Shown: positions 1-64,000 of the stretch, one piece after another
Position numbering within the stretch: the stretch's first letter is position 1
How the letters are laid out: each line of letters opens with the position of its first letter
NCBI GenBank assembly: GCA_002839805.1
Contig: PGYT01000008.1
Span: 1 to 64,000 of the forward strand
Source of the DNA: Ignavibacteriae bacterium HGW-Ignavibacteriae-2
GTDB lineage: Bacteria; Bacteroidota; Ignavibacteria; Ignavibacteriales; Melioribacteraceae
Direction: 5' to 3'
Length of the DNA stretch: 64,000 nucleotides
Made by a program: the position numbers and the translations under genes
Notes under the pieces: model-generated
Databases searched by the model: none
What the model saw: the letters and a program-made list of their open reading frames with translations, nothing else
Told to the model about the DNA's origin: nothing

Positions 1-66
1 AAGATTGTAATGTAAAATTTCCACAATATCTTTTTCATCATCAACTAACAGAACTTTTGTTTTCAT
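1..66 (-). CDS. Response regulator, N-terminal fragment (cut by window edge)
   Basis: Only the first 22 codons are present; the gene continues to the left of the window. The translation begins MKTKVLLVDDEKDIVEIL, the usual start of a CheY-like receiver domain: a hydrophobic beta strand followed by the acidic DDE pocket that binds Mg2+. The start ATG lies at 64-66, one base after the stop of the upstream oxidoreductase gene, so the two are probably co-transcribed. The output domain is outside the window, so whether it is an OmpR/PhoB type or another type cannot be told. Confidence 0.75.
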   Translation of the reverse strand, partial: MKTKVLLVDDEKDIVEILHYNL

Positions 67-67
67 A

Positions 68-1072
68 TTATTTACACGCGATTTCTTGGTTTAATTCAGC
101 TGATTTATAAATACTTTCTATGAGGTTCATTCTATGTACAGCATCCTGGCAAGAAGAAATTACAGGATTATTGCCTCTTATTGAACCAATAAAATGTTTC
201 AATTCATTTTCGTAAGATTTTTTATACAAATCTTTTTTGTTTCCAGTAGATCCGGGAGTATAGTCTATATTGCCCGACTCAATTTTTTTATATGCCCGCA
301 ATGGATTTAGCTGCGCGGTGCCTTCGGTACCGAATGCTGTTAACGCGAAGGAATCGGTATCAGAATGAAATGACCAGCTCACTTCAAAATTAATTACGGA
401 TGAATTCTTAAAACGAATAAACCCTACTGCCGAGTCTTCAACATCTTTTGTTTTGTGATGGTATTTTTGCACCGATACTGATTTTAACTCCGGATAATCT
501 AACAACCACATTCCCAAATCGAGAAGAACAATTCCAAGATCTAATATTGCGCCTCCGCCCGATTCTTTCTTTTTCAGAAACCAGAGTTCTTTACTGCTTT
601 GTTTTCGCGCCCAACCGCTGCGAATATAAAAAATATTCCCAAGTTCTCCGCTATTAATTAAACTTTTTAACAGCATAGCATCCGGTCTAAAACGGGCGTT
701 CATACCAACCATAGCAACTTTTTTTGCTGATTTGGCCGCTTCGTTCACCTCTTTGGCTTCCTTTAATGAAGGCGCAACAGGTTTTTCGACAAGTATATTT
801 TGCCCTGCATTAAGACAATTGATAGCAATTTGTGGATGGGTGTTAGTTGGAGTAGCGATTATAACACCGTCCAATTCAGATTTCTCTAGCATTTCTGCAT
901 AATTTGAGAAACGAGCTTTTATACCGAATTTATCAGCAACATTTCTCAATCGATTTTTGTTAATTTCGGCAACTGCTGAAATTTCTACCATATTCATTTT
1001 GCTGAGAATTGGCAAATGAACCAGTTGTGCGATTCCTCCAAGACCAATGACACCTATACGAGTTTTATCCAT
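68..1072 (-). CDS. Gfo/Idh/MocA family NAD(P)-dependent oxidoreductase
   Basis: A 334-residue cytoplasmic dehydrogenase. The N-terminal Rossmann fold shows the dinucleotide motif GVIGLGGIAQ at residues 7-16, and the family EKP signature is at 96-98. The C-terminal half (about 125-330) fits the Gfo/Idh/MocA alpha/beta substrate domain. Members oxidise or reduce sugars, inositols or related polyols, and the sequence does not fix the substrate. The start ATG shares one base with the dxs stop (TAATG), so it is translationally coupled to dxs. Neither neighbour suggests a sugar pathway, so the function stays general. Confidence 0.85.
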   Translation of the reverse strand: MDKTRIGVIGLGGIAQLVHLPILSKMNMVEISAVAEINKNRLRNVADKFGIKARFSNYAEMLEKSELDGVIIATPTNTHPQIAINCLNAGQNILVEKPVAPSLKEAKEVNEAAKSAKKVAMVGMNARFRPDAMLLKSLINSGELGNIFYIRSGWARKQSSKELWFLKKKESGGGAILDLGIVLLDLGMWLLDYPELKSVSVQKYHHKTKDVEDSAVGFIRFKNSSVINFEVSWSFHSDTDSFALTAFGTEGTAQLNPLRAYKKIESGNIDYTPGSTGNKKDLYKKSYENELKHFIGSIRGNNPVISSCQDAVHRMNLIESIYKSAELNQEIACK

Positions 1073-2988
1073 TATGCGACAACTCCTTCGGATATTTTAT
1101 TCCCAAGATAAAAACTTTTTACTTTTTCGAAAATAGAATCCGGATCTAATCCAACTTCTTTATGCAACTGAAGCTGAGTTCCATGATCTATAAATTTATC
1201 TGGAATACCTAATCTTAAAATATTGTTCTTATAATTTTTTTCGTTAAAATATTCTAGAACTCCCGATCCAAATCCACCCACTATTGTATTTTCTTCTAAA
1301 GTTATAATTTTATCGAAACTATTATGTATTTCATCCAGTAATTTAGTATCGAGCGGTTTCACAAATCGCATATTAAATATTGATGCATGAATTCCTTCTT
1401 CTTCTAATTTATCCGCAGCAATATTTGAATATTCTACCATATTGCCTACTGCAAGCAAGGCAATATCAGCGCCTTCTCTTAATATTTCTCCTATACCTAT
1501 AGGCAATTCTTTAAATCCATTTATTAGTTTAACTCCCAGAGCATTCCCACGAGGATACCTTATTGCAACGGGACCATCTTTATACATAATTGCAGTATAG
1601 AGCATATCTCTTAATTCAGACTCGTCTTTAGGTGACATTATAACCATATTTGGTATCAACCGTAAATAGGTAAGATCAAACGAACCATGATGGGTGGGTC
1701 CATCCGCTCCCACCAAACCAGCTCTATCCAGAACAAAAATAACATCCAATTTTTGAAGGGCCACATCATGTATTATTTGATCAAAACCTCGCTGTAAAAA
1801 GGATGAATATATAGAAACAACCGGTTTAATACCTTGTGTTGCAAGCCCGGCTGAAAATGTTACGGCATGTTCCTCAGCAATTCCAACATCAAAATAATTA
1901 TCCGGACATTCTTTCTGGAGTAGGTTTAACCCGGTACCATCTGGCATAGCGGCTGTAATTCCAACTACTTTAGGATTCTCTTTAACTATTTCAACAAGAG
2001 CTTCCCCAAATATTTGAGTGTAAGATGCGGGTCCAGCTTTTTTAAATGCTTCACCCGTAATTTTATCGAACGGGGTTGATGCGTGTAATCTTTGTATGTG
2101 TCCTTCTGCAGGTTTATATCCTTTGCCTTTTTCAGTTATTGCGTGAACGAGTATTGGTCCTTGCAATGGTTTAATGTATTCAAAAAGTTTAACGAGCTGA
2201 TTTATATTATGCCCATTAACGGGTCCAAAGTATCGGAAACCAAGAGCTTCAAACAACATTCCGGGAGTAATAATGGATTTAATTCCGGATTCGAGGCGGG
2301 CAGCCACTCTGCGTAGTCTGTCTCCAAAATTATCGAGTTTTCCCGTTAAGTCCCAGATCGCTCCTTTAAATCTGTTGTACTCCGGATGAGAAATCATCTC
2401 AGTAAAATAATTGGATATCTGCCAAACGTTTGGAGCGATCGACATGTTATTATCGTTGAGAACAACAATAATATTGCTTTTAAGCACACCGGAATTATTC
2501 ATGGCTTCATAAGCCATTCCGCCTGTCATGGCACCGTCTCCAATAACAGCTATTACCTTACCATTGCTTTTGTTCAACTTATTGGCTTCAGCCATTCCTA
2601 ATGCCGCGGAAATAGATGTGGAAGCGTGTCCCGCGCCAAATGCGTCATATTCGCTTTCTGATCGTTTTAAGAATCCGCTTAATCCTTGATATTGACGAAT
2701 TGTTATGAGTTCGTCTCTGCGCCCAGTAAGTATTTTATGAGGATATGCCTGATGTCCCGTATCCCAAACAACTTTATCCTCAGGGGTATTAAATACTTTA
2801 TGAAGCGCAACGGTAAGTTCAACAGCTCCAAGTCCGCCACCGAAGTGACCACCTATTTGAGAGACAACATCAACCATATATTCGCGAATTTCCGAACACA
2901 ACATTTTTAATTGCCGTGCACTGAAATTTCTTATATCTTTTGGAGAATCGACTTGAAATAGTAATTCATATTTCGATTTATCAATCAT
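1072..2988 (-). CDS. dxs: 1-deoxy-D-xylulose-5-phosphate synthase
   Basis: Condenses pyruvate and glyceraldehyde 3-phosphate to DXP, the first step of the MEP isoprenoid pathway, also feeding thiamine and pyridoxal synthesis. At 638 residues it is full length. The family GGHFGGGLG motif with its conserved His is at 47-54, the thiamine diphosphate GDG motif at 150-152 with the matching asparagines near 178-180. The pyrimidine-domain segment GADGPTHHG and a C-terminal transketolase domain follow. It lies downstream of xseA-xseB with an 18-base gap; the same xse-dxs order occurs in other bacteria. No other MEP gene is in the window. Confidence 0.97.
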   Translation of the reverse strand: MIDKSKYELLFQVDSPKDIRNFSARQLKMLCSEIREYMVDVVSQIGGHFGGGLGAVELTVALHKVFNTPEDKVVWDTGHQAYPHKILTGRRDELITIRQYQGLSGFLKRSESEYDAFGAGHASTSISAALGMAEANKLNKSNGKVIAVIGDGAMTGGMAYEAMNNSGVLKSNIIVVLNDNNMSIAPNVWQISNYFTEMISHPEYNRFKGAIWDLTGKLDNFGDRLRRVAARLESGIKSIITPGMLFEALGFRYFGPVNGHNINQLVKLFEYIKPLQGPILVHAITEKGKGYKPAEGHIQRLHASTPFDKITGEAFKKAGPASYTQIFGEALVEIVKENPKVVGITAAMPDGTGLNLLQKECPDNYFDVGIAEEHAVTFSAGLATQGIKPVVSIYSSFLQRGFDQIIHDVALQKLDVIFVLDRAGLVGADGPTHHGSFDLTYLRLIPNMVIMSPKDESELRDMLYTAIMYKDGPVAIRYPRGNALGVKLINGFKELPIGIGEILREGADIALLAVGNMVEYSNIAADKLEEEGIHASIFNMRFVKPLDTKLLDEIHNSFDKIITLEENTIVGGFGSGVLEYFNEKNYKNNILRLGIPDKFIDHGTQLQLHKEVGLDPDSIFEKVKSFYLGNKISEGVVA

Positions 2989-3006
2989 TTAAACGCCTCG
3001 GTAGTT

Positions 3007-3219
3007 CTAATTTTCCAGTTCTTTTCCTAATTCCGATTTTAATTCGGTTATTTTCAATTCAGCTTCTTTTAATTTTTTGTGACATAATTCCGAAAGTTTA
3101 ATACCTTCTTCGTAAAGCTGAATCGAATCATCCAAACCTATATCTTCACTTTCAAGCTGATCGGATATTTCCTGAAGTCTTTTAAGCAAGTCTTCAAATT
3201 TTTCTCTTTTCTTAGTCAT
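3007..3219 (-). CDS. xseB: Exodeoxyribonuclease VII small subunit
   Basis: A 70-residue, highly charged helical protein with the XseB family pattern FEDLLKRLQEISDQLESE, then GLDDSIQLYEEGIKLSELC. XseB subunits bind the helical C-terminal part of XseA to make the ATP-independent single-strand exonuclease VII. Its start overlaps the last 8 bases of xseA, the usual translationally coupled arrangement. Length and composition are normal for the family. Confidence 0.92.
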   Translation of the reverse strand: MTKKREKFEDLLKRLQEISDQLESEDIGLDDSIQLYEEGIKLSELCHKKLKEAELKITELKSELGKELEN

Positions 3220-4414
3220 TGTTTATTTGCACCTCGCCGTCATAGAATCTAATTGTAACATTTTCGCCTTTTATAAAATCCGACGATCTTTTAAGTACAG
3301 CATTATTTTGTTTCGTTAAAGTAAATCCACGTTTTAAGGTTTTATTTACATCGAAAGATTCTAAAATTTTTGTGAATAATACAACCTTATTTTTAATTTG
3401 TTGTTGTTTTGAATGCATATGATTTTCAATACGGTAAAATAGATTATCGAGCATTTGTGTTTTTGTAAGAATCATATTCTCAGGAATTCTAAATCCATAG
3501 GATTTAATTAAATTGTCCAACTCTTTGCTTGCCGAACTAATTTTATCCATTAAGTTTACGAAAGCATCCTCAGCAAATTCTTCAACAAAATTTATTATGT
3601 CTTCTACATCCGGTGTGGCTAATTCCATAGCAGCTGTTGGTGTTGGAGCCCGCAAATCAGCGACGAAATCGGCTATCGTAAAATCAACTTCGTGTCCAAC
3701 GCCGCTTATAATCGGTATAACTGAATCGAATATAGCACGGGCAACAACTTCTTCGTTAAATGCCCACAGATCCTCCAGCGAACCGCCGCCTCTGCCAATA
3801 ATAATAACGTCAACATCTGTTCGGTTTAATTCTTCAATAGCCCGCGCAATTTCTGCCGCGGCGCCCAAACCCTGAACTTTACTTGATCTTAAAACCAACT
3901 GCACCAATGGATATCTTCTTGAAGCTACACTTATCATGTCCTTAAACGCTGCACCATCACCTGCGGTAACAATACCAATTTTTTCAGGAAACCTCCCGAT
4001 TGCTTTTTTATACTGTAAATCGAACAAACCTTCGGACGATAATTTTTTCTTCAGTTTTTCAAAAGCCGCCTGCAATTCACCTTCTCCAGCAGGCTGCATG
4101 GACCGAACATCAATCTGATAATTCCCGCGTGGTGTATAGACAGAAATTTTACCCGTAACAATTATTTTCATGCCATCGTCAGGTGTAAAAAATACCGAGC
4201 TATTAACTCCTTTCCACATTGTACAACTTATCTGCGAACTTTCGTCTTTAAGAGTAAAATACCAATGCCCGGAGAAATGCGCCTTAAAATTGGAAATTTC
4301 ACCAATAACACTAACCTGTTCAAAGTTTTGTTCAAGTGTCTGTTTTATTTTCCCGCTTATCTGCGAAACAGTTAATATATTCTGCCTAAGATTCATTAAT
4401 TCTCTTTTTAGCAA
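3212..4414 (-). CDS. xseA: Exodeoxyribonuclease VII large subunit
   Basis: Catalytic subunit of exonuclease VII, which degrades single-stranded DNA from both ends in repair and mismatch processing. The N-terminal OB-fold (about residues 10-105) contains VIGEISNFKAHFSGHWYFTL, typical of XseA. The catalytic Exonuc_VII_L domain follows, with the GRGGGSLEDLWAFNEE and GVGHEVDFTIADFVAD motifs. The 400-residue length is normal. The first residues MLKREL precede a second possible start, MNLRQNIL (7th codon), which is equally plausible. xseB follows with an 8-base overlap. Confidence 0.95.
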   Translation of the reverse strand: MLKRELMNLRQNILTVSQISGKIKQTLEQNFEQVSVIGEISNFKAHFSGHWYFTLKDESSQISCTMWKGVNSSVFFTPDDGMKIIVTGKISVYTPRGNYQIDVRSMQPAGEGELQAAFEKLKKKLSSEGLFDLQYKKAIGRFPEKIGIVTAGDGAAFKDMISVASRRYPLVQLVLRSSKVQGLGAAAEIARAIEELNRTDVDVIIIGRGGGSLEDLWAFNEEVVARAIFDSVIPIISGVGHEVDFTIADFVADLRAPTPTAAMELATPDVEDIINFVEEFAEDAFVNLMDKISSASKELDNLIKSYGFRIPENMILTKTQMLDNLFYRIENHMHSKQQQIKNKVVLFTKILESFDVNKTLKRGFTLTKQNNAVLKRSSDFIKGENVTIRFYDGEVQINND

Positions 4415-4510
4415 ACAATCTTAAATATTGCCCTTACAATTTAAAGACTCATTTCAACAGAAAAAAATTTTCTGAAATAAATATTTATTTTAATCTGTAA
4501 ACTTACTTGA

Positions 4511-7063
4511 TTAGAAACGAACATTAAAACCTATGGTAGGTAAAATAGGGAACATACTGGTTGCTTCTTTTTTAAGTTTAAGATCATCAGTCACAAAATA
4601 GTCATAATTTATTATATTCGAACGATTGTAAACATTTATTACATCGAGATAAAACGTCCAATCAAAATCAAAATAATCAGCTTTAGCGTTAAGTCTTAAA
4701 TCCAATCTATGATAATCCGGTTTACGTGAATTATATCGATTATTATTATCACCGTAGTCAACGTCGAATATAACCGCGTCAGCGGATCCACGTGTTGCAA
4801 TTACAGGAGTTTCGGGAATTAAGTCGCCATCTTTGTCACCAAGTGTAATGCGAGGTTTAATCCCTAAAGCTTTGGTGAGTGGGAATCCGGATCCAAATTG
4901 AAAACGGGCTCCAAGTTCCAGCCAGGAATTGATTTTATAGTTCAGCACTAAGTTTGCAGTATGCCTCTGATCGTATTGAAAAGGTAATTTACGTCCTTCT
5001 ACATATCTATTGGCATAAGCCAGTGAATAAGAAATCCAACCGTTAATTTTACCCCCTTCTGTTAAATTTAATTTTTCAAGTAAAAGTTCAAATCCATATG
5101 CCTGCCCGTAAGAATTATTTGCCGGTATTGAAGTTGTGGAATCAATTGAGATTTTTATTGGTTCGCTCCAACCGGAAACATAGCGTATATCCCTACCCGG
5201 AATGGCTTGAACCGTGTAGCCGGTTCCTATAACTTTTACAGGTTCAATTAGATCAGTAAAATCCTTAAAATACGATTCAAATTTAATTTTCCATTCGTTG
5301 GATAACCATCGCTCCAGGCTAACAACGTAGTGGGTCGATTTTTCGGCATCAAGGTTTTTGTTTACATTCTCGTTAAAATCGAACAACCGATTTCTATCTC
5401 GTAATTTTTCGTATCCTATGGATTGGTAATAAATTCCCCATACTGCGCGGAGTGTAGTTATTTCATCAAACGCGTATGAAAGGGAAATTCTTGGTGCCAA
5501 ATAGGATTTGTTTAGTATTTCATAATAGTCGTAACGTAAACCGGGTTGTAAGAAAAATTTACCTAACATAAATTTGTTATTAACGTAGGCCCGAAACCTT
5601 TGATAATCAATTTTATCTTTTAGATCCTCCAATGCTGCTCTTGCTCTTACACTGAATCTTAGAAATGCTTGCAATTCCGGATCAATGTCAAAATCAAAAT
5701 CAATGAGCGTGCTCATCTTATCGAATCCTACGCCAAATTCCAACTCATTATTTTCTTTCCAGAAATAAGTAAATCTATCTTCAATAGAATATTTACTGAA
5801 TTTATATTTACTTTTCACACCAAAACCAAATAAATAAGGTTTCAATGTATCGGGAGCGATATCCTCAAAATCGTTTCTATCCAATGAGGGATCGAGTAAT
5901 TCACTATCGAAATTTGAATCGCCACCGTTGTTATACCAGGAAACGATTACTTTGTTCAACAAATTGTCCTTTGGGGCATAATGCCATGCTAAACTTATCA
6001 AATCGTTTTTTGAGACGTCAACAACAGAAACACTGTCAGCAGTTTTTCTTTTTGGTCCGCTTATAACACGAACACCGTCTCGTGAATAAATTCCATTAAT
6101 AAAAAATTTATGCCCGTTAAAAGGTCCGAAAGCCAGTTTTGTCTGCACATCATAAAAATTGGGGAACGACACATTATCCTCAACCAGTCCCGAATTTTTT
6201 ACAAATGGCTCAATTATAAGATCATAATATGTTCTACGCGAATTAATAAGCCAGCTGCCGGGTATATTAAATGGATTTTTTCCTTCCAAAACAATATTAG
6301 CCGCAACAATACTGGCGTTTACATTGCCTGATATTGCGCTATTTATATTTCCCTGCCTGTTTGTAACATCTAAGACAGCAGATAAACGGTCACCGTAACG
6401 AGCAGGAAATCCGCCTGTAATCAAATTTATGTCCGATACCGCCTCGGGGTTAAACATACTAATAACGCCGTATAATCTATAAGGATTAAATACCTCAACA
6501 TCATCCATTATAATAAGGTTTTGGTCAGGGCCGCTTCCTCTAATAATAAGTTGTGAAGAAAAATCGTTTGGGGCCAATACACCAGGTAAGGATTGCAGCG
6601 ACCTAAATACATCCGTAATTGCCCCGGGCATAACTTTGGCGCTTCTTGGTTGAAGATTTATTAGGCTTGTCCGTGTATCATCTTGTTTTTGTATTTTGTT
6701 ATCAACTATCTTAACTTCACCAATTTCTATGGATTTGGAGATCATTTCCACGTTCCATAAAAGAGTACGGTTAGCGAGAACATTTATCTCAAATATTTTT
6801 GTCTCAAATCCAACAGAACTGAATTGTACCGTGTGTTTGCCTGCGGGAATATTTTTTATCTCGTATAATCCATCTATATCCGAAACACCACCGTTGGCAG
6901 TTTCCAATAAAAATATATTTACACCTGGAATGGGCTCCCCGGCATGGGTTATTTGTCCCTTGAGTTTTCCTTCCTGGGCAAATACTAATCCGGAAGTAAT
7001 TAAAATGATATAAAATATTCGAATCATATTTTTTCTATAATTATTCATCATAAAATAGAACAT
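4511..7063 (-). CDS. TonB-dependent outer-membrane receptor with CarboxypepD_reg N-terminal domain
   Basis: An 850-residue outer-membrane protein. A signal peptide (hydrophobic stretch ending GLVFAQ near residue 30) is followed by a carboxypeptidase-regulatory-like beta-sandwich (about 33-110, KGQITHAGEPIPGVNIF). The plug domain comes next, with LIIRGSGPDQNLIIMDDVEV, then a long TonB-dependent beta-barrel ending in aromatic ..GFNVRF. Barrels of this type import large or scarce ligands using TonB energy; the substrate is not evident. Several in-frame ATGs occur in the first 12 codons without a clear ribosome site, so the exact start is open. It lies 11 bases after the GNAT gene and is probably its operon partner. 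Confidence 0.9.
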   Translation of the reverse strand: MFYFMMNNYRKNMIRIFYIILITSGLVFAQEGKLKGQITHAGEPIPGVNIFLLETANGGVSDIDGLYEIKNIPAGKHTVQFSSVGFETKIFEINVLANRTLLWNVEMISKSIEIGEVKIVDNKIQKQDDTRTSLINLQPRSAKVMPGAITDVFRSLQSLPGVLAPNDFSSQLIIRGSGPDQNLIIMDDVEVFNPYRLYGVISMFNPEAVSDINLITGGFPARYGDRLSAVLDVTNRQGNINSAISGNVNASIVAANIVLEGKNPFNIPGSWLINSRRTYYDLIIEPFVKNSGLVEDNVSFPNFYDVQTKLAFGPFNGHKFFINGIYSRDGVRVISGPKRKTADSVSVVDVSKNDLISLAWHYAPKDNLLNKVIVSWYNNGGDSNFDSELLDPSLDRNDFEDIAPDTLKPYLFGFGVKSKYKFSKYSIEDRFTYFWKENNELEFGVGFDKMSTLIDFDFDIDPELQAFLRFSVRARAALEDLKDKIDYQRFRAYVNNKFMLGKFFLQPGLRYDYYEILNKSYLAPRISLSYAFDEITTLRAVWGIYYQSIGYEKLRDRNRLFDFNENVNKNLDAEKSTHYVVSLERWLSNEWKIKFESYFKDFTDLIEPVKVIGTGYTVQAIPGRDIRYVSGWSEPIKISIDSTTSIPANNSYGQAYGFELLLEKLNLTEGGKINGWISYSLAYANRYVEGRKLPFQYDQRHTANLVLNYKINSWLELGARFQFGSGFPLTKALGIKPRITLGDKDGDLIPETPVIATRGSADAVIFDVDYGDNNNRYNSRKPDYHRLDLRLNAKADYFDFDWTFYLDVINVYNRSNIINYDYFVTDDLKLKKEATSMFPILPTIGFNVRF

Positions 7064-7074
7064 AATTTTTATGA

Positions 7075-7986
7075 TTATGATTCCAATATTTTTTCATATC
7101 GCCAAAATATTCTGTCCACTTTAGAATTTATATAGTGCATATAAAAAGGGATTGGACCCACCCAGGGAATGATCGCTTTATTGTAGCCAATTTCCTGCAT
7201 ATCGGCTATACATCTTTTAAGGAGAATTCCGCCTACTCCTTTTCCCCTAGCCGCTTCGGTTGTACCCATAGGTCCGAACCAACCGAGTCCGATATTATTT
7301 GTATCATAAGCGGAAAAAGCGATAATTTCATTATTTCTAAATGCCAAATGAATTGAAATCGGATTATTCTTAAAAGCAGCCTCTACTTCCCCTCTCCAAG
7401 CATTAAAATTTTTATCAATCCAATTTAGTGTCGAATCAAAATCACCTGAAACTGCCCGTCGAATATTAATCCCGCCCAATTTGATTTCCAGTTCTTCCGA
7501 ATCAGTTGAAAAGTTCTTATCGGATAATTCTACTGAAAGATTTGAAGTATCTCCAATTTTTTTATACCCCATTCGTTCAAAAAAACAAATTGCTTCTGTA
7601 TAAAATGGATCCAGTCCGGGCATATAATAATTCGGCCAACTCTCGAAAAGTCGTATGGATTTAATCTGATTTTCAATAAATTTATTTTCTATGCGTGTAT
7701 ATAATTCGCGTGCAAGTCCATTTCTTCTATATTGCGGATGAGTTGCTAATAACTTTATGTAACCTTGTTTTCCGTTTTCTCGCTGGCGAATAACTGCCAT
7801 AATAAAACCTATCAACTTTCCAGATGAAAAAGCCAATAGTGTTGAACCATTTGAAAAATCATTGTCATCGAATATTTTTTGGCATAAAAGAGAATTAGTT
7901 AAAGAATCTCTGGGCATAGACGAACCGCACAATTCTGTTATATCTCCGAGATCTGAATATTTGATTTCGCGTATAGTATAATTCAT
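7075..7986 (-). CDS. GNAT-family N-acetyltransferase with two GNAT domains
   Basis: A 303-residue cytoplasmic protein. The N-terminal half (about 1-140) is a GNAT fold with acetyl-CoA motif A LLATHPQYRRNGLARELYTR. The C-terminal half (about 170-300) repeats the fold, with the pattern GTTEAARGKGVGGILLKRC and a conserved IIPWVGPIPFY segment. Tandem GNAT proteins acetylate amines of small molecules or proteins; the acceptor cannot be deduced. It lies between a secreted protein 8 bases upstream and a TonB receptor 11 bases downstream. Confidence 0.85.
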   Translation of the reverse strand: MNYTIREIKYSDLGDITELCGSSMPRDSLTNSLLCQKIFDDNDFSNGSTLLAFSSGKLIGFIMAVIRQRENGKQGYIKLLATHPQYRRNGLARELYTRIENKFIENQIKSIRLFESWPNYYMPGLDPFYTEAICFFERMGYKKIGDTSNLSVELSDKNFSTDSEELEIKLGGINIRRAVSGDFDSTLNWIDKNFNAWRGEVEAAFKNNPISIHLAFRNNEIIAFSAYDTNNIGLGWFGPMGTTEAARGKGVGGILLKRCIADMQEIGYNKAIIPWVGPIPFYMHYINSKVDRIFWRYEKILES

Positions 7987-7994
7987 TTTATTTC

Positions 7995-8822
7995 CTAAAA
8001 ATTTAGAGAGAAGAAACTGGAATATAATCCTATAGAAACTTCATGAAAATTTAGATTCCCCTCATTAAAATTTGTATTGAATCTGTATTTGCTATACACG
8101 GTAAACACATTATAAAGAGTGAACCAACCAACTGATATTTCCGGACTAATCCCGTTGAATCCGAGAAAATCGGTAAATCCATTTAGGCCTGGTGAAATAT
8201 ATTCTATATACTTTGTAGAAATTATCTGTTTATACCCGATTCGTAAAAAGTTCTTTTTCGGTCCATCAATTATATGTGCGTACTCCGCCGAAATAAGTGC
8301 TACGGGGTAATTAAATCCATCGCCAAAAAATGTAAACAAAGTAATCTCTTTAGATAAGCTGAAGTATTTTCCATCTTTAAATATGGAATAAGTCGGTGAG
8401 GGCATTCCAAAAATTATACCGCCCAAACATAATGTAAAAAAATTAGGGCTCTCACCTTTAAGCAGTTCGTTATCTGCGGGCAGGGCAATATCATAAATTT
8501 CGCTCGTAGTAACATCACCGTTTTTATTTGTTACTTTTATTATGTAAGGCACCGTTGTGGAGTCAAATGTATAGCCTTTCATTAAAATTTCTATTGCATG
8601 GTCTTCACTAAAATCTTTAGTAACTGTAAACTCGTATTTGTTGTTTAGTATAAATACTGACTTCACCGGTTCATTTGTAAAAAATGAAAGTTTAAGAACA
8701 TGTGGTTTTTCTGGTGTAACAAAAGCGTCGAGTACAGATATTTCTGTCCCACCTTCCTGTGCCCAATTTATTGAATAACAAAAAATGAACACAACAAGAA
8801 GTAATTTTTTTTTCATCTGCAA
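7995..8822 (-). CDS. Uncharacterised secreted protein
   Basis: A 275-residue protein I do not recognise. It has a clear signal peptide (KKKLLLVVFIFCYSINWAQ, residues 4-22). An immunoglobulin-like region around 25-115 is rich in beta strands, and the C-terminal half looks like the strands of a small outer-membrane or surface barrel, ending SSFFSLNF. The start is TTG with GGGAG five bases upstream; an ATG two codons later is the alternative. It is the first gene of a likely operon with the GNAT protein and TonB receptor, and its upstream region is shared with divergent surE. Confidence 0.6.
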   Translation of the reverse strand: MQMKKKLLLVVFIFCYSINWAQEGGTEISVLDAFVTPEKPHVLKLSFFTNEPVKSVFILNNKYEFTVTKDFSEDHAIEILMKGYTFDSTTVPYIIKVTNKNGDVTTSEIYDIALPADNELLKGESPNFFTLCLGGIIFGMPSPTYSIFKDGKYFSLSKEITLFTFFGDGFNYPVALISAEYAHIIDGPKKNFLRIGYKQIISTKYIEYISPGLNGFTDFLGFNGISPEISVGWFTLYNVFTVYSKYRFNTNFNEGNLNFHEVSIGLYSSFFSLNF

Positions 8823-8894
8823 TTATTCTCCCTTTTTTACATTTCCAAATTAAGATAATTTGTTTAAAGTTATTGATGTTTGTATCTAAATAGG

Positions 8895-8924
8895 TTGAAA
8901 GTCAATCGGATTAGCAAATAGAAT
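8895..8924 (+). promoter_or_regulatory. Possible promoter for surE
   Basis: TTGAAA (8895-8900) and TAGAAT (8919-8924) lie 18 bases apart, a near-consensus sigma-70-type pair about 40 bases upstream of the surE start. This is inferred from pattern alone in an AT-rich divergent region. Confidence 0.35.
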
Positions 8925-8963
8925 TAAGTATATTTGCTCAATTAATAATTGAGGTATAAATAA

Positions 8964-9731
8964 TTGAAAATACTGATCAGTAATGACGATGGGATTGATT
9001 CCCTTGGTATTCAAGTTCTGGCAAATAAAATGAAAGAGATTGGCGATGTTCTTGTTGTAGCGCCAAAAACCGAACAAAGCGCAGTTGGACACGCTATTAC
9101 AATGAAAATTCCTGTAAGGGTTCACGAATATAAAAAGGACGGTTATTTTTTCGGATACGCAGTTGAAGGCACACCGGCAGACTGCATTAAAATGGGAATT
9201 AAAAATATAATGCGTGAATTGCCCGATATAGTTGTTTCGGGAATTAATCATGGCTCCAATGCTGCAATAAATATAATTTATTCCGGAACTGTATCAGCAG
9301 CCCGTGAAGCGGCAATAATGGATGTGCCAGCTATTGCGGTTTCCGTAGCCAGCCATGACGCAACCGAATTTGAATACGCCGCCGAACTTGCAAAGATTCT
9401 TGTGCTTGAAGTTATGGAAAAAGGGCTGCGTCCGGGAACATTGCTGAATGTGAACGTACCTGACCTTCCGGCGGATAAAATTAAAGGAGTACTTATAACC
9501 CAACAAGGTTTGAGTAAATGGGACGACGTTTATGAGGAACGAATAGATCCTTATGGTAAAAAATATTATTGGTTAACTGGTAAAATAATTGAGATGGATG
9601 AAAATTTAAAAGCAGATCACTATGCTTTGAATCAAGATTATGTGGCTATAACACCAATACATTTTGATCTGACCGATTATAACACTTACGATCTGATGCA
9701 ATCTTGGAACATTAACACAAATAAAAAATAA
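8964..9731 (+). CDS. surE: 5'/3'-nucleotidase SurE
   Basis: A metal-dependent nucleoside monophosphate phosphatase linked to stationary-phase survival. The N-terminus KILISNDDGIDSLG carries the metal-binding DD at residues 8-9. Family motifs GTPADCIKMGI and VVSGINHGSN follow, the latter with a metal-binding Asn. At 255 residues it is full length. The start is TTG preceded by GAGGT with suitable spacing. It is the first gene of a plus-strand run that continues with the VWA protein after a 116-base gap. Confidence 0.96.
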   Translation: MKILISNDDGIDSLGIQVLANKMKEIGDVLVVAPKTEQSAVGHAITMKIPVRVHEYKKDGYFFGYAVEGTPADCIKMGIKNIMRELPDIVVSGINHGSNAAINIIYSGTVSAAREAAIMDVPAIAVSVASHDATEFEYAAELAKILVLEVMEKGLRPGTLLNVNVPDLPADKIKGVLITQQGLSKWDDVYEERIDPYGKKYYWLTGKIIEMDENLKADHYALNQDYVAITPIHFDLTDYNTYDLMQSWNINTNKK

Positions 9732-9847
9732 AAAGGGGAAAATTCTCCGTCGTAACAAAAACTTTATTGGCGGAGAGTTCTAAATAAACCCGTATAATAT
9801 ATTTAATAAAACTGCGGTTTAAAAAAACACTTAATCACTTTTTACTG

Positions 9848-11977
9848 ATGAATATAACTAGTATTAATATATCGCTCGATTCTAATTTATTTATAATTAT
9901 TGTTGGAATTCTGGTGTTCGCGGGATATACTTATTTTATATACAAGTATACTATCCCCGTTATTTCCAAAACATTGAAATACTTTTTAATTGTTTTACGC
10001 AGTTTAACATTTGCGGTTTTATTCTTATTGTTGTTCGATCCTGTTCTGGTTTTAACTTCCGAAGAAACATCTCCCCCAATTAATTATTTCTTTATAGATA
10101 ACTCCGCTTCCATGGTTCAGCAGGATTCTATAAAAAATTCATCTATACTAAAAGAGGTTGTAAATAAAATTGAATCGAACCTGACCGACGAAACGAAAAT
10201 TTTTCCATTCGGAGGGTCAGTAAAAGAATTAGAAAATAATTCTGCAGACTTATTAACTTTTTCGGAAAAGTTTACAAACTTTGATAAAATAACTGATTTT
10301 ATAGAACGGTCTAAAGAAAATATCGGCAACGTAATTTTTTTGAGCGATGGAATTATTACTACCGGATCCAATCCTGTTAAAAGAATAGAAACAAGGACAA
10401 TCCCTTATAGTGTAATCGGTTTTGGTGATTCAACAAAACATAATGACATTAGTGTTGGATCAATTCTTACAAATAATTTTATCTATTCCGGAAAAGAAAC
10501 AACGGTTTCGGCTGTAATCCTGAATAATGGATTTTCGGGTAAAACAGTGCAAGTTGATTTATTTGAAAATAACATGATGCTAAGCCGCCAGAATATAGAG
10601 CTTAACCCTTCGGGTGTTAACAGGATTAATTTTAATTACACTCCGGCAACTCCGGGTGAAAAAAAAATAACGGTAAACGTCAGTCCTCTGCCTCAGGAAT
10701 TTTTAAATAACAATAACGGTAAAACAGTATATCGAAATATATTAAACAGCAAAATTAAAATTGTTTTGGCAAGTGACAGTCCTTCATCAGATTTTTCTTT
10801 TATTAAAAATGTAATCGATCAAGACGAAAATTATGAAGTTATTCCAATTGTAAGTGTGAGCAAAAATTTGGCGTTGGATTCCAATAACCCTGCACAAATT
10901 GACAGTGCTGACATTTTTATACTTATTGGTTTCCCTACATCAATTACTTCGCCCGAACTTTTGAATAAAATATCGAATGCGATTCTTCAGAGACAGAAAG
11001 CATTTTTTATACTACTAACAAAAAAAACGGATCTAAATAAATTATCCCCTTTGGCGGGGATTTTACCGTTTGTAGCGTCACAAAATCCGGCAAATTACGA
11101 AAGGGCTCAGATTGAAATAGTGGATAAATTTAACCCTCTTATTCAAATAAATGGAAAATATAATGACGAGGAATGGTCCAACCTGCCTCCAGTAGTGGCT
11201 TTAATTTCAAAGTTTGATGCGCGAAAAGAATCGGAAATAGTTGCGAAAATAAAATTAAAAAACATATCAACGGATATCCCTCTTTTACTAACACGTTCCG
11301 TTGGTAAATCACGCAGCGTTGCATTGTTAGGGTACGAAATATGGAGATGGAAATTACAAAATAAAAACAGTGCGATATTTGATCAATTTATACGAAATAT
11401 CATTTTATGGCTTAATGTAGACCCTGAAGCGGATAGATTTAAACTTTCGAGTACTAAAAGAAATTACGCGCTTGGCGAGGAAATTGAGTTTAGAGGTGAA
11501 ATTTACGATGAAAAATTATTGCCTATTATTGATGCTGAGCTCTCTGTTGAATTAAGCAACGGTGAATCCCGGGAGGAAGTATATCTATCGATAGATGATA
11601 ACGGATTTTATACTGGCAGAACTTCAGCGAAACTATTGGGCGATATTTCTTATAAAGCAAAAGCTGAACTTAACGGAAATGTGGTCGCGGAGAAAACGGG
11701 GAAATTAACCGTTGAGAATATTAACCCAGAGCTGATAAATCTGACAATGGATAAAAATTTATTAAAAGAGATTGCTTTTACAAGCGGAGGTCAATATTAT
11801 GATGTATCACAAATTAATAATCTTGTCGAAAAAATAAATAAAAACAATTCGACGAAAAATATAATAAAAACTTTTCGTGATGAATATACTCTGCGGTCTG
11901 AAGAATTACTTTTAATAATTGTAATTTTACTTTTATCTATAGAATGGTTCTTCCGCAAAAGAAGCGGTATGCTTTAA
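9848..11977 (+). CDS. Membrane-anchored VWA-domain protein
   Basis: A 709-residue protein with two N-terminal membrane helices (about 13-33 and 42-62) and one near the C-terminus (about 683-702, rich in Leu/Ile and followed by WFFRKR). Between them is a long extracytoplasmic region starting with a von Willebrand A-like domain whose MIDAS motif reads DNSAS (D-x-S-x-S), with a later FLSDG acidic site. Ig-like strands follow. The layout resembles Bacteroidota VWA proteins related to BatA. The MoxR ATPase and Bat partners often found with such genes are absent here. The role is unknown; protein binding at the cell envelope is inferred. Confidence 0.7.
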   Translation: MNITSINISLDSNLFIIIVGILVFAGYTYFIYKYTIPVISKTLKYFLIVLRSLTFAVLFLLLFDPVLVLTSEETSPPINYFFIDNSASMVQQDSIKNSSILKEVVNKIESNLTDETKIFPFGGSVKELENNSADLLTFSEKFTNFDKITDFIERSKENIGNVIFLSDGIITTGSNPVKRIETRTIPYSVIGFGDSTKHNDISVGSILTNNFIYSGKETTVSAVILNNGFSGKTVQVDLFENNMMLSRQNIELNPSGVNRINFNYTPATPGEKKITVNVSPLPQEFLNNNNGKTVYRNILNSKIKIVLASDSPSSDFSFIKNVIDQDENYEVIPIVSVSKNLALDSNNPAQIDSADIFILIGFPTSITSPELLNKISNAILQRQKAFFILLTKKTDLNKLSPLAGILPFVASQNPANYERAQIEIVDKFNPLIQINGKYNDEEWSNLPPVVALISKFDARKESEIVAKIKLKNISTDIPLLLTRSVGKSRSVALLGYEIWRWKLQNKNSAIFDQFIRNIILWLNVDPEADRFKLSSTKRNYALGEEIEFRGEIYDEKLLPIIDAELSVELSNGESREEVYLSIDDNGFYTGRTSAKLLGDISYKAKAELNGNVVAEKTGKLTVENINPELINLTMDKNLLKEIAFTSGGQYYDVSQINNLVEKINKNNSTKNIIKTFRDEYTLRSEELLLIIVILLLSIEWFFRKRSGML

Positions 11978-12031
11978 TTAATAAACTCATTTTCTTAAAT
12001 AATAGTGGCAGGTAAAATCGCCGGAGATATA

Positions 12032-12436
12032 ATGAAATTTTTTGAACTTTCCGAAAACGAAATAATGAATATTGAAGTAATAGACGGCCAGCATAAAACT
12101 TTTGTGAAGCAGATTAATGAGTTATACGAATTATTGGGACAAGATAAACCTGAAACAATAAAATATTTATTAAATCAATTTACTAAGGAAGTGAAAGTTC
12201 ATTTTGAAACAGAAGAAAATTTCATGAAAAAATATAGTTATGAAAGTTACTATTCGCATAAACTTGAACACGATAGATTCCTTAATAAATTTTTAGAATT
12301 TACAGAAGAAGTTGCTTCCGGTAAAGAAAATCTGAATCTTGAAAAACTTAAATCGGCGAAAACATGGTTTTTCAACCACTTTGAACTGAACGATAAAAAG
12401 CTTGGCGTTTACCTAAAGGAAAAGAATATTAAATAA
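12032..12436 (+). CDS. Bacteriohemerythrin
   Basis: A 134-residue four-helix non-haem di-iron protein that binds O2. All seven expected iron ligands are visible: His21 (GQHK), His57 and Glu61 (HFETE), His76 and His80 (HKLEH), His116 and Asp121 (HFELND). I chose the ATG at 12032 because GGAG ends five bases before it. A longer version from a GTG at 12005 lacks such support. It stands alone without a fused sensor domain, so oxygen storage, delivery or sensing are all possible. The adjacent comF gene has no obvious functional link. Confidence 0.9.
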   Translation: MKFFELSENEIMNIEVIDGQHKTFVKQINELYELLGQDKPETIKYLLNQFTKEVKVHFETEENFMKKYSYESYYSHKLEHDRFLNKFLEFTEEVASGKENLNLEKLKSAKTWFFNHFELNDKKLGVYLKEKNIK

Positions 12437-12449
12437 CTTTAGGGTTACT

Positions 12450-13133
12450 TTGTATAAAAAATTTTTAAATGATATTTATAATTTTGTTTTTCCACCTTTC
12501 TGTCCTTGTTGCGGAAGTAAGCAACAAGACGATAAAATAATTTGTGATATGTGTGAGGGTGAATTAACGACCGCTGAAAAATCCGACCTAAAAAGACATT
12601 ATAACGAATACTTTGTGGAAACTGGAAAAATAAAGAAATTATTTTCATTGTATATTTTTGTAAAAGATTCTCCAATTCAGAGTCTTATTCATAAACTTAA
12701 ATACGAAAATAAATTCCGGATCGGATTACAATTGGGATACATGTGGGCAAGGCGTTTCGAAGGCAGTGAGGAATTGACAGATTTGGATTATATAATTCCC
12801 GTTCCCCTTTTTCACACAAAAAAAGCGGAACGAGGTTATAATCAATCCTATTATTTTGCCTTAGGTATCAAAAAAGTTTTAGGAATAAAAATTGGCTTGC
12901 GAATGTTAAAACGCCGCAGAGCAACCGATACACAAACAAATCTTTCCAAACAACAACGGATTATTAACGTGAAGGGCGCTTTTAAAGTGAAAAATAAAAG
13001 GCGTTTGATCGGCAAAAAAATTCTTCTATTTGATGATGTTATTACAACCGGAAGCACTGTAAACGAATGTGCCCGCGTCTTGTCTGAAGCGGGCGTAAAA
13101 TCAATTATCGCCGGATCAATTGCTCTTGCTTAA
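12450..13133 (+). CDS. comF: ComF family amidophosphoribosyltransferase-like protein
   Basis: A 227-residue protein with a four-Cys zinc ribbon near the N-terminus (CPCC and CDMC) and a C-terminal phosphoribosyltransferase fold with the PRPP loop LLFDDVITTGST. ComF/GntX proteins are associated with DNA uptake, although their exact biochemical role is uncertain. The start is TTG with AGGG just upstream. No other competence genes are adjacent. The gene ends two bases from the end of argS on the opposite strand. Confidence 0.88.
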   Translation: MYKKFLNDIYNFVFPPFCPCCGSKQQDDKIICDMCEGELTTAEKSDLKRHYNEYFVETGKIKKLFSLYIFVKDSPIQSLIHKLKYENKFRIGLQLGYMWARRFEGSEELTDLDYIIPVPLFHTKKAERGYNQSYYFALGIKKVLGIKIGLRMLKRRRATDTQTNLSKQQRIINVKGAFKVKNKRRLIGKKILLFDDVITTGSTVNECARVLSEAGVKSIIAGSIALA

Positions 13134-13134
13134 G

Positions 13135-14763
13135 TTACATCCTTTCAGGAGTAGAAACTTTGAGGAGTGTTAATCCGTTTCTTAAAACTATCTGAGCAGC
13201 TTTGGCTAAAGCAATCCTTGCTTCCGCTAAAGTTTTATCCGATCCAAGTATTCTGCAATCGGTATAGAATTTATGGAATATAGCTGCAAGTTCTTCTAAA
13301 TAATTAGCAACTTTATTCGGTTCAAAATTTTCCGCCGCATATAAAATTTCTTCGGCAAATTGATGCAGTTTTTTAATCAATCTTTGTTCGGATGGATGAA
13401 TTAGAAGATTCAAAAATTCTGTGGATGATTTTAAGTTTTCCTGCTCAGTCATTCTTAATATGGAGGCAATACGAGCATGAGCGTATTGTAAATAAAACAC
13501 AGGATTTTCATCCGATTGTTTCTTAGCCAAGTCAAGCTCAAAATTTAAATGTGTATTCATGTTGCGCATAACAAAAAAGTAACGGACAACATCTGCGCCG
13601 ACTTCATCAATCAATTCGTCTATTGTAACAAAATTAGCTTTACGGGTAGACATTTTTACAATTTCGCCATTTTCCATAATTGTGACAAACTGATGGATCA
13701 TAACCTTTACTTTATCAGTATCGTAACCAAGAGCTCTGCAGCCTGCCATAACATCCGGGTAAGTAGCCGCATGATCGCTTCCGAATAAATCGACAATCAA
13801 ATCATAATTTCTTTCAAATTTATTGATGTGGTAAGCTATATCAGGCAAACGGTATGTCGGTTCCCCTGTTGATTTAACTATAACTTTATCCTGTTCGTTG
13901 CCCATATCAGTTAATTTTAACCAAACTGCGTCCTCATTTTCATAGGACAAGCCTTTTTCTTTAAATGCAGCAAGCACACCATCAATTTTTTTATCTGTAT
14001 ACAATGTATGTTCATTAAAAAAGTTTTTCATAATAATACCCAAGCGAGAGAGAGTATTTTTTATGTCTGTAAATATTGCCTGCTCAGCCGCCTGCTTAAA
14101 AACACCCTCCGCATCCTCAGATTTAACTTTTTCTCCATATTCTTCAATTACTGATGAAGCAATATCTTTTATATACTCCCCTTGATAATAATCATCGGGG
14201 AATTCAATAGTTTCGCCAAGCATTTCGAGATATCTTAATTTTACCGAATCGCCCAAAACTCGCATTTGCCTTCCGGCATTGTTAAAGTAGTACTCTCTCT
14301 CAACATCGTATCCTACATATTCTAACAAAGTGGCCAAAGCGTCTCCTAAAACAGCATTTCTTCCATGACCAATAGTTAAAGGTCCAGTTGGATTGGCCGA
14401 TACAAATTCTACATTGGCTGTTTTTCCCTTGTATTTGTCACTTTTACCAAACTTTTCATTTTCGGTTAAAATATTATCAATTATTTGAGATACATACTCA
14501 CTTGAAAAATGAAAATTAATAAATCCTGGTCCGGCAATTTCAACATTTGTAATAACATTTGTATCTAATTCTAATGATTTGATTATTTCTTCGGCTATTT
14601 GTCTCGGATTTTTTTTTAATTGTTTGGTTAAAAGCATAGCGACGTTTGTAGATAGATCGCCATGACTTTCTGATTTGGGAACCGAAAAGGATATATCAAC
14701 ATCTTTAAGGTATATTAATTTTTCTGCAGAAGCCGCAAATAGATTTGTTAAATAATTTTTCAA
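13135..14763 (-). CDS. argS: Arginyl-tRNA synthetase
   Basis: Class I aminoacyl-tRNA synthetase that charges tRNA-Arg. The N-terminal additional domain (about 1-110) precedes the HIGH-type motif GPLTIGHG (127-134). The catalytic core contains FGSDHAATYPDVMAGCRALG, and the KMSK-like loop is KMSTRKA. The C-terminal DALR anticodon-binding domain covers about 420-542. At 542 residues it is slightly short but has every domain. rsfS lies 48 bases upstream on the same strand. Confidence 0.96.
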   Translation of the reverse strand: MKNYLTNLFAASAEKLIYLKDVDISFSVPKSESHGDLSTNVAMLLTKQLKKNPRQIAEEIIKSLELDTNVITNVEIAGPGFINFHFSSEYVSQIIDNILTENEKFGKSDKYKGKTANVEFVSANPTGPLTIGHGRNAVLGDALATLLEYVGYDVEREYYFNNAGRQMRVLGDSVKLRYLEMLGETIEFPDDYYQGEYIKDIASSVIEEYGEKVKSEDAEGVFKQAAEQAIFTDIKNTLSRLGIIMKNFFNEHTLYTDKKIDGVLAAFKEKGLSYENEDAVWLKLTDMGNEQDKVIVKSTGEPTYRLPDIAYHINKFERNYDLIVDLFGSDHAATYPDVMAGCRALGYDTDKVKVMIHQFVTIMENGEIVKMSTRKANFVTIDELIDEVGADVVRYFFVMRNMNTHLNFELDLAKKQSDENPVFYLQYAHARIASILRMTEQENLKSSTEFLNLLIHPSEQRLIKKLHQFAEEILYAAENFEPNKVANYLEELAAIFHKFYTDCRILGSDKTLAEARIALAKAAQIVLRNGLTLLKVSTPERM

Positions 14764-14811
14764 AACATTCTCCGTAAATGGAATTTCTTTTAGTGGTTAA
14801 TCAAAAGAGAA

Positions 14812-15165
14812 TTATTCGTCACTGTCTTTTATAATAGTTACTGGTGCATCACCCCAGAATTTTTCGAGGTTATAAAATTTGCGGGATTCCTCACGGAAAA
14901 TGTGAACCACTATGTCAAAATAGTCTAACAATATCCAGTTTAGGGAATCGTAACCCTCCTTAAAATAACATTTAATTCCCTGATCTCTTAAAACATCATC
15001 AATTTCATCGGCAATAGCTTTAACCTGAGTATCCGATCCGGCGGAACATATCACAAAATAATCGGCGATAGAAGATATTTTTTTAAGGTCAAGAATCTTT
15101 ATATCGTAACCTTTTTTACTTAGTATTATATCCGTAATTCCTTTTGCAAAATCAAAAGCTTCCAA
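14812..15165 (-). CDS. rsfS: Ribosome silencing factor RsfS (Iojap family)
   Basis: A 117-residue protein that binds ribosomal protein uL14 and blocks subunit joining when nutrients are scarce. Family features are the opening helix FAKGITDIILSKKGYDI, the strand ISSIADYFVICSAGSDTQV, and the late segment LLDYFDIVVHIF, all normal for RsfS. It lies 10 bases after the LytR_C gene; that pairing is common in many phyla. Confidence 0.93.
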   Translation of the reverse strand: MEAFDFAKGITDIILSKKGYDIKILDLKKISSIADYFVICSAGSDTQVKAIADEIDDVLRDQGIKCYFKEGYDSLNWILLDYFDIVVHIFREESRKFYNLEKFWGDAPVTIIKDSDE

Positions 15166-15175
15166 ATCTTCTCCT

Positions 15176-15667
15176 TTAATTTAATGGAGTTAATGAAAAA
15201 TAATCTTTACCGATAATTATTGTTACATCGACAAAATAGTCGGAATTCAACTGATTTACTGCGCGATCAGGCTTAATACCTAATAGTTCAGCAACTTTGC
15301 GTGCATTTGCCATATTACCTATTCTATCGATAACAATAGTTTCATCCACATCAAAAGAAACATAATTGTCAGTATTAACGACGTCAATTTTACTTGAGCG
15401 CAAAAAGTCCGTAAATGTGTCCCCAACACCTGAAACACCGCAACCGTTCAAAACCTCAACTTGAATAATTTCGGAAGGTTTTTGTTCGGATTTCTCTGTA
15501 CTTGCAGCTTGCTCGGTGCTATTCATTTTTTCATAAATTGACCAACCCATAACTATAATAATTCCGGCAAGAACAAAAATAAGAGTATTAATAAATATGT
15601 TTGTTGTGGTATCCTTTAGTTCCTGCGCATTTGGTACCGGCGTATTAACTTTAATTCTTTTTTTCAC
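15176..15667 (-). CDS. Single-pass membrane protein with LytR C-terminal domain
   Basis: A 163-residue protein with a short cytoplasmic N-terminus, one membrane helix (about 26-45) and an extracytoplasmic LytR_C domain (about 68-160). The domain begins with the typical VEVLNGCGVSGVGDTFTDFL and later has IGNMANARKVAELLGI. Unlike LCP/LytR enzymes, it has no phosphotransferase domain, so it is probably a binding module rather than an enzyme. It is upstream of rsfS in the same transcription unit. Confidence 0.8.
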   Translation of the reverse strand: MKKRIKVNTPVPNAQELKDTTTNIFINTLIFVLAGIIIVMGWSIYEKMNSTEQAASTEKSEQKPSEIIQVEVLNGCGVSGVGDTFTDFLRSSKIDVVNTDNYVSFDVDETIVIDRIGNMANARKVAELLGIKPDRAVNQLNSDYFVDVTIIIGKDYFSLTPLN

Positions 15668-15683
15668 GTTTTCCAGAAATAAA

Positions 15684-15714
15684 TAAAAAAATAACCGAGT
15701 GAAAACCCGGTTAT
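15684..15714 (-). terminator. Rho-independent terminator after the 15748-16233 gene
   Basis: A stem of ATAACCG (15691-15697) and CGGTTAT (15708-15714) is followed on the minus strand by a run of seven T (15690-15684). It lies 34 bases beyond the stop of the small secreted protein and just before the LytR_C gene, separating the two units. Confidence 0.75.
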
Positions 15715-15747
15715 CAAAATTAACAAAAATTTCTATTTAATGGATTG

Positions 15748-16233
15748 TTAGTTTCGCCAATAATTTCTTCGTGAATAAAAAGGCGAATCATAATATCCAT
15801 ATGGAGAGTAAAATCCATTTGGCAATTGATTGTATTGAATTGTGATACTAAAATCTTTACTAGGTTTATAGTTTAACTGAGCGCGGCTCAAATAAACTCC
15901 GTTGAGTTGGTTGGTAAAAGCATCACCCAAAGTGCTGTAAGGCGAATTAACTATACTTATGTCCGCTTCCACATCCAAATTATCACTGATTTTATACATC
16001 ATATTGTTTGTGTAAACACCCATAGCCAAGCCCTGACTGCCGAAGGATGAATAACTCATGCTTACGGAATGATGCATAGTGAAATTATCGGGATTAAAAA
16101 AACCTAAAGTAAAACCGGATGGAGCGTAATTAGTAATACCGCTTTTTATATCTATCGGCTTATTTCCCTGGTCTTTAAACTGACCCATAACCGCGGATGA
16201 TAATAGAAATAAAATAATTATAAAATTTTTCAT
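15748..16233 (-). CDS. Small secreted beta-rich protein, unknown function
   Basis: A 161-residue protein with an N-terminal signal peptide (MKNFIIILFLLSSAVMGQ). The mature part alternates hydrophobic and polar residues (MYKISDNLDVEADISIV, FSITIQYNQLP), suggesting an outer-membrane or surface beta-structure. The C-terminus is rich in Tyr, Ser, Arg and Asn. I do not recognise a family. It is followed by a strong terminator and has about 105 bases of upstream sequence, so it is probably transcribed alone. Confidence 0.55.
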   Translation of the reverse strand: MKNFIIILFLLSSAVMGQFKDQGNKPIDIKSGITNYAPSGFTLGFFNPDNFTMHHSVSMSYSSFGSQGLAMGVYTNNMMYKISDNLDVEADISIVNSPYSTLGDAFTNQLNGVYLSRAQLNYKPSKDFSITIQYNQLPNGFYSPYGYYDSPFYSRRNYWRN

Positions 16234-16337
16234 ATCGTTTTTTTTGATGATTTAAACAATCTGTTTACACAATTGTTTCACTAATATAGTTAATAACAAA
16301 TAAAAATCAATATCATTGTTTTGGGAGATCGAAACAA

Positions 16338-16793
16338 CTATTTTAATTCAACAACCATTTCAATTTCAACTGAGGCGTCTATAGGCAATTCGTTAACTCC
16401 CACAGCACTTCGTACATGTTTGCCGGCCTCACCAAAGACCTCAACTAAAAACTCACTCGCTCCATTGGCTACTTTTGGCTGATCACTGAAGCCGGAGGCG
16501 CTATTAACAAACACAGTAACTTTAATTATACGTTCAATGTTATCGAGGTTGCCAGCTACTGATTTTATAACGCTTAAACAGTTCAGAGCGCATGTTCTAG
16601 CCGCATCCTTCCCTTCCTCAATGGAAACTGTCCCTCCTAATTTTCCCTTGAATTTCAGCTCTCCTGAGACCATAGGCAGTTGACCAGCTGTAAATACCAA
16701 ATTACCCGTTTTAATTGCGGGTATATATGCCGCCAATGGTTTTGGCGCCTCAGGTACCAACAGACCGAGACTTAATATTTTTTCTTCAATCAT
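16338..16793 (-). CDS. RidA/YjgF family enamine/imine deaminase
   Basis: A member of the RidA (YjgF/YER057c/UK114) family, which removes reactive enamine and imine intermediates made by PLP enzymes. The C-terminal HVRSAVGVNELPIDASVEIE contains the conserved substrate-binding Arg and the final Glu region. The start at 16793 is preferred because GGAGG lies six bases upstream; a longer reading to 16817 lacks a site. The product is 151 residues, on the long side, typical of the YjgF-like subgroup with an extended N-terminus. It is divergent from mazG. Confidence 0.9.
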   Translation of the reverse strand: MIEEKILSLGLLVPEAPKPLAAYIPAIKTGNLVFTAGQLPMVSGELKFKGKLGGTVSIEEGKDAARTCALNCLSVIKSVAGNLDNIERIIKVTVFVNSASGFSDQPKVANGASEFLVEVFGEAGKHVRSAVGVNELPIDASVEIEMVVELK

Positions 16794-16908
16794 TTTTCCT
16801 CCGTTTTTAATATACAAATTTAAGAATCATTTAAAAGAATTCCTTAGTTATTTCAATAAACATTATCTTTTGAGGCGATAATTATTTTTTTGTTGAAAGG
16901 AGTAAAAA

Positions 16909-17670
16909 TTGAGCGGTAAAAAGTTTGAAGAACTGATGAATATAATGTATAAGCTCCGTAAGGAGTGCCCCTGGGACAAAGAACAAACTCATGATTCCAT
17001 TAAAGCAGCAACACTTGAAGAAAGTTATGAGGTAATAGAGGCTATAGATGAGAAAAATTATGATGAATTAAAAGGGGAACTGGGAGATCTGCTCCTGCAT
17101 ATAGTGTTCCACTCAGTTATTGCGGAAGAAAATAATACTTTCGATATTATCAACGTGATCGACGGAATTAGTGAAAAGTTAATTCGACGTCACCCTCATA
17201 TTTTCAGTGATACAGTGGTAAATGGAACTTCGGATATTACCCGTAATTGGGAATCAATAAAATTGGACGAGGGCAGAAATTCGGTTTTGGAAGGAGTCCC
17301 AAAAAATTTGCCGGAGCTACATAAAGCATACAGACTGCAGGAAAAAGCTGCTAAAGTAGGTTTCGATTGGGAAAAGAAAGAGGACGTTTGGAAGAAAGTT
17401 GAAGAAGAATTAAATGAAATACGTGAGGCGGAAAAACTTGACAAGAAAGAGCTCGTTGAAGAGGAAATAGGTGATTTATTGTTTTCTATTGTAAATTATT
17501 CCAGATTTATAGGAATTAATCCTGGAAATGCACTTAGAAGAACTAACGAAAAATTTGTTAAAAGATTTCAGTATGTGGAAGGTAAAATAAATTCGAGCGG
17601 CAGAAAAATAACAGAATCAAATTTAGAAGAAATGGATTTCTTTTGGAATGAGAGTAAAGCTAAGGTTTAA
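16909..17670 (+). CDS. mazG: Nucleoside triphosphate pyrophosphohydrolase MazG
   Basis: Hydrolyses (d)NTPs to monophosphates and pyrophosphate, clearing damaged nucleotides and modulating ppGpp. Two MazG folds are present: the first with EESYEVIEAI and GELGDLLLHIV (about 35-70), the second with VEEELNEIREA and EEEIGDLLFSIVN (about 165-205), both keeping the acidic metal sites. The 253-residue length is normal. The start is TTG preceded by AAAGGAG. Its stop overlaps the phoH stop on the other strand by four bases. Confidence 0.94.
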   Translation: MSGKKFEELMNIMYKLRKECPWDKEQTHDSIKAATLEESYEVIEAIDEKNYDELKGELGDLLLHIVFHSVIAEENNTFDIINVIDGISEKLIRRHPHIFSDTVVNGTSDITRNWESIKLDEGRNSVLEGVPKNLPELHKAYRLQEKAAKVGFDWEKKEDVWKKVEEELNEIREAEKLDKKELVEEEIGDLLFSIVNYSRFIGINPGNALRRTNEKFVKRFQYVEGKINSSGRKITESNLEEMDFFWNESKAKV

Positions 17671-18632
17671 ACATCACCATTGTTATCATTAAAATTTTCG
17701 TAAGCCGCTATTATATCTTTAACCAGTTTATGGCGTACGACATCCATTTTTTTGAAATAAATAAATCCAACGCCTTCAACGTTCTTTAATATATCCTGAA
17801 CCTGTACCAATCCGCTTGCTTTTTTGGAGGGCAAATCTATTTGAGTTATGTCGCCTGTTATAATTGATTTAGAATTTGGACCTAATCGAGTTAGAAACAT
17901 TTTCATCTGCATAGAAGTGGCGTTTTGGGCTTCATCGAGTATAACATAAGCGTTATTTAAAGTTCTGCCTCGCATATATGCCAGAGGCACAATTTCAATT
18001 ACACCATTCTCCACATACTTACGTAATTGATCTGATGGAAGCATATCGTTTAGAGCGTCGTACAATGGTCTTAAATAAGGATCTATTTTCTCCCTGAAAT
18101 CGCCTGGCAAAAATCCCAGACTCTCACCAGCCTCAACTGCGGGGCGCGCCAGAATAATTTTCTGAACAATCCCTTTTTTAAGAGCTGAAACAGCGAAAGC
18201 AACCGCTAAATAAGTTTTACCCGTTCCGGCGGGACCTATAGCAAAACAAATATCGTTCTTTTTAACATTTTCAAAATAAAGAACCTGAGTTGGTGTTTTA
18301 GCTTTAATTACATCTTTTTTTGAATAAAGGATTATACTATCATATTCTTCTTCACTAATAATTTCCCTGCCTTGAACCGTCAGATCAATAATTGTTTGAA
18401 TATCGTTTTGTTCCAGTTTATTTGTAGTATTCAAAACATAAATCATTTCTTTAACAATTTTTTCGATGCTCACAATTTCTTCGGGTACGCCTTTAATAAA
18501 TACTTTATCTCCGCGAACAACAATACTGGAAGTAAATCTGTCTTCAAGCAATTTCAGATTGGCATCGTTGAAGCCGAGCAGTGAAAGCTGATCTACATTT
18601 TCTAGCGTTATTTGTTTTTCAATTTGCGTCAT
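17667..18632 (-). CDS. PhoH family ATPase (PhoL/YbeZ type)
   Basis: A cytoplasmic P-loop ATPase thought to act with YbeY in RNA and ribosome maintenance. The N-terminal domain (about 1-90) has the small PhoH-associated fold. Walker A is GPAGTGKT (133-140), followed by the family segment ILARPAVEAGESLGFLPG and Walker B AYVILDEAQNA. I start it at the ATG at 18632 (MTQIEKQ): longer in-frame versions begin inside the terminator hairpin of the upstream gene. This gives 321 residues, the usual length. It converges on mazG. Confidence 0.92.
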   Translation of the reverse strand: MTQIEKQITLENVDQLSLLGFNDANLKLLEDRFTSSIVVRGDKVFIKGVPEEIVSIEKIVKEMIYVLNTTNKLEQNDIQTIIDLTVQGREIISEEEYDSIILYSKKDVIKAKTPTQVLYFENVKKNDICFAIGPAGTGKTYLAVAFAVSALKKGIVQKIILARPAVEAGESLGFLPGDFREKIDPYLRPLYDALNDMLPSDQLRKYVENGVIEIVPLAYMRGRTLNNAYVILDEAQNATSMQMKMFLTRLGPNSKSIITGDITQIDLPSKKASGLVQVQDILKNVEGVGFIYFKKMDVVRHKLVKDIIAAYENFNDNNGDV

Positions 18633-18640
18633 ATTAATAT

Positions 18641-18674
18641 AAAAGCCCCTCATCCTAAAAAAGGACAAGGGGCT
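18641..18674 (-). terminator. Rho-independent terminator after the LysM gene
   Basis: AGCCCC (18644-18649) pairs with GGGGCT (18669-18674), with a further TCCT/AGGA pairing inside and a short A-rich loop. On the minus strand the stem is followed by TTTTATATT. It lies about 40 bases beyond the LysM gene stop and just upstream of the phoH start. Confidence 0.7.
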
Positions 18675-18712
18675 GATAACTATTTTATAGAACTGTTATT
18701 CATTAAATCAGA

Positions 18713-19408
18713 TTATGGTTGAGTCTGTGTAGGCGGAGCTGGTTTATAATTAGCTTTTGCCTTTTCATATTTAGATTTTTCTTCATCGGTTAAATTAGGA
18801 ATCTTAAAAATTTGTTTTGGATAAATTAAATCAGGATTCTTAATTTGATCTCTGTTTGCTTTGTAAATTACAGGCCAAGCAAAACCGTTACCATAATGAT
18901 CTTTCTTTTTTGCAATTCCCCAAAGATGATCGCCTTTAACAACTGTGTAGTTAATTTCAGTTGGTTTCTGAGACCATGCATCTAAAGCTCTTTTCATTTG
19001 ATTGTGCACTTTATCAAAAAATTCTGGTAATGCACTTATTTTACTTGCAGCTAATTTTTCCCATTGAGCAACTACATCAGCTTTAGCAAAACTGTCATTG
19101 CCAATTTTACCGTTAACCTCTGCAACTTGAGTTCTAAATTTAGCTATATCAGCTTCAGTAGCATCGACTAAAGCGTATAATTCATTTATACAATCATCGT
19201 ATGCTTGTAAACCAGCTTTAGTAGATTTTAAATTATTTACATCATTTTGCAAAGAATTCAACTCTTTTGTTAATTCAGTTTTCTTTGCTGTCAATCTATT
19301 GATTTCACTTTGCCATTCTTCTTCGGTCATCTCTTTTTCTTGAGCGAAAACATTAGCCGAGAATAATAACAAGAGAGAAAAAACTGCCAATAACTTTAAA
19401 GATTTCAT
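18713..19408 (-). CDS. Secreted coiled-coil protein with C-terminal LysM domain
   Basis: A 231-residue exported protein. A signal peptide (cleavage near NVFAQ, about residue 23) is followed by a long Lys/Glu-rich coiled coil (about 25-130). A C-terminal LysM peptidoglycan-binding domain (about 155-208) begins NYTVVKGDHLWGIAKKK and ends IYPKQIFKIP. A Pro-rich tail ends PPTQTQP. It probably tethers or spaces the envelope by binding peptidoglycan. It follows the small coiled-coil lipoprotein by 28 bases, and both have similar Lys/Glu helices, suggesting a shared envelope role. Confidence 0.85.
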   Translation of the reverse strand: MKSLKLLAVFSLLLLFSANVFAQEKEMTEEEWQSEINRLTAKKTELTKELNSLQNDVNNLKSTKAGLQAYDDCINELYALVDATEADIAKFRTQVAEVNGKIGNDSFAKADVVAQWEKLAASKISALPEFFDKVHNQMKRALDAWSQKPTEINYTVVKGDHLWGIAKKKDHYGNGFAWPVIYKANRDQIKNPDLIYPKQIFKIPNLTDEEKSKYEKAKANYKPAPPTQTQP

Positions 19409-19436
19409 TTAATTCCTCCGTTAGAATTATAAACTT

Positions 19437-19712
19437 TTATTTCATTATTTTCTGTAAGTTAGCTTTTGTTTCAGCTTTGTCTTTTGCACATTGTTCCAAT
19501 TTTGCATTCTGTTCTGCAATTTCTCTTTCGAGTTTAGTTTTTTCACTCTTTAATGCATTCACTTCTTTTTCAAGAGATTTTACTTCAGAAGTTAAAGCTT
19601 CCAATTCAGCCATTTGCTCTTCGCTTACACCACTACAGGCTGTAAAACTTAGCATGCTCGCAAAAAATAATACGGCCAGAGCAGTACTGATTAGCTTTTT
19701 GAATTCTTTCAT
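19437..19712 (-). CDS. Small coiled-coil lipoprotein (Lpp-like)
   Basis: A 91-residue lipoprotein. The signal peptide ends in the lipobox LSFTAC (Cys about residue 26), and the mature part is one continuous heptad-rich helix (LEALTSEVKSLEKEVNALKS onwards) ending in KIMK. The design recalls Braun-type Lpp: a lipid anchor with a long trimeric helix and a terminal Lys. Covalent attachment to peptidoglycan by the terminal Lys is possible but unproven. It is upstream of the LysM protein in the same unit. Confidence 0.8.
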   Translation of the reverse strand: MKEFKKLISTALAVLFFASMLSFTACSGVSEEQMAELEALTSEVKSLEKEVNALKSEKTKLEREIAEQNAKLEQCAKDKAETKANLQKIMK

Positions 19713-19815
19713 TTGAATCCTCCTTTTAATGAATTAAGTAACAATAGTTAACTGTGCTAAATATAAATAATTTTTTAATTTTTAAGGCATATTTAGTGCT
19801 ATTTTAAGTAATATT

Positions 19816-20493
19816 TTAAATTATTTTTTCTTCTACCATGCTCAAATACTTATGATTTGCTATAATTATATGATCAAACACGTTAATGTCTAAAATTTTT
19901 CCGCTTTCTACAAGTCTTTTCGTAATTTTTATATCCTCCTTGCTAGGTTCAGGATTACCACTTGGGTGGTTGTGAATCAAAATAATATTTGCCGAATTAT
20001 TTTCAATGGCAACTTTGAACACTTCCCTAGGATGAACCACACTGCTATTTAATATTCCAACCGTGATTGTTTCATATTTTATTATTCTATTGGCCGAATT
20101 AAGACAAACAACAATAAAATTTTCTTTAAGCTCGTCACGTAGCAGAGGTATAAAAATTTCCGCAACATCTTTTGGCATACCAATTTTTTTCCGCGAAAAC
20201 CATTTATTTTGAAAATCTATTCTTCGTGTTAACTCGAAGGCTGCAACCAAAGCCGCCGCTTTTGCACTACCGATCCCAAGATTTTTACGTAAAGCTTCTG
20301 TAGATATTGATGCCAGTGATGTTAAATTTGAATTATTTTTTATCAAATCGTTGGCTAATTCAACAGCTGATTTCCCTCTGCTTCCGGTTCGAATCAAAAT
20401 AGCTATTAATTCCGCGTCTGTCAAACTTTGCGGTCCTCGCAGAATTAATTTTTCTCTCGGTCTATCACTCTTAGGTAATTCCTTTACCCTGAT
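19816..20493 (-). CDS. radC: RadC/JAB-domain DNA repair-associated protein, apparent ATC start
   Basis: A member of the RadC (UPF0758) family: an N-terminal helix-hairpin-helix region (NLGIGSAKAAALVAAFEL) and a C-terminal JAB/MPN metalloprotease-like domain with the zinc motif HNHPSGNPEPSKED. The conserved family N-terminus RVKELPKSDRPREKLILRGP is encoded in frame upstream of the first standard start codon (TTG at 20424). No ATG, GTG or TTG occurs between it and the upstream in-frame stop. An ATC at 20493-20491 has AGAGG five bases upstream and falls where homologues begin with Met, so I annotate it as the start (225 residues). It follows guaA by 29 bases. Confidence 0.85.
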   Translation of the reverse strand: MRVKELPKSDRPREKLILRGPQSLTDAELIAILIRTGSRGKSAVELANDLIKNNSNLTSLASISTEALRKNLGIGSAKAAALVAAFELTRRIDFQNKWFSRKKIGMPKDVAEIFIPLLRDELKENFIVVCLNSANRIIKYETITVGILNSSVVHPREVFKVAIENNSANIILIHNHPSGNPEPSKEDIKITKRLVESGKILDINVFDHIIIANHKYLSMVEEKII

Positions 20494-20522
20494 TTTAACC
20501 TCTATTTTATGGTCTCGCTAAT

Positions 20523-22064
20523 CTATTCCCATTCAATAGTTGCAGGCGGTTTGGAACTGATATCGTATACAACGCGGTTTATGCCTTTTACGCTTCGGAT
20601 AATTTTATTGGACACATTCTCAAGAAAATCTGGTTCAAATCTGTACCAATCAGCTGTCATACCATCAGTAGAAGTAACAGCACGCAGCGCAACAACGTTC
20701 TCGTAAGTTCTGGAATCTCCCATTACCCCGACAGTTTGTATAGGCAATAATACGGCAAAAGCCTGCCATATATTGTTGTACAAACCGAACCTTTTTAATT
20801 CTGAGATAAAAATATCGTCAGCTTCTCTAAGAATATCAAGTCTTTCTTCAGTTATTTCTCCCAAAATACGAACAGCAAGTCCAGGTCCCGGAAACGGATG
20901 TCTGTAAATAAATTCATCCGGCAAATTCAATTCGTGACCAATTGCTCTAACTTCGTCTTTAAATAATTCTCTAAAAGGTTCAATAAGACTCAAATTCATT
21001 TTTTCTGGCAATCCACCGACATTATGGTGAGTTTTAATTGTTACAGATTTACCCTTAACGGAAACCGATTCAATAACATCGGGATAAAGTGTACCCTGCA
21101 CTAAAAATTTAACATCCGATAATTTATTGGACTGCTCATCAAAAATATCGATAAATGTGTTTCCAATAATTTTCCTTTTTTTCTCAGGATCTACCACACC
21201 AATTAACCTTGTCAAAAATACTTCGGACGCGTTTACGTGCAAAAGTTTTAGATTATATTTTTCTTTGAACATTTTTACAAAATCTTCACTCTCGTTTTTA
21301 CGCATCATTCCAGTATCAATATGAATGCAAGTTAAATTGTCACCAATAGCTTTATGAACAAGTAATGCGGCAACTGAAGAATCCACGCCGCCGCTTAAAG
21401 CACAAATAACTTTTGTGTTTCCCACATTTTTCCGAATATCTTCAACAGCCGATGAAATAAAATGTTCCGGAGTCCAGCTACCGGTGCAGCCGCAAACTTC
21501 GAATAAATAATTGCTCAGAATCTTTACACCTTCATTTGTATGAACCACTTCGGGATGGAACTGAAGTCCAAAAATCTTCTTTTCAGCATTATCTATAGAA
21601 CAAATTGGTGAGTTGGATGTTGCCGATGTTACTTGAAAACCTTCAGGCATTTTTGTTACATAATCTCCATGGCTCATCCAAACGACCGACTCGTTTTTTA
21701 AGCCATTTAGTATACCGTCTGAATTAAGAATTTTTAAATTTGCCTTACCATACTCTCTGTTCTGGGCGGGTTCCACAGTTCCGTTAAATGATTTACAAAT
21801 TAATTGAAGACCGTAACAAATACCTAAAACGGGAATACCTAATTCAAATAAGCTTTCGTCTACTTGAGGAGCATCAACATCGTAAACACTCATAGGCCCG
21901 CCAGACAGAATAATTCCTTTTGGGTTAAGTTCTTTAATTTTTTCAACAGGATAATTGAACGTATGAATTTCCGAATATACTTTTAATTCGCGTATCCTTC
22001 TGGCAATCAATTGCGTGTACTGAGATCCAAAATCTAATATTAGTATAATTTCGGAATGTATCAT
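20523..22064 (-). CDS. guaA: GMP synthase (glutamine-hydrolysing)
   Basis: Converts XMP to GMP. The N-terminal class I glutamine amidotransferase domain has the catalytic Cys in GICYGLQL (Cys83) and the His/Glu pair in [10 protein letters not shown]. The ATP-pyrophosphatase P-loop is [13 protein letters not shown], followed by the dimerisation domain ending IEWE. I start it at the ATG at 22064, with GAGAGG four bases upstream; eight more in-frame codons exist upstream but extend toward the gcvH-side hairpin. At 513 residues it is full length. Confidence 0.97.
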
Positions 22065-22086
22065 TTTACCTCTCGCATATATAAGC

Positions 22087-22119
22087 AAGCCCCATCAAAT
22101 AAAATATTTAATGAGGCTT
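22087..22119 (-). terminator. Hairpin between gcvH and guaA
   Basis: AAGCC (22087-22091) pairs with GGCTT (22115-22119), and CAT and AAATA inside pair with TATTT and ATG: thirteen pairs with two mismatches and a three-base loop. The following T content on the minus strand is modest, so it may be a weak terminator or attenuator ahead of guaA. Confidence 0.45.
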
Positions 22120-22142
22120 AAATTTCGAAATATATAACAGTT

Positions 22143-22520
22143 TTAGGCGAGTTGCTGCTTGTAACTTTCGCTGTCCAATAATTCATTTACTTGAGCCGGA
22201 TCAATAATTTCAATCTTTAACAGCCATCCTTCACCGTAAGGATCAGTATTAACAAGCTGAGGATCGTCCTGTAATTTTGAATTTATTTCAACAACATTTC
22301 CATCTACCGGTGCGAGTAATTCGCTAACGGTTTTAACTGCCTCAATTGTTCCAAATGAAGAGCCGCTTGTAATATTTTTTGTATCAGGATCAATATCAAC
22401 AAACACTACATCGCCCAACTCGCTCTGGGCAAAATCAGTAATACCTATTATTCCTGTATTACCCTCAATGCGGAGCCATTCGTGATCGTTTGTATACTTT
22501 AATTCTGCAGGTACATTCAT
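22143..22520 (-). CDS. gcvH: Glycine cleavage system H protein
   Basis: A 125-residue lipoyl carrier. The lipoylation site is Lys63 in GTIEAVKTVSELLAPVDG, with the C-terminal GEGWLLKIEI typical of GcvH. A strong AGGGGGT ribosome site precedes the ATG. No gcvT or gcvP is in the window; instead the gene follows accC by 21 bases. It may serve glycine cleavage encoded elsewhere or act as a lipoate donor, as H proteins do in lipoyl relay. Confidence 0.95.
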   Translation of the reverse strand: MNVPAELKYTNDHEWLRIEGNTGIIGITDFAQSELGDVVFVDIDPDTKNITSGSSFGTIEAVKTVSELLAPVDGNVVEINSKLQDDPQLVNTDPYGEGWLLKIEIIDPAQVNELLDSESYKQQLA

Positions 22521-22541
22521 TTTTTCGACCCCCTAGAATTT

Positions 22542-23876
22542 CTAATTAAATAATTTGTCTATTGAATTTGTATCATAATCTCCATTTAAGAAATGGGCAT
22601 TCTCAATTACTTTCTGGTGAAAGGGAATCGTAGTTTTAATTCCTTCGATCGTAAATTCCTCGAACGCTCGTTTTGCCCTTGCAATCGCGTGAGTTCTATC
22701 AGTTCCCCATACAATTAGTTTTGCAATCAAAGAATCATAATAAGGTGGTACAGTATATTCGTTATAAATATGACTATCGATCCGTACGCCAAATCCGCCT
22801 GGAAAGTGCAAGTATTCAATTTTACCGGGAGACGGACGAAATCCATTTGCGGGATCTTCGGCATTTATGCGGAACTCTATGCTATGTCCTCTAAGTCCCT
22901 TTGAAATATCTTCAATCTTATTTCCCGAAGCGGCCAGTATTTGTTGTTTTATAAGATCCAGATTGTTAACCATTTCCGTTACAGGGTGCTCAACCTGAAT
23001 TCGTGTATTCATTTCTATAAAATAAAAGTTCAGATCTTTATCCACAAGAAACTCAACTGTTCCGGCACCCTCGTAATTAACCGACTGGCAGCCTTTTATG
23101 GCAGCAGAAGCCATTTTTTCACGAACTTCAGGTGTAATAACAGGCGAAGGAGATTCTTCAATCAATTTTTGATGACGTCTTTGAACAGTACAATCACGCT
23201 CACCATAATGATATACATTACCGAACTGATCACCCATTACTTGAATTTCTACATGACGTGGGCTAACTATAAATTTTTCAAGATAAAGAGCCGAATTTCC
23301 GAAAGCCGCTTCTGCCTCGTTACTTGCAGTTTGAAAAGCGTTTTTAATTTCACTTTCTTCCCAAACAATTCTCATTCCTTTACCACCTCCACCTGCGGAA
23401 GCTTTTAGAATAACGGGATACCCTATATTTAGAGCTATAGATTTCGCTTCTTCAATCGATTTTACAACTCCATCGGAACCTGGCACAACGGGAACTCCAA
23501 CCTGACGCATAGTTTCTTTAGCAAGTGATTTGTCCCCCATTCTATTAATCATATCAGGAGAAGGCCCAATAAATTTTATATTATGTTCTCCACATATCTC
23601 GGAAAAATCCGCATTTTCCGCTAGAAATCCGTACCCCGGATGAATGGCATCGGCGCCTGTAATCTGGGCAGCAGACATTATATTTGAAATTTTCAAATAA
23701 CTATCCTTACTGCTCGGCGGTCCAATACACACAGCTTCATCGGCAAAAACCACATGGAGAGAGTTTTCATCTGCTTGCGAATAAACAGCGACAGTTTTTA
23801 TGCCCATCTCTTTACACGTTCTAATTACTCTAAGTGCAATTTCTCCACGATTTGCAATAAGTATTTTATTGAACAA
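22542..23876 (-). CDS. accC: Acetyl-CoA carboxylase biotin carboxylase subunit
   Basis: ATP-grasp enzyme that carboxylates biotin on AccB, the first half-reaction of fatty-acid synthesis. The N-terminus [18 protein letters not shown], the glycine-rich ATP loop [10 protein letters not shown] and the catalytic [16 protein letters not shown] segment are all present. At 444 residues it is normal. The start is TTG preceded by GAGG five bases away. It follows accB by about 27 bases. Confidence 0.97.
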
Positions 23877-23903
23877 ATTATCCTCAAAAAATTATTTGAT
23901 GAG

Positions 23904-24383
23904 CTATGATTTTTCAACAAGAAAAAGCGGCTGATTAAATTCTACTGGAGTGCCGTTTTCTACCAAAATTTTTACAATTCGTCCGTTTACGTCGGATTCA
24001 ATTTCGTTCATCAGTTTCATAGCTTCAACTATGCATAGGACTGATCCTTCTGAAATATTATCCCCGACCTGCACGTAAGAATCCGCATCAGGAGCAGGAG
24101 CTCTATAAAATGTGCCCACTATTGGAGATTTGATTTCGTAATAGTTCTCACTTTTTACAGGTTCAATTTTTGTTTCCACTTTGGCTGGTTCAGCCTGCGC
24201 TGAATTCTGCTGCGAACCAGTTTGGGAAAATTGATTTTGAGGAAATGAGGGGTAAGCCGATACAATTTGAGTTTTAGAATTTTTGGATATTCTAATTTTT
24301 AAATCGCCTTCCTGAATGGAAAACTCGGCTATTTCACTTTTTTCAACAACTTTAATAAGCTGTTTGATTTCATTTATGTCCAT
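23904..24383 (-). CDS. accB: Acetyl-CoA carboxylase biotin carboxyl carrier protein
   Basis: Carries the biotin moved between AccC and the carboxyltransferase. The N-terminus [10 protein letters not shown] matches the family start, so I use the ATG at 24383, not a GTG three codons earlier. A Gln/Ala/Pro-rich linker (about 45-80) leads to the biotinyl domain with the target Lys123 in [10 protein letters not shown]. The 159-residue length is normal. It follows efp by 12 bases; an efp-accB-accC order is common in many bacteria. Confidence 0.96.
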
Positions 24384-24395
24384 ATTCAACACTTT

Positions 24396-24962
24396 TTAGT
24401 TTTTAACTCGTTCAGAATATTCACCCGATCTGGTGTCAACCTTTAACATATCCCCTTCATTAATAAAAAGAGGAACTGAAATTTCGGCACCAGTTTCTAA
24501 TGTGGCGGGTTTCATAACATTTGTAGCTGTATCACCCCTAAAACCCGGTTCGGTTTGAATCACTTTAAGATACACAAAGACAGGCAAATCAACAGAAATA
24601 ATGCTGTCTTTATCATCAAGGAGCAGCTCAACCTCTTCGCTTTCTTTTAGCAATTTTGCACCGTCGCCAAATATTTCTGCTGGAACTGCGATTTGTTCAT
24701 AGGTTTCGTTATCCATCAGTATCATACCAGATGAATCTTTATAAAGATACTGATATTTTTTTCTTTCCACTCTAACTGTTTCAACACCTTCACCTGAGCG
24801 AAAAGTATTATCAAGAACTTTTCCATTTCTTAAATTTTTAAGTTTGGTCCTTACAAATGCACCGCCTTTGCCGGGCTTAACATGCTGAAATTCGATGATA
24901 GTATAAAGGTCATTTTTATATTTTAATATTAGTCCATTCCTGAAATCTGATGTATCTGCCAT
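24396..24962 (-). CDS. efp: Translation elongation factor P
   Basis: Relieves ribosome stalling at polyproline stretches. The three beta-barrel domains are complete at 188 residues. The loop that enters the peptidyl-transferase centre reads HVKPGKGGAFVRTK, with a Lys at position 32, the residue modified by beta-lysylation or other groups in various phyla. No epmA or epmB is nearby, so the modification, if any, is unknown. It starts the accB-accC-gcvH-guaA-radC run. Confidence 0.97.
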   Translation of the reverse strand: MADTSDFRNGLILKYKNDLYTIIEFQHVKPGKGGAFVRTKLKNLRNGKVLDNTFRSGEGVETVRVERKKYQYLYKDSSGMILMDNETYEQIAVPAEIFGDGAKLLKESEEVELLLDDKDSIISVDLPVFVYLKVIQTEPGFRGDTATNVMKPATLETGAEISVPLFINEGDMLKVDTRSGEYSERVKN

Positions 24963-25033
24963 TAATTCCTCTATCTGAAAATTAAGAATATAATTACGAA
25001 AGCCCCTAAAATCAAGTGAGACTTTCTTTCAAA

Positions 25034-25723
25034 TTAAATATCTAAATAAGACAAATATTTGTCCGCTTCTCTTGCAGCCTGCGAATTTTTATAAGATTCT
25101 TTTAATTCTTTAAGAACTTCTTCCGCATTTTCTTTATCACCCGCTTTAATATAATTTTTTCCAGCGCTTAGCAGGTAATCCGGATTCTGAGGATTATATT
25201 TGTCGATATTTGCAGCTTTTTCATAGCTGTTTGATGCTTCTTTAAAGTTTTCTTTTGCTTCATAGCAAGCTGCTTTTCCAGCTATTGCTGAAGCGGATAA
25301 TAATTTATTGGACCCGGAATAATTATCATATTCTTCCAAAGCTTCATCAATTTTTCCTGTAAAATAATAAGCATTTGCCAAATAAATTCTGGCAACTTCT
25401 CCCTGATCCGAACCACCGAATTCATCAACTATTTTAACTAAACCCATAATATTTGTTCCAGGTTTACCATCAATAGCTTCTAGATAAGAACCCTGTTCGT
25501 ATAATGGAATCACTCTGGCAAGTTCAGTTGTAGCTGTTAAATTTTCCTGCTCAACTTTGGAACTATACCAGAAGACTGCAACAATAATAATAGCAATTGC
25601 ACCAACTGCTAACAGAATTTTAGACTGATTATCTTCGTAAAATTTTTGTGCCTGATAATACGATGTTACCAGCTTGTCTTCTTTGATTTGTTTTTTGGTT
25701 AATTTTTTCTTTTTCTCTAACAC
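25034..25723 (-). CDS. Membrane-anchored TPR protein (YfgM-like)
   Basis: A 229-residue protein: a charged N-terminus (LEKKKKLTKKQIKEDK), one membrane helix (about 36-53, ILLAVGAIAIIIVAVFWY), then TPR repeats (about 95-225, e.g. ASNSYEKAANIDKYNPQNPD). The design resembles YfgM and related envelope chaperone-like proteins, with the repeats outside the cytoplasm. The role of this one is not determined. It lies 71 bases upstream of efp. Confidence 0.75.
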   Translation of the reverse strand: MLEKKKKLTKKQIKEDKLVTSYYQAQKFYEDNQSKILLAVGAIAIIIVAVFWYSSKVEQENLTATTELARVIPLYEQGSYLEAIDGKPGTNIMGLVKIVDEFGGSDQGEVARIYLANAYYFTGKIDEALEEYDNYSGSNKLLSASAIAGKAACYEAKENFKEASNSYEKAANIDKYNPQNPDYLLSAGKNYIKAGDKENAEEVLKELKESYKNSQAAREADKYLSYLDI

Positions 25724-25777
25724 ATCTACTCCGTAAAAAAGTTGCTGTAAAAAAATAGAACGGAAAGATATAAAAAT

Positions 25778-26827
25778 TTATATTCCAATTCTAATATGAT
25801 TTGAATAGATCCAGGGGAAATTATCTTTATAAATTTCTACCCTGTAAGCTCCAGGTTGGGTAATAATAAATTCAGCTTCGGGATTTTCTATAACTTCAAT
25901 GATTTTTCCATTTTTAATTAGCCGGATAGAACCTGAGACATTAGGCAGTAATATATTAAGTTTAGTTTTTTCTGAAAGTGGCATATTGGAGCCCATATGA
26001 TATAATTTCCCCGAATTTTCGCCAAAAAACCGGAATCCTTTTGCATCACCACGGTAGTAGTTGGATACAAAACAGTTGCCTTTTTCCAGGGCTTGCATAA
26101 TATTTTTTTTAGCACTGAATATTTCAGATTCTGATTCACCTTTCTCGATTCTTTCACCGGTTAAAATATGAGTTCTTACCGATTTAAAAAGAATTTTATA
26201 TGGAAAAACTTCAACTTCAAAAAAACCCAATAAATTAATTTTATGTGCATGAGCATCAACTCCTCCAATACCTACAACTTTTCGACGCAGATTTAGCTCA
26301 TCCCAAATTTTTAAGGTTTCTTCAGGAGGTCCGATTACAGAGCGTAAAGGATGAACAAAAAAATTATATTTATTCTGCTCTGTAAGCCCTTCCATCCATT
26401 CCGACATATGATTCCATATCTCAATACCGGTAAAATCTTCTGAATCCCATTCTGTCCACGGATATGGAGGATGTTCTTTCATAGAAGATCTTTTTTCGTG
26501 CGGATGAGCTAAAAATCCTATAGCACCCGAATCTTTAATTTGTTTAACATATTTTTTTGCGGGTATTCTCGTTGAAGGTGTCTTATTAATACCAATAGCT
26601 AAATAATGATTGAGATTATGTTTATCATTAATTTCTGCACCGACTATAACTAAAGTGTTACCATACCATTTTTCAAAATTTTCTTCAAGCGCACGAAGAG
26701 TATTATGGTCAGTTAGAACAATAAAATCAAGGCCCACTTCATCTGCAAATCCGGCAATTTCATCAACTTTACCGGATCCATCTGAGAATGTAGAATGTAT
26801 ATGAAGAGCGCCGATGTATTCTAACAT
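25778..26827 (-). CDS. PHP-domain metal-dependent phosphoesterase
   Basis: A 349-residue protein. The PHP N-terminus has HIHSTFSDGSG and later VLTDHNTLRALEE, metal-binding motifs of the polymerase/histidinol-phosphatase fold; further His residues occur in FLAHPHEKR and VDAHAHK. The C-terminal 90 residues look like a beta-sandwich appendage. Members hydrolyse phosphoesters such as histidinol phosphate, PAP or nucleotide phosphates; no histidine genes are near, so the substrate is unknown. Confidence 0.85.
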   Translation of the reverse strand: MLEYIGALHIHSTFSDGSGKVDEIAGFADEVGLDFIVLTDHNTLRALEENFEKWYGNTLVIVGAEINDKHNLNHYLAIGINKTPSTRIPAKKYVKQIKDSGAIGFLAHPHEKRSSMKEHPPYPWTEWDSEDFTGIEIWNHMSEWMEGLTEQNKYNFFVHPLRSVIGPPEETLKIWDELNLRRKVVGIGGVDAHAHKINLLGFFEVEVFPYKILFKSVRTHILTGERIEKGESESEIFSAKKNIMQALEKGNCFVSNYYRGDAKGFRFFGENSGKLYHMGSNMPLSEKTKLNILLPNVSGSIRLIKNGKIIEVIENPEAEFIITQPGAYRVEIYKDNFPWIYSNHIRIGI

Positions 26828-26861
26828 ATTTCAACTGCTTTCCTGAAAAAAGTATTGGTTG

Positions 26862-27158
26862 TTAAATTTCGAATAATGTAGAGTATTGTGTAGATTGCTG
26901 CACAATCATGTCAGTCAACTTATTCATCAGAATATTCACTCTTTCGTTTGGATCGTCATCAAATTCTTCATAAGCCTCTCTTGATTCGAAAACGTATAAC
27001 TCTTCAAAATGGTTTGCTTTGCCTTTAAGTTCAAATACCGAGTAACTTTCCAATCCATCCGCTTTAATTAATGTTTTTAATTCTCTTATCAGATCTAAGT
27101 AATTTTCTCTTTTATCTGGTATAATTTCGTATTTAATTGAAAAAAGAACTTTGCTCAT
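26862..27158 (-). CDS. Dimeric alpha/beta-barrel (ABM-like) small protein
   Basis: A 98-residue protein with the strand-helix pattern of antibiotic-biosynthesis-monooxygenase-like ferredoxin folds: VLFSIKYEIIPDKRENYLDL, then the strand SYSVFELKGK and FEELYVFESREAYEEF. Such proteins dimerise and may be enzymes or haem or quinone binders; no specific function is evident. It is 17 bases upstream of dapF's end, between dapF and the PHP gene. Confidence 0.65.
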   Translation of the reverse strand: MSKVLFSIKYEIIPDKRENYLDLIRELKTLIKADGLESYSVFELKGKANHFEELYVFESREAYEEFDDDPNERVNILMNKLTDMIVQQSTQYSTLFEI

Positions 27159-27175
27159 TTATATCCTCTCTATAT

Positions 27176-28024
27176 TTATAAAAAAATTTCTCCCTTAAAA
27201 ATTTCCACTGCAGGACCGCTTAAAAAAATCTCTTCGAAAGAATTTTCAGCATTTCGAAATCCTACTTTCAATTTGTCCCCACCTCTTGTAATAAGCGAAA
27301 TAGGTGAAGGCAATCCATAAACTAAATTACTAATTAATGCGGAAGCGACTGAACCTGTACCGCAAGCTAAAGTTTCATCCTCAACGCCGCGCTCAAAAGT
27401 TCTTATTTTTATATCTTCTCCGGACAACTGAATAAAGTTTACGTTTGTCCCTTCCGGCATAAATTCTGAATGATATCTAATTTCCCTTCCTAAACTATAA
27501 ACATCAAGATCATTTATATCTGTAAAAGAAATTTTGTTTCCAACAGATTTGGATAATTCATTTACATCAACAACAACATGCGGAGAGCCTGTATTTAAAA
27601 AATGTACTTTCGTAAGACTACCGTACAATTCAATATTTAAATTTAATGACAAATTCTTCGGTTCATTTAAAAAGAAGATCACAGTATCATTTTCAATTTG
27701 ACCAGCAAAAACTTCATTATTGCATATAAATTTAGTTCTTCCTTTATCAAGTCTTCCTGAAAGATCGGCATATTTAATTGCGCACCGGGCGCCGTTACCA
27801 CACAAAGATCCTAAGGATCCGTCTGAGTTATAATATGTCATTTTAAAATCATATCCCGGTTCGTCTCCAATTAACAAGACACCGTCGGCTCCGATTCCAA
27901 ACCTTCTATCACAAATATTTAATATTATATCTGATGAAATATTAAATTCTGGATTATCGTTCAAGTCGAACAGAATAAAATCGTTACCCGCACCACAAAA
28001 TTTTCTAAAAATATTCGGTTTCAT
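27176..28024 (-). CDS. dapF: Diaminopimelate epimerase
   Basis: Interconverts LL- and meso-diaminopimelate for lysine and peptidoglycan. Both catalytic cysteines are seen, in GNGARCAIKY and ACGTGSVAS, and the N-terminus FRKFCGAGNDFILFDL is typical. I prefer the ATG at 28024 (MKPNIFRK), close to the family start; an in-frame TTG at 28063 is the longer alternative. That gives 282 residues. It is divergent from the propeller gene, with about 150 bases between starts. Confidence 0.95.
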   Translation of the reverse strand: MKPNIFRKFCGAGNDFILFDLNDNPEFNISSDIILNICDRRFGIGADGVLLIGDEPGYDFKMTYYNSDGSLGSLCGNGARCAIKYADLSGRLDKGRTKFICNNEVFAGQIENDTVIFFLNEPKNLSLNLNIELYGSLTKVHFLNTGSPHVVVDVNELSKSVGNKISFTDINDLDVYSLGREIRYHSEFMPEGTNVNFIQLSGEDIKIRTFERGVEDETLACGTGSVASALISNLVYGLPSPISLITRGGDKLKVGFRNAENSFEEIFLSGPAVEIFKGEIFL

Positions 28025-28173
28025 AATGTTTCGAAATTTAAATGAATAATGCGCCTTAAGCAACGAAAATTAAATTTCTAAACCGCTAAAATCCACTTGT
28101 AACTCTTATCCTCCATTTTAGTAAACCCGAATATTATCATTTATTATCAAAAGCATTATTCCTAAATTTGAAC

Positions 28174-29013
28174 ATGAAACTAATAACAATAATGATTCTT
28201 TTTACATTTGTTAATTCATTTTCTCAAACGTTTTTATTTGAAAATGAGATAGGACGGTTTACTTCCGCATCATCCTTTAGCATCAATTCCGCCGGCTTCA
28301 TTTATGTTACAGACATTTCAAAAAATGAAGTACTTAAATTGGACAGGAAAGGAAAAGTTCTCAAATCAGTAGGTGGTTTTGGCTGGGGAAATGAATCATT
28401 CGATAACCCGATTGATGTAAACGCCAACATGCTCAATGTTTATGTAACAGATCATAATAATAACCGAATTCAATTTTTTGACAAAGACCTAAATTTTTTA
28501 TTTGAATTCAATTCCAAGAATATTGAAAACAACCGTTATGCTTTCGCGTATCCTAAAAGTTGTGTTGTATCTAATCAGGGTGATATGTTCGTATTAGATG
28601 GCGACAATCAACGAATTCTAAAATTTAACACAAAAGGTAATTTTGTATCTGAAATTGGTAACACAGATTCGGGGGAGTATGCGTTAGATAATCCGAAGAA
28701 ATTGGCTATTTCAAATGATGGAAAATTATTTGTTTCCGATGGACAAATGGTAAAAGTGTTTGATTATTTTGGAACAGGTATAATTAAAATTAATAGCGAA
28801 CTAAAAAATGCAAATTTAAATGTGTCTGGATTTATACTAACTATTAATGATAATAATAAAATCAAATTACTTGATCTATTAAAAGGTGACAATAAATTTG
28901 TAGAATTCATACCAAAAGAAAGCGATGAAGATATTGTCTCGTCAATTGCCATAAATAATTATCTATACGTGCTTACACCAACTTGCATTCTTATATATTC
29001 TTATAAAAATTAA
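28174..29013 (+). CDS. Secreted NHL-type beta-propeller protein
   Basis: A 279-residue exported protein starting from the ATG at 28174. A signal peptide (about 1-18, ending NSFSQ) is followed by repeated blades of the NHL/6-bladed propeller type: IYVTDISKNEVLKLDRKGK, VYVTDHNNNRIQFFD, MFVLDGDNQRILKFNTKGN, LFVSDGQMVKVFDYFG. Such propellers usually mediate binding. It begins an operon with three membrane-protein genes, 10 bases ahead of the next, suggesting an envelope complex of unknown purpose. Confidence 0.75.
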   Translation: MKLITIMILFTFVNSFSQTFLFENEIGRFTSASSFSINSAGFIYVTDISKNEVLKLDRKGKVLKSVGGFGWGNESFDNPIDVNANMLNVYVTDHNNNRIQFFDKDLNFLFEFNSKNIENNRYAFAYPKSCVVSNQGDMFVLDGDNQRILKFNTKGNFVSEIGNTDSGEYALDNPKKLAISNDGKLFVSDGQMVKVFDYFGTGIIKINSELKNANLNVSGFILTINDNNKIKLLDLLKGDNKFVEFIPKESDEDIVSSIAINNYLYVLTPTCILIYSYKN

Positions 29014-29023
29014 CGGACTATAA

Positions 29024-29473
29024 TTGACATTAGGTTACAGGATACTATTAATAATTATTATTCTTTTATGGATTTTGGGCGATTTTTCATTTTTGTTAGC
29101 TAGTCTTTCAGAATATTTTTTAGTAACCGGTTTATATCTTAATAAAACATATTCCTTAATATGTCACCAAAATCCCGATAAACTTATTTGTATAGATAAT
29201 AATTGTACTTTGTTATGCACGAGGTGCACCGGAATTTATATCGGTTCATTATTTACCTCAATTGTAACGGTGCTGGTTGATAAAACATCTACTCCTAATA
29301 TAGGTTATATGGTAGCCGCAAGTTCACTAATATTGGCAGATGTTGTTTTATACAATTCAGGCATATATAATTATAATAAAATTATATCGTTTAGCACCGG
29401 TTTATTTTTTGGTTCGGTGGGTTTTTTATATATTAGAAGTGGATTAGAAAAACTAATTGATGAGTTAAAGTGA
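29024..29473 (+). CDS. DUF2085 membrane protein
   Basis: A 149-residue polytopic membrane protein of the DUF2085 family, recognised by the segment YSLICHQNPDKLIC followed by NCTLLCTRCTGIYIGSL, whose clustered Cys and His suggest a metal or redox site. About four hydrophobic helices are seen. The start is TTG. Its stop overlaps the next start by four bases (GTGA). No function is established for the family. Confidence 0.75.
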   Translation: MTLGYRILLIIIILLWILGDFSFLLASLSEYFLVTGLYLNKTYSLICHQNPDKLICIDNNCTLLCTRCTGIYIGSLFTSIVTVLVDKTSTPNIGYMVAASSLILADVVLYNSGIYNYNKIISFSTGLFFGSVGFLYIRSGLEKLIDELK

Positions 29474-29982
29474 AGAAATATTTATCCTCTTTTGTATGCG
29501 GATTTGGGGCTGGTGTCCTGCAGATTGTGCCGGTTGCTAAAAGTTTTTCGTGCTGTTTAATTATTCCTGCAGCCGCTTATTTGGCTTTAATATTAGATAG
29601 AAAGGCATTGGGTGAAACTGGAATTATTAAAATGAGCAAAGGCTTAAAAATTGGGGTAATTACCGGTTTATACGCAGCTCTTTTCGGTAGCGGATTTGAA
29701 ATCCTTATTACATTTATTACTAAAAACAGCGATATTATCGTAGCTTATCCCGAACTGCAAAAGATGCTTACTAGTTTTCCACTAGCCGAGTCCCTGATAG
29801 AACAAACTCAGGATTTATTAGCGTCTGTTGTAAATGATATTAGAACAACCGGATTCTCTTTTCTATATACTTTTGCCGTTATTTCTAACAATTTATTTGT
29901 TGATGTTATTTTTGGATTGATCGGCGGACTTGTTGGTGTACAAATTATTAATTCCAGAACAACCAAATCAATTTCCAAGTGA
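29470..29982 (+). CDS. Polytopic membrane protein, unknown
   Basis: A 170-residue hydrophobic protein with Gly-rich membrane segments (FVCGFGAGVLQIVPVAKSF, VITGLYAALFGSGFEILIT, FGLIGGLVGVQII). The central 30 residues are soluble. It resembles the DUF4199-like class only in general layout; I do not assign it. The GTG start overlaps the DUF2085 stop, so the two are translationally coupled. Confidence 0.55.
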   Translation: MKKYLSSFVCGFGAGVLQIVPVAKSFSCCLIIPAAAYLALILDRKALGETGIIKMSKGLKIGVITGLYAALFGSGFEILITFITKNSDIIVAYPELQKMLTSFPLAESLIEQTQDLLASVVNDIRTTGFSFLYTFAVISNNLFVDVIFGLIGGLVGVQIINSRTTKSISK

Positions 29983-29990
29983 AATAATTT

Positions 29991-30290
29991 ATGATTTCAG
30001 TCTTAGTTTTTTTTCTCCATATTGTTTTTGCAATCTATATACTTATTAAAACTTCCAAACAGGATTCAATAAAAACTGGATTGCTTAACATCGTTTTTAT
30101 TATAATTATTTTTTCAGTCGGTTGGACTATATCAACAATGTTTGTCAAGTTGTTCGTCCCTTCGGAAGGTTTTGGAAAAGATCTTGATGCGGATGGCATA
30201 GCGCTAGCCATCTTAGCGATAGCAGAGTATTTCTTTTATAGAAGATATTATAAAGATTTGTGGACTACTGAAGACGGAACGGAAAAATAA
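29991..30290 (+). CDS. Small membrane protein, unknown
   Basis: A 99-residue protein with three hydrophobic segments (about 2-20, 28-50 and 66-82), ending YRRYYKDLWTTEDGTEK. It lies eight bases after the preceding membrane gene and is probably the last member of the propeller/DUF2085 operon. Its last 26 bases overlap the tail of the convergent tonB gene. Confidence 0.55.
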   Translation: MISVLVFFLHIVFAIYILIKTSKQDSIKTGLLNIVFIIIIFSVGWTISTMFVKLFVPSEGFGKDLDADGIALAILAIAEYFFYRRYYKDLWTTEDGTEK

Positions 30291-30948
30291 TTACAGCTGT
30301 TTGTTCAGCCTGATTCTGAGCACTGGGTAATGGCTCAAACCGCCACTGTCGTAAAGAGTTTATCGCTGAAGATTCCAAACGTGTGTCCGCTTTAATTAAT
30401 GGTATAATTCTTCCTACAGTTCCATCGGGTAAAATAGTAAACCTTAATTTAACGTCAATTTCTTTGGCAACGCCTTCGGGATAAGGTGGAATACTATAGC
30501 TGTAGATTTTTCGTTTCCCTTTGCCTCCCCACTCAATATCAAACAATCCGAACTTTCCAGTTCCTTCACCGGCTATTTCTCTCCCTTTATTTTTATTTTC
30601 AGCCTTGTCAGATTCACTTTTAATTTCTTTTGGTTTTTCTTCCTTTACATCTTTTGGCGGCACGGCAATATTATCATCGTCCAAATTTTTAACAACCGGC
30701 ACTTCAACTTTTTTGTCCTCCGGCTTAATTTCCTCTTTTTTCTCTATTTTATTTTCTTCATTAATTTCATTAATAACAGGTTTTGCTCCAGAAGAACTTA
30801 ACTCCCCAACACTGCCAAAACCAACCGTAACAAAATCCTGATAATCATATTCCAGGTTAAATTTAAAGGCCATAAAAATAAGCATTAGTCCTATATGCGC
30901 GAGTATTGAAACAGCGTACGATATTTTTGTTGTATTCCTTCGATCCAT
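30265..30948 (-). CDS. tonB: TonB-family energy transducer
   Basis: A 227-residue protein: one N-terminal membrane helix (about 9-28), a long Lys/Glu/Pro linker across the periplasm, and a C-terminal TonB domain (about 140-227, PPYPEGVAKEIDVKLRFTIL then SLRQWRFEPLP). It couples ExbB/ExbD proton flow to outer-membrane receptors. It is the last gene of the exbB-exbD-tonB group, sharing one base with exbD. Its 3' end overlaps the convergent membrane gene by 26 bases. Confidence 0.9.
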   Translation of the reverse strand: MDRRNTTKISYAVSILAHIGLMLIFMAFKFNLEYDYQDFVTVGFGSVGELSSSGAKPVINEINEENKIEKKEEIKPEDKKVEVPVVKNLDDDNIAVPPKDVKEEKPKEIKSESDKAENKNKGREIAGEGTGKFGLFDIEWGGKGKRKIYSYSIPPYPEGVAKEIDVKLRFTILPDGTVGRIIPLIKADTRLESSAINSLRQWRFEPLPSAQNQAEQTAVIIFPFRLQ

Positions 30949-31352
30949 TAGAAAGATTCTTTTTCTGTTTCAATAGTGAATTTATTTATACCAATTCCTT
31001 TGGCTGTATCAATAATTTTAATGACCATCTCTATGTTAACATTTTTATCGGCTCTAATAATAAGATTTGCGTCTTGCGTGTCTGTAATTGAATCTGATAA
31101 TTTGCCTGCAAGTTCTTCAATTACAATTTCCTGCGTGCCATAATATATTCGCATATCGTTTGTTATAGACACAACCGCCCGGGAAGGAGTAACTTGCTCG
31201 TTATTTTTTGCTCCGGGCAATTTAACTTTTACACCTGTTTGAATAACAAACTGAGAAGTTAACAGAAAAAATATAAGCAACAGCATCACAATATCTGTAA
31301 GCGAAGAAAAATGGAAAGTGCTCAATGTTTTATTTGTTGTTTCAAATTTCAT
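30948..31352 (-). CDS. exbD: ExbD/TolR biopolymer transport protein
   Basis: A 134-residue protein with a single N-terminal helix (LTDIVMLLLIFFLLTSQFVI) that includes the proton-path Asp (TDIVML), followed by the periplasmic domain with GVKVKLPGA and LIIRADKNVNIEMVIKIIDT. With ExbB it forms the proton-driven motor of the Ton or Tol system. It lies 14 bases after exbB. Confidence 0.93.
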   Translation of the reverse strand: MKFETTNKTLSTFHFSSLTDIVMLLLIFFLLTSQFVIQTGVKVKLPGAKNNEQVTPSRAVVSITNDMRIYYGTQEIVIEELAGKLSDSITDTQDANLIIRADKNVNIEMVIKIIDTAKGIGINKFTIETEKESF

Positions 31353-31366
31353 ATTAAATCCCGTTA

Positions 31367-31993
31367 TTATTGCTTGTTCGAGCGAACTTCTTCCAAAATA
31401 TCAACTACATCTGTAGAAATAACTTCCATATCCAAAACAACTTTATTAATCATTGAAACAAGGAAATTGTAAAACATATAAGCCACTATCCCGACTGCTA
31501 AACCGAAAGCTGTTGTTAATAAAGCTTCCCAAATACCACCTGCAAGGTCGCTAGGATTTGCGGCTCCCTGCAGGTCTTCAATGCGCATAAAAGCTGAAAT
31601 CATTCCGGTAACGGTTCCTAAAAACCCAAGCAGAGGAGCAGCTCCGGAAATTGTGGCTAAAACGGACAAACCTTTTTCAAGTTTATTGATTTCCTGTTTA
31701 CCAGCACTTTCAATCGCTTCCCTAACACGTTCATGTCCAAGGTTAAATTTCTTTAGTCCTTTTTTTACAATATTAGCAGCTGGAGATTTTTCTTCCATAC
31801 AGAATTCAACCGCCCCATTTATATCACCACGTTTTAAAAAAGTTCTTATTTTAACAAGAAATGAAGGTACATTTAATTTCGATTTTCTTATTATAACATA
31901 CCTGTCGATAATAATTCCTACAGCAATAATGGATGAAATAAATATTGGAACCATTATCCATCCGCCTTTTACAACAACAGAAAATAAGCTCAT
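31367..31993 (-). CDS. exbB: ExbB/TolQ/MotA proton-channel protein
   Basis: A 208-residue protein with three membrane helices (about 12-30, 112-134, 150-175). The conserved central helix reads LATISGAAPLLGFLGTVTGM and the last helix contains ALLTTAFGLAVGIVAYMF, with the Thr/Ala pattern of ExbB. AAGGGA precedes the start. It lies just after the SPOR gene and drives TonB; TolQ is the alternative, but no TolB or Pal follows. Confidence 0.93.
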   Translation of the reverse strand: MSLFSVVVKGGWIMVPIFISSIIAVGIIIDRYVIIRKSKLNVPSFLVKIRTFLKRGDINGAVEFCMEEKSPAANIVKKGLKKFNLGHERVREAIESAGKQEINKLEKGLSVLATISGAAPLLGFLGTVTGMISAFMRIEDLQGAANPSDLAGGIWEALLTTAFGLAVGIVAYMFYNFLVSMINKVVLDMEVISTDVVDILEEVRSNKQ

Positions 31994-32013
31994 AACTTCC
32001 CTTTGAATATCAT

Positions 32014-33735
32014 TTATAATTTGTTTTTTATCAGGAAGTCTTGCGCTTCCTTCATAGAATTAAAATAACCGATTCTAACTCTGTTCCATGTACTGTTTTT
32101 AGATTCCAAAAAAACCTGAAAGATAAATGCATCGTATCCAAGTTTTTTTAATTTTGCCACTTCATTTTCCGCTATAGTAGTGCTTTTCCATGAAGAGACT
32201 TGCACTGTAAAATTTGTCCCATCAGAGTAAATTTGCGGTGAGACTTGCATGTCGTTTGTCAGTTTTCTATACAAACCAGTTTGTTCAGCATCTTGTTTAA
32301 TTTCCTCAACAGGCGCCGGTTTAACTTCTGTATCAGCCTCTTCAGTTTTTGTTACAGATTTGTTCTCTTTAACAACAGGAACCTGTTGTTTTGTTTCCGT
32401 TTTGAACGGATTAATTATGAAAATTGTAATAATTATTAAAATCAAAAGAACACTTGAAATTATAAACCACATTTTCGCATAAAATGGTTTTTCGTTTACT
32501 GTCGCCTCTGGAGGCAATTGATCTTCTTCCATATTGCCTTTTTGTTCTTGGTTTTCCCCTTTAATACCTGAGTCCAATGTTTCGAATTCTTCTGCCATTT
32601 CATCCTCCTGAGGATTATTATTTTCATGAAGTAATTCTGAATTCGTAAGACTTACGTTGTCGTCTTTCAAATACTTTTCCAATTCGTCAAATAAAGATTT
32701 TTTTGAACTATTCTGAGCATTCAAATTAAAATTGGAATTCATTTCATCAATTATGTTTGGAGATTTTTTTTGTTCTTCCGACTCCTGATTTCGAGATTTA
32801 TTAGAATGAATGTCATTTTCTAAAATATCATCTGAGACGTTCAATTCTCTTTTAAGATTTTCAATTGACAAATAATTTGTGTCGGGAAAATCGACCAAGG
32901 TATCATCAAACTTATCGTGTTCGTTTTTATTATTCTTTTTATCTACCTCATCCTTCGGAAATATTGACTGTTCTACAGGCTTATCTTTTGTATGTTTTTT
33001 TTCAAGCTCTGCCATTTGCTCAAAAGCTTTAATATCGTCATCCAGTTTAATTTTGGATTTATCCGGCATTAATGGTTCTAACATTTCTTCAACCACATCC
33101 GATTCTTCGGAAGAATCAATTCTTTTCCCGGATAAGATGCCATTTGAAGACTCATCAGAAAAATTAGTTTCGATTTCATTTCTTAAATCGAATTCGGAGT
33201 CGTCATCAATTTCCGTATTACGATTCAAATAATCTTCCCAAATATCATAATTTTGTAATAATATACCGCCGTTTACAATTTCGGAGATTTCTTCTTCTAA
33301 ATCATGCTGATTATTTATCGATTTGAATTCATTATCTTTATTTTCAATCGATTCATTTTCCGAAATTGGAATCAATGGCTGATTAACACTAATGCTAAAT
33401 TTACGATTAACATCCTCAGTTGGAAAAATATTAAGGTCATCAAGATCGATTGTTAAAAATACCGAATTTATATTCCCTTCAACATTTTCGAATGGAGGTG
33501 AATAAATCAGAGTTCTTTTTTCCCTTGGAGCGGAAGGCAGCAGACCGGTTCTTTCTTGCCGAGGCATCGGTTCCTTTTGAAGCTGGAATACACCAAGTCC
33601 GTCAATTTTTAATGCTTCATCAAAAGAAATTTTTTCCGTTACCTTCTCAATCAATATCCTAAATGTATATTCCTTTTCTGAATCAGTGATACTTAATTTA
33701 GAAGCAATATTTTTAAGCAACTGTTCTTTATTCAT
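32014..33735 (-). CDS. Membrane protein with HU-like N-terminal and SPOR C-terminal domains
   Basis: A 573-residue protein. Residues 1-90 look like an HU/IHF-type domain of the CCDC81-like bacterial class (KLSITDSEKEYTFRILIEKV and DGLGVFQLQKEPMPRQ). A very acidic, Asn/Glu/Ser-rich region (about 110-420) follows. One membrane helix (about 427-446, MWFIISSVLLILIIITIFII) precedes a C-terminal SPOR domain (about 500-573, NFTVQVSSWKSTTIAENEV), which binds denuded peptidoglycan at division sites. HU/SPOR fusions are known in Bacteroidota. It sits directly upstream of exbB, suggesting a link between the cell wall and the Ton motor. Confidence 0.8.
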   Translation of the reverse strand: MNKEQLLKNIASKLSITDSEKEYTFRILIEKVTEKISFDEALKIDGLGVFQLQKEPMPRQERTGLLPSAPREKRTLIYSPPFENVEGNINSVFLTIDLDDLNIFPTEDVNRKFSISVNQPLIPISENESIENKDNEFKSINNQHDLEEEISEIVNGGILLQNYDIWEDYLNRNTEIDDDSEFDLRNEIETNFSDESSNGILSGKRIDSSEESDVVEEMLEPLMPDKSKIKLDDDIKAFEQMAELEKKHTKDKPVEQSIFPKDEVDKKNNKNEHDKFDDTLVDFPDTNYLSIENLKRELNVSDDILENDIHSNKSRNQESEEQKKSPNIIDEMNSNFNLNAQNSSKKSLFDELEKYLKDDNVSLTNSELLHENNNPQEDEMAEEFETLDSGIKGENQEQKGNMEEDQLPPEATVNEKPFYAKMWFIISSVLLILIIITIFIINPFKTETKQQVPVVKENKSVTKTEEADTEVKPAPVEEIKQDAEQTGLYRKLTNDMQVSPQIYSDGTNFTVQVSSWKSTTIAENEVAKLKKLGYDAFIFQVFLESKNSTWNRVRIGYFNSMKEAQDFLIKNKL

Positions 33736-33770
33736 TCGGATAATTTATTTAATAATATTAACATACTAAC

Positions 33771-35363
33771 TTACCAACGGTACTCAATACCTGCAATTAT
33801 ATCAACAGGTTTTTCTTTATAATTTGAATAAATATAATTTGACCTATTTAGCAGATTTTCCAATTCAACAGTTATTTTGAAATTATTAAACATTTCTAAT
33901 TTTCCCATAACACCTAAATTTATCATATTGGGCAGTTTATTACTATTTTTTTGATCACTATAACTATCGCCGAAATATTGTAAACTGGTGGAAAAATTCA
34001 AATAATCAGTCAAATTAAATCCATATGTAACTTGTGTGGAATAAATTGGATTAAATGGTATTTGATAATCATCTTCTGTTTTTAAAGAATTGTACTTTAT
34101 TTCGCCATAAAGGTAGCCAAGCGGTCCGTTATGGAAAAAAGCATTTAGAAAAACTGTAAATCCTGTTACATCGTCCACACTAGCAATATTATAAATTCCT
34201 TTAATATCATTGTCTGTAAAATAGAATTGATTATCAATACCGGCTAGCGAAGCTCCCGCAGAAATTTCGAAGTATCTGTAAAATTCATACTTAGCCGCGA
34301 ATTTAATTTCTGAATTATATTTAGTTGTTATATTTTCCCTTGATACAGGCAGATAGTATCTGTTTAGATAAAGAAGATTACTGGTTTTGTTAAATTGTGT
34401 ATGGGGTGAATATTCGGCGAATATTGAAAGTCTGTTGCTCAGTTTCATATCGAATGAAGCCACAGGTGAAAATAATTTTGTTGTATCTTGCTGCGAATAA
34501 TAAACACCTAACTTCAAATTAAACGTACTGTAGGATTTAATTAATACACTTGCATTAGTTGAATAATAATGCGCTGAGTTTAATGAAGTTAAACTATTCA
34601 CAGGATCATGATTCTGATACTCTCCATTCCAAAGGATACCTATACTATTTAAACTAATGTTAAAATAACCGTTTGCACTGAACAGATTTTCTTTATAATC
34701 ACTATCCTTAAATTTAAGCAAATCATAAGAGCCTGATGCGCCGTATTTAATACTCTCCGACAAATTATTCGAAGCTGAGAATAATACTTTATAAGCTTCA
34801 TTCTCCCTTTTGGTGCTTGGTAAATCTGAAGCAAAAAATTTATAACTGTCCCTGCTAAACAAACCGGCAGCAGTAATTTTCAGTCCAGGTAAAAACGAAG
34901 ATTTGCTGCCAATAAAAAAATCTGCAGAAGCGGAACCACCAGAAACATTATATCCTGAGTTTTTTATATAATTCTTTACGTTCGAACCCCAAACATGGGA
35001 GTTAAACAAAAAAGGGTCCAAACTCTGCGAAAAGTAAAAATGACCTGTTGGCAGAGTGTTAATTCCAGCGCCTAATTTTAACAAAGCGTTATTATAATTT
35101 TCTTTGCCGAAAATATCGTAATCTTTGCGTAATGGGTTCGAATAACTGGTTAATTTTAATTGATCCGGCAAATACTTCGGTTTGAAAAAATCTTCCGATA
35201 ACGAAACAATTAAATCAGGTTTCGGTTTTTCCATTTCTGGCACTGAAACATCTTGCAAACCTGTTATCACAAAATCAGGTAATTCTATACTTTGGTTTTG
35301 CGACTCGTTTTGAGCAAAAATCTGGATAAACGAAATTAGAAATATTAATATTGTCTTTTTCAT
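33771..35363 (-). CDS. Outer-membrane beta-barrel lacking a plug domain
   Basis: A 530-residue protein with a signal peptide (ending IQIFAQ) and a short linker (SIELPDFVITGLQD, resembling a TonB-box-like region). A long series of amphipathic strands follows, ending in IIAGIEYRW with a terminal aromatic residue. The barrel resembles TonB-dependent receptors, but the segment between signal and barrel is too short (about 60 residues) for a plug. It overlaps the preceding TPR gene by four bases. Its place in the exbB-exbD-tonB operon suggests an envelope-assembly or scaffold role. Confidence 0.75.
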   Translation of the reverse strand: MKKTILIFLISFIQIFAQNESQNQSIELPDFVITGLQDVSVPEMEKPKPDLIVSLSEDFFKPKYLPDQLKLTSYSNPLRKDYDIFGKENYNNALLKLGAGINTLPTGHFYFSQSLDPFLFNSHVWGSNVKNYIKNSGYNVSGGSASADFFIGSKSSFLPGLKITAAGLFSRDSYKFFASDLPSTKRENEAYKVLFSASNNLSESIKYGASGSYDLLKFKDSDYKENLFSANGYFNISLNSIGILWNGEYQNHDPVNSLTSLNSAHYYSTNASVLIKSYSTFNLKLGVYYSQQDTTKLFSPVASFDMKLSNRLSIFAEYSPHTQFNKTSNLLYLNRYYLPVSRENITTKYNSEIKFAAKYEFYRYFEISAGASLAGIDNQFYFTDNDIKGIYNIASVDDVTGFTVFLNAFFHNGPLGYLYGEIKYNSLKTEDDYQIPFNPIYSTQVTYGFNLTDYLNFSTSLQYFGDSYSDQKNSNKLPNMINLGVMGKLEMFNNFKITVELENLLNRSNYIYSNYKEKPVDIIAGIEYRW

Positions 35364-38332
35364 AGATTATTCAATTTAGTTCGTGCTTCTGACCCAAGTT
35401 CATCTTTGGAGTGTTTTTCAATTACCGCCCTATACATTTCACGGGCATTTTTTTTATCATTTTTTTTCGAGTAACAATCGCCAAGAGCGATTAAGGATTT
35501 CGAATACCAAAAATCGTATGAAGAAAATATTGATCTAACTCTTACAAGAGCCGACATAGCATCATCAATTTTACCCTGGTCGAGCAGTACAACCCCATAG
35601 AGATATTGTGCCTGCGCTCCAATATCATCTCTGCGCGTTTGTCCCAATTCTTTTAGTAGTTTTTCAGCATTATCGAATTTTGACCTGGCTATTTCAATTA
35701 AACTTAGCTCAATTTTTGCTTTGTCGGCAAAAATAGATCCATCGTAATAATTTATTGTCTCGTTAAGTGTTGAGTAAGCATTGGAGTAATCTTTGGTTTC
35801 AATTAAAATCATAGCTTTAGCAAACATCACTTCGGGAATCCTTTTTTCATCGGATATTTTTGGAATAACCCTACTATACAAAGCTAAAGCAGCATCAAAG
35901 TTTTTTGAGCTTTTATATAATTCACCCAACTCAATTACTGCGTCCACACCAAATTTAGAGGTCAAATAATTTGTAGTAATCATATTGAAATATTCAATAG
36001 CCGAATCATTTTTCTTTAACATTGAATAACTTTTGCCGATCCAATAATAAGCCTCCGCGGTATATTTCCCTGAAGGATATCTATTAAGAAACTCTAAGTA
36101 GCTGTATTCGGCTTTGTTATAATTACCCAAAGTGTAATATATCTCTCCTCTTTTCATCAGGATTTCTTCGACGTACTCCGATTTGGGATTATTCGAAATA
36201 AAACGATCTATAAATTCCACAGCTTTATCAGGCTGATCTTTTGCTATATAACAATATTGAATTCCATTTATTGCATCCAGAATAAATTTAGTTCTGGGAT
36301 ATTCATTTATTAATTTTCCATAAAATGTAAGAGCGGAATCATAATCTCCCATGTTATAATAAGAATCACCAATCGAATAAATTGCGATAGGTTTAACTGT
36401 AGATTTAGGGTATAGTCTAAAAACATCAGAGTAATTTTTTATTGCCGCACGGAAATTATTTTGCTGAAAATATATCCATCCGATAAGATATTGTGAATCA
36501 TCTGCATATTTAGATTTAGGGAATTTTTTTTGTAACGTCGCGAACTCATCTATTGCGTTAGAAAGTTTACCCGATTTGTATAACGACTGAGCATATTGAT
36601 AATATGCAAAATCATTATCCAGCCTTTTGTTTTTACCCGAAAATATTTCACCGTAAATAACACCCGCTTTTGTAAAATCTTTTAAACCATAATAACTATC
36701 CGCGAGTCTCAATTTCGCGTCAAGATAGTTTTTGTCATTTTTATATTTTGTTATAAATTCCCGAAAGTAGATTGAAGCGTTAGCAAAATCTTTCAAATTA
36801 AAATACGCGTAGGCTTTCCCTATTAATGATAATTTACTGAAATTAGCATCCGCATCGCTAACGCGATGATATTGTTTTAAAGCCGCACTATAATTTTTTG
36901 CTGCAAAGTATGCTTCGGCAAAATAAAAACTTACTTTATCCGGTTCAAACCTTTGAAATTTATTATAAAGCTCGCTGAAACTCGCGATCGATTTATTGTA
37001 ATCATCCAAGTAAAAGCAGCTTATACCTAAACCTAATGTAGCATCACGATATACGTCCTCGCTATTAGAAGTTGCAGACAAGGCATTCTGAAAATATTCC
37101 CTGGCTTTTGCGTAATCTTTTTTCTGCAATCTTATTTCACCCAATAAGGAATAAGCTTTCGCTTTAGTCTTTAAATCATTCGACTCGGCGGCCAGAATTA
37201 AAAACTTTTCGGAACTTTCACTTTTTTTGGAATTAAAATCCAATAATCCCAAATTAAAATTGACGGCACTTACAAGCTTGGAACCAGGATACTTTTTTAA
37301 GAAGTTATTAAACACTTCCATAGCTTCCGAGGTCTTATCAAGATATCGTAAACACTCACCACTCCAAAACATTGAATTGACACTGATTGAATCTTTGGAG
37401 TCCTTAGCTAATTTACCAAATAATCGGTATGCTTCTTCGTATTCCCGCATTTGAAAACTTATCCATGCCAAACCGTATTCAACTTCGCGTATAACTTTTT
37501 CGTCTTTGTAATTACTCAATAATTTTTTATAAGATTTCTGAGCATTTTCGTATTCTTTTAATCGGAAAAAAGAATTAGCCAATAGATATTGGGCTTCGTC
37601 TGAAAGATCTGTCGGTAAATCAGCAATCAAAGGATCCGAAAGTTCCAAAATCGCTTTGTCATATTCATTCATTTTGAAGTAACAAGCTCCTACACGCATC
37701 TGGGCTAAAGGAGCTAAAGAACTATTATGATGGTAAGCTAAAAGTTCGTCGTAATAATTAACAGCATTTTTATAATCGTTTTTATCTTCGTAAAGGTTGG
37801 CTAAGGTATATAAAGAATAATCCAAGAAATTGTTGTTCTTTTTCGTAATTGATTCCTTGAGATATTGCTCAGCATCAATTAAATTTTTTTCTTTATAATA
37901 TGATTTTCCAATCCAGTAGTATGATGACCCCGAGTACTCACCTGTTGGGTATTCGCGTAAAAGTGTTAGAAGTTTTTCTCTCGACTTAACATAACGTTCA
38001 TGTTCGAAATAAATTGTACCAAGTTCATACAAAGCTTTGGTTCTAAAATTGGAATATTTATACTTATTTATAAAATCTTCATATTCAGCAATACAACCTT
38101 CAATCTGGTTCAGGTTAAAAAGGCTTGCCGCTGAATAATATTTTGCAGTAGAAATTAAGTTTTTTTCTAATCCATCACCGTTCGAAATTTCCGCAAATAA
38201 TTTGTATGCTGTGGCAAAGTCTTTCTGATCGAAAAATAACTTTGCGGAAGCAAAATTATCAGATAAATTTTGTGCGGAGGATTTATTAGCAATAAATAAG
38301 CTAATCAACAGAAAAAGAATAATTTTTTTCAT
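35360..38332 (-). CDS. Very large secreted TPR protein
   Basis: A 990-residue protein with an N-terminal signal peptide (IILFLLISLFIANKSSAQ) followed by some 20 or more tandem TPR units covering the rest, e.g. ALYELGTIYFEHERYVKSRE and AIYSIGDSYYNMGDYDSALT. It looks like an expanded relative of CpoB/YbgF and BamD-type periplasmic TPR proteins, which scaffold envelope machines. Its stop overlaps the barrel start (ATGA), so the two are translated together. It heads the operon that ends with tonB. Confidence 0.85.
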   Translation of the reverse strand: MKKIILFLLISLFIANKSSAQNLSDNFASAKLFFDQKDFATAYKLFAEISNGDGLEKNLISTAKYYSAASLFNLNQIEGCIAEYEDFINKYKYSNFRTKALYELGTIYFEHERYVKSREKLLTLLREYPTGEYSGSSYYWIGKSYYKEKNLIDAEQYLKESITKKNNNFLDYSLYTLANLYEDKNDYKNAVNYYDELLAYHHNSSLAPLAQMRVGACYFKMNEYDKAILELSDPLIADLPTDLSDEAQYLLANSFFRLKEYENAQKSYKKLLSNYKDEKVIREVEYGLAWISFQMREYEEAYRLFGKLAKDSKDSISVNSMFWSGECLRYLDKTSEAMEVFNNFLKKYPGSKLVSAVNFNLGLLDFNSKKSESSEKFLILAAESNDLKTKAKAYSLLGEIRLQKKDYAKAREYFQNALSATSNSEDVYRDATLGLGISCFYLDDYNKSIASFSELYNKFQRFEPDKVSFYFAEAYFAAKNYSAALKQYHRVSDADANFSKLSLIGKAYAYFNLKDFANASIYFREFITKYKNDKNYLDAKLRLADSYYGLKDFTKAGVIYGEIFSGKNKRLDNDFAYYQYAQSLYKSGKLSNAIDEFATLQKKFPKSKYADDSQYLIGWIYFQQNNFRAAIKNYSDVFRLYPKSTVKPIAIYSIGDSYYNMGDYDSALTFYGKLINEYPRTKFILDAINGIQYCYIAKDQPDKAVEFIDRFISNNPKSEYVEEILMKRGEIYYTLGNYNKAEYSYLEFLNRYPSGKYTAEAYYWIGKSYSMLKKNDSAIEYFNMITTNYLTSKFGVDAVIELGELYKSSKNFDAALALYSRVIPKISDEKRIPEVMFAKAMILIETKDYSNAYSTLNETINYYDGSIFADKAKIELSLIEIARSKFDNAEKLLKELGQTRRDDIGAQAQYLYGVVLLDQGKIDDAMSALVRVRSIFSSYDFWYSKSLIALGDCYSKKNDKKNAREMYRAVIEKHSKDELGSEARTKLNNL

Positions 38333-38337
38333 CTTAC

Positions 38338-39828
38338 CTACATTAAATTATAAAAAAGATATACTACTAATAATCCTGCAAATCCAGCCATTAAATTAAC
38401 TATATCATTATTCATCCAAATATAACCACGATTATATTCAGACGTATTATTACAATGTTTAGTTTTCTCGGTTATTTTACCGCAAGTACTACACTTATAT
38501 TGCACTTGTAAAGTTGCGCCTAATAGGCTATCGAAAAAACTGCCTACTAATCCCGAAAATACGATTAAAACAACATACAAAATGATGTTCTCCTCAATCC
38601 AAAAGATTCCCGAAAAAGAAATAACGATTGCACCAAGAAAACCTCCTAAAGTTCCAATAAATGATATACCTCCAGACATTCCCTGTTTAATCGGTTTTAA
38701 TGTAATAATATTGTAGGTTGCAGTGTTTTTTAGCGTCCCGATTTCCGTAGCCCATGTATCAGCACAAACTGCCGAAAGTGTAGCGATATACATCAAATAA
38801 AAAAGGTCATTAGGAATTATCCAGTTCACAATAACTAAAACGCCGCCGAATCCGCCGTTTGCGAATACCTGCCAATGGTCCCGGACACCGCTCTTCTCAA
38901 AATAATCTTCAACTTCTGACCGAACATTTTTTCTATACTTGGAGAGCAAACTGGATAAAATAAAAAATGTTAGTATTGGAACACTCCACTTAACTTGTCC
39001 AAAACTAAATAGAAAACCTGCCAACAAAAAAGTTGCTACAGATCCACTAAAAGTTAAAAACTTAACATAATAGGAAAGCGCGGCTATAATTCCGGCGAGC
39101 AAAAATCCGATCAACATATAGTTAAGAAGAATTGGTGAATGGCTGTTTATAAAAGAATAAATTAGAAATGAGCCGATTAAAATCACAGAATATATTTTTA
39201 TTTTTTCGGTAGAAAAAACTTCAATAACTGAAATAATTAAAGAAATTAAAATTATGTAACCCACTGGATTTATAGACTCTGTGTATGTTAAATTCCAGCC
39301 AGGAATAGAATATACCAATAACTTACTAATGGGAAGTAGCAGAATAATTAAAGTGGATATAAAAAAAGCAGCAAAACCGGTTAAAGATGCATCATTTTTT
39401 AATGAACTAATTTTCATACCAGGGTGCAGATTTCCAGCTATTACCGATAAAGAATTGGATGTCGTATATATAAAAAAACTTAAAAAGAAAATCTCTTTAT
39501 AATGAGGTAGTAAAAGAAGAGTTAATATAAAATATACTATCGCATAATTTAATACGTTCCAGTTTTTTTTCGTTTCAATCGTATTTAATTTTATAAACTT
39601 AAATTTTAATAGAAAAACCGCGAATATTATTGTTATGCCCGAGGCAATAAGCAAACCAGAGCTTGAAATGTAGAAAGGCAGAACAGAAATAACAATACCG
39701 ATAAAAAATTGAAAAATTTTCCACATCAGAACTTTAATTCCGGGATTTTTACGAGAAATTTGGTCAATAATTACTGTTACAGTAAAAACTAATATTATAC
39801 CATAAAATAATTTTATTAAGTCACTCAT
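38338..39828 (-). CDS. DUF92 polytopic membrane protein with N-terminal kinase-like membrane half
   Basis: A 496-residue protein with a dozen or more hydrophobic helices. The C-terminal half (about 230-496) carries DUF92 signatures: GFGGVLVIVNWIIPND, CADTWATEIGTLKN and LKPIKQGMSGGISFIGTLGG. A small CxxC..C zinc-like insert (YKCSTCGKITEKTKHC) comes near the end. The N-terminal half resembles CTP-dependent lipid kinases (dolichol or phytol kinase fold) only in hydrophobic pattern. The DUF92 family includes phytyl-phosphate kinases in plants (VTE6); an isoprenoid phosphate role here is inferred. Confidence 0.75.
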   Translation of the reverse strand: MSDLIKLFYGIILVFTVTVIIDQISRKNPGIKVLMWKIFQFFIGIVISVLPFYISSSGLLIASGITIIFAVFLLKFKFIKLNTIETKKNWNVLNYAIVYFILTLLLLPHYKEIFFLSFFIYTTSNSLSVIAGNLHPGMKISSLKNDASLTGFAAFFISTLIILLLPISKLLVYSIPGWNLTYTESINPVGYIILISLIISVIEVFSTEKIKIYSVILIGSFLIYSFINSHSPILLNYMLIGFLLAGIIAALSYYVKFLTFSGSVATFLLAGFLFSFGQVKWSVPILTFFILSSLLSKYRKNVRSEVEDYFEKSGVRDHWQVFANGGFGGVLVIVNWIIPNDLFYLMYIATLSAVCADTWATEIGTLKNTATYNIITLKPIKQGMSGGISFIGTLGGFLGAIVISFSGIFWIEENIILYVVLIVFSGLVGSFFDSLLGATLQVQYKCSTCGKITEKTKHCNNTSEYNRGYIWMNNDIVNLMAGFAGLLVVYLFYNLM

Positions 39829-39954
39829 ACTAACCGAAATAATTGCAATTTTGAAATATAATCAATGAAAGTATGAAGTAAAAGATTAGTTTTATATCCG
39901 AGCTGAATTGAGCATAATAAGTGATAAAGTAAAGAAATAGTTTTCTTTTAAAAT

Positions 39955-39985
39955 AAAAAAACCCTCGTTAAACGAGGGTTTTTTG
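39955..39985. terminator. Bidirectional rho-independent terminator
   Basis: AACCCTCGTT (39960-39969) pairs with AACGAGGGTT (39971-39980), with A-tracts before and T-tracts after, so it can work on both strands. On the minus strand it ends the TPR gene at 39999-40772. Confidence 0.85.
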
Positions 39986-39998
39986 CGAATAAACAAAT

Positions 39999-40772
39999 CT
40001 ATTTTAATTGATTCAATTCGTATTGAGAATTTGCCTTGTATTGATTGTCTTTCAAAGAAATCAAAAAGTTTTCTTTAGCTTTAGCAATATCAGTTTTACC
40101 TTTGAAAGCTAATCCTTTATAATAATAAGGAGCGCCTTTAGATATACTGGAACTTGCTGTTCTTGTATTTATTGCTTTGTCAGCCGCCGCTAATGCATCG
40201 TCATAAGAACCGAGAGCAATATTTACTTCAGCAAGTGATAAATAAGCTGCGTCATAATCATAATTTGCAACAGCTTTTTTTAACATCTGTACTGCCAATT
40301 CAAATTTACCGTCGCGCTGAGCTGATTGTCCTAACTTAGTATAGGCGTAGCTTATATATTTTTCAGTAGTTTTGTTTTGTTTTTTATCTTTGTTCAGCTC
40401 AATATACTTTTCAAAATTTGCTATAGCATCTTCAAATCTTTCAAGAGAATAATATGTTGTTCCCAGTCCATTGTAAGCTATTATGAATTTAGGATCCAAC
40501 TCAAGGCACTTTTTATAAGACTCAACTGCCTGATCAAAATTCCTCATTTTTTTATAAACTACACTTTTCTGGTAATAAATATTGGGGTGTTTTTGAATTT
40601 TTAGAGCAGCTTCATAATTCTCTAAAGCTCCTTGAAACTGACCTGACTTAACAAATTTATTTCCCTGATTATATAATTTTGCTGCTTCAGGATCCATTGC
40701 CTTTTCTTGTGCAAATAAGAAATTCGCGGCTAAGAGAAAAACTGAGAAAATTAATAATACTTTCTTAGTCAT
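39999..40772 (-). CDS. Secreted TPR protein
   Basis: A 257-residue exported protein with a signal peptide (ending LFAQEK, about residue 22) and four to five TPR repeats such as GNKFVKSGQFQGALENYEAALK and VVYKKMRNFDQAVESYKKCL, plus a further pair in the C-terminal half. It is flanked by a terminator and tRNA-Leu, so it is transcribed alone. Scaffolding or a chaperone role is all that can be said. Confidence 0.8.
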   Translation of the reverse strand: MTKKVLLIFSVFLLAANFLFAQEKAMDPEAAKLYNQGNKFVKSGQFQGALENYEAALKIQKHPNIYYQKSVVYKKMRNFDQAVESYKKCLELDPKFIIAYNGLGTTYYSLERFEDAIANFEKYIELNKDKKQNKTTEKYISYAYTKLGQSAQRDGKFELAVQMLKKAVANYDYDAAYLSLAEVNIALGSYDDALAAADKAINTRTASSSISKGAPYYYKGLAFKGKTDIAKAKENFLISLKDNQYKANSQYELNQLK

Positions 40773-40804
40773 GATATTTCCTTTTTTTATTTAGTAAAAA
40801 CGTG

Positions 40805-40888
40805 TGCGGAAGAGGGGACTTGAACCCCTACGCCCTAACGGGCACTACCCCCTCAAAGTAGCGTGTATACCAATTTCACCACTTCCGC
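40805..40888 (-). tRNA. tRNA-Leu (anticodon GAG)
   Basis: Read on the minus strand, the acceptor GCGGAAG pairs with CTTCCGC, followed by discriminator A. The anticodon arm CTACT-TTGAGGG-GGTAG gives anticodon GAG. A long variable arm (GTGCCCGTTAGGGCGT region) and the T-arm GGGGTTCAAGTCCCC mark a class II tRNA. The CCA is not encoded. It reads CUC and CUU codons. Confidence 0.93.
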
Positions 40889-40902
40889 AAAAATAGTTTG
40901 AA

Positions 40903-40931
40903 AAAATACAGGTAGCATCTTTAAAAATCAA
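40903..40931 (-). promoter_or_regulatory. Promoter of tRNA-Leu
   Basis: On the minus strand TTGATT (40931-40926) and TATTTT (40908-40903) lie 17 bases apart, placing transcription start about 8 bases before the tRNA. The tRNA-Gln gene has the same pair of hexamers. Confidence 0.6.
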
Positions 40932-41030
40932 TACCTTATATCAAGTACTTTTAATTTTTGTACGATTTTTTATACATTATTGTTTGAGGAATGTTTCTAT
41001 TTAAAAAATTTTTCGAGGTGCAGATCATTT

Positions 41031-41495
41031 TCACTTTCTTCTTTTCATTACTTCGTCTTTAATTTCTTTTCTGAACATAAACTCAAAAACAATTAATTTT
41101 GCTCTTTGTTCCGGGGTTAGAATGTCAGATAAAGAGTTAAAAAACTTATTTCTCCCTTTCATAATTTTATTCTCTAGATCCATATAAGTAGAGAATTTTT
41201 TATTATAAAGATCGTCGCTGGCCTTACCAGATTTAATAATATCCGCCAATTCTTGTAGTAAACTGTCTTTTTGATTTATTAATTCCATCTGTTGAGACAC
41301 ATGATTGGCTCTACGTGTAAAAAACCGAACTGATGTTTCCTCGCTCAAATTTAAGGTTTCTATTAATTTAATTTTTTCGAGTTCCATCACTTTATTAAAT
41401 TTATACTCTCTGCCTTCTTTGTGAAATCTTTTCTGAGCGTGGATGGAACTGAATACAAAAAGAGAAATTATAAGCATTAAAACTATTTTTTTCAT
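41031..41495 (-). CDS. CpxP/Spy-like periplasmic protein
   Basis: A 154-residue exported protein with a signal peptide (LMLIISLFVFSSIHAQ) and an all-helical mature part. It carries the paired segments typical of the Spy/CpxP/LTXXQ class: LIETLNLSEETSVRFF, and near the end LSDILTPEQRAKLIVFEFMF with the LTPEQ motif. Such proteins act as stress-linked periplasmic chaperones or metal sensors. It is the last gene of the ECF sigma operon, nine bases after the anti-sigma gene. Confidence 0.75.
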   Translation of the reverse strand: MKKIVLMLIISLFVFSSIHAQKRFHKEGREYKFNKVMELEKIKLIETLNLSEETSVRFFTRRANHVSQQMELINQKDSLLQELADIIKSGKASDDLYNKKFSTYMDLENKIMKGRNKFFNSLSDILTPEQRAKLIVFEFMFRKEIKDEVMKRRK

Positions 41496-41503
41496 TATGT
41501 CAC

Positions 41504-42109
41504 CTATAAAATTTTCTTATCCATTATTGTTTGATACACTTGAGTTAATTCTTCATCAGATAAAGAATACTCTAGCGAACCTGTATAATAATTCGTTTTG
41601 AATTTAAGGTATTGATTGTAATCTTCAATACTAATTTCATCAAACAAATTTTCATAATTTTTTACGTCCATTTGATAATCTGAATACAGATATGAATACA
41701 TTTCGCCGGTTTTAATTAAGTCCGTGTCCGAAACATCTTTTAATATTTCACTGAAATCAACATTCGAGGGATTAGAATCAGGCAATTTTACATTCAAGTT
41801 AAATTGAAGTACTATAAACAAAGTAAATATTGAAATTAATGTAAAGGATAGACCTGTTATAAATTCGAATTTTTTATCTCTTTTTCTACCCAATAATAAT
41901 TTTGAACGCATACGTGGAAGTAAATTATTAAAATAGAATTCATTAGTTTTAATGTTATTCAATTCATTAATTTTACTCAAACCAGCTTTAACTTCTTGAT
42001 ATTCCACAAGTAAAGAATCAGATGTTTTTAATTCGGATTCAAATTTTAATTTTTCATTCTCATCCATTAACTCGCTAATATATGCTAATATTCTTTTCTT
42101 ATTATTCAT
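41504..42109 (-). CDS. Membrane anti-sigma factor (putative)
   Basis: A 201-residue protein with a cytoplasmic N-terminal 80 residues of anti-sigma-like helices (ILAYISELMDENEKLKFE, EYQEVKAGLSKINEL), one membrane helix (about 85-105, FITGLSFTLISIFTLFIV) and an external acidic domain. It overlaps the ECF sigma gene by eight bases, the standard place for a membrane-bound inhibitor. No zinc-binding HxxxCxxC motif is seen, so it is not of the ZAS type. The role is inferred from context. Confidence 0.7.
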   Translation of the reverse strand: MNNKKRILAYISELMDENEKLKFESELKTSDSLLVEYQEVKAGLSKINELNNIKTNEFYFNNLLPRMRSKLLLGRKRDKKFEFITGLSFTLISIFTLFIVLQFNLNVKLPDSNPSNVDFSEILKDVSDTDLIKTGEMYSYLYSDYQMDVKNYENLFDEISIEDYNQYLKFKTNYYTGSLEYSLSDEELTQVYQTIMDKKIL

Positions 42110-42641
42110 TAGTCAACTCCGTAATCTTGTTGAGCGCGTGAAAATAACTTGCTTTTAATCCGCCGACTGATTTTCCAGTAATTTCGCTTATTTCGTTGTA
42201 GGATAATCCTTCAAAATTTCGGAGGATAAAAACTTCTCTCTGCCTAACCGGTAGTTTCTGTAACATTTTAGTAATTAATTCCAACTTTTCCCTGTCTTCA
42301 ATTGATTTTGCAATATCAAAACTACTTTTTTCAGGTATATCTGATTCAGATTCAAATGAAAAAAATTTTTTTATATTTCGTTTTCTAATAAAATTAATTG
42401 CACGTGTAGAAGTTATTTTGTAGATCCAAGTGTATAGCCCCGATTGAAAATTAAAGGTAACCAATTTATTATAAAGAACTATCAGAACTTCCTGAGTTAA
42501 TTCATCGGCGTCATCATGATTACCGAGCATCCGGTTTGCGTGCCAATAAATTTTTTGCTGATACTTTCGAACAATTTTATTAAAGGCAATTTCACTACCA
42601 TCTATAAATTCTTCTACTAATTCTTTGTCAGTTTTATCCAT
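42102..42641 (-). CDS. ECF-family RNA polymerase sigma factor
   Basis: A 179-residue sigma-70-family factor with region 2 (FNKIVRKYQQKIYWHANRML, ADELTQEVLIVLY) for -10 and core binding, and region 4 (LPVRQREVFILRNFEGLSYN, ISEITGKSVGGLKASYFHAL) for -35 recognition. The length fits the ECF group. It heads an operon with the putative anti-sigma and a CpxP-like protein, and is divergent from a second CpxP-like gene, suggesting envelope-stress control. Confidence 0.93.
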   Translation of the reverse strand: MDKTDKELVEEFIDGSEIAFNKIVRKYQQKIYWHANRMLGNHDDADELTQEVLIVLYNKLVTFNFQSGLYTWIYKITSTRAINFIRKRNIKKFFSFESESDIPEKSSFDIAKSIEDREKLELITKMLQKLPVRQREVFILRNFEGLSYNEISEITGKSVGGLKASYFHALNKITELTNE

Positions 42642-42776
42642 AATCCGAAAATTGAATTCGTTTGTTTGACAAATTAAGTAATTGAAAGGTTTAAATAAAA
42701 TATTTTAAACCCGACCCCAACTTTATATGTCAAAAGTACAAAAGGAATTCATTTATAAAAATTCAGGAGATATAAA

Positions 42777-43277
42777 ATGAAAAAGAATCTGTTATTTATT
42801 AGCATACTGCTCTTTGTTTTCTCAGCCCTTGTAATGGCTCAACCATTCGAAGGGAAAAATAATTCTCGAAACTTCGATAGAAAAGGCCGGTTGATCCAAC
42901 AACTTAACTTAACTGCAGAACAGCAGAAAAAAATTGATGATCTCCGATTTAATCATCAAAATAAAATGATAGAATTGAAAGCTCAATTACAGAAGAACAA
43001 ATTGGAAATGGGAAAAACCATTAAATCGGGCAATTTGAATAAATCGGATTATCTTGCTCTCGTGAATAAAAACAATGATTTAAAATCTGCAATGAATACC
43101 TCGCGTGCTGAAATGTTCCTAAATATTTATTCGCTTCTAGATGATGAACAGAAAGTAAAGTTCACCGAAATGAAAGGTTTCCAAGAATTAAGAGGTAATA
43201 AATCTGCTCGCAAGGGAAAATGTGGTAGTGGTAGAAGAATGAATGGAAAAGGTAATTTTAACAAATCCCTAAATTAA
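42777..43277 (+). CDS. CpxP/Spy-like periplasmic protein
   Basis: A 166-residue exported protein with a signal peptide (ending LVMAQ), then helices carrying the LTXXQ-type motif LNLTAEQQKKIDDLRFN and LLDDEQKVKFTEMKGF. The tail is basic with a single Cys (RKGKCGSGRRMNGKGN). A good AGGAGAT site precedes the ATG. It is divergent from the sigma gene and ends in a strong terminator. It is a likely target of that sigma factor, although no diagnostic promoter was identified. Confidence 0.78.
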   Translation: MKKNLLFISILLFVFSALVMAQPFEGKNNSRNFDRKGRLIQQLNLTAEQQKKIDDLRFNHQNKMIELKAQLQKNKLEMGKTIKSGNLNKSDYLALVNKNNDLKSAMNTSRAEMFLNIYSLLDDEQKVKFTEMKGFQELRGNKSARKGKCGSGRRMNGKGNFNKSLN

Positions 43278-43299
43278 TCCCTTATGGTAAGACACGTAA

Positions 43300-43340
43300 A
43301 ATGCCGTCTCTGATTATAGGAGGCGGCATTTTTTTTATTT
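43300..43340 (+). terminator. Rho-independent terminator after the CpxP-like gene
   Basis: AATGCCGTCTC (43300-43310) pairs over 11 positions (one G-T) with GAGGCGGCATT (43320-43330), followed by TTTTTTATTT. The T-tract covers the stop of the convergent SDR gene, so it may also limit read-through in the other direction. Confidence 0.85.
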
Positions 43341-44045
43341 CGGATTTGTGGGTCTAATCTCAATCTCACTAACACAAGCTCTGGCCGGCAGCTGTAACAT
43401 CTGCCAAATAACATCTGCAACATCTTCGGGTTGTAAAATTTTCTCAATATTATTTGGCTTCATTTTTGAATTTATAATTAAATCTGTAGCAACTGAACCG
43501 GGGCAGACAGCTGAAACACGTATATTGTACTGCCGTAATTCAAGCATCAAGGATTTTGTAAAACCCATTAAAGCGTGTTTAGTAGATGAATACATTGTGC
43601 CACCTACAAAACCATTTTTGCCCGCTAACGATGATATATTGATTATAGACCCATAATTTCTTTCTATCATCCCGTTGACTACTGCTTTAGTGAAATTATA
43701 TACACCATATAGATTTGTATCGATCTGTTTTTTAAATTGTGTAAGTGTTGAGTTAACAAATTGTTCAAAAATGGCGATGCCGGCATTATTTATTAGATGA
43801 TCTACTCTGCCGTATCTGTCCTCAATTTCTTTTATGGAATTTCGAACAAATAATTCATCTTCAACATTTCCAACATAAAATCTGGTATCGACATTATTAA
43901 TTTTCAAAGTCGCGTTAAGGATTTCTAAATTCGCAGAATCTCTGCCGAATGGAATTACATTATATCCCTCATTGTTAAGTTTTAGTGCTACTGCTTTTCC
44001 AATGCCGCGCGAGGCGCCTGTAACAACTACAGTTTCTTTGCGCAT
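43335..44045 (-). CDS. Short-chain dehydrogenase, candidate pterin reductase
   Basis: A 236-residue classical SDR. The NAD(P) loop TGASRGIGKAVA is near the N-terminus, NNAG in the middle, and the catalytic Ser (INISSLAG) with YSSTK supply the Ser-Tyr-Lys triad. It is the last of a tight four-gene unit with folE and a PTPS gene, 0 bases after another SDR. In that context a sepiapterin-reductase-like step is inferred; as SDRs are very broad, other ketoreductions remain possible. Confidence 0.8.
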   Translation of the reverse strand: MRKETVVVTGASRGIGKAVALKLNNEGYNVIPFGRDSANLEILNATLKINNVDTRFYVGNVEDELFVRNSIKEIEDRYGRVDHLINNAGIAIFEQFVNSTLTQFKKQIDTNLYGVYNFTKAVVNGMIERNYGSIINISSLAGKNGFVGGTMYSSTKHALMGFTKSLMLELRQYNIRVSAVCPGSVATDLIINSKMKPNNIEKILQPEDVADVIWQMLQLPARACVSEIEIRPTNPK

Positions 44046-44756
44046 TTAAAGATCTCCTTTTATGGGACGCAGTACAATTTCTTCCGGTACAATATTACCA
44101 TTCAATAAAAGAATATCACGAATTACTATGGAAATATCTTTTGGCGACATCATTCTATCGGAATATTTTTCGAGAGCGTCATTCGACCATATTGGAGTTT
44201 TTGTTGCTCCTGGAAAAATATTAATAACTTTAATATTGTATTTGCGCAATTCCTCTCTTAAAGAATTAGTATAAGCCAAAAGTCCGGATTTTGATGCAGC
44301 GTAAGCGGAACTGTTTGTAAATGTTTTAATTGCAGCAACAGATAAAACATTTATTATTGTCCCCGATTTATTTTTAATCATATCGGGTAAAACCGCTTTG
44401 ATAGCATAAATCGATCCGAGTAAATTTGTTTCAATTATTTCTTGAATTTCAGCTATAGAATTTTCTTCCGCCGATTTAAATGATGTTACTCCGGCATTAT
44501 TTATTAAGCATGTAACTATATTCTTTTTTGCTATCTCCGAATACACATCGTGGAGTTCCGATGATTGTTTTACATCCGCGGGAAATAAAAATACTTTATT
44601 TTTATCCTCTCGTAATTGTTTAATCATGGTTTGAAGCGATGAAAGTTTTCTTGATGTGGCGGCAATGCTAAAACTGTTAACCACCAATTCTTCAACGATA
44701 GCTCGACCAATACCGGAACTGGCCCCTGTTACCCAAACTAAATTATTATTGGACAT
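44046..44756 (-). CDS. Short-chain dehydrogenase, candidate sepiapterin reductase
   Basis: A 236-residue SDR with TGASSGIGRAIVEE, NNAG, the catalytic Ser (INVLSVAA) and YAASK. It directly follows folE, sharing one base, and precedes a second SDR of identical length, suggesting an ancient duplication. The neighbouring folE and PTPS genes make precursors of tetrahydrobiopterin, whose last step is a sepiapterin reductase of this family, so that role is inferred for one or both. Confidence 0.8.
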   Translation of the reverse strand: MSNNNLVWVTGASSGIGRAIVEELVVNSFSIAATSRKLSSLQTMIKQLREDKNKVFLFPADVKQSSELHDVYSEIAKKNIVTCLINNAGVTSFKSAEENSIAEIQEIIETNLLGSIYAIKAVLPDMIKNKSGTIINVLSVAAIKTFTNSSAYAASKSGLLAYTNSLREELRKYNIKVINIFPGATKTPIWSNDALEKYSDRMMSPKDISIVIRDILLLNGNIVPEEIVLRPIKGDL

Positions 44757-45322
44757 TAAATTCTCTTGTACGATGTTAGATTTAAAAATTCTGATCTGGT
44801 GCTTGCCTCATTGTTAAACACACCTAGCATAGCACTTGTAGTTGTAATTGAATTCTGTTTTTCTACACCCCTCATCATCATACACATATGGTATCCTTCC
44901 ACAACTACGCCAACACCAATTGGAGAAAGATATTCATCAATAACATCAGCTATCTGTCTTGTCATTCTTTCCTGTATTTGTAAACGGCGCGCGAATGCAT
45001 CAACAATTCTAGGGATTTTGCTTAAACCGACAATTTTACCATTAGGAATATATGCGACATGAACTTTACCGTAGAACGGCAATAAATGGTGTTCGCACAT
45101 GCTGTAAAAATCTATGTCTTTTACGATAACCATTTCGTCGTATTCTTCTTTAAAAATTGCGCCGTTCAAAATTTCGTCTATATTTTTTTGGTAACCCTGT
45201 GTTAAAAACTGATATGCTTTGGCAACTCGTTCGGGAGTTTTTTGCAAACCTTCTCTTTCGGGATCTTCTCCTATTTGCTCCAAAATAGTTTTTACATTTG
45301 AAGCAACTAAATTTAAATCCAT
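44756..45322 (-). CDS. folE: GTP cyclohydrolase I
   Basis: Opens GTP to 7,8-dihydroneopterin triphosphate, the shared precursor of folate, queuosine and biopterin. It has 188 residues. The zinc ligands are Cys76 and His79 in [12 protein letters not shown] and Cys147 in [12 protein letters not shown]. The central [20 protein letters not shown] segment is diagnostic. It starts right after the PTPS stop, so the two enzymes are made together. Confidence 0.97.
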
Positions 45323-45733
45323 TTATTTATCTCCTCTATATTCAACATAATTATTTTCGGTTTCGTATAATTTAACTGAAAATAATTTTCCTTCGTCAAT
45401 TTTATCAATTAACTGATTCCAAATTCCTATCGCAATATTTTCGGCACTTGGTATTATTCCCTTCAAAAAATCAACATCTAAGTTCAAATGTTTATGATCC
45501 ACTTTCTTTATTACATTTTCACGGATAATCTTTTTCAATTTTTTAAGATCAATTACATATCCAGTTTTTGGATTCACTTCGCCGGCGACAACAACCTCAA
45601 GCACATAATTATGTCCATGCCCATTATAACTGTTGCATTTATCGAATATCGCTTCGTTTTCCTCATCGGTTAATTCGGGATTGTATAACCTATGTGCGGC
45701 GCTAAATACAGCACGTCTTGTTACAAACAACAT
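45323..45733 (-). CDS. 6-pyruvoyl-tetrahydropterin synthase-type enzyme (PTPS)
   Basis: A 136-residue enzyme acting on dihydroneopterin triphosphate. Zinc ligands His14, His39 and His41 and catalytic Cys33 sit at the same relative spacing as His23, Cys42, His48 and His50 of mammalian PTPS. The Cys motif reads CNSYNGHGHNY, a CxxxxxHGH form like eukaryotic PTPS, not the CxxxHGH of queuosine QueD. VDHKHLNLDV and YETENNYVEY also match PTPS. Together with folE and two SDRs this favours a biopterin-type role over queuosine; automatic annotation would probably call it QueD. Confidence 0.88.
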   Translation of the reverse strand: MLFVTRRAVFSAAHRLYNPELTDEENEAIFDKCNSYNGHGHNYVLEVVVAGEVNPKTGYVIDLKKLKKIIRENVIKKVDHKHLNLDVDFLKGIIPSAENIAIGIWNQLIDKIDEGKLFSVKLYETENNYVEYRGDK

Positions 45734-45749
45734 CCGGTTCCTCTGAATA

Positions 45750-46211
45750 TTAGTTTAAGGATTTTATTACTTCCTGTACATGCCCTGTTACTTTAACTTT
45801 ACGGAATATTTTATTGATTTTTCCTTCTTTGTCAATAATAAAAGTAGATCTTTCTATACCCATATATTTTCTGCCATACATACTTTTCTCTTTCCAAACG
45901 CCGTATTTTTCACATATTTCACCTTCTTCGTCACTTAATAAAGAAAAAGGCAGATCATATTTTTCAATAAACTGTTTATGTTTTTTTATTGGGTCTTTGC
46001 TAATTCCAAGCACAACAGCATCTGTGTTTTCAAATTTTGGGAAGGCGTCCCTAAAATCGCAGGCTTCTTGTGTACAGCCGCTAGTCATATCTTTCGGATA
46101 GAAATAGAGAATAACATTTTTACCTTTGTAGTCTTTAAGCGATATTTTTTTGCCGTTTTCGTTCGGAAGGGTAAATGCGGGCGCTTTTTTACCCTCGCTC
46201 AACTCAGTCAT
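45750..46211 (-). CDS. bcp: Thioredoxin-dependent peroxiredoxin, BCP/PrxQ type
   Basis: Reduces peroxides. The peroxidatic Cys46 and resolving Cys51 stand in the BCP-type motif SGCTQEACDFRD, followed by LGISKDPIKKHKQF. I start at the ATG at 46211, six bases after GGAG; an in-frame TTG four codons earlier overlaps the ribosome site. This gives 153 residues. It is separated from the other peroxiredoxin by a terminator, so it is transcribed separately. Confidence 0.94.
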   Translation of the reverse strand: MTELSEGKKAPAFTLPNENGKKISLKDYKGKNVILYFYPKDMTSGCTQEACDFRDAFPKFENTDAVVLGISKDPIKKHKQFIEKYDLPFSLLSDEEGEICEKYGVWKEKSMYGRKYMGIERSTFIIDKEGKINKIFRKVKVTGHVQEVIKSLN

Positions 46212-46290
46212 AGAATACTCCAATTAATTTTCTAAAAATAAGTATTTCGAAAATAATTACATAATTTTGGGTAATAAGGTTCCTTTAAAA

Positions 46291-46318
46291 TGAAAAACCC
46301 CGTATTATCTACGGGGTT
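46291..46318 (-). terminator. Rho-independent terminator after the 46338 peroxiredoxin
   Basis: AACCCCGT (46296-46303) pairs with ACGGGGTT (46311-46318); on the minus strand the stem runs into TTTTTCATTTT. It separates the two peroxiredoxin genes. Confidence 0.8.
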
Positions 46319-46337
46319 AATTAATCAAATAATTATA

Positions 46338-46817
46338 TTATAAAGATGTTAGTGCAGCTTTTACAGCTTCATAACTTGGTTCGTCACCGGCGCTTTCTAA
46401 TACTTCGGCATATCTTATAATTCCCTCTTTATCAATAACAAAAGCCGATCTTTTGGCAACACCTTTCATATCAAGTTTACCCGGAACCCATACGTCGTAA
46501 AACGCGCCATACTTGGGGGCAACTTCTTTGTTAAAATCACTTAATAAAGGGAAATTCAATTGTAAAGAATTAACCCACAATTTTTGAGCGAACATACTGT
46601 CAACACTAATTCCGAACACTTGAGCATCCATATTTTCATAATCTTTCAGTGAATCTCGTGTTGAGCATAACTCTTTTTCACAAACTCCTGAACCCACCGC
46701 CGGGAAAAACAATAAAACCACATTTTGTTTTCCTCTAAAATCACTTAAAGTAACCGGTTCCTGATTTACATTTTTAAGTGTAAAATCCGGCGCAAAATCA
46801 CCTACTTTTATCGACAT
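46338..46817 (-). CDS. Peroxiredoxin (AhpE/redoxin-like)
   Basis: A 159-residue AhpC/TSA-fold enzyme. The motif FFPAVGSGVCEKELCSTRD places the peroxidatic Cys at 46 and a second Cys at 51. The later SAFVIDKEGIIRYAEVLE is typical of AhpE-like proteins. It likely detoxifies peroxides with thioredoxin or a similar donor. It lies 21 bases after dodecin and is probably co-transcribed with it. Confidence 0.9.
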   Translation of the reverse strand: MSIKVGDFAPDFTLKNVNQEPVTLSDFRGKQNVVLLFFPAVGSGVCEKELCSTRDSLKDYENMDAQVFGISVDSMFAQKLWVNSLQLNFPLLSDFNKEVAPKYGAFYDVWVPGKLDMKGVAKRSAFVIDKEGIIRYAEVLESAGDEPSYEAVKAALTSL

Positions 46818-46838
46818 ATACTACCCCTTTTTTTATGT

Positions 46839-47039
46839 TTAGTCCAATTTTCTTCCAATTTTAACTGTTACCTGAAATTCAACTTCACCATCGCCGGTAA
46901 CTCTGCCGCGTTCTTCAATAACTTCGAACCAGCCTACTTTATTTTCCGAATTAGCTTCTTTTACTGCGGATTTAATCGCTTCGCTAGAACTAACAAGTGA
47001 AATACCGACTCTTTCTATGATTTCAAACGACTTTGACAT
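46839..47039 (-). CDS. Dodecin family flavin-binding protein
   Basis: A 66-residue protein of the dodecin family: IIERVGISLVSSSEAIKSAV, then WFEVIEERGRVTGDGEVEFQ and VTVKIG. The family Trp that stacks on flavin is present (VGWFEV). Dodecins form hollow dodecamers that store flavins and protect against photochemical damage. A strong AAAGGAG precedes the ATG. It is followed by a peroxiredoxin and is divergent from a Fur-family gene, which suggests redox-linked regulation. Confidence 0.93.
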   Translation of the reverse strand: MSKSFEIIERVGISLVSSSEAIKSAVKEANSENKVGWFEVIEERGRVTGDGEVEFQVTVKIGRKLD

Positions 47040-47233
47040 AAAAACTCCTTTTTGAGTTTATAAGTTCCCAATTAATTATTTATTGTTCATTTATTCTAAA
47101 ATGAAAGTTAATCTTTTTTGTAATGAGATTAAAGAAGATGACATGTATTTATTTTTTATTTAATTGAATTTCAAAAACTTTGATATTCCAGAGAGAATAA
47201 TTACTTTTAGTTAATAAGAAAATAAAATGAATT

Positions 47234-47683
47234 ATGATGGATAAATCCAACGCACACGAACAATTTAAAAAATTCCTGAAGAAAGGAAAACATAGAATTA
47301 CTCCCGAAAGATTTGAAGTACTTGATTTTGCTTTGGAATATAAGGGTCATTTTGCAGCTGATGAATTGTATATTAAGATGAAAAATAACGATTCAAACGT
47401 ATCTCGCGCGACGGTTTATAATACTTTGGAGCTTTTAGAACAGTGCGATCTTCTTGCAAAAAGACATTTTGGAGACAATAAAAAATATTATGAATCAAGC
47501 TTTAACCGGAAAAACCACGATCACCTTATATGTACCAAGTGTGGGAAAATTACAGAATTCAGTAATGCAAAAATAAATGAGGTTGTTGATAGTATCTGCA
47601 GCCAACTGGGTTTTGAGTCTAGCGGTTACTCCTTTAATATATTCGGAAGATGTAAAGACGAAAAATGTGAAAATAAGGAATAA
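47234..47683 (+). CDS. Fur-family transcriptional regulator
   Basis: A 149-residue Fur/PerR/Zur-class repressor. The winged helix (about 15-85) has RITPERFEVLDFALEYKGHF and the recognition helix VSRATVYNTLELLE. The structural zinc site is CTKC (100-103) with CKDEKC (140-145), and HDHLIC supplies a metal site. The CX4C second pair is like E. coli Fur, while PerR usually has CX2C, so a Fur/Zur-type function is as likely as peroxide sensing. It is divergent from dodecin and peroxiredoxin. No clear operator palindrome was seen. Confidence 0.9.
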   Translation: MMDKSNAHEQFKKFLKKGKHRITPERFEVLDFALEYKGHFAADELYIKMKNNDSNVSRATVYNTLELLEQCDLLAKRHFGDNKKYYESSFNRKNHDHLICTKCGKITEFSNAKINEVVDSICSQLGFESSGYSFNIFGRCKDEKCENKE

Positions 47684-47712
47684 AATTACTTTTCTTAACT
47701 ACGAAATAATTT

Positions 47713-48432
47713 ATGATAAATAAAAAATATTTACCCAAATATCCATTAGTTTGGCAGAAAGATGATTTTTATATAGAAATTTTCTGTTCCATTCCAAATA
47801 TAGCAACAGGCATTTTAATTACTACAGATAAAGCAAAATTTGTTGTAGATCCCGGAGATGGGATTTTGCGCGACTTGAATAAAAATATTAGCAGAAAAGA
47901 CATTCTGGAGATTTCAGATATTTTTATAAGTCATGGTCATCATGATCATGTAGGCGGTGTGTGGTCGTTTCTTACATATCTTTCCGTTATGAAAAGAACT
48001 TTGCCATTAAACATATATTTTCCTGAAGGATGTCAGGAAATATTAAGTATTCATAAAGCCTTTCAAGAAGTATATTCCCATGAAACTAATTACGCCATAA
48101 ATTTAATTCCAATAAATTCGAATAAGAAGTTCAAACGAAAATCGATCACTATTCAGCCGTTCAAAGTTAATCATAGAGAAATGCACGACGACGGCAACAG
48201 CGTTTATGTTCCCTCACTCGGTTACAAATTTATTTACGAAGGAAAATCTATCTGTTATGGCGGCGATACTGCCTATTGCGAATCACTCGTAAAAATGTCT
48301 AAGGATTCCGATTTGGCGATTATTGAGGCTGGCGCAATTGACGAAGAAGACGACACACATTTAACTATGCCGCAGGCCGAAGAAATAGGAAAAACCGCCA
48401 AAGAATATTTTCTTGTGCATGTTCCGGAATAA
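47713..48432 (+). CDS. Metallo-beta-lactamase-fold hydrolase
   Basis: A 239-residue MBL-fold protein with the zinc motif SHGHHDHVGG (73-82), a further His in VNHREMHDD, an Asp/Gly-rich CYGGDTAYCESL (metal-bridging Asp) and a C-terminal VHVPE. It resembles the RNase Z/lactonase-like group, but the substrate is undetermined. It follows the Fur gene by 29 bases and may be in the same unit. Confidence 0.82.
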   Translation: MINKKYLPKYPLVWQKDDFYIEIFCSIPNIATGILITTDKAKFVVDPGDGILRDLNKNISRKDILEISDIFISHGHHDHVGGVWSFLTYLSVMKRTLPLNIYFPEGCQEILSIHKAFQEVYSHETNYAINLIPINSNKKFKRKSITIQPFKVNHREMHDDGNSVYVPSLGYKFIYEGKSICYGGDTAYCESLVKMSKDSDLAIIEAGAIDEEDDTHLTMPQAEEIGKTAKEYFLVHVPE

Positions 48433-48775
48433 TTATTCTGTTAAATTTTCGGGATAAATTGCTTTATATATTGTGCCCTATTCTGGTGTTGAAATAAAAT
48501 TTACAGTCACTTTTAAATATCTTTCAGTAAGTAATCCTGCGCTGTAAGTAACTAATCCTCTTTCGTATCCTTTTGTAGAGTATGATTTCTGGAATATTTG
48601 AATTACAACTAACGGTTAAAGTGCTGTATTATTGACTACTTAAACTAAACTAAAAATTTTCTAGTTTTATTGAATTTTGCAATTTATTTTATGATCTTTA
48701 TTCTTCATCTCTATACCAACGTTAGAAATATTTGATTGCATGTTATTGCATTTAAATGGTAGGTAACAAAATAAA
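48433..48775. other. Gene-free stretch with a possible gene remnant
   Basis: These 343 bases hold no intact gene. On the minus strand, 48478-48615 can be read as 45 residues (PLVVIQIFQKSYSTKGYERG onwards) ending in a stop, preceded by a stop and without a start codon. The reading looks coding-like and may be the tail of a decayed gene; I recognise no family. The remainder is AT-rich, with the AGGT ribosome site of the next gene at the end. Confidence 0.35.
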
Positions 48776-49144
48776 TTGAATGAAAAAATTTTTATAGTGG
48801 AAGACGAAAGTATTGTTTTAATGGAAATTCGGTATCGTCTCCAGTCATTGGGTTATCAGATCGCCGGAACTTCTTCCAGAGGTGAGGAGGCGATAAAAAA
48901 AATAATTCAATGTAAGCCCGATCTTATTTTGATGGATATTAGTTTAAAGGGAGAGATGACCGGACTGGAAGCTGCAAAAATATTAAAAAGGGAAATTGAT
49001 ACTCCTATTATTTTTTTAACAGCTTATGCAGATGAAGATTCTTTAAAAAAAGTCAAAGAACTTGAACCAAATTATTTTTTATTAAAACCATTTGGTGAAA
49101 TAGAATTTCAGGAAAGTGTTAGAAAAGCCCTCAATAATAATTAA
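48776..49144 (+). CDS. Stand-alone response-regulator receiver protein
   Basis: A 122-residue CheY-like receiver with no output domain. The phosphorylation site is Asp54 (LILMDISLKG), with acidic pocket EDE (9-11), Thr82 (IIFLTAYAD) and Lys104 (LLKPFG). The start is TTG, with AGGT about 14 bases upstream. No histidine kinase is adjacent; it may serve a distant phosphorelay or chemotaxis-like pathway. Confidence 0.9.
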   Translation: MNEKIFIVEDESIVLMEIRYRLQSLGYQIAGTSSRGEEAIKKIIQCKPDLILMDISLKGEMTGLEAAKILKREIDTPIIFLTAYADEDSLKKVKELEPNYFLLKPFGEIEFQESVRKALNNN

Positions 49145-49456
49145 TATTTCAACTTTCATAAATGCTTTTATCTTAATTACGGAATATAAATCCAATTATT
49201 TATAACTTAAATTGATCCCGCAAATTCATTTAATAATTTCTACTCTCTATTAACTTTTAAAAATATTATTCTTATAGAAACACCAGCTCAGTTTGCAACA
49301 ATTGTTCCTATATTATTTTTTTCCCAATAGTGTTCTTTTTGTGTTTAATCTGTTGAAAAACAAAATCTGAGAGAATGTAAATAAAAATAATTTTTAATTC
49401 TGCAAAAGGAAATTTGATAACTTCCATAAAAAGATTATTTTTACACACTTAAAAAC
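49145..49456. other. Gene-free AT-rich spacer before tRNA-Gln
   Basis: No gene or clear repeat is seen in these 312 bases. The last part contains the tRNA-Gln promoter: TTGATA (49414-49419) and TATTTT (49436-49441). Confidence 0.6.
49414..49441 (+). promoter_or_regulatory. Promoter of tRNA-Gln
   Basis: TTGATA and TATTTT are separated by 16 bases, about 15 bases upstream of the tRNA 5' end. They match the hexamers in front of tRNA-Leu. Confidence 0.55.
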
Positions 49457-49527
49457 TGCCCCGTGGTGTAACGGTAGCACAGCAGTCTCTGGATCTGTTT
49501 GTTTGGGTTCAAATCCTAACGGGGCAG
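49457..49527 (+). tRNA. tRNA-Gln (anticodon CTG)
   Basis: Acceptor TGCCCCG pairs with CGGGGCA; D-arm GTGT/GCAC; anticodon arm GCAGT-CTCTGGA-TCTGT gives CTG; T-arm TTGGG-TTCAAAT-CCTAA. The weak T1-A72 pair and G73 discriminator are hallmarks of tRNA-Gln. The bases after G73 read CAA, so the 3' CCA is not encoded. Confidence 0.88.
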
Positions 49528-49540
49528 CAAACTTAAATAA

Positions 49541-49571
49541 AAATGCCGGTTATTTAACCGGCATTTTTATT
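49541..49571. terminator. Bidirectional terminator between tRNA-Gln and the TonB receptor
   Basis: ATGCCGGTT (49543-49551) pairs with AACCGGCAT (49556-49564), with A-rich and T-rich sequence on either side, so it can end both the tRNA transcript and the minus-strand receptor transcript. Confidence 0.85.
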
Positions 49572-49598
49572 TAATGAAAGAAACATATGCCAAATATT

Positions 49599-51977
49599 TT
49601 ATTGCCAGGTTAAGTTAATTTTTACATAAATATTTCTACCGGCTTCACTTCTAATTAACCCTCTGCTAGTTGAAAGATGATTCCGATATTCTTTGTTCAA
49701 TAAATTTTCTACACCAAATGAAAATCGAATAAGTGTATTAGCTAAATTTACTTTTTCCGTATTACAATACAAGTTAAAATAAACATAGCCGGGAGTAGTT
49801 ATTTCCCCATCAGCCACCTTATTTTGTGAATCGAAAAGTACAGAAGTAAAATCGATTTCCATCCAATTGATAATTTTTGTTTTAATGCCTAATATCCCGT
49901 TAAATGGCGAAATTTGCGGCAGATCGGAGTTGTTATGAATATCTTTTCCACGGACATAAGATACATTTCCGTATAAAAGGTAATTTTTAAAGACCTGATA
50001 TTTAAGAGCGGTTTCGAAACCGAAAAGTTCGGCTTTCCCAACATTTGTTTTAACCAATGCGTATCTGTTTTCATATTCAGAAGGTTCATCGGTTACAAGA
50101 TTAGTTAGGCTATTAAAAAATATACTTGATGTAATTATTAACTTTTCATTCTGCAATCGAAGCCCTAAATCAATAAAATTTCCAACTTCAGGTTTAAGTT
50201 GCGCATTTCCAAGTTTAACCACACTGCCCAAGTCTATATACTGAAAACGTTCTTCAAGAGATGGCGATCGGAAGGAGTGTGCTCCGTTTAAAGTAAATGT
50301 TATTAAATTGTTAGGCGAATACAACACTCCAAGATTATATGCATATGAGTTATTTTTAGCCTTATTTTGTGCCCAAATTAAAGATTGATTTCCCGGTTTA
50401 TTATTTATCACACCATTGTTGGTTTCGTAAACCGGATTAAATGTTTCTTCGTTACTAATCCAAATATAATCGTAACGTGATCCGATAGATAAACTTAATT
50501 TATTATTAATTATCTGAATGTCATCCTGAGCATAGATTCCCGCACTGTTGAATTCGGCATCGGGTAATGGTTTTTCGTAAATCGACTTATTAATCGTACT
50601 GAGTATAAAACCTGTAGATGGATCTATCATTTCGATAGTTTGATTTTTTATACGTTCGCCAGAATAATTTCTTCTCCAAAAATCCAAGCCGGCTATCAAA
50701 TAATTATTCTTATTTATTGTAAAATTAGCCTGCGATTGAAAACCGTTTATTATGTGATCCGCAGATGGTTTGATTGATAGCACAGATACTCTTTTAGACG
50801 GCTGTCCTGAGCTGCCGGCTATGTTTTGAACTATTCCCGGAATATTTTCTACATCCCGGAATATATATTGATGAAAATATTTTATAGATAATTTGTTAAA
50901 TGAGGAAGTTAAATCGTTAAATTTGTATTCTACACTTAACATTTTTCTGATTTCCTGAGGATAGCGAACTACAGATTGATCAGTAAAAAGTGCGGATCCA
51001 CCAGGGATGCCTACATCCAAAGCTTTGAATTGCTGAAAATCAAATTTTATTTCCTGATCAGAAAAAGTTTTAACTCCTACGGAAGCATTTAGGCTATAAT
51101 CGGTAAATTGACTGTTTTTGATCTCACCGGAGGGTGCCATAGTATTACCCGCTTTTCTGTATGAAGTGGTTATTTTACCATACCAGTATTCATTTCCAGA
51201 AAACAAAGTAATTCCGTTAGAAAAATTATTATTAACCGAATTAAATCCACTATTAAAATTTCCAGAGAAATAAAACTGATCTCCATAATATCCGGACTTC
51301 GAAATGATATTAATAATACCGCCTGTCGCACCGCTGCCATACAAAGAAGATGCCGCACCTTTAATTAATTCGACTCTCTCAATATCATTTAAATCAAGTA
51401 ATGATAAACGAGCGCTAAGATCTGTGGCTGTTTCAATTCTGTTCCCGTCTACCAGGGTAACAATATTGGACCTGTTTAATCCTCTTATGCTCAACTCAGT
51501 CCCCCATCCGCCTTCCCGTATAATAGACAGGCCCGGCTCATACTGCAAAAGTTCTGCCAATGTTGTATGGGGTTCTTTCTCAATTTTAGTTTTTGTTATA
51601 AACGATGCTGAATAAGAAAGGTCATTTATGTTTTTTTCATACTTACTGGACGTGACCGTTATATTTTCAAGTTCAATGTGATCTGGCAAAAGATATATGC
51701 TGAGCAAAGTATCCGATTCGATTTTAATGGTGATAGATTTTTCGCGATAATTTATATGAGTTACTTTTAACAAGTACTCTCCTTTAGCAACATTATTGAA
51801 AATGAATTTTCCGCTTTCGTTACTTGTTGAAAAATACTTTTCGGACAATAACACATTCGCGTCTGCGACAGCAAAATTATTATTTGCGTTATAAATTGTA
51901 CCTGTAATTGAAAAATTTTTTCCGACCAGGCTGGTTGCTAATAAAACAAAGAAAAGGGAGAACAGATTTTTTTTCAT
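49599..51977 (-). CDS. TonB-dependent receptor with CarboxypepD_reg domain
   Basis: A 792-residue outer-membrane receptor. The signal peptide (LFSLFFVLLATSLVG) is followed by a carboxypeptidase-regulatory-like domain (about 23-105), then a plug with LSIRGLNRSNIVTLVDGNRI and IERVELIKGAASSLYGSGAT, and a beta-barrel with GVYSPNN-like strands ending YVKINLTWQ. The plug resembles siderophore, cobalamin or metal receptors, but no substrate can be fixed. No riboswitch is visible upstream. It is transcribed alone and is divergent from cydA. Confidence 0.92.
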   Translation of the reverse strand: MKKNLFSLFFVLLATSLVGKNFSITGTIYNANNNFAVADANVLLSEKYFSTSNESGKFIFNNVAKGEYLLKVTHINYREKSITIKIESDTLLSIYLLPDHIELENITVTSSKYEKNINDLSYSASFITKTKIEKEPHTTLAELLQYEPGLSIIREGGWGTELSIRGLNRSNIVTLVDGNRIETATDLSARLSLLDLNDIERVELIKGAASSLYGSGATGGIINIISKSGYYGDQFYFSGNFNSGFNSVNNNFSNGITLFSGNEYWYGKITTSYRKAGNTMAPSGEIKNSQFTDYSLNASVGVKTFSDQEIKFDFQQFKALDVGIPGGSALFTDQSVVRYPQEIRKMLSVEYKFNDLTSSFNKLSIKYFHQYIFRDVENIPGIVQNIAGSSGQPSKRVSVLSIKPSADHIINGFQSQANFTINKNNYLIAGLDFWRRNYSGERIKNQTIEMIDPSTGFILSTINKSIYEKPLPDAEFNSAGIYAQDDIQIINNKLSLSIGSRYDYIWISNEETFNPVYETNNGVINNKPGNQSLIWAQNKAKNNSYAYNLGVLYSPNNLITFTLNGAHSFRSPSLEERFQYIDLGSVVKLGNAQLKPEVGNFIDLGLRLQNEKLIITSSIFFNSLTNLVTDEPSEYENRYALVKTNVGKAELFGFETALKYQVFKNYLLYGNVSYVRGKDIHNNSDLPQISPFNGILGIKTKIINWMEIDFTSVLFDSQNKVADGEITTPGYVYFNLYCNTEKVNLANTLIRFSFGVENLLNKEYRNHLSTSRGLIRSEAGRNIYVKINLTWQ

Positions 51978-52321
51978 GACAACACATTATTTTTTTAATT
52001 AATACTTAATCGTAAAAATATTTTGATAATCTACCAATGCTTCAATTTCGTTAAACAAAATTAGACGAAAAACGAAAATCAACAACTCAAATATACGACA
52101 GTTTGAACTACTAATTTAAAAGTATCGGAATTAATAATTGATACGTTTTCATGAAAGCCACACTGACAAAATTTAGAAAGTATCAAGTATAATATTTGTT
52201 AGATCGGCATATAAATAGTGAACAACCTGATAATTTAATTTGATATGCTTCAATTAATGTTATGTAATTTTGTAAATTGAAAAGTTGATTTTTTATTATC
52301 GGCACAAACCGAGGGAATATT
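51978..52321. other. Divergent regulatory region between the TonB receptor and cydA
   Basis: 344 bases without a gene. It holds an FNR/CRP-family-like palindrome at 52240-52253, a possible cydA promoter (TTGTAA at 52270-52275, TATTAT at 52294-52299, spacer 18), and a GAGGG ribosome site at 52311-52315. The half near the receptor is AT-rich with no recognised element. Confidence 0.5.
52240..52253 (+). promoter_or_regulatory. FNR-like operator upstream of cydA
   Basis: TTGATATGCTTCAA is a perfect TTGA-N6-TCAA palindrome and differs at one base from the FNR consensus TTGAT-N4-ATCAA. Its centre lies about 60 bases before the start predicted from the -10 TATTAT, a class I activator position. This fits oxygen-regulated expression of cytochrome bd, but no regulator gene is in the window. 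Confidence 0.45.
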
Positions 52322-53695
52322 ATGGATGTAGAAATATTAGCACGTCTTCAATTTGCGTTCACAATAGCTTTCCATTATATCTATCCGCCTTTAAGCATTG
52401 GACTTGGAGTGCTGCTTGTTGTAATGGAAGGTATGTATTTAAAAACCGGAAACAAAGAATACGAAAGGATGACCAAATTTTGGGTTAAAGTTTTTGCATT
52501 AATTTTTGCAATTGGTGTTGCTACCGGTATAGTTATGGAATTTGAGTTCGGAACCAATTGGGCGACTTACTCCAGGTACGTAGGTGATATTTTTGGCAGT
52601 GCTTTGGCGGCTGAAGGAATATTTGCTTTTTTTCTTGAATCCGGTTTTCTCGCAATTTTAGTTTTCGGATGGAACAAAGTTTCTCCAAAAATTCATTTTC
52701 TTTCCACAATAATGGTCTCCTTTGGCTCAATGCTAAGTGCCGTTTGGATTGTAGTGGCAAATTCGTGGCAGCAGACTCCTGCCGGATATCACATTGTTGG
52801 CGAAGGTTTAAATGCACGGGCGGAAATTACTGACTTCTGGCAAATGGTTTTTAATCCTTCTTCAATGGAAAGATTATCTCACGTACTTTCGGGAGCCTGG
52901 TTAGCCGGAGCCTTTTTTGTGCTTAGTGTCAGCGCTTACTATATAATTAAAAATCGCCATGTGGAAATTTCAAAGAAAGCAGTTAAAATTGCTCTTTCAT
53001 TAGCAATATTCGCCTCACTTTTTCAGTTGTTTACAGGGCATAAAAGTGCAGTTGGAATTAGTGAAAATCAACCGGCAAAACTTGCTGCTTTTGAAGCTCA
53101 TTATGATTCCTCTGCACCGGGAACTTTGTATTTATTTGGCTGGGTAAATGAGGATAAACAAGAAGTTAACTTTGGAATTGGCTTGCCTGGATTTTTAAGC
53201 TATTTAATTTACGGGGATTTTAACACTCCGGTAAAAGGATTGAATTCATTTCCCGAGGATCAACGACCGCCGGTAAATATTGTGTTTCAGACATATCATA
53301 TGATGGTTGCTATTGGAATGGGGCTTATTGGCATAAGTTTATTTGGAGCATTTTTATGGTGGCGCGGAAAATTGTTCGATTATAAATGGTATTTGTACAT
53401 TCTAATGTTTTCTGTTTTGCTTCCTCAAATCGCAAATCAAATAGGTTGGGTTTCTGCTGAAGTTGGAAGACAGCCATGGATTGTTTATGGTTTATTACGC
53501 ACATCGGATGCCCTCTCTAAAACGGTTGATGCTAATCAGATTTTGTTTTCTTTGATACTCTTTATAATTATTTATTTGTTGTTATTTGTTCTGTTTATTT
53601 TTCTGTTAAACGAAAAAATCAAACATGGACCTGATGATTCGGATGATACATCATCTGAATACGCGCACTCAAAACAACTTTTTTCAACAAACTAA
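52322..53695 (+). CDS. cydA: Cytochrome bd oxidase subunit I
   Basis: Haem-bearing subunit of the high-affinity quinol oxidase that works at low oxygen. Haem ligands His18 (IAFHYIYPPLSIG) and His187 (RLSHVLSGAWL) are present, as are the conserved ENQPAKLAAFE and GRQPWIVYGLLRT segments. At 457 residues it has the short quinol loop form. About nine membrane helices are seen. It starts a plus-strand operon with cydB 11 bases after it. Confidence 0.97.
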   Translation: MDVEILARLQFAFTIAFHYIYPPLSIGLGVLLVVMEGMYLKTGNKEYERMTKFWVKVFALIFAIGVATGIVMEFEFGTNWATYSRYVGDIFGSALAAEGIFAFFLESGFLAILVFGWNKVSPKIHFLSTIMVSFGSMLSAVWIVVANSWQQTPAGYHIVGEGLNARAEITDFWQMVFNPSSMERLSHVLSGAWLAGAFFVLSVSAYYIIKNRHVEISKKAVKIALSLAIFASLFQLFTGHKSAVGISENQPAKLAAFEAHYDSSAPGTLYLFGWVNEDKQEVNFGIGLPGFLSYLIYGDFNTPVKGLNSFPEDQRPPVNIVFQTYHMMVAIGMGLIGISLFGAFLWWRGKLFDYKWYLYILMFSVLLPQIANQIGWVSAEVGRQPWIVYGLLRTSDALSKTVDANQILFSLILFIIIYLLLFVLFIFLLNEKIKHGPDDSDDTSSEYAHSKQLFSTN

Positions 53696-53706
53696 TAGTA
53701 GCGAAA

Positions 53707-54735
53707 ATGGAATTCACATTCGATTTAAATACAATTTGGTTTATACTTATCGGAGTTTTACTAACTGGTTATGCTTTCCTCGATGGTTTCGATCTGGGAG
53801 TTGGCGCGATTCATCTTTTTATTAAAGGTGATAACAATCGCAGAATTTCAATAAATGCAATTGGTCCGGTTTGGGATGGAAATGAAGTTTGGCTCGTAAC
53901 CGGCGGCGGAGCCTTGTTTGCGGCATTCCCTCATGTTTACGCTACGGTTTTCTCAGGATTTTATAATGCTTTTATGCTTCTCATTTTTATGCTTATTTTT
54001 CGTGCTGTCGCTATAGAATTTAGAAGTAAACAACCGATGCAGTGGTGGCGAAATATGTGGGATAGGGCGTTCAGCATTTCGAGTATATTAATCGCTTTTT
54101 TAATGGGAGTTTCAATCGGTAATATTATTACAGGTGTACCAATTGGACCTGACAAAGAATTTGCAGGTACGTTTCTCGGAATGTTAACTCCTTACACTAT
54201 TATGGTTGGAATTACAACTGTGGCTCTGTTTATGATGCACGGCTCGATTTATCTTACTATGAAAACCGAGGGTGATTTGCACGAGACCATTAGAACCTGG
54301 GTAAATAATGCGATAATATTTTTTGTGATAATGTATACAACAACTACCATGGCGACACTTATTTATTACCCAAATATGACAAAACATTTTGTGGAAAATC
54401 CGGGATTATTTATTATAGCAATCTTGAATATGCTAGCGATAGCCAATATACCAAGAGTGATTCAGCGCAGAAAAGATTTTTTTGCTTTCCTCTCCTCGGG
54501 CGCAGTAATAGCATCTCTGCTTGTTTTATTCGCAATAGGTATATTTCCAAATTTGGTTTTATCAAATCCAAATCCGGAATATAGTTTAAATATATACAAC
54601 GCCGCTTCTTCGCAAAAAACTTTGCAGATAATGCTAACCATTGCAATGATAGGAGTGCCGTTTGTCCTCGCATATACAGTAAGCATATATTGGGTGTTCA
54701 GAGGAAAAGTAAAAATAGATTCTTCAAGTTATTAG
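53707..54735 (+). CDS. cydB: Cytochrome bd oxidase subunit II
   Basis: 342-residue partner of CydA with about eight membrane helices and the family start WFILIGVLLTGYAFLDGFDL, then GPVWDGNEVWLVTGGGALFA. It is needed for assembly and stability of the oxidase. No small CydX-like gene is apparent in the 14-base gap to the next gene, and no cydCD is nearby. Confidence 0.97.
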   Translation: MEFTFDLNTIWFILIGVLLTGYAFLDGFDLGVGAIHLFIKGDNNRRISINAIGPVWDGNEVWLVTGGGALFAAFPHVYATVFSGFYNAFMLLIFMLIFRAVAIEFRSKQPMQWWRNMWDRAFSISSILIAFLMGVSIGNIITGVPIGPDKEFAGTFLGMLTPYTIMVGITTVALFMMHGSIYLTMKTEGDLHETIRTWVNNAIIFFVIMYTTTTMATLIYYPNMTKHFVENPGLFIIAILNMLAIANIPRVIQRRKDFFAFLSSGAVIASLLVLFAIGIFPNLVLSNPNPEYSLNIYNAASSQKTLQIMLTIAMIGVPFVLAYTVSIYWVFRGKVKIDSSSY

Positions 54736-54749
54736 TTGATATATAAGAA

Positions 54750-55397
54750 ATGAATAAATTGTTAAAAAAAGCTCTACTGCTCAGCTTAATTACTATAGTA
54801 TATAATTTGGCTGAAGGTGTCGTTTCAGTATTTTTTGGATTGGAGGATGAAACACTTGCTCTCTTCGGGTTCGGTGCCGATAGTTTTGTGGAAGTGCTAT
54901 CCGGAATAGGAATTTTACATTTGGTATTACGGATGCGTCATTCAAAAGTTGAAATGCGTGATGAGTTTGAAAAAACTGCTCTACGTATAACTGGATTCAG
55001 TTTTTATCTTTTATCGGTTGGACTTGTTTTAGGTGCGTTAATAAATATTATTAATGACTCTGTACCCGAAACGACAATTGTGGGTGTTATAATTTCTTCA
55101 ATATCCCTGCTGACAATGTATTTTCTGATGAATAGTAAATTAAAAGTTGGCAAAGAATTAAATTCCGACGCAATAATAGCTGATGCGAATTGTACTAAAA
55201 CATGTTTCTACTTATCATTTCTTTTGCTCGCTTCAAGTGTATTGTACGAAATTTTTCATATCGGTTATATTGATTCCATTGGATCTCTGGGCATCGCTTA
55301 TTTCGCATTTAATGAAGGCCGTGAAGCTTTTGAAAAAGTAAAAACAGGAAAATTATCCTGCGCCTGTGATGATCACTGCGAATCTAAAACTATTTAG
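54750..55397 (+). CDS. CDF-like cation transporter, membrane domain only
   Basis: A 215-residue protein with about six helices resembling the membrane part of cation diffusion facilitators (LSLITIVYNLAEGVVSVFFG, FGFGADSFVEVLSGIGILHL, and the Asp-containing DAIIADANCTKTCFYLSFLL). It lacks the usual C-terminal cytoplasmic domain and ends with a short metal-binding-like tail rich in Cys and His (CACDDHCESK). Substrate is unknown; heavy-metal or iron export is possible. It follows cydB by 14 bases. Confidence 0.75.
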   Translation: MNKLLKKALLLSLITIVYNLAEGVVSVFFGLEDETLALFGFGADSFVEVLSGIGILHLVLRMRHSKVEMRDEFEKTALRITGFSFYLLSVGLVLGALINIINDSVPETTIVGVIISSISLLTMYFLMNSKLKVGKELNSDAIIADANCTKTCFYLSFLLLASSVLYEIFHIGYIDSIGSLGIAYFAFNEGREAFEKVKTGKLSCACDDHCESKTI

Positions 55398-55524
55398 TGG
55401 CTATACTATCTCTTGCCATAATTCAATTAACTAATTAATAACATTTTTTATTGCTATAAACTATTGGAATATTGACGAACTTCAGTTAACATTTCCTCTT
55501 TAATTTTTTCTATTTCTTACATTT

Positions 55525-57246
55525 ATGGGCTTTATCATGTTTAAACCAAAGTTATTTATAATGTTCAAAGATATTACTCGCAAACAATTTTTTACTGATT
55601 TGGTAGCAGGGGTTTTGGTTGGTATTGTCGCTTTACCTCTGGCAATAGCGTTTGGCATTGCCTCGGGCGTTACTCCGGAAAAAGGAATAATTACAGCGAT
55701 TATCGGAGGATTTATAGTATCCTTCCTTGGAGGTAGCCGTGTTCAAATAGGGGGACCCACCGGTGCTTTTATTGTAATCGTTTATGGAATTGTACAACAG
55801 TACGGTGTTAATGGATTAATGATTGCAACTCTAATGGCCGGGGTAATTCTTATAATTATGGGATTCGCCCAGTTTGGTTCTATGATTAAATTTATTCCAT
55901 ATCCAGTTGTAGTCGGATTTACAAGTGGCATTGCGGTAGTAATTTTTTCAAGTCAGATAAATGATTTCTTCGGTTTATCGATAGATAAAGTACCTGCGGA
56001 TTTTACAGAGAAATGGATAGTATACTTTAAGAATTATAGCACTGTTCATTTGGAAACGTTCTTTATAGGAATGTTATCTCTCTTAATTATAATTTTTTGG
56101 CCGAAAATCTCTCGAAAAATCCCGGGGTCGATAATAGCTATTTTAGTCGCAACTTTTATCGTCCAGTTTTTTCAATTAGATGTGGATACAATTGAATCAC
56201 GATTCGGATCAATCCCTTCCTCTTTTCCATCCCCTTCATTACCGAATATGGATTTGGCTACTATAAGAAATTTAATTTTACCAGCGACTACTATAGCTAT
56301 ACTGGCGGCTATAGAAGCTTTGCTTTCAGCGGTTGTATCAGACGGTATGATAGGCGGGAAACACAGATCAAATATGGAATTAGTTGCGCAGGGAGTCGCC
56401 AATATTTTTTCACCTTTATTCGGTGGAATTCCTGTAACAGGGGCAATAGCCCGAACTGCAACAAATATTAAAAACGGCGGAAGAACACCCATTGCTGGGA
56501 TTGTACACGCTATTACATTGCTTGCAATTATGCTTGCGCTAGGACAATGGGCTAAATTGATTCCTATGGCAACATTAGCAGCGGTGCTTATTATTGTGGC
56601 CTTTAACATGAGTGAATATAAAGTATTCAAACAGTTGTTAAAAAGTCCGCGAAGTGATTTAATTGTTTTGTTAACTACATTCGGATTGACTGTAATTTTT
56701 GATTTAACAATTGCGATAGAAATTGGAATGGTATTGGCAGTAATTTTATTTATGCGAAGAATGTCAATGGTTACCAATATTGGAATAATTACTCAAGAAA
56801 TTAAGGACAAAGATGAAGTTGAAGATCCCAATTCTATCAACTCAAGGTCAGTGCCTGATAATGTAGAAGTTTATGAAATAAATGGACCATTTTTCTTTGG
56901 CGCGGCAACCAAATTTAAAGAAGCAATGAGTACAATAGAGAATCCGCCGAAAGTACTTATTTTAAGAATGCGCAGTGTGCCCGCAATAGATGCGACCGGT
57001 TTAAATTTATTTAGGGAGCTGGTGCATAACTGCCGAAGAGATGGAACACATTTAATTTTATCCGGTGTCCACGCTCAACCACTTTTCGCATTTACGCAAT
57101 ACGGACTTTTGGATGAAATTGGAGAGGAATATATATTCGGAAATATTGATGATTCACTTGATAAAGCAAGAGAACTACTTGGTCTACCAAAAAAAGGAAG
57201 ACCGGGAGATTTTGTTCCTGTTGTTAAACGCGAAATGAAACAATAA
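55525..57246 (+). CDS. SulP-family anion transporter with STAS domain
   Basis: A 573-residue SLC26/SulP transporter: about 10-12 membrane helices ([30 protein letters not shown]-like [33 protein letters not shown]) and a C-terminal STAS domain (about 455-560, [20 protein letters not shown]). Members carry sulfate, bicarbonate or dicarboxylates; none can be chosen here. The start is uncertain: ATGs occur at codons 1, 5 and 13. It is 127 bases after the CDF-like gene. Confidence 0.9.
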
Positions 57247-57526
57247 GTTGTAACTTACAGATATAGGTAATCTGTCGGATTTGTCAGAATTCCGACAGAT
57301 TGCTACTTTCCTTTTACTTAAATTAACTCTCATTACAAATTCTTAATATACCTGAAAAAAGATATGGGTCTGTAATAATAATTCAATTATCGTTTCGATC
57401 AATATTTTATAATTTTTTCTACTGAGTTCATTATAAAAAGTTGTAATAAGTTCAGAGTAAGGGTAAATTAAGAAATTATCAAGTTAACAATTTCAGTTTG
57501 AAGTCATTTATAGATGGATTTTATAT
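57247..57526. other. Spacer with an 11-bp inverted repeat
   Basis: AATCTGTCGGA (57269-57279) pairs perfectly with TCCGACAGATT (57291-57301) around an 11-base loop, 23 bases after the sulP stop. The following TTGCTACTTTCCTTTT is only a moderate T-tract. It may end the sulP transcript or be an operator. The remaining bases are AT-rich, without a clear element. Confidence 0.45.
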
Positions 57527-60007
57527 ATGGGATTGATTAAAAAATATTTCGATTGGCTTCAAAAAGACACTCCTTCTGGGCTCGTAGAAAAATATCCCGC
57601 AATTGATAAAAATGGCGAAACTTCCGTAAAAGGAATCTATATTATCGGGGACCTTACAGGTATACCTCTACTAAAGATTGCAGCCGAAAGCGGGAAAAAA
57701 ATAATTGATCACCTTAGCCGAAACGAGCAATTTCTCAAATTGCGCAATAATACTAACCACAATGATGTAAAGGATATAATTATTGTTGGTGCGGGTCCCG
57801 CGGGTATCGCCGCCGGGATTGAATCTCTTAAATATGGATATAAATTCAATATCCTTGAAGCTGCGAAAAAATTTAACACAATAATTAATTTTCCCAAAGC
57901 CAAACCGATTTTAGCCGAACCCATTGAATATAAACAAGAATCGAAGTTAATAATTAAAGATGGAATTAAAGAATCTTTACTCGAGGATCTAAACTCACAA
58001 ATCAAAAAATTTGAACTTCCTATTCAGGAAAATACTGTTGTTGAAAGAATTGAAAAGAAAGAGGATCATTTTGTTATAAGCACTTCTGAAAATGAATATA
58101 AAGCCCTGGTTGTAATTTTGGCAATCGGTAAATCCGGAAACTTCAGGCAGTTAAATGTAAAAGGTGAAACCCTGCCCAAAGTTTTTAACAGATTAATAGA
58201 TCCCGCTGAAGCCATCGGACATAAAGTTTTAATAGTTGGAGGTGGTGACAGCGCTCTTGAAACAGCTATTGCAGTTTCGGATTATGCAGAGTCTGTAACA
58301 ATTTCCTACAGAAAAGATCAGTTTTCCAGAGCAAAAGAAAAAAATCTGAATGAAATAAATTCGCTAAACGTAAAAGGTAAAGTAAAATTACTTTTTAATT
58401 CAAATATAAAAGAAGTTACAGAATCGACCGTTATACTTTCCCAAAATGGGAAAGATATTTCTATTAAAAATTCTCTCGTTTATACAATGATTGGAAAAGA
58501 ATTGCCCACTGATTTTTTAAGGCGCAGCAAAATTAAAATGGAAGGTGAATTATCTATTACTGCAAAACTACAATTTTTACTTCTGATACTTATCGCTGGG
58601 ATAATATATTTCGGAAAAAGTAGTGCCGATTTTTACTCTTATCTGTTCGGGAAAACCGCTTCATGGAACGATATTATTAGCAGGAGTTTATCATTAGAAT
58701 TTTGGATCAAATTTTTAGCGCTGCCGTTAGAGATAATTGATATTATTTTCTCAGATAAATTAGAATTATGGAACTCAGTAAAATATATTAACGGGCTTGT
58801 TGCCTATTTTTCGTTTTTTGCAGCTGTAATACTTGGGATTTATCTTCTTTTAAAATTTATTAAAGATAATAAGCGTCAGTTTAAAACGGACTGGAATACA
58901 TTCAAACATTTATACTTTATTGGCATTGCAATATTTTTTGCGGTAATATTTTTTGGCGGAAGATATTTTGGCATTCAGCTATTGGGTAAGTCTCAATCTT
59001 TTTTTTATACGGGATTATACTCCTTAACTATTTTAATTTTTGGACTACGCCGTATTAAAGTAAACCCAACCAGATATATTAGAATTCAAACCTGGACTCT
59101 AATTTTAATACAGGTTTTTCCTTTATTTATTCTACCTGAATTTATTTTCCCGATGCTTGGTAATGCGGGATTATTAGGTGGAAAAGAAGGATTTATTTTA
59201 ACACAGGTTTTTCCAGGAAACAGTTACTGGCGTTCCTACGGCTTTATACTTGCCTGGCCGTTATTTTTCAGCAATCTTTATGGATCAAATATCACTTCGT
59301 TTTGGCTGGTGTTTAGTTTTTTTCAAACATTCATTATAATTCCATATATAGTTTACCGCTGGGGTAAAGGTGCATATTGCGGATGGATTTGTTCATGCGG
59401 CGCATTAGCTGAAACACTGGGAGATGAATACCGAACATTGGCCATACACGGACCAAAAGCGAAAAAGTTAGAGAATTTAGGTCAGTGGATATTACTTGCT
59501 GCATTTTTAATTACGGGACTAAAACTTGTTAGCATCCTCTATAATGTTTCTGTTCCTATATTAAACGAAAGTATATCTTTAACTGCTGATTTTTTTCAAA
59601 AGTTTTATTACATAGGTATTGATGTTGTTTTTGCAGGCGTGTTGGGTGTTGGTGTATACTTCTTTTTAAGTGGCAGAGTCTGGTGCAGATTCGGATGTCC
59701 GCTTGCCGCTTGGATGCATATTGTAAACAGGTTTTCTCGTTACAGAATATTTGCGGATAAGAAGAAATGTATTTCATGTAACATCTGTACAAAAGTTTGC
59801 CATATGGGAATTGATGTAATGAACTATGCCAATAAAGGAATTCCAATGAACGATATTCAATGTGTTAGATGTTCAGCTTGTATAATAAATTGTCCTACAG
59901 AAGTTTTGAAATTTGGCAGTCTGCCTAATAATGATACTGCAAATAAATTATATACTAAAATTGAAGTGACTGGTTTAGATAAACAGAAATGGACCTCCGG
60001 ACTATAA
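57527..60007 (+). CDS. Membrane flavo-iron-sulfur protein: permuted NAD(P)H/FAD oxidoreductase fused to a NapH/NosR-like polyferredoxin
   Basis: An 826-residue fusion. Residues 1-65 contain a GD motif (KGIYIIGDLTG, 35-45) that normally closes the FAD domain of thioredoxin-reductase-like enzymes. The FAD loop GAGPAG is at 88-93 and the NAD(P) loop GGGDSALE at 238-245. The domain then ends near residue 345 and runs directly into membrane helices, without its own C-terminal GD segment. So the order looks circularly permuted. After about six helices come CGWICSCG (618-625), CRFGC (720-724) and two [4Fe-4S] motifs (748-758, 779-789). It should pass electrons from NAD(P)H through the membrane; the acceptor is unknown. 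The arsenosugar-type genes follow one base later. Confidence 0.85.
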   Translation: MGLIKKYFDWLQKDTPSGLVEKYPAIDKNGETSVKGIYIIGDLTGIPLLKIAAESGKKIIDHLSRNEQFLKLRNNTNHNDVKDIIIVGAGPAGIAAGIESLKYGYKFNILEAAKKFNTIINFPKAKPILAEPIEYKQESKLIIKDGIKESLLEDLNSQIKKFELPIQENTVVERIEKKEDHFVISTSENEYKALVVILAIGKSGNFRQLNVKGETLPKVFNRLIDPAEAIGHKVLIVGGGDSALETAIAVSDYAESVTISYRKDQFSRAKEKNLNEINSLNVKGKVKLLFNSNIKEVTESTVILSQNGKDISIKNSLVYTMIGKELPTDFLRRSKIKMEGELSITAKLQFLLLILIAGIIYFGKSSADFYSYLFGKTASWNDIISRSLSLEFWIKFLALPLEIIDIIFSDKLELWNSVKYINGLVAYFSFFAAVILGIYLLLKFIKDNKRQFKTDWNTFKHLYFIGIAIFFAVIFFGGRYFGIQLLGKSQSFFYTGLYSLTILIFGLRRIKVNPTRYIRIQTWTLILIQVFPLFILPEFIFPMLGNAGLLGGKEGFILTQVFPGNSYWRSYGFILAWPLFFSNLYGSNITSFWLVFSFFQTFIIIPYIVYRWGKGAYCGWICSCGALAETLGDEYRTLAIHGPKAKKLENLGQWILLAAFLITGLKLVSILYNVSVPILNESISLTADFFQKFYYIGIDVVFAGVLGVGVYFFLSGRVWCRFGCPLAAWMHIVNRFSRYRIFADKKKCISCNICTKVCHMGIDVMNYANKGIPMNDIQCVRCSACIINCPTEVLKFGSLPNNDTANKLYTKIEVTGLDKQKWTSGL

Positions 60008-60008
60008 A

Positions 60009-61403
60009 ATGACAGCGATGGGAAAATCAAATATTAAATATTCTATAATAATTCCAACTTTCAACGAAGAATTATTTATTGGAAAAAACATCGCCATACT
60101 AAATGAAATTAAACCAGCTTGTGAAATAATTATCTCCGACGGAGGGAGTACAGATAATACTTTAGAAATTTGCGAAAATTTTGATGTTAAAATTCTCCAT
60201 TCTAATCGCGGACGCGGTGAGCAGTTAAATGAGGGCGCAAAACATGCCTCAGGTGAAATTCTTATATTTTTACACGCGGACAGTTTTTTTTCCGAAAACT
60301 GTTTTGACCAATTAAACATTTTTTTTGAAAGTCCGGAAAATAAAATATGCAGGTTTCTGTTGTTATTTGATATTGATCATTGGATACTTAATACATATCA
60401 CTATTTCTCAAAATTTGATTCCATGTTCACAAGATTTGGGGATTCAAGCATTTGTGTTAGAAAAGATTTTTTTAATTCGCTTAATGGATTTCCCAATTGG
60501 AATTTTATGGAGGATGTTCATTTTTTGAGAGAGGCAAATAAGCTTACTAAAATTGCTGTGTTGCCAGGTTACGTTGAGTCCTCCGCGCGAACATTTACAA
60601 AAAACGGATTAATTAAACAGCAAGTTTCAAGCGGTTTTATGCTGATTAAATATATTCTAGGATTTAGAAAATTTATTTACGAGAATAGCTATTACACAAA
60701 ACAAGTGAATACTAATCGGGCATCTGTAATACTTTTTACAAGATTCCCGACGGAGGGAAAAGTAAAGACAAGGTTGGCCTCAACAGTTGGAAATTATTAT
60801 GCAGCTCTATTTTACAAAATAATTGCTAAAAAAATTATTTCTGATGTTAAATTAGTAAAAAATATATATCAGTATATTTTTTATTCTGAGAAAACTGAAA
60901 GGAATAAAATTAAGAATTGGCTCGGTAGGAATTTCTTTTATCACAACCAAGTGGGCGATGATCTTGGTGAACGAATGAAATTCGCATTCGAAAAAGTTTT
61001 TAGTCACGGTGCGCAAAAAGTTATTATAGTAGGTACCGATATTCCGGAAATTTCGAAACGGGTAATTGAAAATGCAATAGATTTACTTGATACGAATGAT
61101 ACTGTAATTGGCCCTTCTAAAGACGGTGGGTTTTACCTTCTGGGTATGAAAAAATATTATCCCGCATTATTTGATGGAATAAAATATAGTACCGACAGCG
61201 TATTTTCAAAAACAATTGAAAAATCAAAAGGATTGAATCTTAAATTAAGCTTACTACCTGAATTAATGGATATTGATACTGAATCAGATTTAATATCATG
61301 GATCAACTCAGCAGATAACTCGAAGATAAAAAAAGAAGTCGAATTAATTTATAATCTTACTAAAGGAAAGGTAAAAACAAGATGCGCTCATTGTCCGCAA
61401 TAA
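60009..61403 (+). CDS. Fused arsenosugar-type glycosyltransferase (TIGR04283 + DUF2064/TIGR04282)
   Basis: A 464-residue protein joining two families usually encoded separately. Residues 1-225 are a GT2-like domain (IIIPTFNEELFIGKNIAI, SDGGSTDNT, HADSFF metal site near 89-92). Residues 235-440 match DUF2064 nucleotidyl-/glycosyltransferase-like enzymes (ILFTRFPTEGKVKTRLAST, VGTDIPEI, GPSKDGGFYLLGM). Both are recurrent partners of ArsS and are named for arsenosugar biosynthesis, but their exact reactions are not established. It starts one base after the flavo-iron-sulfur gene and overlaps the DUF547 gene by 22 bases. Confidence 0.85.
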   Translation: MTAMGKSNIKYSIIIPTFNEELFIGKNIAILNEIKPACEIIISDGGSTDNTLEICENFDVKILHSNRGRGEQLNEGAKHASGEILIFLHADSFFSENCFDQLNIFFESPENKICRFLLLFDIDHWILNTYHYFSKFDSMFTRFGDSSICVRKDFFNSLNGFPNWNFMEDVHFLREANKLTKIAVLPGYVESSARTFTKNGLIKQQVSSGFMLIKYILGFRKFIYENSYYTKQVNTNRASVILFTRFPTEGKVKTRLASTVGNYYAALFYKIIAKKIISDVKLVKNIYQYIFYSEKTERNKIKNWLGRNFFYHNQVGDDLGERMKFAFEKVFSHGAQKVIIVGTDIPEISKRVIENAIDLLDTNDTVIGPSKDGGFYLLGMKKYYPALFDGIKYSTDSVFSKTIEKSKGLNLKLSLLPELMDIDTESDLISWINSADNSKIKKEVELIYNLTKGKVKTRCAHCPQ

Positions 61404-62146
61404 TGCTTTTAATAATTCTTTATTTTCAGCCGGCAAATGCTCAACAACACAAATTGTTCAGCTCCGTTCTACAAGATTGTGTTTTTAATGGGTTAGTTGA
61501 TTATGATAAATTAAAAAATGATGTTCGTCTTGATGCTTATCTTCATCAGCTTAATAAGACTAATCCGGAAACATTAACGCGTGAAGAACAACTTTCTTTT
61601 TGGATTAATGCCTACAATTCTTTTACACTTAAAGCCATAGTTGATAACTACCCGGTAAAAAGTATAAACGATTTGCATACCGGCGGATTAATTTTGGGGA
61701 GTTTGTTAAAAACAACAATTTGGGATGATGATTTTATTACTATAAATAGTAATAGATATTCATTAAACGATATAGAACATAATATTCTTAGGGAAATATT
61801 TGAAGAACCAAGAATACATTTTGCTATTGTTTGCGCGTCAATAAGCTGCCCGCCGCTGCGAAATGAAGCTTTTGAGGCAAATATTATTAACGAACAACTA
61901 AATGACCAGGCAATATTATTCTTGAATGATGCTTCCAGAAACTTCTTCGATTTAAAAGAAAGAACAGCTCACCTTTCTAAAATATTCGATTGGTTTGATG
62001 AAGACTTTGGGGATTCCGATAAAAAAGTGATGCTTTATATATCCAAGTTTCTTCCCGATGCGATTAAAAAATCAATTTTACGCGAACCGCAAAACTGGAA
62101 TATTAAGTACAAAAGTTATAACTGGAATTTGAATAAAATTAATTAA
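61382..62146 (+). CDS. DUF547 secreted protein
   Basis: A 254-residue protein with a signal peptide (ending PANAQ, about residue 21). It carries the DUF547 signature: WINAYNSFTLKAIVDNYPV, FAIVCASISCPPLRNEAF and DWFDEDFGD. The family often contains a conserved Cys in ASISCPP, seen here. Function is unknown. Although exported, it is translationally overlapped with the glycosyltransferase gene and recurs beside arsenosugar-type genes in other bacteria to my recollection, so a pathway link is inferred. Confidence 0.85.
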   Translation: MRSLSAIMLLIILYFQPANAQQHKLFSSVLQDCVFNGLVDYDKLKNDVRLDAYLHQLNKTNPETLTREEQLSFWINAYNSFTLKAIVDNYPVKSINDLHTGGLILGSLLKTTIWDDDFITINSNRYSLNDIEHNILREIFEEPRIHFAIVCASISCPPLRNEAFEANIINEQLNDQAILFLNDASRNFFDLKERTAHLSKIFDWFDEDFGDSDKKVMLYISKFLPDAIKKSILREPQNWNIKYKSYNWNLNKIN

Positions 62147-62157
62147 AGGAGCTAAAT

Positions 62158-62490
62158 ATGAATTATTATGAATCCAAAGATCTAGGTCGTTTTGCTGAGG
62201 TTGGAAAATTTAAGCCCGATTTAATGAAAAAATTTTTTGACTATTATAATGCGGCCACAAATACCGATGGAGCGCTATCTAAAAGAGAAAAAGCTTTAAT
62301 AGCTTTGGCAATTTCACATTTCAAACAATGCCCTTACTGTATTGAGGCATACACAACTGCGTCTTTAGAAAGCGGAGCTAACCCCGATCAGATGACCGAA
62401 GCCATACATGTTGCGGCATCGATGGCTGCGGGAATGAATTTGGTACATGGTGTTCAAATGCTTAATATATTGGAAAAAAGTGGTGTGTAA
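62158..62490 (+). CDS. Arsenosugar-associated peroxidase-like CMD/AhpD protein
   Basis: A 110-residue carboxymuconolactone-decarboxylase-fold protein. KREKALIALAISHFKQCPYC contains the redox pair Cys-x-x-Cys (CPYC), followed by IEAYTTASLESGANPDQM and a small-residue helix (HVAASMAAGMNLVHGVQML). The family member next to ArsS is described as arsenosugar biosynthesis-associated and peroxidase-like; a thiol redox role on arsenic or sulfur intermediates is inferred. AAAGGAG precedes its start. Confidence 0.88.
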   Translation: MNYYESKDLGRFAEVGKFKPDLMKKFFDYYNAATNTDGALSKREKALIALAISHFKQCPYCIEAYTTASLESGANPDQMTEAIHVAASMAAGMNLVHGVQMLNILEKSGV

Positions 62491-62523
62491 TCTCCCACAA
62501 TTACATTTAGGAAAGGATTTATA

Positions 62524-63534
62524 ATGAGAGACAACAATTCAGCAATTATTCAAAACGGGAAATATAATTTTCAAGAGAAATTAACTAAAAATTCATTAAG
62601 CCTCCCCCCCTCTTCTATTGAAACTTTACAGGTAAATATAACTCTTAAATGTAACCAGGCCTGTTTACATTGCCATGTGGATTCATCACCAAAACGAACG
62701 GAGCAGATGGAAAAAATCACCGTGGATAAATGCCTTGAAATACTTTCGAATCATAAGGAAATTAAAAATATTGATATCACCGGAGGTGCACCCGAACTTA
62801 ATCCGCATTTTGACTATCTTGTTATAGAAGCGAAAAAGTTGGACAAACACGTAATGGTAAGACACAATTTAACCATTACAATCGATGGCGATCCCACTAC
62901 AGGAGAATCAAAAAAATATTTGCCTGAATTTTATTCTAAGCATTCGGTGGAAGTTATCTCTTCTTTACCTTATTATCAGGAATATTTCACGGATAAGCAG
63001 CGTGGACGAGGTGTGTTTAATAAAAGCATAGATTCATTAAAATTATTAAATGACCAAGGTTACGGCAACGAAAACTCCGATCTAAAACTTGATTTGGTTT
63101 ATAATCCAGCAGGTGCTTTTCTCCCGGCATCTCAGCAATCATTAGAGCAGGATTTTAAAAAAGAATTATGGGAAAAATTCGGACTTAAGTTTAATAACCT
63201 ATACACCATTACTAATATGCCAATTCATAGATTTAGAGAGCAATTGGAAAGACTTGGCAATTATGATGAATATATGGAAAAACTAATAAATGCTTTTAAT
63301 CCCACAGCGGCAAATGGAGTTATGTGCAGGTCATTGTTAAGTGTAAGTTACGACGGCAAATTATTTGATTGTGATTTTAATCAGATGCTGGGAATGCAAA
63401 TATATAATATAGAACCAATGACTGTTTTTAATTTTGATATTGATTTATTATTAAAAAGAAAAATCCGCTTCGATTCACATTGTTTTGGATGCACGGCCGG
63501 CAATGGCAGCAGTTGCGGCGGAGCTACAGTTTAA
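62524..63534 (+). CDS. arsS: Arsenosugar biosynthesis radical SAM enzyme ArsS
   Basis: A 336-residue radical SAM protein. The [4Fe-4S]-SAM motif CNQACLHC (43-50) follows VNITLK and is followed by VDSSPKRTEQM, as in ArsS. IDITGGAPELNPHFD is the SAM-binding GGAPE region. The C-terminal part carries CRSLLSVSYDGKLFDCDFNQ and the Cys-rich end CFGCTAGNGSSCGG, likely for auxiliary iron-sulfur binding. ArsS joins a 5'-deoxyadenosyl unit to dimethylarsenite; the methyltransferase ArsM that should make this substrate is not in the window. AGGAAAGGA precedes the ATG. Confidence 0.92.
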   Translation: MRDNNSAIIQNGKYNFQEKLTKNSLSLPPSSIETLQVNITLKCNQACLHCHVDSSPKRTEQMEKITVDKCLEILSNHKEIKNIDITGGAPELNPHFDYLVIEAKKLDKHVMVRHNLTITIDGDPTTGESKKYLPEFYSKHSVEVISSLPYYQEYFTDKQRGRGVFNKSIDSLKLLNDQGYGNENSDLKLDLVYNPAGAFLPASQQSLEQDFKKELWEKFGLKFNNLYTITNMPIHRFREQLERLGNYDEYMEKLINAFNPTAANGVMCRSLLSVSYDGKLFDCDFNQMLGMQIYNIEPMTVFNFDIDLLLKRKIRFDSHCFGCTAGNGSSCGGATV

Positions 63535-63544
63535 GGTAAAATTT

Positions 63545-64000
63545 ATGATAGAAAACTCTAAAATCGCGGTAATAATTCCCGCGTTTAACGAACAGGAATC
63601 AATTGTACATGTGATAAATCACATTCCACCTTTCGCGGATGAGATTATAGTAGTAAATAACGGTTCCACCGATAACACTAAAACTGTTGCCGAAAAATGT
63701 GGCGCTACCGTTCTTGATGAAATGGATAAAGGATACGGTGCCGCCTGTTTAAAGGGTATTGAATACCTTAAAGGAAAAAGTTACGATATTATTGTTTTCC
63801 TCGATGGTGATTACAGTGATTATCCCGAAGAAATGAGTGCGATAGTTGACCCCATTATCAATCAAAATTTTGATTTGGTAATAGGCTCAAGGATGATTGG
63901 AAAGCGCGCCAAAGGATCGATGCTTCCACAAGCTATGTTCGGTAACTGGTTATCTGCGTTGTTAATAAAACTATTTTGGAATTACTCCTTTACAGACCTG
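63545..64000 (+). CDS. GT2-family glycosyltransferase, N-terminal part (cut by window end)
   Basis: The first 152 codons are open to the window end. The sequence shows IAVIIPAFNEQESIVHVI, NNGSTDN, LDGDYSDYPEE (DxD-type metal site) and IGSRMIGKRAKGSM, typical of dolichyl-phosphate-glucose/mannose-like GT2 enzymes. It starts 10 bases after arsS and is probably the next member of that operon, possibly a further step on the sugar or lipid side of the pathway. Confidence 0.85.
   Translation, partial: MIENSKIAVIIPAFNEQESIVHVINHIPPFADEIIVVNNGSTDNTKTVAEKCGATVLDEMDKGYGAACLKGIEYLKGKSYDIIVFLDGDYSDYPEEMSAIVDPIINQNFDLVIGSRMIGKRAKGSMLPQAMFGNWLSALLIKLFWNYSFTDL

Follow-up and report, generated by a model that had tools for sequence, protein, structure and literature searches.

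The 826-aa protein encoded at positions 57527..60007 (+) of the window, the whole stretch of 64,000 nucleotides that was analysed, is almost certainly a natural circular permutant of the low-Mr thioredoxin-reductase (TrxR) fold, within its FNR/YpdA branch, and is fused to an eight-helix NapH-like polyferredoxin. Taken as a whole, it is best explained as a permuted NADPH flavoprotein that feeds [4Fe-4S] clusters and a membrane acceptor, a reading to which we give a probability of roughly 0.6. A natural permutation in this well-studied flavoprotein fold would show a soluble NADPH enzyme rewired into a membrane electron-transfer chain. The protein belongs to a defined, testable family of many phyla, which is a candidate path for NADPH to feed redox reactions in the membrane; this path would extend to some arsenosugar-type clusters and, via a sister family termed P2, to multihaem cytochrome systems.

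The pyridine nucleotide-disulfide oxidoreductase superfamily (PF07992) is built from three elements, a GxGxxG FAD loop, a NAD(P) loop and a closing GD element, in the order FAD, NAD(P), GD. All three are present here, but the GD element comes first: GDLTG is found at residues 41-45 (57647-57661, within KGIYIIGDLTG at residues 35-45), followed by the FAD loop GAGPAG at 88-93 (57788-57805) and the NADP loop GGGDSALE at 238-245 (58238-58261), all on the forward strand. The original prediction had described the GD motif ahead of the GAGPAG loop accurately on this ORF. The motif belongs to what is normally the C-terminal element of the FAD domain, here relocated to residues 22-75 (57590..57751, +); this element, made up of a strand, the GD motif and a helix, usually follows the NAD(P) domain and completes the FAD site. 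The N-terminal half of the FAD domain and the NAD(P) domain then occupy residues 81-345 (57767..58561, +). The membrane helices begin at around residue 344, downstream of the NAD(P) domain, and no replacement GD element is present between that domain and the membrane part.

Profile searches recover the same rearrangement. The Pfam model PF07992 is matched in rotated order, its positions 1-263 by residues 82-348 and its positions 255-291 by residues 22-56; it is the sole Pfam match of the first 79 residues (E 0.0012), and 7 of 14 family members likewise match it with their N-terminal element. PF13738 is also matched by the region of residues 81-345. In a PDB sequence search, the first 80 residues alone match the GD segment of glutathione reductase (E 6e-4), with no unrelated hits, while a profile of 14 N-terminal sequences matches 68 PDB chains, of which the 60 listed all belong to the pyridine-nucleotide oxidoreductase superfamily and are matched at the GD segment. 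Canonical superfamily members encoded in the source organism's own genome are matched by the N-terminal element as well. Among 39 relatives compared with TIGR04018, canonical YpdA proteins over the cut-off reach 311-316 of its 316 positions, whereas both permuted families cover about 264-279. A rotated query gains little against YpdA in the PDB sequence search (93 versus 91 bits) and adds nothing for the permutation, possibly because the YpdA proteins that were read lack GD residues at that place.

The order is fixed, as the permutation would have it: the GD element precedes the FAD loop in all 73 homologues that could be scored by motif search, and none of the 78 homologues read has anything GD-like downstream of the NAD(P) motif. 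Since the PDB matches listed for the N-terminal 80 residues are to GD segments and every scorable homologue keeps the order, the arrangement is not a product of chance. That there is no permutation, the N-terminal GD-like stretch being convergent or unrelated and residues 81-345 binding FAD alone, is highly improbable: although the N-terminal element, as a single sequence, reaches modest E-values (0.0006-0.001), all listed matches are to one and the same superfamily segment, every family member keeps the motif, and strand 37-40 has no partner strand inside residues 1-80.

The AlphaFold model has a mean pLDDT of 85.2 for the whole protein and 91.5 for residues 1-345, and strand 37-40 and helix 49-65 of the relocated element lie in blocks of pLDDT of about 96-97. 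Residues 1-80 contain no strand besides 37-40, only single bridge residues, so this strand should pair within residues 81-345. A structure prediction had been suggested as a check on the permutation, and the model places the GD strand inside the flavodomain; the unrelated domain in residues 1-80 that would have spoken against the idea did not appear. The best Foldseek match, from an order-preserving alignment, is YpdA/Bdr 7a7b (262 columns, TM 0.66), and an alignment of this length against a 323-residue target is as expected if the target C-terminus stays unmatched under permutation. The rotated PF07992 match, the fixed order in homologues and the predicted structure thus uphold the circular permutation that was originally claimed.

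The permutant is confirmed to be real and widely spread. A single scan found 336 relatives; the top 80 were retained, and 78 of these were read. The titles of the 80 place the family in at least nine bacterial phyla, and most members are MAGs. They come from Ignavibacteria/Melioribacteraceae, Fibrobacterota/Chitinivibrionales, Lentisphaerota, Planctomycetota (including anammox bacteria), Verrucomicrobiota, Acidobacteriota, Myxococcota, Pseudomonadota, Bacteroidota and candidate phyla. Within the family, R262 and K270 are invariant and R268 is near-invariant, at positions that we take to be the place of the TrxR NADPH-phosphate site. Public annotation, where seen, reads 'NAD(P)-binding domain-containing protein', and the family has no name or established function. 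The literature searched, mostly outside subscription journals, contains no description of the permuted fusion family or of the ~442-aa P2 family.

Residues 83-344 are closest, by sequence and predicted fold, to YpdA/Bdr (bacillithiol disulfide reductase; 7a7b, 7a76; TIGR04018), and both flavodomains comprise FAD and NADPH domains. YpdA/Bdr itself, however, is soluble, has its elements in canonical order, the last one following the NAD(P) domain, and carries neither Fe-S nor membrane parts; at 141.7 bits the 826-aa protein falls short of the curated TIGR04018 cut-off of 339.9 and is not a member of that family. No CxxC motif occurs in the flavodomains of 71 homologues, which makes them FNR/YpdA-like and rules out a role as thioredoxin or disulfide reductase. 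FNR (3ab1, 6gar) similarly has no CxxC and is expected to transfer electrons from NADPH to Fe-S (PMC10294844), but differs in its canonical order and its separate ferredoxin partner.

The C-terminal half of the protein is NapH-like and contains 13 cysteines, all of which are invariant in 71 aligned proteins. AlphaFold and hydropathy agree on eight hydrophobic helices. Helices 1-6, delimited by the AlphaFold helices, hydropathy and loop charges, extend to residue 612 (58562..59362, +) and are followed by a first cysteine motif, C618-x3-C622-S-C624 (59378..59398, +). The second, C720-x3-C724-P, comes after helix 8 (59684..59701, +), and both are invariant in 71 homologues. Two [4Fe-4S] motifs, which match Fer4 in Pfam and are also invariant, complete the protein at residues 748-758 (59768..59800, +) and 779-789 (59861..59893, +). 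The charges of successive loops alternate in a way that puts the Fe-S domain and both CX3C motifs on the cytoplasmic side, together with the flavodomain. Membrane helices, CX3C motifs and two C-terminal [4Fe-4S] motifs are shared with NapH/MauN (TIGR02163), NosR and CcoG/FixG; unlike these proteins, the fusion has a NAD(P)H flavodomain and extra conserved helices at about 480-590. It scores 61.3 bits against the TIGR02163 cut-off of 213, outside NapH/MauN, and of the NapH-type motifs it has both [4Fe-4S] sites together with one CX3CP and one CX3CS, where NapH has two CX3CP. Profiles, homologues and predicted structure nevertheless agree with the original view of a fusion to a NapH/NosR-like polyferredoxin with two [4Fe-4S] motifs.

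The permuted order, its fixation, the absent redox-active CxxC and the conserved Fe-S cysteines are computed observations; the electron-transfer role is one that we infer. With no CxxC, electrons must leave FAD by another path, and the fused clusters are the obvious one, for which NADPH to Fe-S transfer in TrxR-like FNRs provides a parallel (PMC10294844). NADPH would reduce FAD, bound where the GAGPAG loop meets the relocated GD element, and electrons would then reach a membrane acceptor one by one, by way of both cytoplasmic [4Fe-4S] clusters and the CX3C motifs, which are invariant. NADPH is probably the donor: its use over NADH is suggested by the conservation of R262, K270 and R268 and, in several Ignavibacteriota, by neighbouring pentose-phosphate genes. 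There, genes for G6PDH, 6PGL (6-phosphogluconolactonase), PGI (glucose-6-phosphate isomerase) or transaldolase follow the fusion gene at seven loci, which fits NADPH as donor. The leading candidate for the acceptor is (mena)quinone, as proposed for NapH, whose membrane segments have been put forward as a quinol-reactive site (PMC5928378); by analogy, the membrane helices of the 826-aa protein would contain a putative quinone site, and we put a quinone acceptor at slightly under even odds. Through the permutation, the protein would be attached to the membrane where its FAD and NAD(P) domains join, with the new C-terminus entering the eight-helix module. The outcome could be a NADPH:quinone-type oxidoreductase, or an electron supply to a membrane reaction of a glycosyltransferase/DUF547/ArsS gene set. 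Two features count against this explanation: the first cysteine motif is CX3CS, whereas NapH has CX3CP, and neighbours vary between loci, so that no single pathway is indicated.

In the window, the stop codon of the fusion gene (60005-60007) is separated by one base from the next ORF, confirming the reported spacing. This ORF encodes a TIGR04283 and TIGR04282 glycosyltransferase/CofC-like fusion of 'arsenosugar' type (60009..61403, +) and is followed by a DUF547 protein (61382..62146, +), a TIGR04169 AhpD-like 'arsenosugar biosynthesis-associated peroxidase-like' protein (62158..62490, +) and the radical SAM protein ArsS (62524..63534, +; TIGR04167, 426 bits against a cut-off of 300). Upstream, cydA- and cydB-like genes, a CDF-like protein and a SulP transporter occupy 52322-57246. 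DUF547 is the commonest neighbour of the family, at 22 loci; the papers found on DUF547 deal mostly with plants and offer nothing useful for the fusion family.

These neighbours could mean that the protein serves a glycosyltransferase-based pathway for an envelope glycan or lipid, of which arsS clusters are one variant, acting either in redox-dependent assembly or in the redox chemistry of a lipid or sugar carrier. In Pseudoalteromonas and Alteromonas the gene lies within a run of GT2, GT87 and DUF2064 genes with no arsS, and GT2, GT87 or DUF2064 neighbours recur at many loci, besides the 22 with DUF547. Glycosyltransferases are common genes, however, and their recurrence could be background, while several Ignavibacteriota have pentose-phosphate genes as neighbours instead. 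We consider such a pathway rather unlikely.

Less likely again is a membrane reductase dedicated to an arsenosugar or arsenolipid pathway, which would supply electrons to ArsS or keep dimethylarsenic trivalent. The gene stands one base ahead of arsenosugar-type genes in the window, and arsS adjoins it at 8 of the 80 loci (best 80 of 336 relatives), where a rough uniform model that takes no account of relatedness would predict about 0.1; these eight belong to Ignavibacteriota, Chitinivibrionales, 'Chrysiogenales' and Opitutia. A gene cluster typed as ArsM-like methyltransferase is present at three loci. The remaining 72 loci have no arsS, although some of their contigs are short. In a phylum sample of 297 genomes, arsS was found in 121 and the fusion in 10, with both in 7 and the two side by side in 2; 114 genomes have arsS without the fusion and 3 the fusion without arsS (Fisher p 0.057). 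Homologues thus sit next to arsS in a recurrent minority of loci, in several phyla, and as a general function the 'dedicated electron supply' first proposed for the arsenosugar cluster is not supported, either by the gene neighbourhoods or by co-occurrence across the phylum. The link to arsenosugars depends on the lineage; it is real in places, yet it does not define the family. As arsS is associated with the gene far more often than chance would give, and in several phyla, the protein may play a part-time role there; the arsenosugar role itself is unproven. The sole arsM-type gene over the family cut-off in the source genome (C39:31548-32342) lies on a different contig from arsS.

Electrons might also flow in reverse, with quinol or a reduced partner driving NADP+ reduction, or bifurcation, for anabolism. 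FNR-type enzymes are reversible. In the system to which it belongs, moreover, NapH is believed to oxidise quinol (PMC5928378). Transfer from menaquinol to NADP+ is nevertheless uphill without energy input, no ion-pumping module was recognised, and the neighbours in several Ignavibacteriota make rather than use NADPH, which leaves this direction very doubtful.

The second permuted family, P2, which the N-terminal profile of the fusion family also matches, comprises proteins of ~442 aa (about 430-450) in which a TM helix and two [4Fe-4S] motifs come first, followed by a GE element and then the FAD and NAD(P) domains. It (e.g. WP_015031197.1, 'NAD(P)-binding domain-containing protein') has no curated family name and shares the permuted order, its GE motif standing ahead of the FAD loop; its ferredoxin is at the N-terminus, whereas the NapH-like module of the fusion family is at the C-terminus. 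It is an even call whether one ancient permutation of the two-dinucleotide-binding-domain flavoprotein fold founded both membrane-attached NADPH:Fe-S oxidoreductase branches. The tree does not recover a single origin and the AU test does not reject one (p 0.28), long branches limiting both. If a single origin is correct, one branch ends in a NapH-like module and the other starts with a membrane-anchored ferredoxin serving giant multihaem cytochromes. P2 genes adjoin multihaem cytochromes in most loci seen (L112-L117, L118-L122, L171-L175 and L124:8995-10317): in five relatives that were read, the neighbours are genes with 20 and 24-61 CXXCH motifs (up to 61 in one gene), and in Emticicia P2 adjoins two cytochrome c3 genes. 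A conserved membrane protein of ~290 aa, with no Pfam match where tested, is encoded just upstream of P2 (L118:7215-8090; similar ORFs at L119-L122).

Follow-up and report, generated by a model that had tools for sequence, protein, structure and literature searches.

We identified what is probably a six-gene arsenosugar operon in a 64,000-nucleotide stretch of an Ignavibacteriae genome (the window), in which the leading membrane redox protein would supply electrons from NAD(P)H to the pathway. An ORF check of the window placed five ORFs, all on the + strand, at 57527-63534, and these are followed by a sixth gene:

57527-60007, + strand: membrane redox protein, 826 aa (ORF, profile and structure-model comparison)
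60009-61403, + strand: fused arsenosugar glycosyltransferase, 464 aa (NCBIfam TIGR04283 and TIGR04282)
61382-62146, + strand: DUF547 protein, 254 aa (Pfam)
62158-62490, + strand: AhpD-like arsenosugar-associated peroxidase-like protein, 110 aa (NCBIfam TIGR04169)
62524-63534, + strand: ArsS, radical SAM protein, 336 aa (NCBIfam TIGR04167)
63545-64000, continuing to contig position 64240, + strand: AglJ-like GT2 glycosyltransferase (profile and conserved neighbourhood)

The intergenic spacings of the first five genes are +1, -22, +11 and +33 bases, in agreement with an earlier note on this DNA, which had described five genes separated by at most 33 bases, with a membrane redox protein at their head. 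Its right end had to be extended. The next gene, encoding the AglJ-like GT2, starts 10 bases past arsS, is kept in all four relatives having the operon (4/4) and belongs to the operon as its sixth member. The synteny comparison proposed in the same note showed that the gene order recurs in four other genomes (loci L126, L127, L129 and L132), which excludes chance. In the L132 operon the glycosyltransferase is reduced to its CofC-like half, and the L129 operon contains one extra gene. An ArsM-family gene is placed after the redox gene and before the glycosyltransferase in L129, and directly 3' of the redox gene in L125. The L129 and L125 genes reach 185.7 and 205.2 bits to NF008823, respectively, below its cut-off of 263. 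Including that of the window, the redox gene holds the lead position in five operons.

Three of the products score above the NCBI curated cut-offs for arsenosugar families. ArsS, already assigned to its family in the earlier reading, reached 426.1 bits with TIGR04167 (equivalog cut-off 300). It harbours the radical SAM motif CxxxCxxC at residues 43-50 (C43, C47 and C50) and, like other ArsS, has a Cys-bearing C-terminus (CTAGNGSSCGGATV). It is predicted to make a deoxyadenosyl dimethylarsine product. The AhpD-like protein (TIGR04169, 157.1 bits; cut-off 120) contains CPYC at residues 58-61. The neighbourhood of ArsS was surveyed in 81 regions, of which 80 were fetched (from 119 further genomes above the cut-off) and one was the window's own. 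Of these, 79 were counted; L102 and L119 were left out, as ArsS was not recovered there by the ORF caller. A TIGR04169 gene lies immediately 5' of ArsS in 60 of these 79 loci. The fused glycosyltransferase combines a GT2 domain (aa 12-221; TIGR04283, 198.4 bits, cut-off 182) with a CofC-like, nucleotidyltransferase-type domain (aa 240-428; TIGR04282, 200.8 bits, cut-off 134), and matches PDB 3cgx, a putative nucleotide-diphospho-sugar transferase, at 1.3e-36. The AglJ-like GT2 resembles polyprenyl-phosphate sugar transferases, at scores under every curated cut-off. The DUF547 protein (Pfam, 103.8 bits; cut-off 27) has a signal-peptide-like N-terminus and, in an alignment of 11 rows, invariant residues N76, Y78, N79, E132, H146, C151 and C156. 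A fold search with its confident model (pLDDT 90.3) gave no PDB match with E below 1.6, and no VIA row reached a Z of 5.

As noted earlier, ArsM is missing from the window. Our profile search found neither ArsM nor PNP there or in the 3.6 kb beyond position 64000 to the contig end, the region in which both had been proposed to be sought. A canonical ArsM is encoded on another contig (C39; 318.7 bits, cut-off 263), directly 3' of an ArsR-like gene; with the arsenosugar-specific model NF038099 it reached 112.3 bits, short of the cut-off of 400. PNP relatives are present in the same genome on C128 (49% identity) and on C130. An ArsM-family match at E<=1e-30 was found in 26 of the 27 sampled genomes of the window's order, and therefore ArsM need not be in the operon. 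An ArsM relative is present in 19 of the 79 ArsS neighbourhoods and in none of the fetched stretches of the other 60, so that the refuting condition set in the earlier note, homologues that never occur alongside arsM, does not apply. Across the phylum, ArsM occurs in 75/120 ArsS genomes versus 89/176 others (p = 0.03), which says little because ArsM is common. From the missing ArsM it had been suggested that the pathway may use a different substrate; we rejected this argument, since ArsM is encoded on the other contig and its family is represented in orthologous operons, and an arsenic pathway is thus supported. That the operon acts on some other element or substrate instead of arsenic fits the lack of ArsM up to the contig end, but is very improbable in view of the genomic ArsM, the ArsM-family genes of the orthologous operon and the ArsS score far over the equivalog cut-off.

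The redox protein scored above the cut-off of no NCBIfam model, the best being YpdA (TIGR04018; 141.7 bits, cut-off 339.9), with NapH/MauN (TIGR02163) at 61.3 bits (cut-off 213). A circularly permuted FAD/NAD(P)H domain of the YpdA/TrxR type is made up of residues 21-68 and 83-340 and is followed by an additional transmembrane part (~345-590) and a NapH-like membrane polyferredoxin part (~590-800). The NapH-like part contains the Cys motifs CxxxCxC (618-624) and CxxxC (720-724) and two ferredoxin-type four-Cys clusters (748-758 and 779-789). No Cys is found before residue 618, and the Cys pair of thioredoxin reductase (TIGR01292) is missing; since residues 1-350 are free of Cys, the flavin part cannot use a cysteine pair of this type. 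Support for the permutation came from comparing the protein directly with a YpdA-like protein of the same genome. A search with a permuted copy of the sequence gave a PDB match no longer than the natural order (best 7a7b, chain residue 265 versus 262). In the predicted structure the ferredoxin end is poor, with pLDDT mostly below 60.

The redox protein co-occurs with ArsS in the window's order (ArsS in 5/5 redox carriers versus 1/22 others; p = 7e-5, or 3e-4 without the window's genome) and in Verrucomicrobiota (5/6 versus 8/188; p = 3e-6, or 4e-5 without the search-centre genome), and only weakly in the whole sampled phylum (7/10 versus 113/286; p = 0.056, or 0.10 without the window's genome), all of these Fisher p-values overstating the association because the genomes inside each group are related. 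The two are also linked locally. In Verrucomicrobiota, the L202 operon has the order DUF547-ArsS-ArsM-redox-PNP-like-CofC, and L201 shows a second layout. That the redox protein is tied to arsenosugar genes outside the window's phylum as well points to an unnamed component of the pathway. On the other hand, the redox protein could be an NAD(P)H-linked electron module of general use in the membrane, caught in the operon and serving respiration or another pathway. We regard this as rather unlikely, although three redox carriers of one genus lack ArsS, as do the verrucomicrobial genome G434 and the two distant 590-bit matches in G389 and G469. Among carrier genomes, 18/48 have no ArsS above the cut-off (two of the 18 have fragments), and the redox gene often has a DUF547 or AglJ-like neighbour in fetched flanks that contain no ArsS. 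The redox gene lies within six genes of arsS in 5 of 53 loci (flanks up to 10 kb), so the two are mostly not neighbours. Against a general module speak the conserved lead position, the placement beside arsS and arsM in differing layouts of another phylum, a tree of 55 redox proteins on which adjacency to arsS must have changed at least four times along well-supported branches, and the presence of ArsS even on a separate contig from the redox gene (G062, G136 and G220).

A role on the product side, in which the redox protein would join DUF547 and the AglJ-like transferase at the membrane in the reduction, assembly or export of an arsenosugar lipid, is about equally unlikely. It would suit the membrane location and the genes found within six of the redox gene, which include DUF547 in 10/53 loci and AglJ-like genes in 8/53. 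In L203 and L205, DUF547-redox-GT-GT2 blocks occur in genomes (G391 and G382) that have ArsS on another contig. However, the assembly of arsenosugar lipids is not known to include a reductive step.

We favour electron supply to arsenosugar synthesis. In the proposed mechanism, ArsM, encoded beside the arsR-like gene, would methylate arsenite to dimethylarsenite, which ArsS would join to the 5'-deoxyadenosyl part of SAM, a coupling that is the known chemistry of the ArsS family. A purine nucleoside phosphorylase encoded elsewhere could release arsenoribose as the 1-phosphate. Family membership suggests that the fused enzyme activates arsenoribose to a nucleotide sugar with its CofC-like half and transfers it with its GT2 half, perhaps aided by the AglJ-like GT2, to glycerol or a lipid carrier. 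We infer that electrons flow from NAD(P)H via FAD and the [4Fe-4S] clusters to the pathway. The acceptor would most likely be the ArsS cluster and/or oxidised methylarsenicals, which would be kept trivalent with the help of the AhpD-like dithiol protein.

The fusion is missing from 113 of the 120 ArsS genomes of the sampled phylum, and thus ArsS does not need it. ArsS clusters L047, L049, L053, L058, L078 and L100 have, by profile, a FAD oxidoreductase of a different family and a NapH-like gene in a similar place; in L050 the FAD oxidoreductase was found by profile and the NapH-like match, which the ORF caller had missed, by position. It is conceivable, if still doubtful, that the circularly permuted flavoprotein-polyferredoxin membrane fusions make up an unnamed family dedicated to supplying bacterial arsenosugar synthesis with electrons from NAD(P)H. 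The family would serve at least two phylum-level groups, with this two-gene pair taking its place in other Bacteroidota. If true, a radical SAM arsenic enzyme would have a physiological reductant in the fusion family. The ArsM-ArsS arsenosugar pathway of Synechocystis was reportedly described by Xue in 2019 and Cheng in 2021. In the accessible literature, enzymes of bacterial arsenosugar synthesis are assigned for the first steps only (ArsM and ArsS), and no title or abstract found among open-licence papers describes a redox protein of such kind in an arsenosugar cluster. Across phyla, ArsS is repeatedly linked to a membrane electron donor, with DUF547 and AglJ-like genes close by. This offers concrete candidates for the steps that still lack an enzyme, namely electron supply, glycosyl activation and glycosyl transfer.

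Compared with YpdA/bacillithiol disulfide reductase and the TrxR-like ferredoxin-NADP reductases, redox residues 79-340 align to YpdA 7a7b (Z 21.6, rmsd 8.8, 257 aligned, 27% identity). Unlike these proteins, the redox protein has the C-terminal segment of the FAD domain relocated to the N-terminus, a Cys-free flavin part fused to a membrane part, and a score below the YpdA cut-off. With NapH/MauN/NosR-type membrane polyferredoxins it shares a match of residues 608-796 to TIGR02163, the two four-Cys clusters and CxxxC pairs, but it stays well under that model's cut-off, and in the fusion a flavin domain and an additional membrane part precede the polyferredoxin. The verrucomicrobial L202 cluster consists of the same kinds of parts, redox homologue included. 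In contrast to the window's operon, it includes arsM and a PNP-like gene and carries the redox gene mid-operon, and no AhpD-like gene was found there by profile. The arsenosugar pathway of cyanobacteria is represented by ArsM-ArsS of Synechocystis (PMC8552651 and PMC12159101). The window's ArsS above the equivalog cut-off and the ArsM in the genome resemble this pathway, to which the NCBI family names of the window's glycosyltransferases and AhpD-like protein refer, whereas in the window's case arsM is unlinked and the operon has extra genes for the flavo-iron-sulfur membrane fusion, DUF547 and an AglJ-like glycosyltransferase.

The five open reading frames on the plus strand between positions 57527 and 63534, which the earlier note had read as an arsenosugar-type operon, were recovered at exactly these coordinates. 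Spacings between consecutive frames are +1, -22, +11 and +33 bases, and a sixth gene follows.

Genes of the operon, in order, with model scores
57527 onward, plus strand: redox protein, 826 aa
second gene, plus strand: fused glycosyltransferase; GT2 part TIGR04283, 198.4 bits (cut-off 182), CofC-like part TIGR04282, 200.8 bits (cut-off 134), NCBIfam
61382-62146, plus strand: DUF547 protein; PF04784, 103.8 bits (cut-off 27)
fourth gene, plus strand: AhpD-like protein; TIGR04169, 157.1 bits (cut-off 120), NCBIfam
fifth gene, plus strand, to 63534: ArsS; TIGR04167, 426.1 bits (cut-off 300), NCBIfam
sixth gene, starting 10 bases past arsS and ending outside the window at contig position 64240: AglJ-like GT2

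The upstream neighbours, at 52322-57246 and 280 bases from the operon, were not counted as members: two genes reading as cytochrome bd-type subunits, a CDF-like membrane protein that scores below cut-off, and a transporter of SulP type. Two more genes follow the AglJ-like one before the contig ends at position 67618: the first, of 445 aa, reads as a membrane transporter, and the second is 507 aa long. The DUF547 protein gave a confident AlphaFold model (pLDDT 90.3), for which no convincing match was found among solved structures (E was 1.6 for the best Foldseek hit, and no hit reached a Z of 5). Its invariant H146, C151 and C156 suggest a cysteine-based site.

As the earlier note had observed, ArsM is missing from the window, and neither ArsM nor PNP was found between the operon and the contig end. 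An ArsM is encoded on contig C39 of the same genome (318.7 bits; curated cut-off 263), directly 3' of an ArsR-like gene. No protein genome-wide reached the cut-off of the arsenosugar-specific ArsM model NF038099, the C39 gene scoring best (112.3 against 400). PNP relatives were located on contigs C128 and C130, the former 49% identical to the PNP of the ArsS cluster L058 in another genome. Among 27 genomes sampled in the window's order, all but one (26) contain a match to the ArsM family at E<=1e-30. Given this and the C39 gene, a local arsM is unnecessary for calling this an arsenic operon.

An AlphaFold model of the redox protein, built from 45 rows, has a mean pLDDT of 75.5; it is good in the membrane part and across most of residues 80-345, and poor at the ferredoxin end. 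Over residues 79-340 the protein aligns to YpdA 7a7b (257 positions, 27% identity, rmsd 8.8, Z 21.6); further TrxR-like enzymes align there too, as do ferredoxin-NADP reductases. A FAD-domain segment that stands last in ordinary members of the family comes first here: the stretch 21-68 matches residues 271-324 of a 324-aa YpdA-like protein from the same genome, right up to its C-terminus (score 52 compared with 27 +/- 4.2 for shuffles; 0/500 as high). When a permuted copy of the sequence was searched against the PDB, the match was no longer than with the natural order. The protein is cysteine-free upstream of residue 618; all 13 cysteines lie within the NapH-like part and are invariant across the 45 rows. 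The same flavin-segment order was seen in standalone Bacteroidota proteins of about 430-550 aa (11/12 loci examined). In those of L218-L228 the permuted module is preceded by an N-terminal part at least about 110 aa long, which in L220 matches the NapH/ferredoxin profile.

A two-row profile, run on one genome per species (84,980 species), found 56 redox loci, 55 with matches covering much of the protein, in Ignavibacteriota, Bacteroidota, Aminicenantes, Acidobacteriota, Myxococcota, Verrucomicrobiota, Planctomycetota and Latescibacterota, among others. The window's operon was found again in L126 (the contig of family member L042), L127, L129 and L132, the last without the GT2 half of the glycosyltransferase. 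In L129 the redox and glycosyltransferase genes have an ArsM-family gene between them; in L125 such a gene comes after the redox gene, at a contig end. In L152 (Akkermansiaceae), ArsS, an MTAP-type gene, ArsM and CofC are divergent from the redox gene and two glycosyltransferases. Within six genes of the redox gene, at 53 loci of which many are cut by contig ends, we counted DUF547 (10), AglJ-like (8), GT2 (6), CofC-like (6), ArsS (5), AhpD-like (4) and ArsM-related genes (3). L203 and L205 hold DUF547-REDOX-GT-GT2 blocks with no ArsS in the fetched stretch and ArsS on another contig of the genome. In genome G055, a 335-aa gene matching both CofC-like and AhpD-like profiles, a fusion, comes shortly after the redox-AglJ pair (L184), and ArsS lies beside a DUF547 gene on a different contig.

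ArsS above cut-off was present in the genomes of 30 of the 48 redox loci checked (all 56 except L156, L170, L172, L174, L175, L177, L179 and L180). With a profile from 45 redox proteins, full-length matches (>1000 bits) mark 10/296 genomes of the phylum as carriers, and ArsS occurs in 7/10 of them compared with 113/286 others (p 0.056; 0.10 without the window's genome; these and the following p-values assume independent genomes, which they are not). The three ArsS-less carriers all belong to one genus. In the window's order the figures are 5/5 and 1/22 (p 7e-5; 3e-4 without the window's genome), with the two genes on different contigs in 3/5 carriers. Among 194 Verrucomicrobiota genomes, ArsS was found in 5/6 carriers and 8/188 others (p 3e-6; 4e-5 without the search's centre genome, where both genes were known beforehand); adding two distant, ArsS-less 590-bit matches gives 5/8 and 8/186 (p 3e-5; 3e-4 without the centre genome). 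The genes are near each other in two of the five verrucomicrobial genomes having both: L202 reads DUF547-ArsS-ArsM-REDOX-PNP-like-CofC, and L201 reads ArsS, 311 aa, DUF547, 126 aa, REDOX, GT, GT2 and an ArsM relative, with CofC divergent. To account for ArsS adjacency on a tree built from 55 redox proteins takes four or more changes on well-supported branches.

Seen from ArsS, TIGR04167 is above cut-off in 120/296 genomes of the phylum. We fetched 80 further neighbourhoods (81 with the window's own), of which 79 were counted: AhpD-like 60, CofC-like 42, GT2 32, ArsM relative 19, DUF547 14, PNP 10, NapH-like 8, FAD oxidoreductase 7, AglJ-like 6 and the full redox fusion 2 (the window and L042, which has an NF038099 ArsM, 548.2 bits, some 6 kb downstream from the operon there). 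The seven FAD genes (L047, L049, L050, L053, L058, L078 and L100) resemble NirB and CoA-disulfide reductase and lie within the ArsS cluster, adjoining a NapH-like gene that the profile shows in six loci and that in L050 was placed from the coordinates of a NapH match. What is one fused protein in the window thus has a counterpart in two separate genes, with a different flavoprotein as its base. A PNP, an ArsM relative (in L058 above the NF038099 cut-off, at 568.6 bits) and an AglJ-like gene are further members of the L058 and L100 clusters. Two differently built combinations in ArsS clusters argue that the flavin-NapH combination is needed, not a particular protein; both are absent from most ArsS neighbourhoods, so other donors can serve.

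According to passages of the respective papers, arsenic is adenosylated by ArsS (PMC12159101) and ArsM is its working partner (PMC8552651). In the pathway we propose, PNP would free arsenoribose-1-phosphate, the CofC-like half of the fused enzyme would produce a nucleotide sugar, and sugar transfer would fall to the AglJ-like enzyme together with the GT2 half. The AhpD-like CPYC protein may hold or reduce trivalent methylarsenicals, and the redox protein may take electrons from NAD(P)H and relay them, by way of FAD and [4Fe-4S] clusters, to either ArsS or arsenicals. Among open-licence PMC papers, the scope of our search, no description of such a redox protein in an arsenosugar operon was found. 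The core of the operon is that of an ordinary arsenosugar operon, to which a new, testable component is added.
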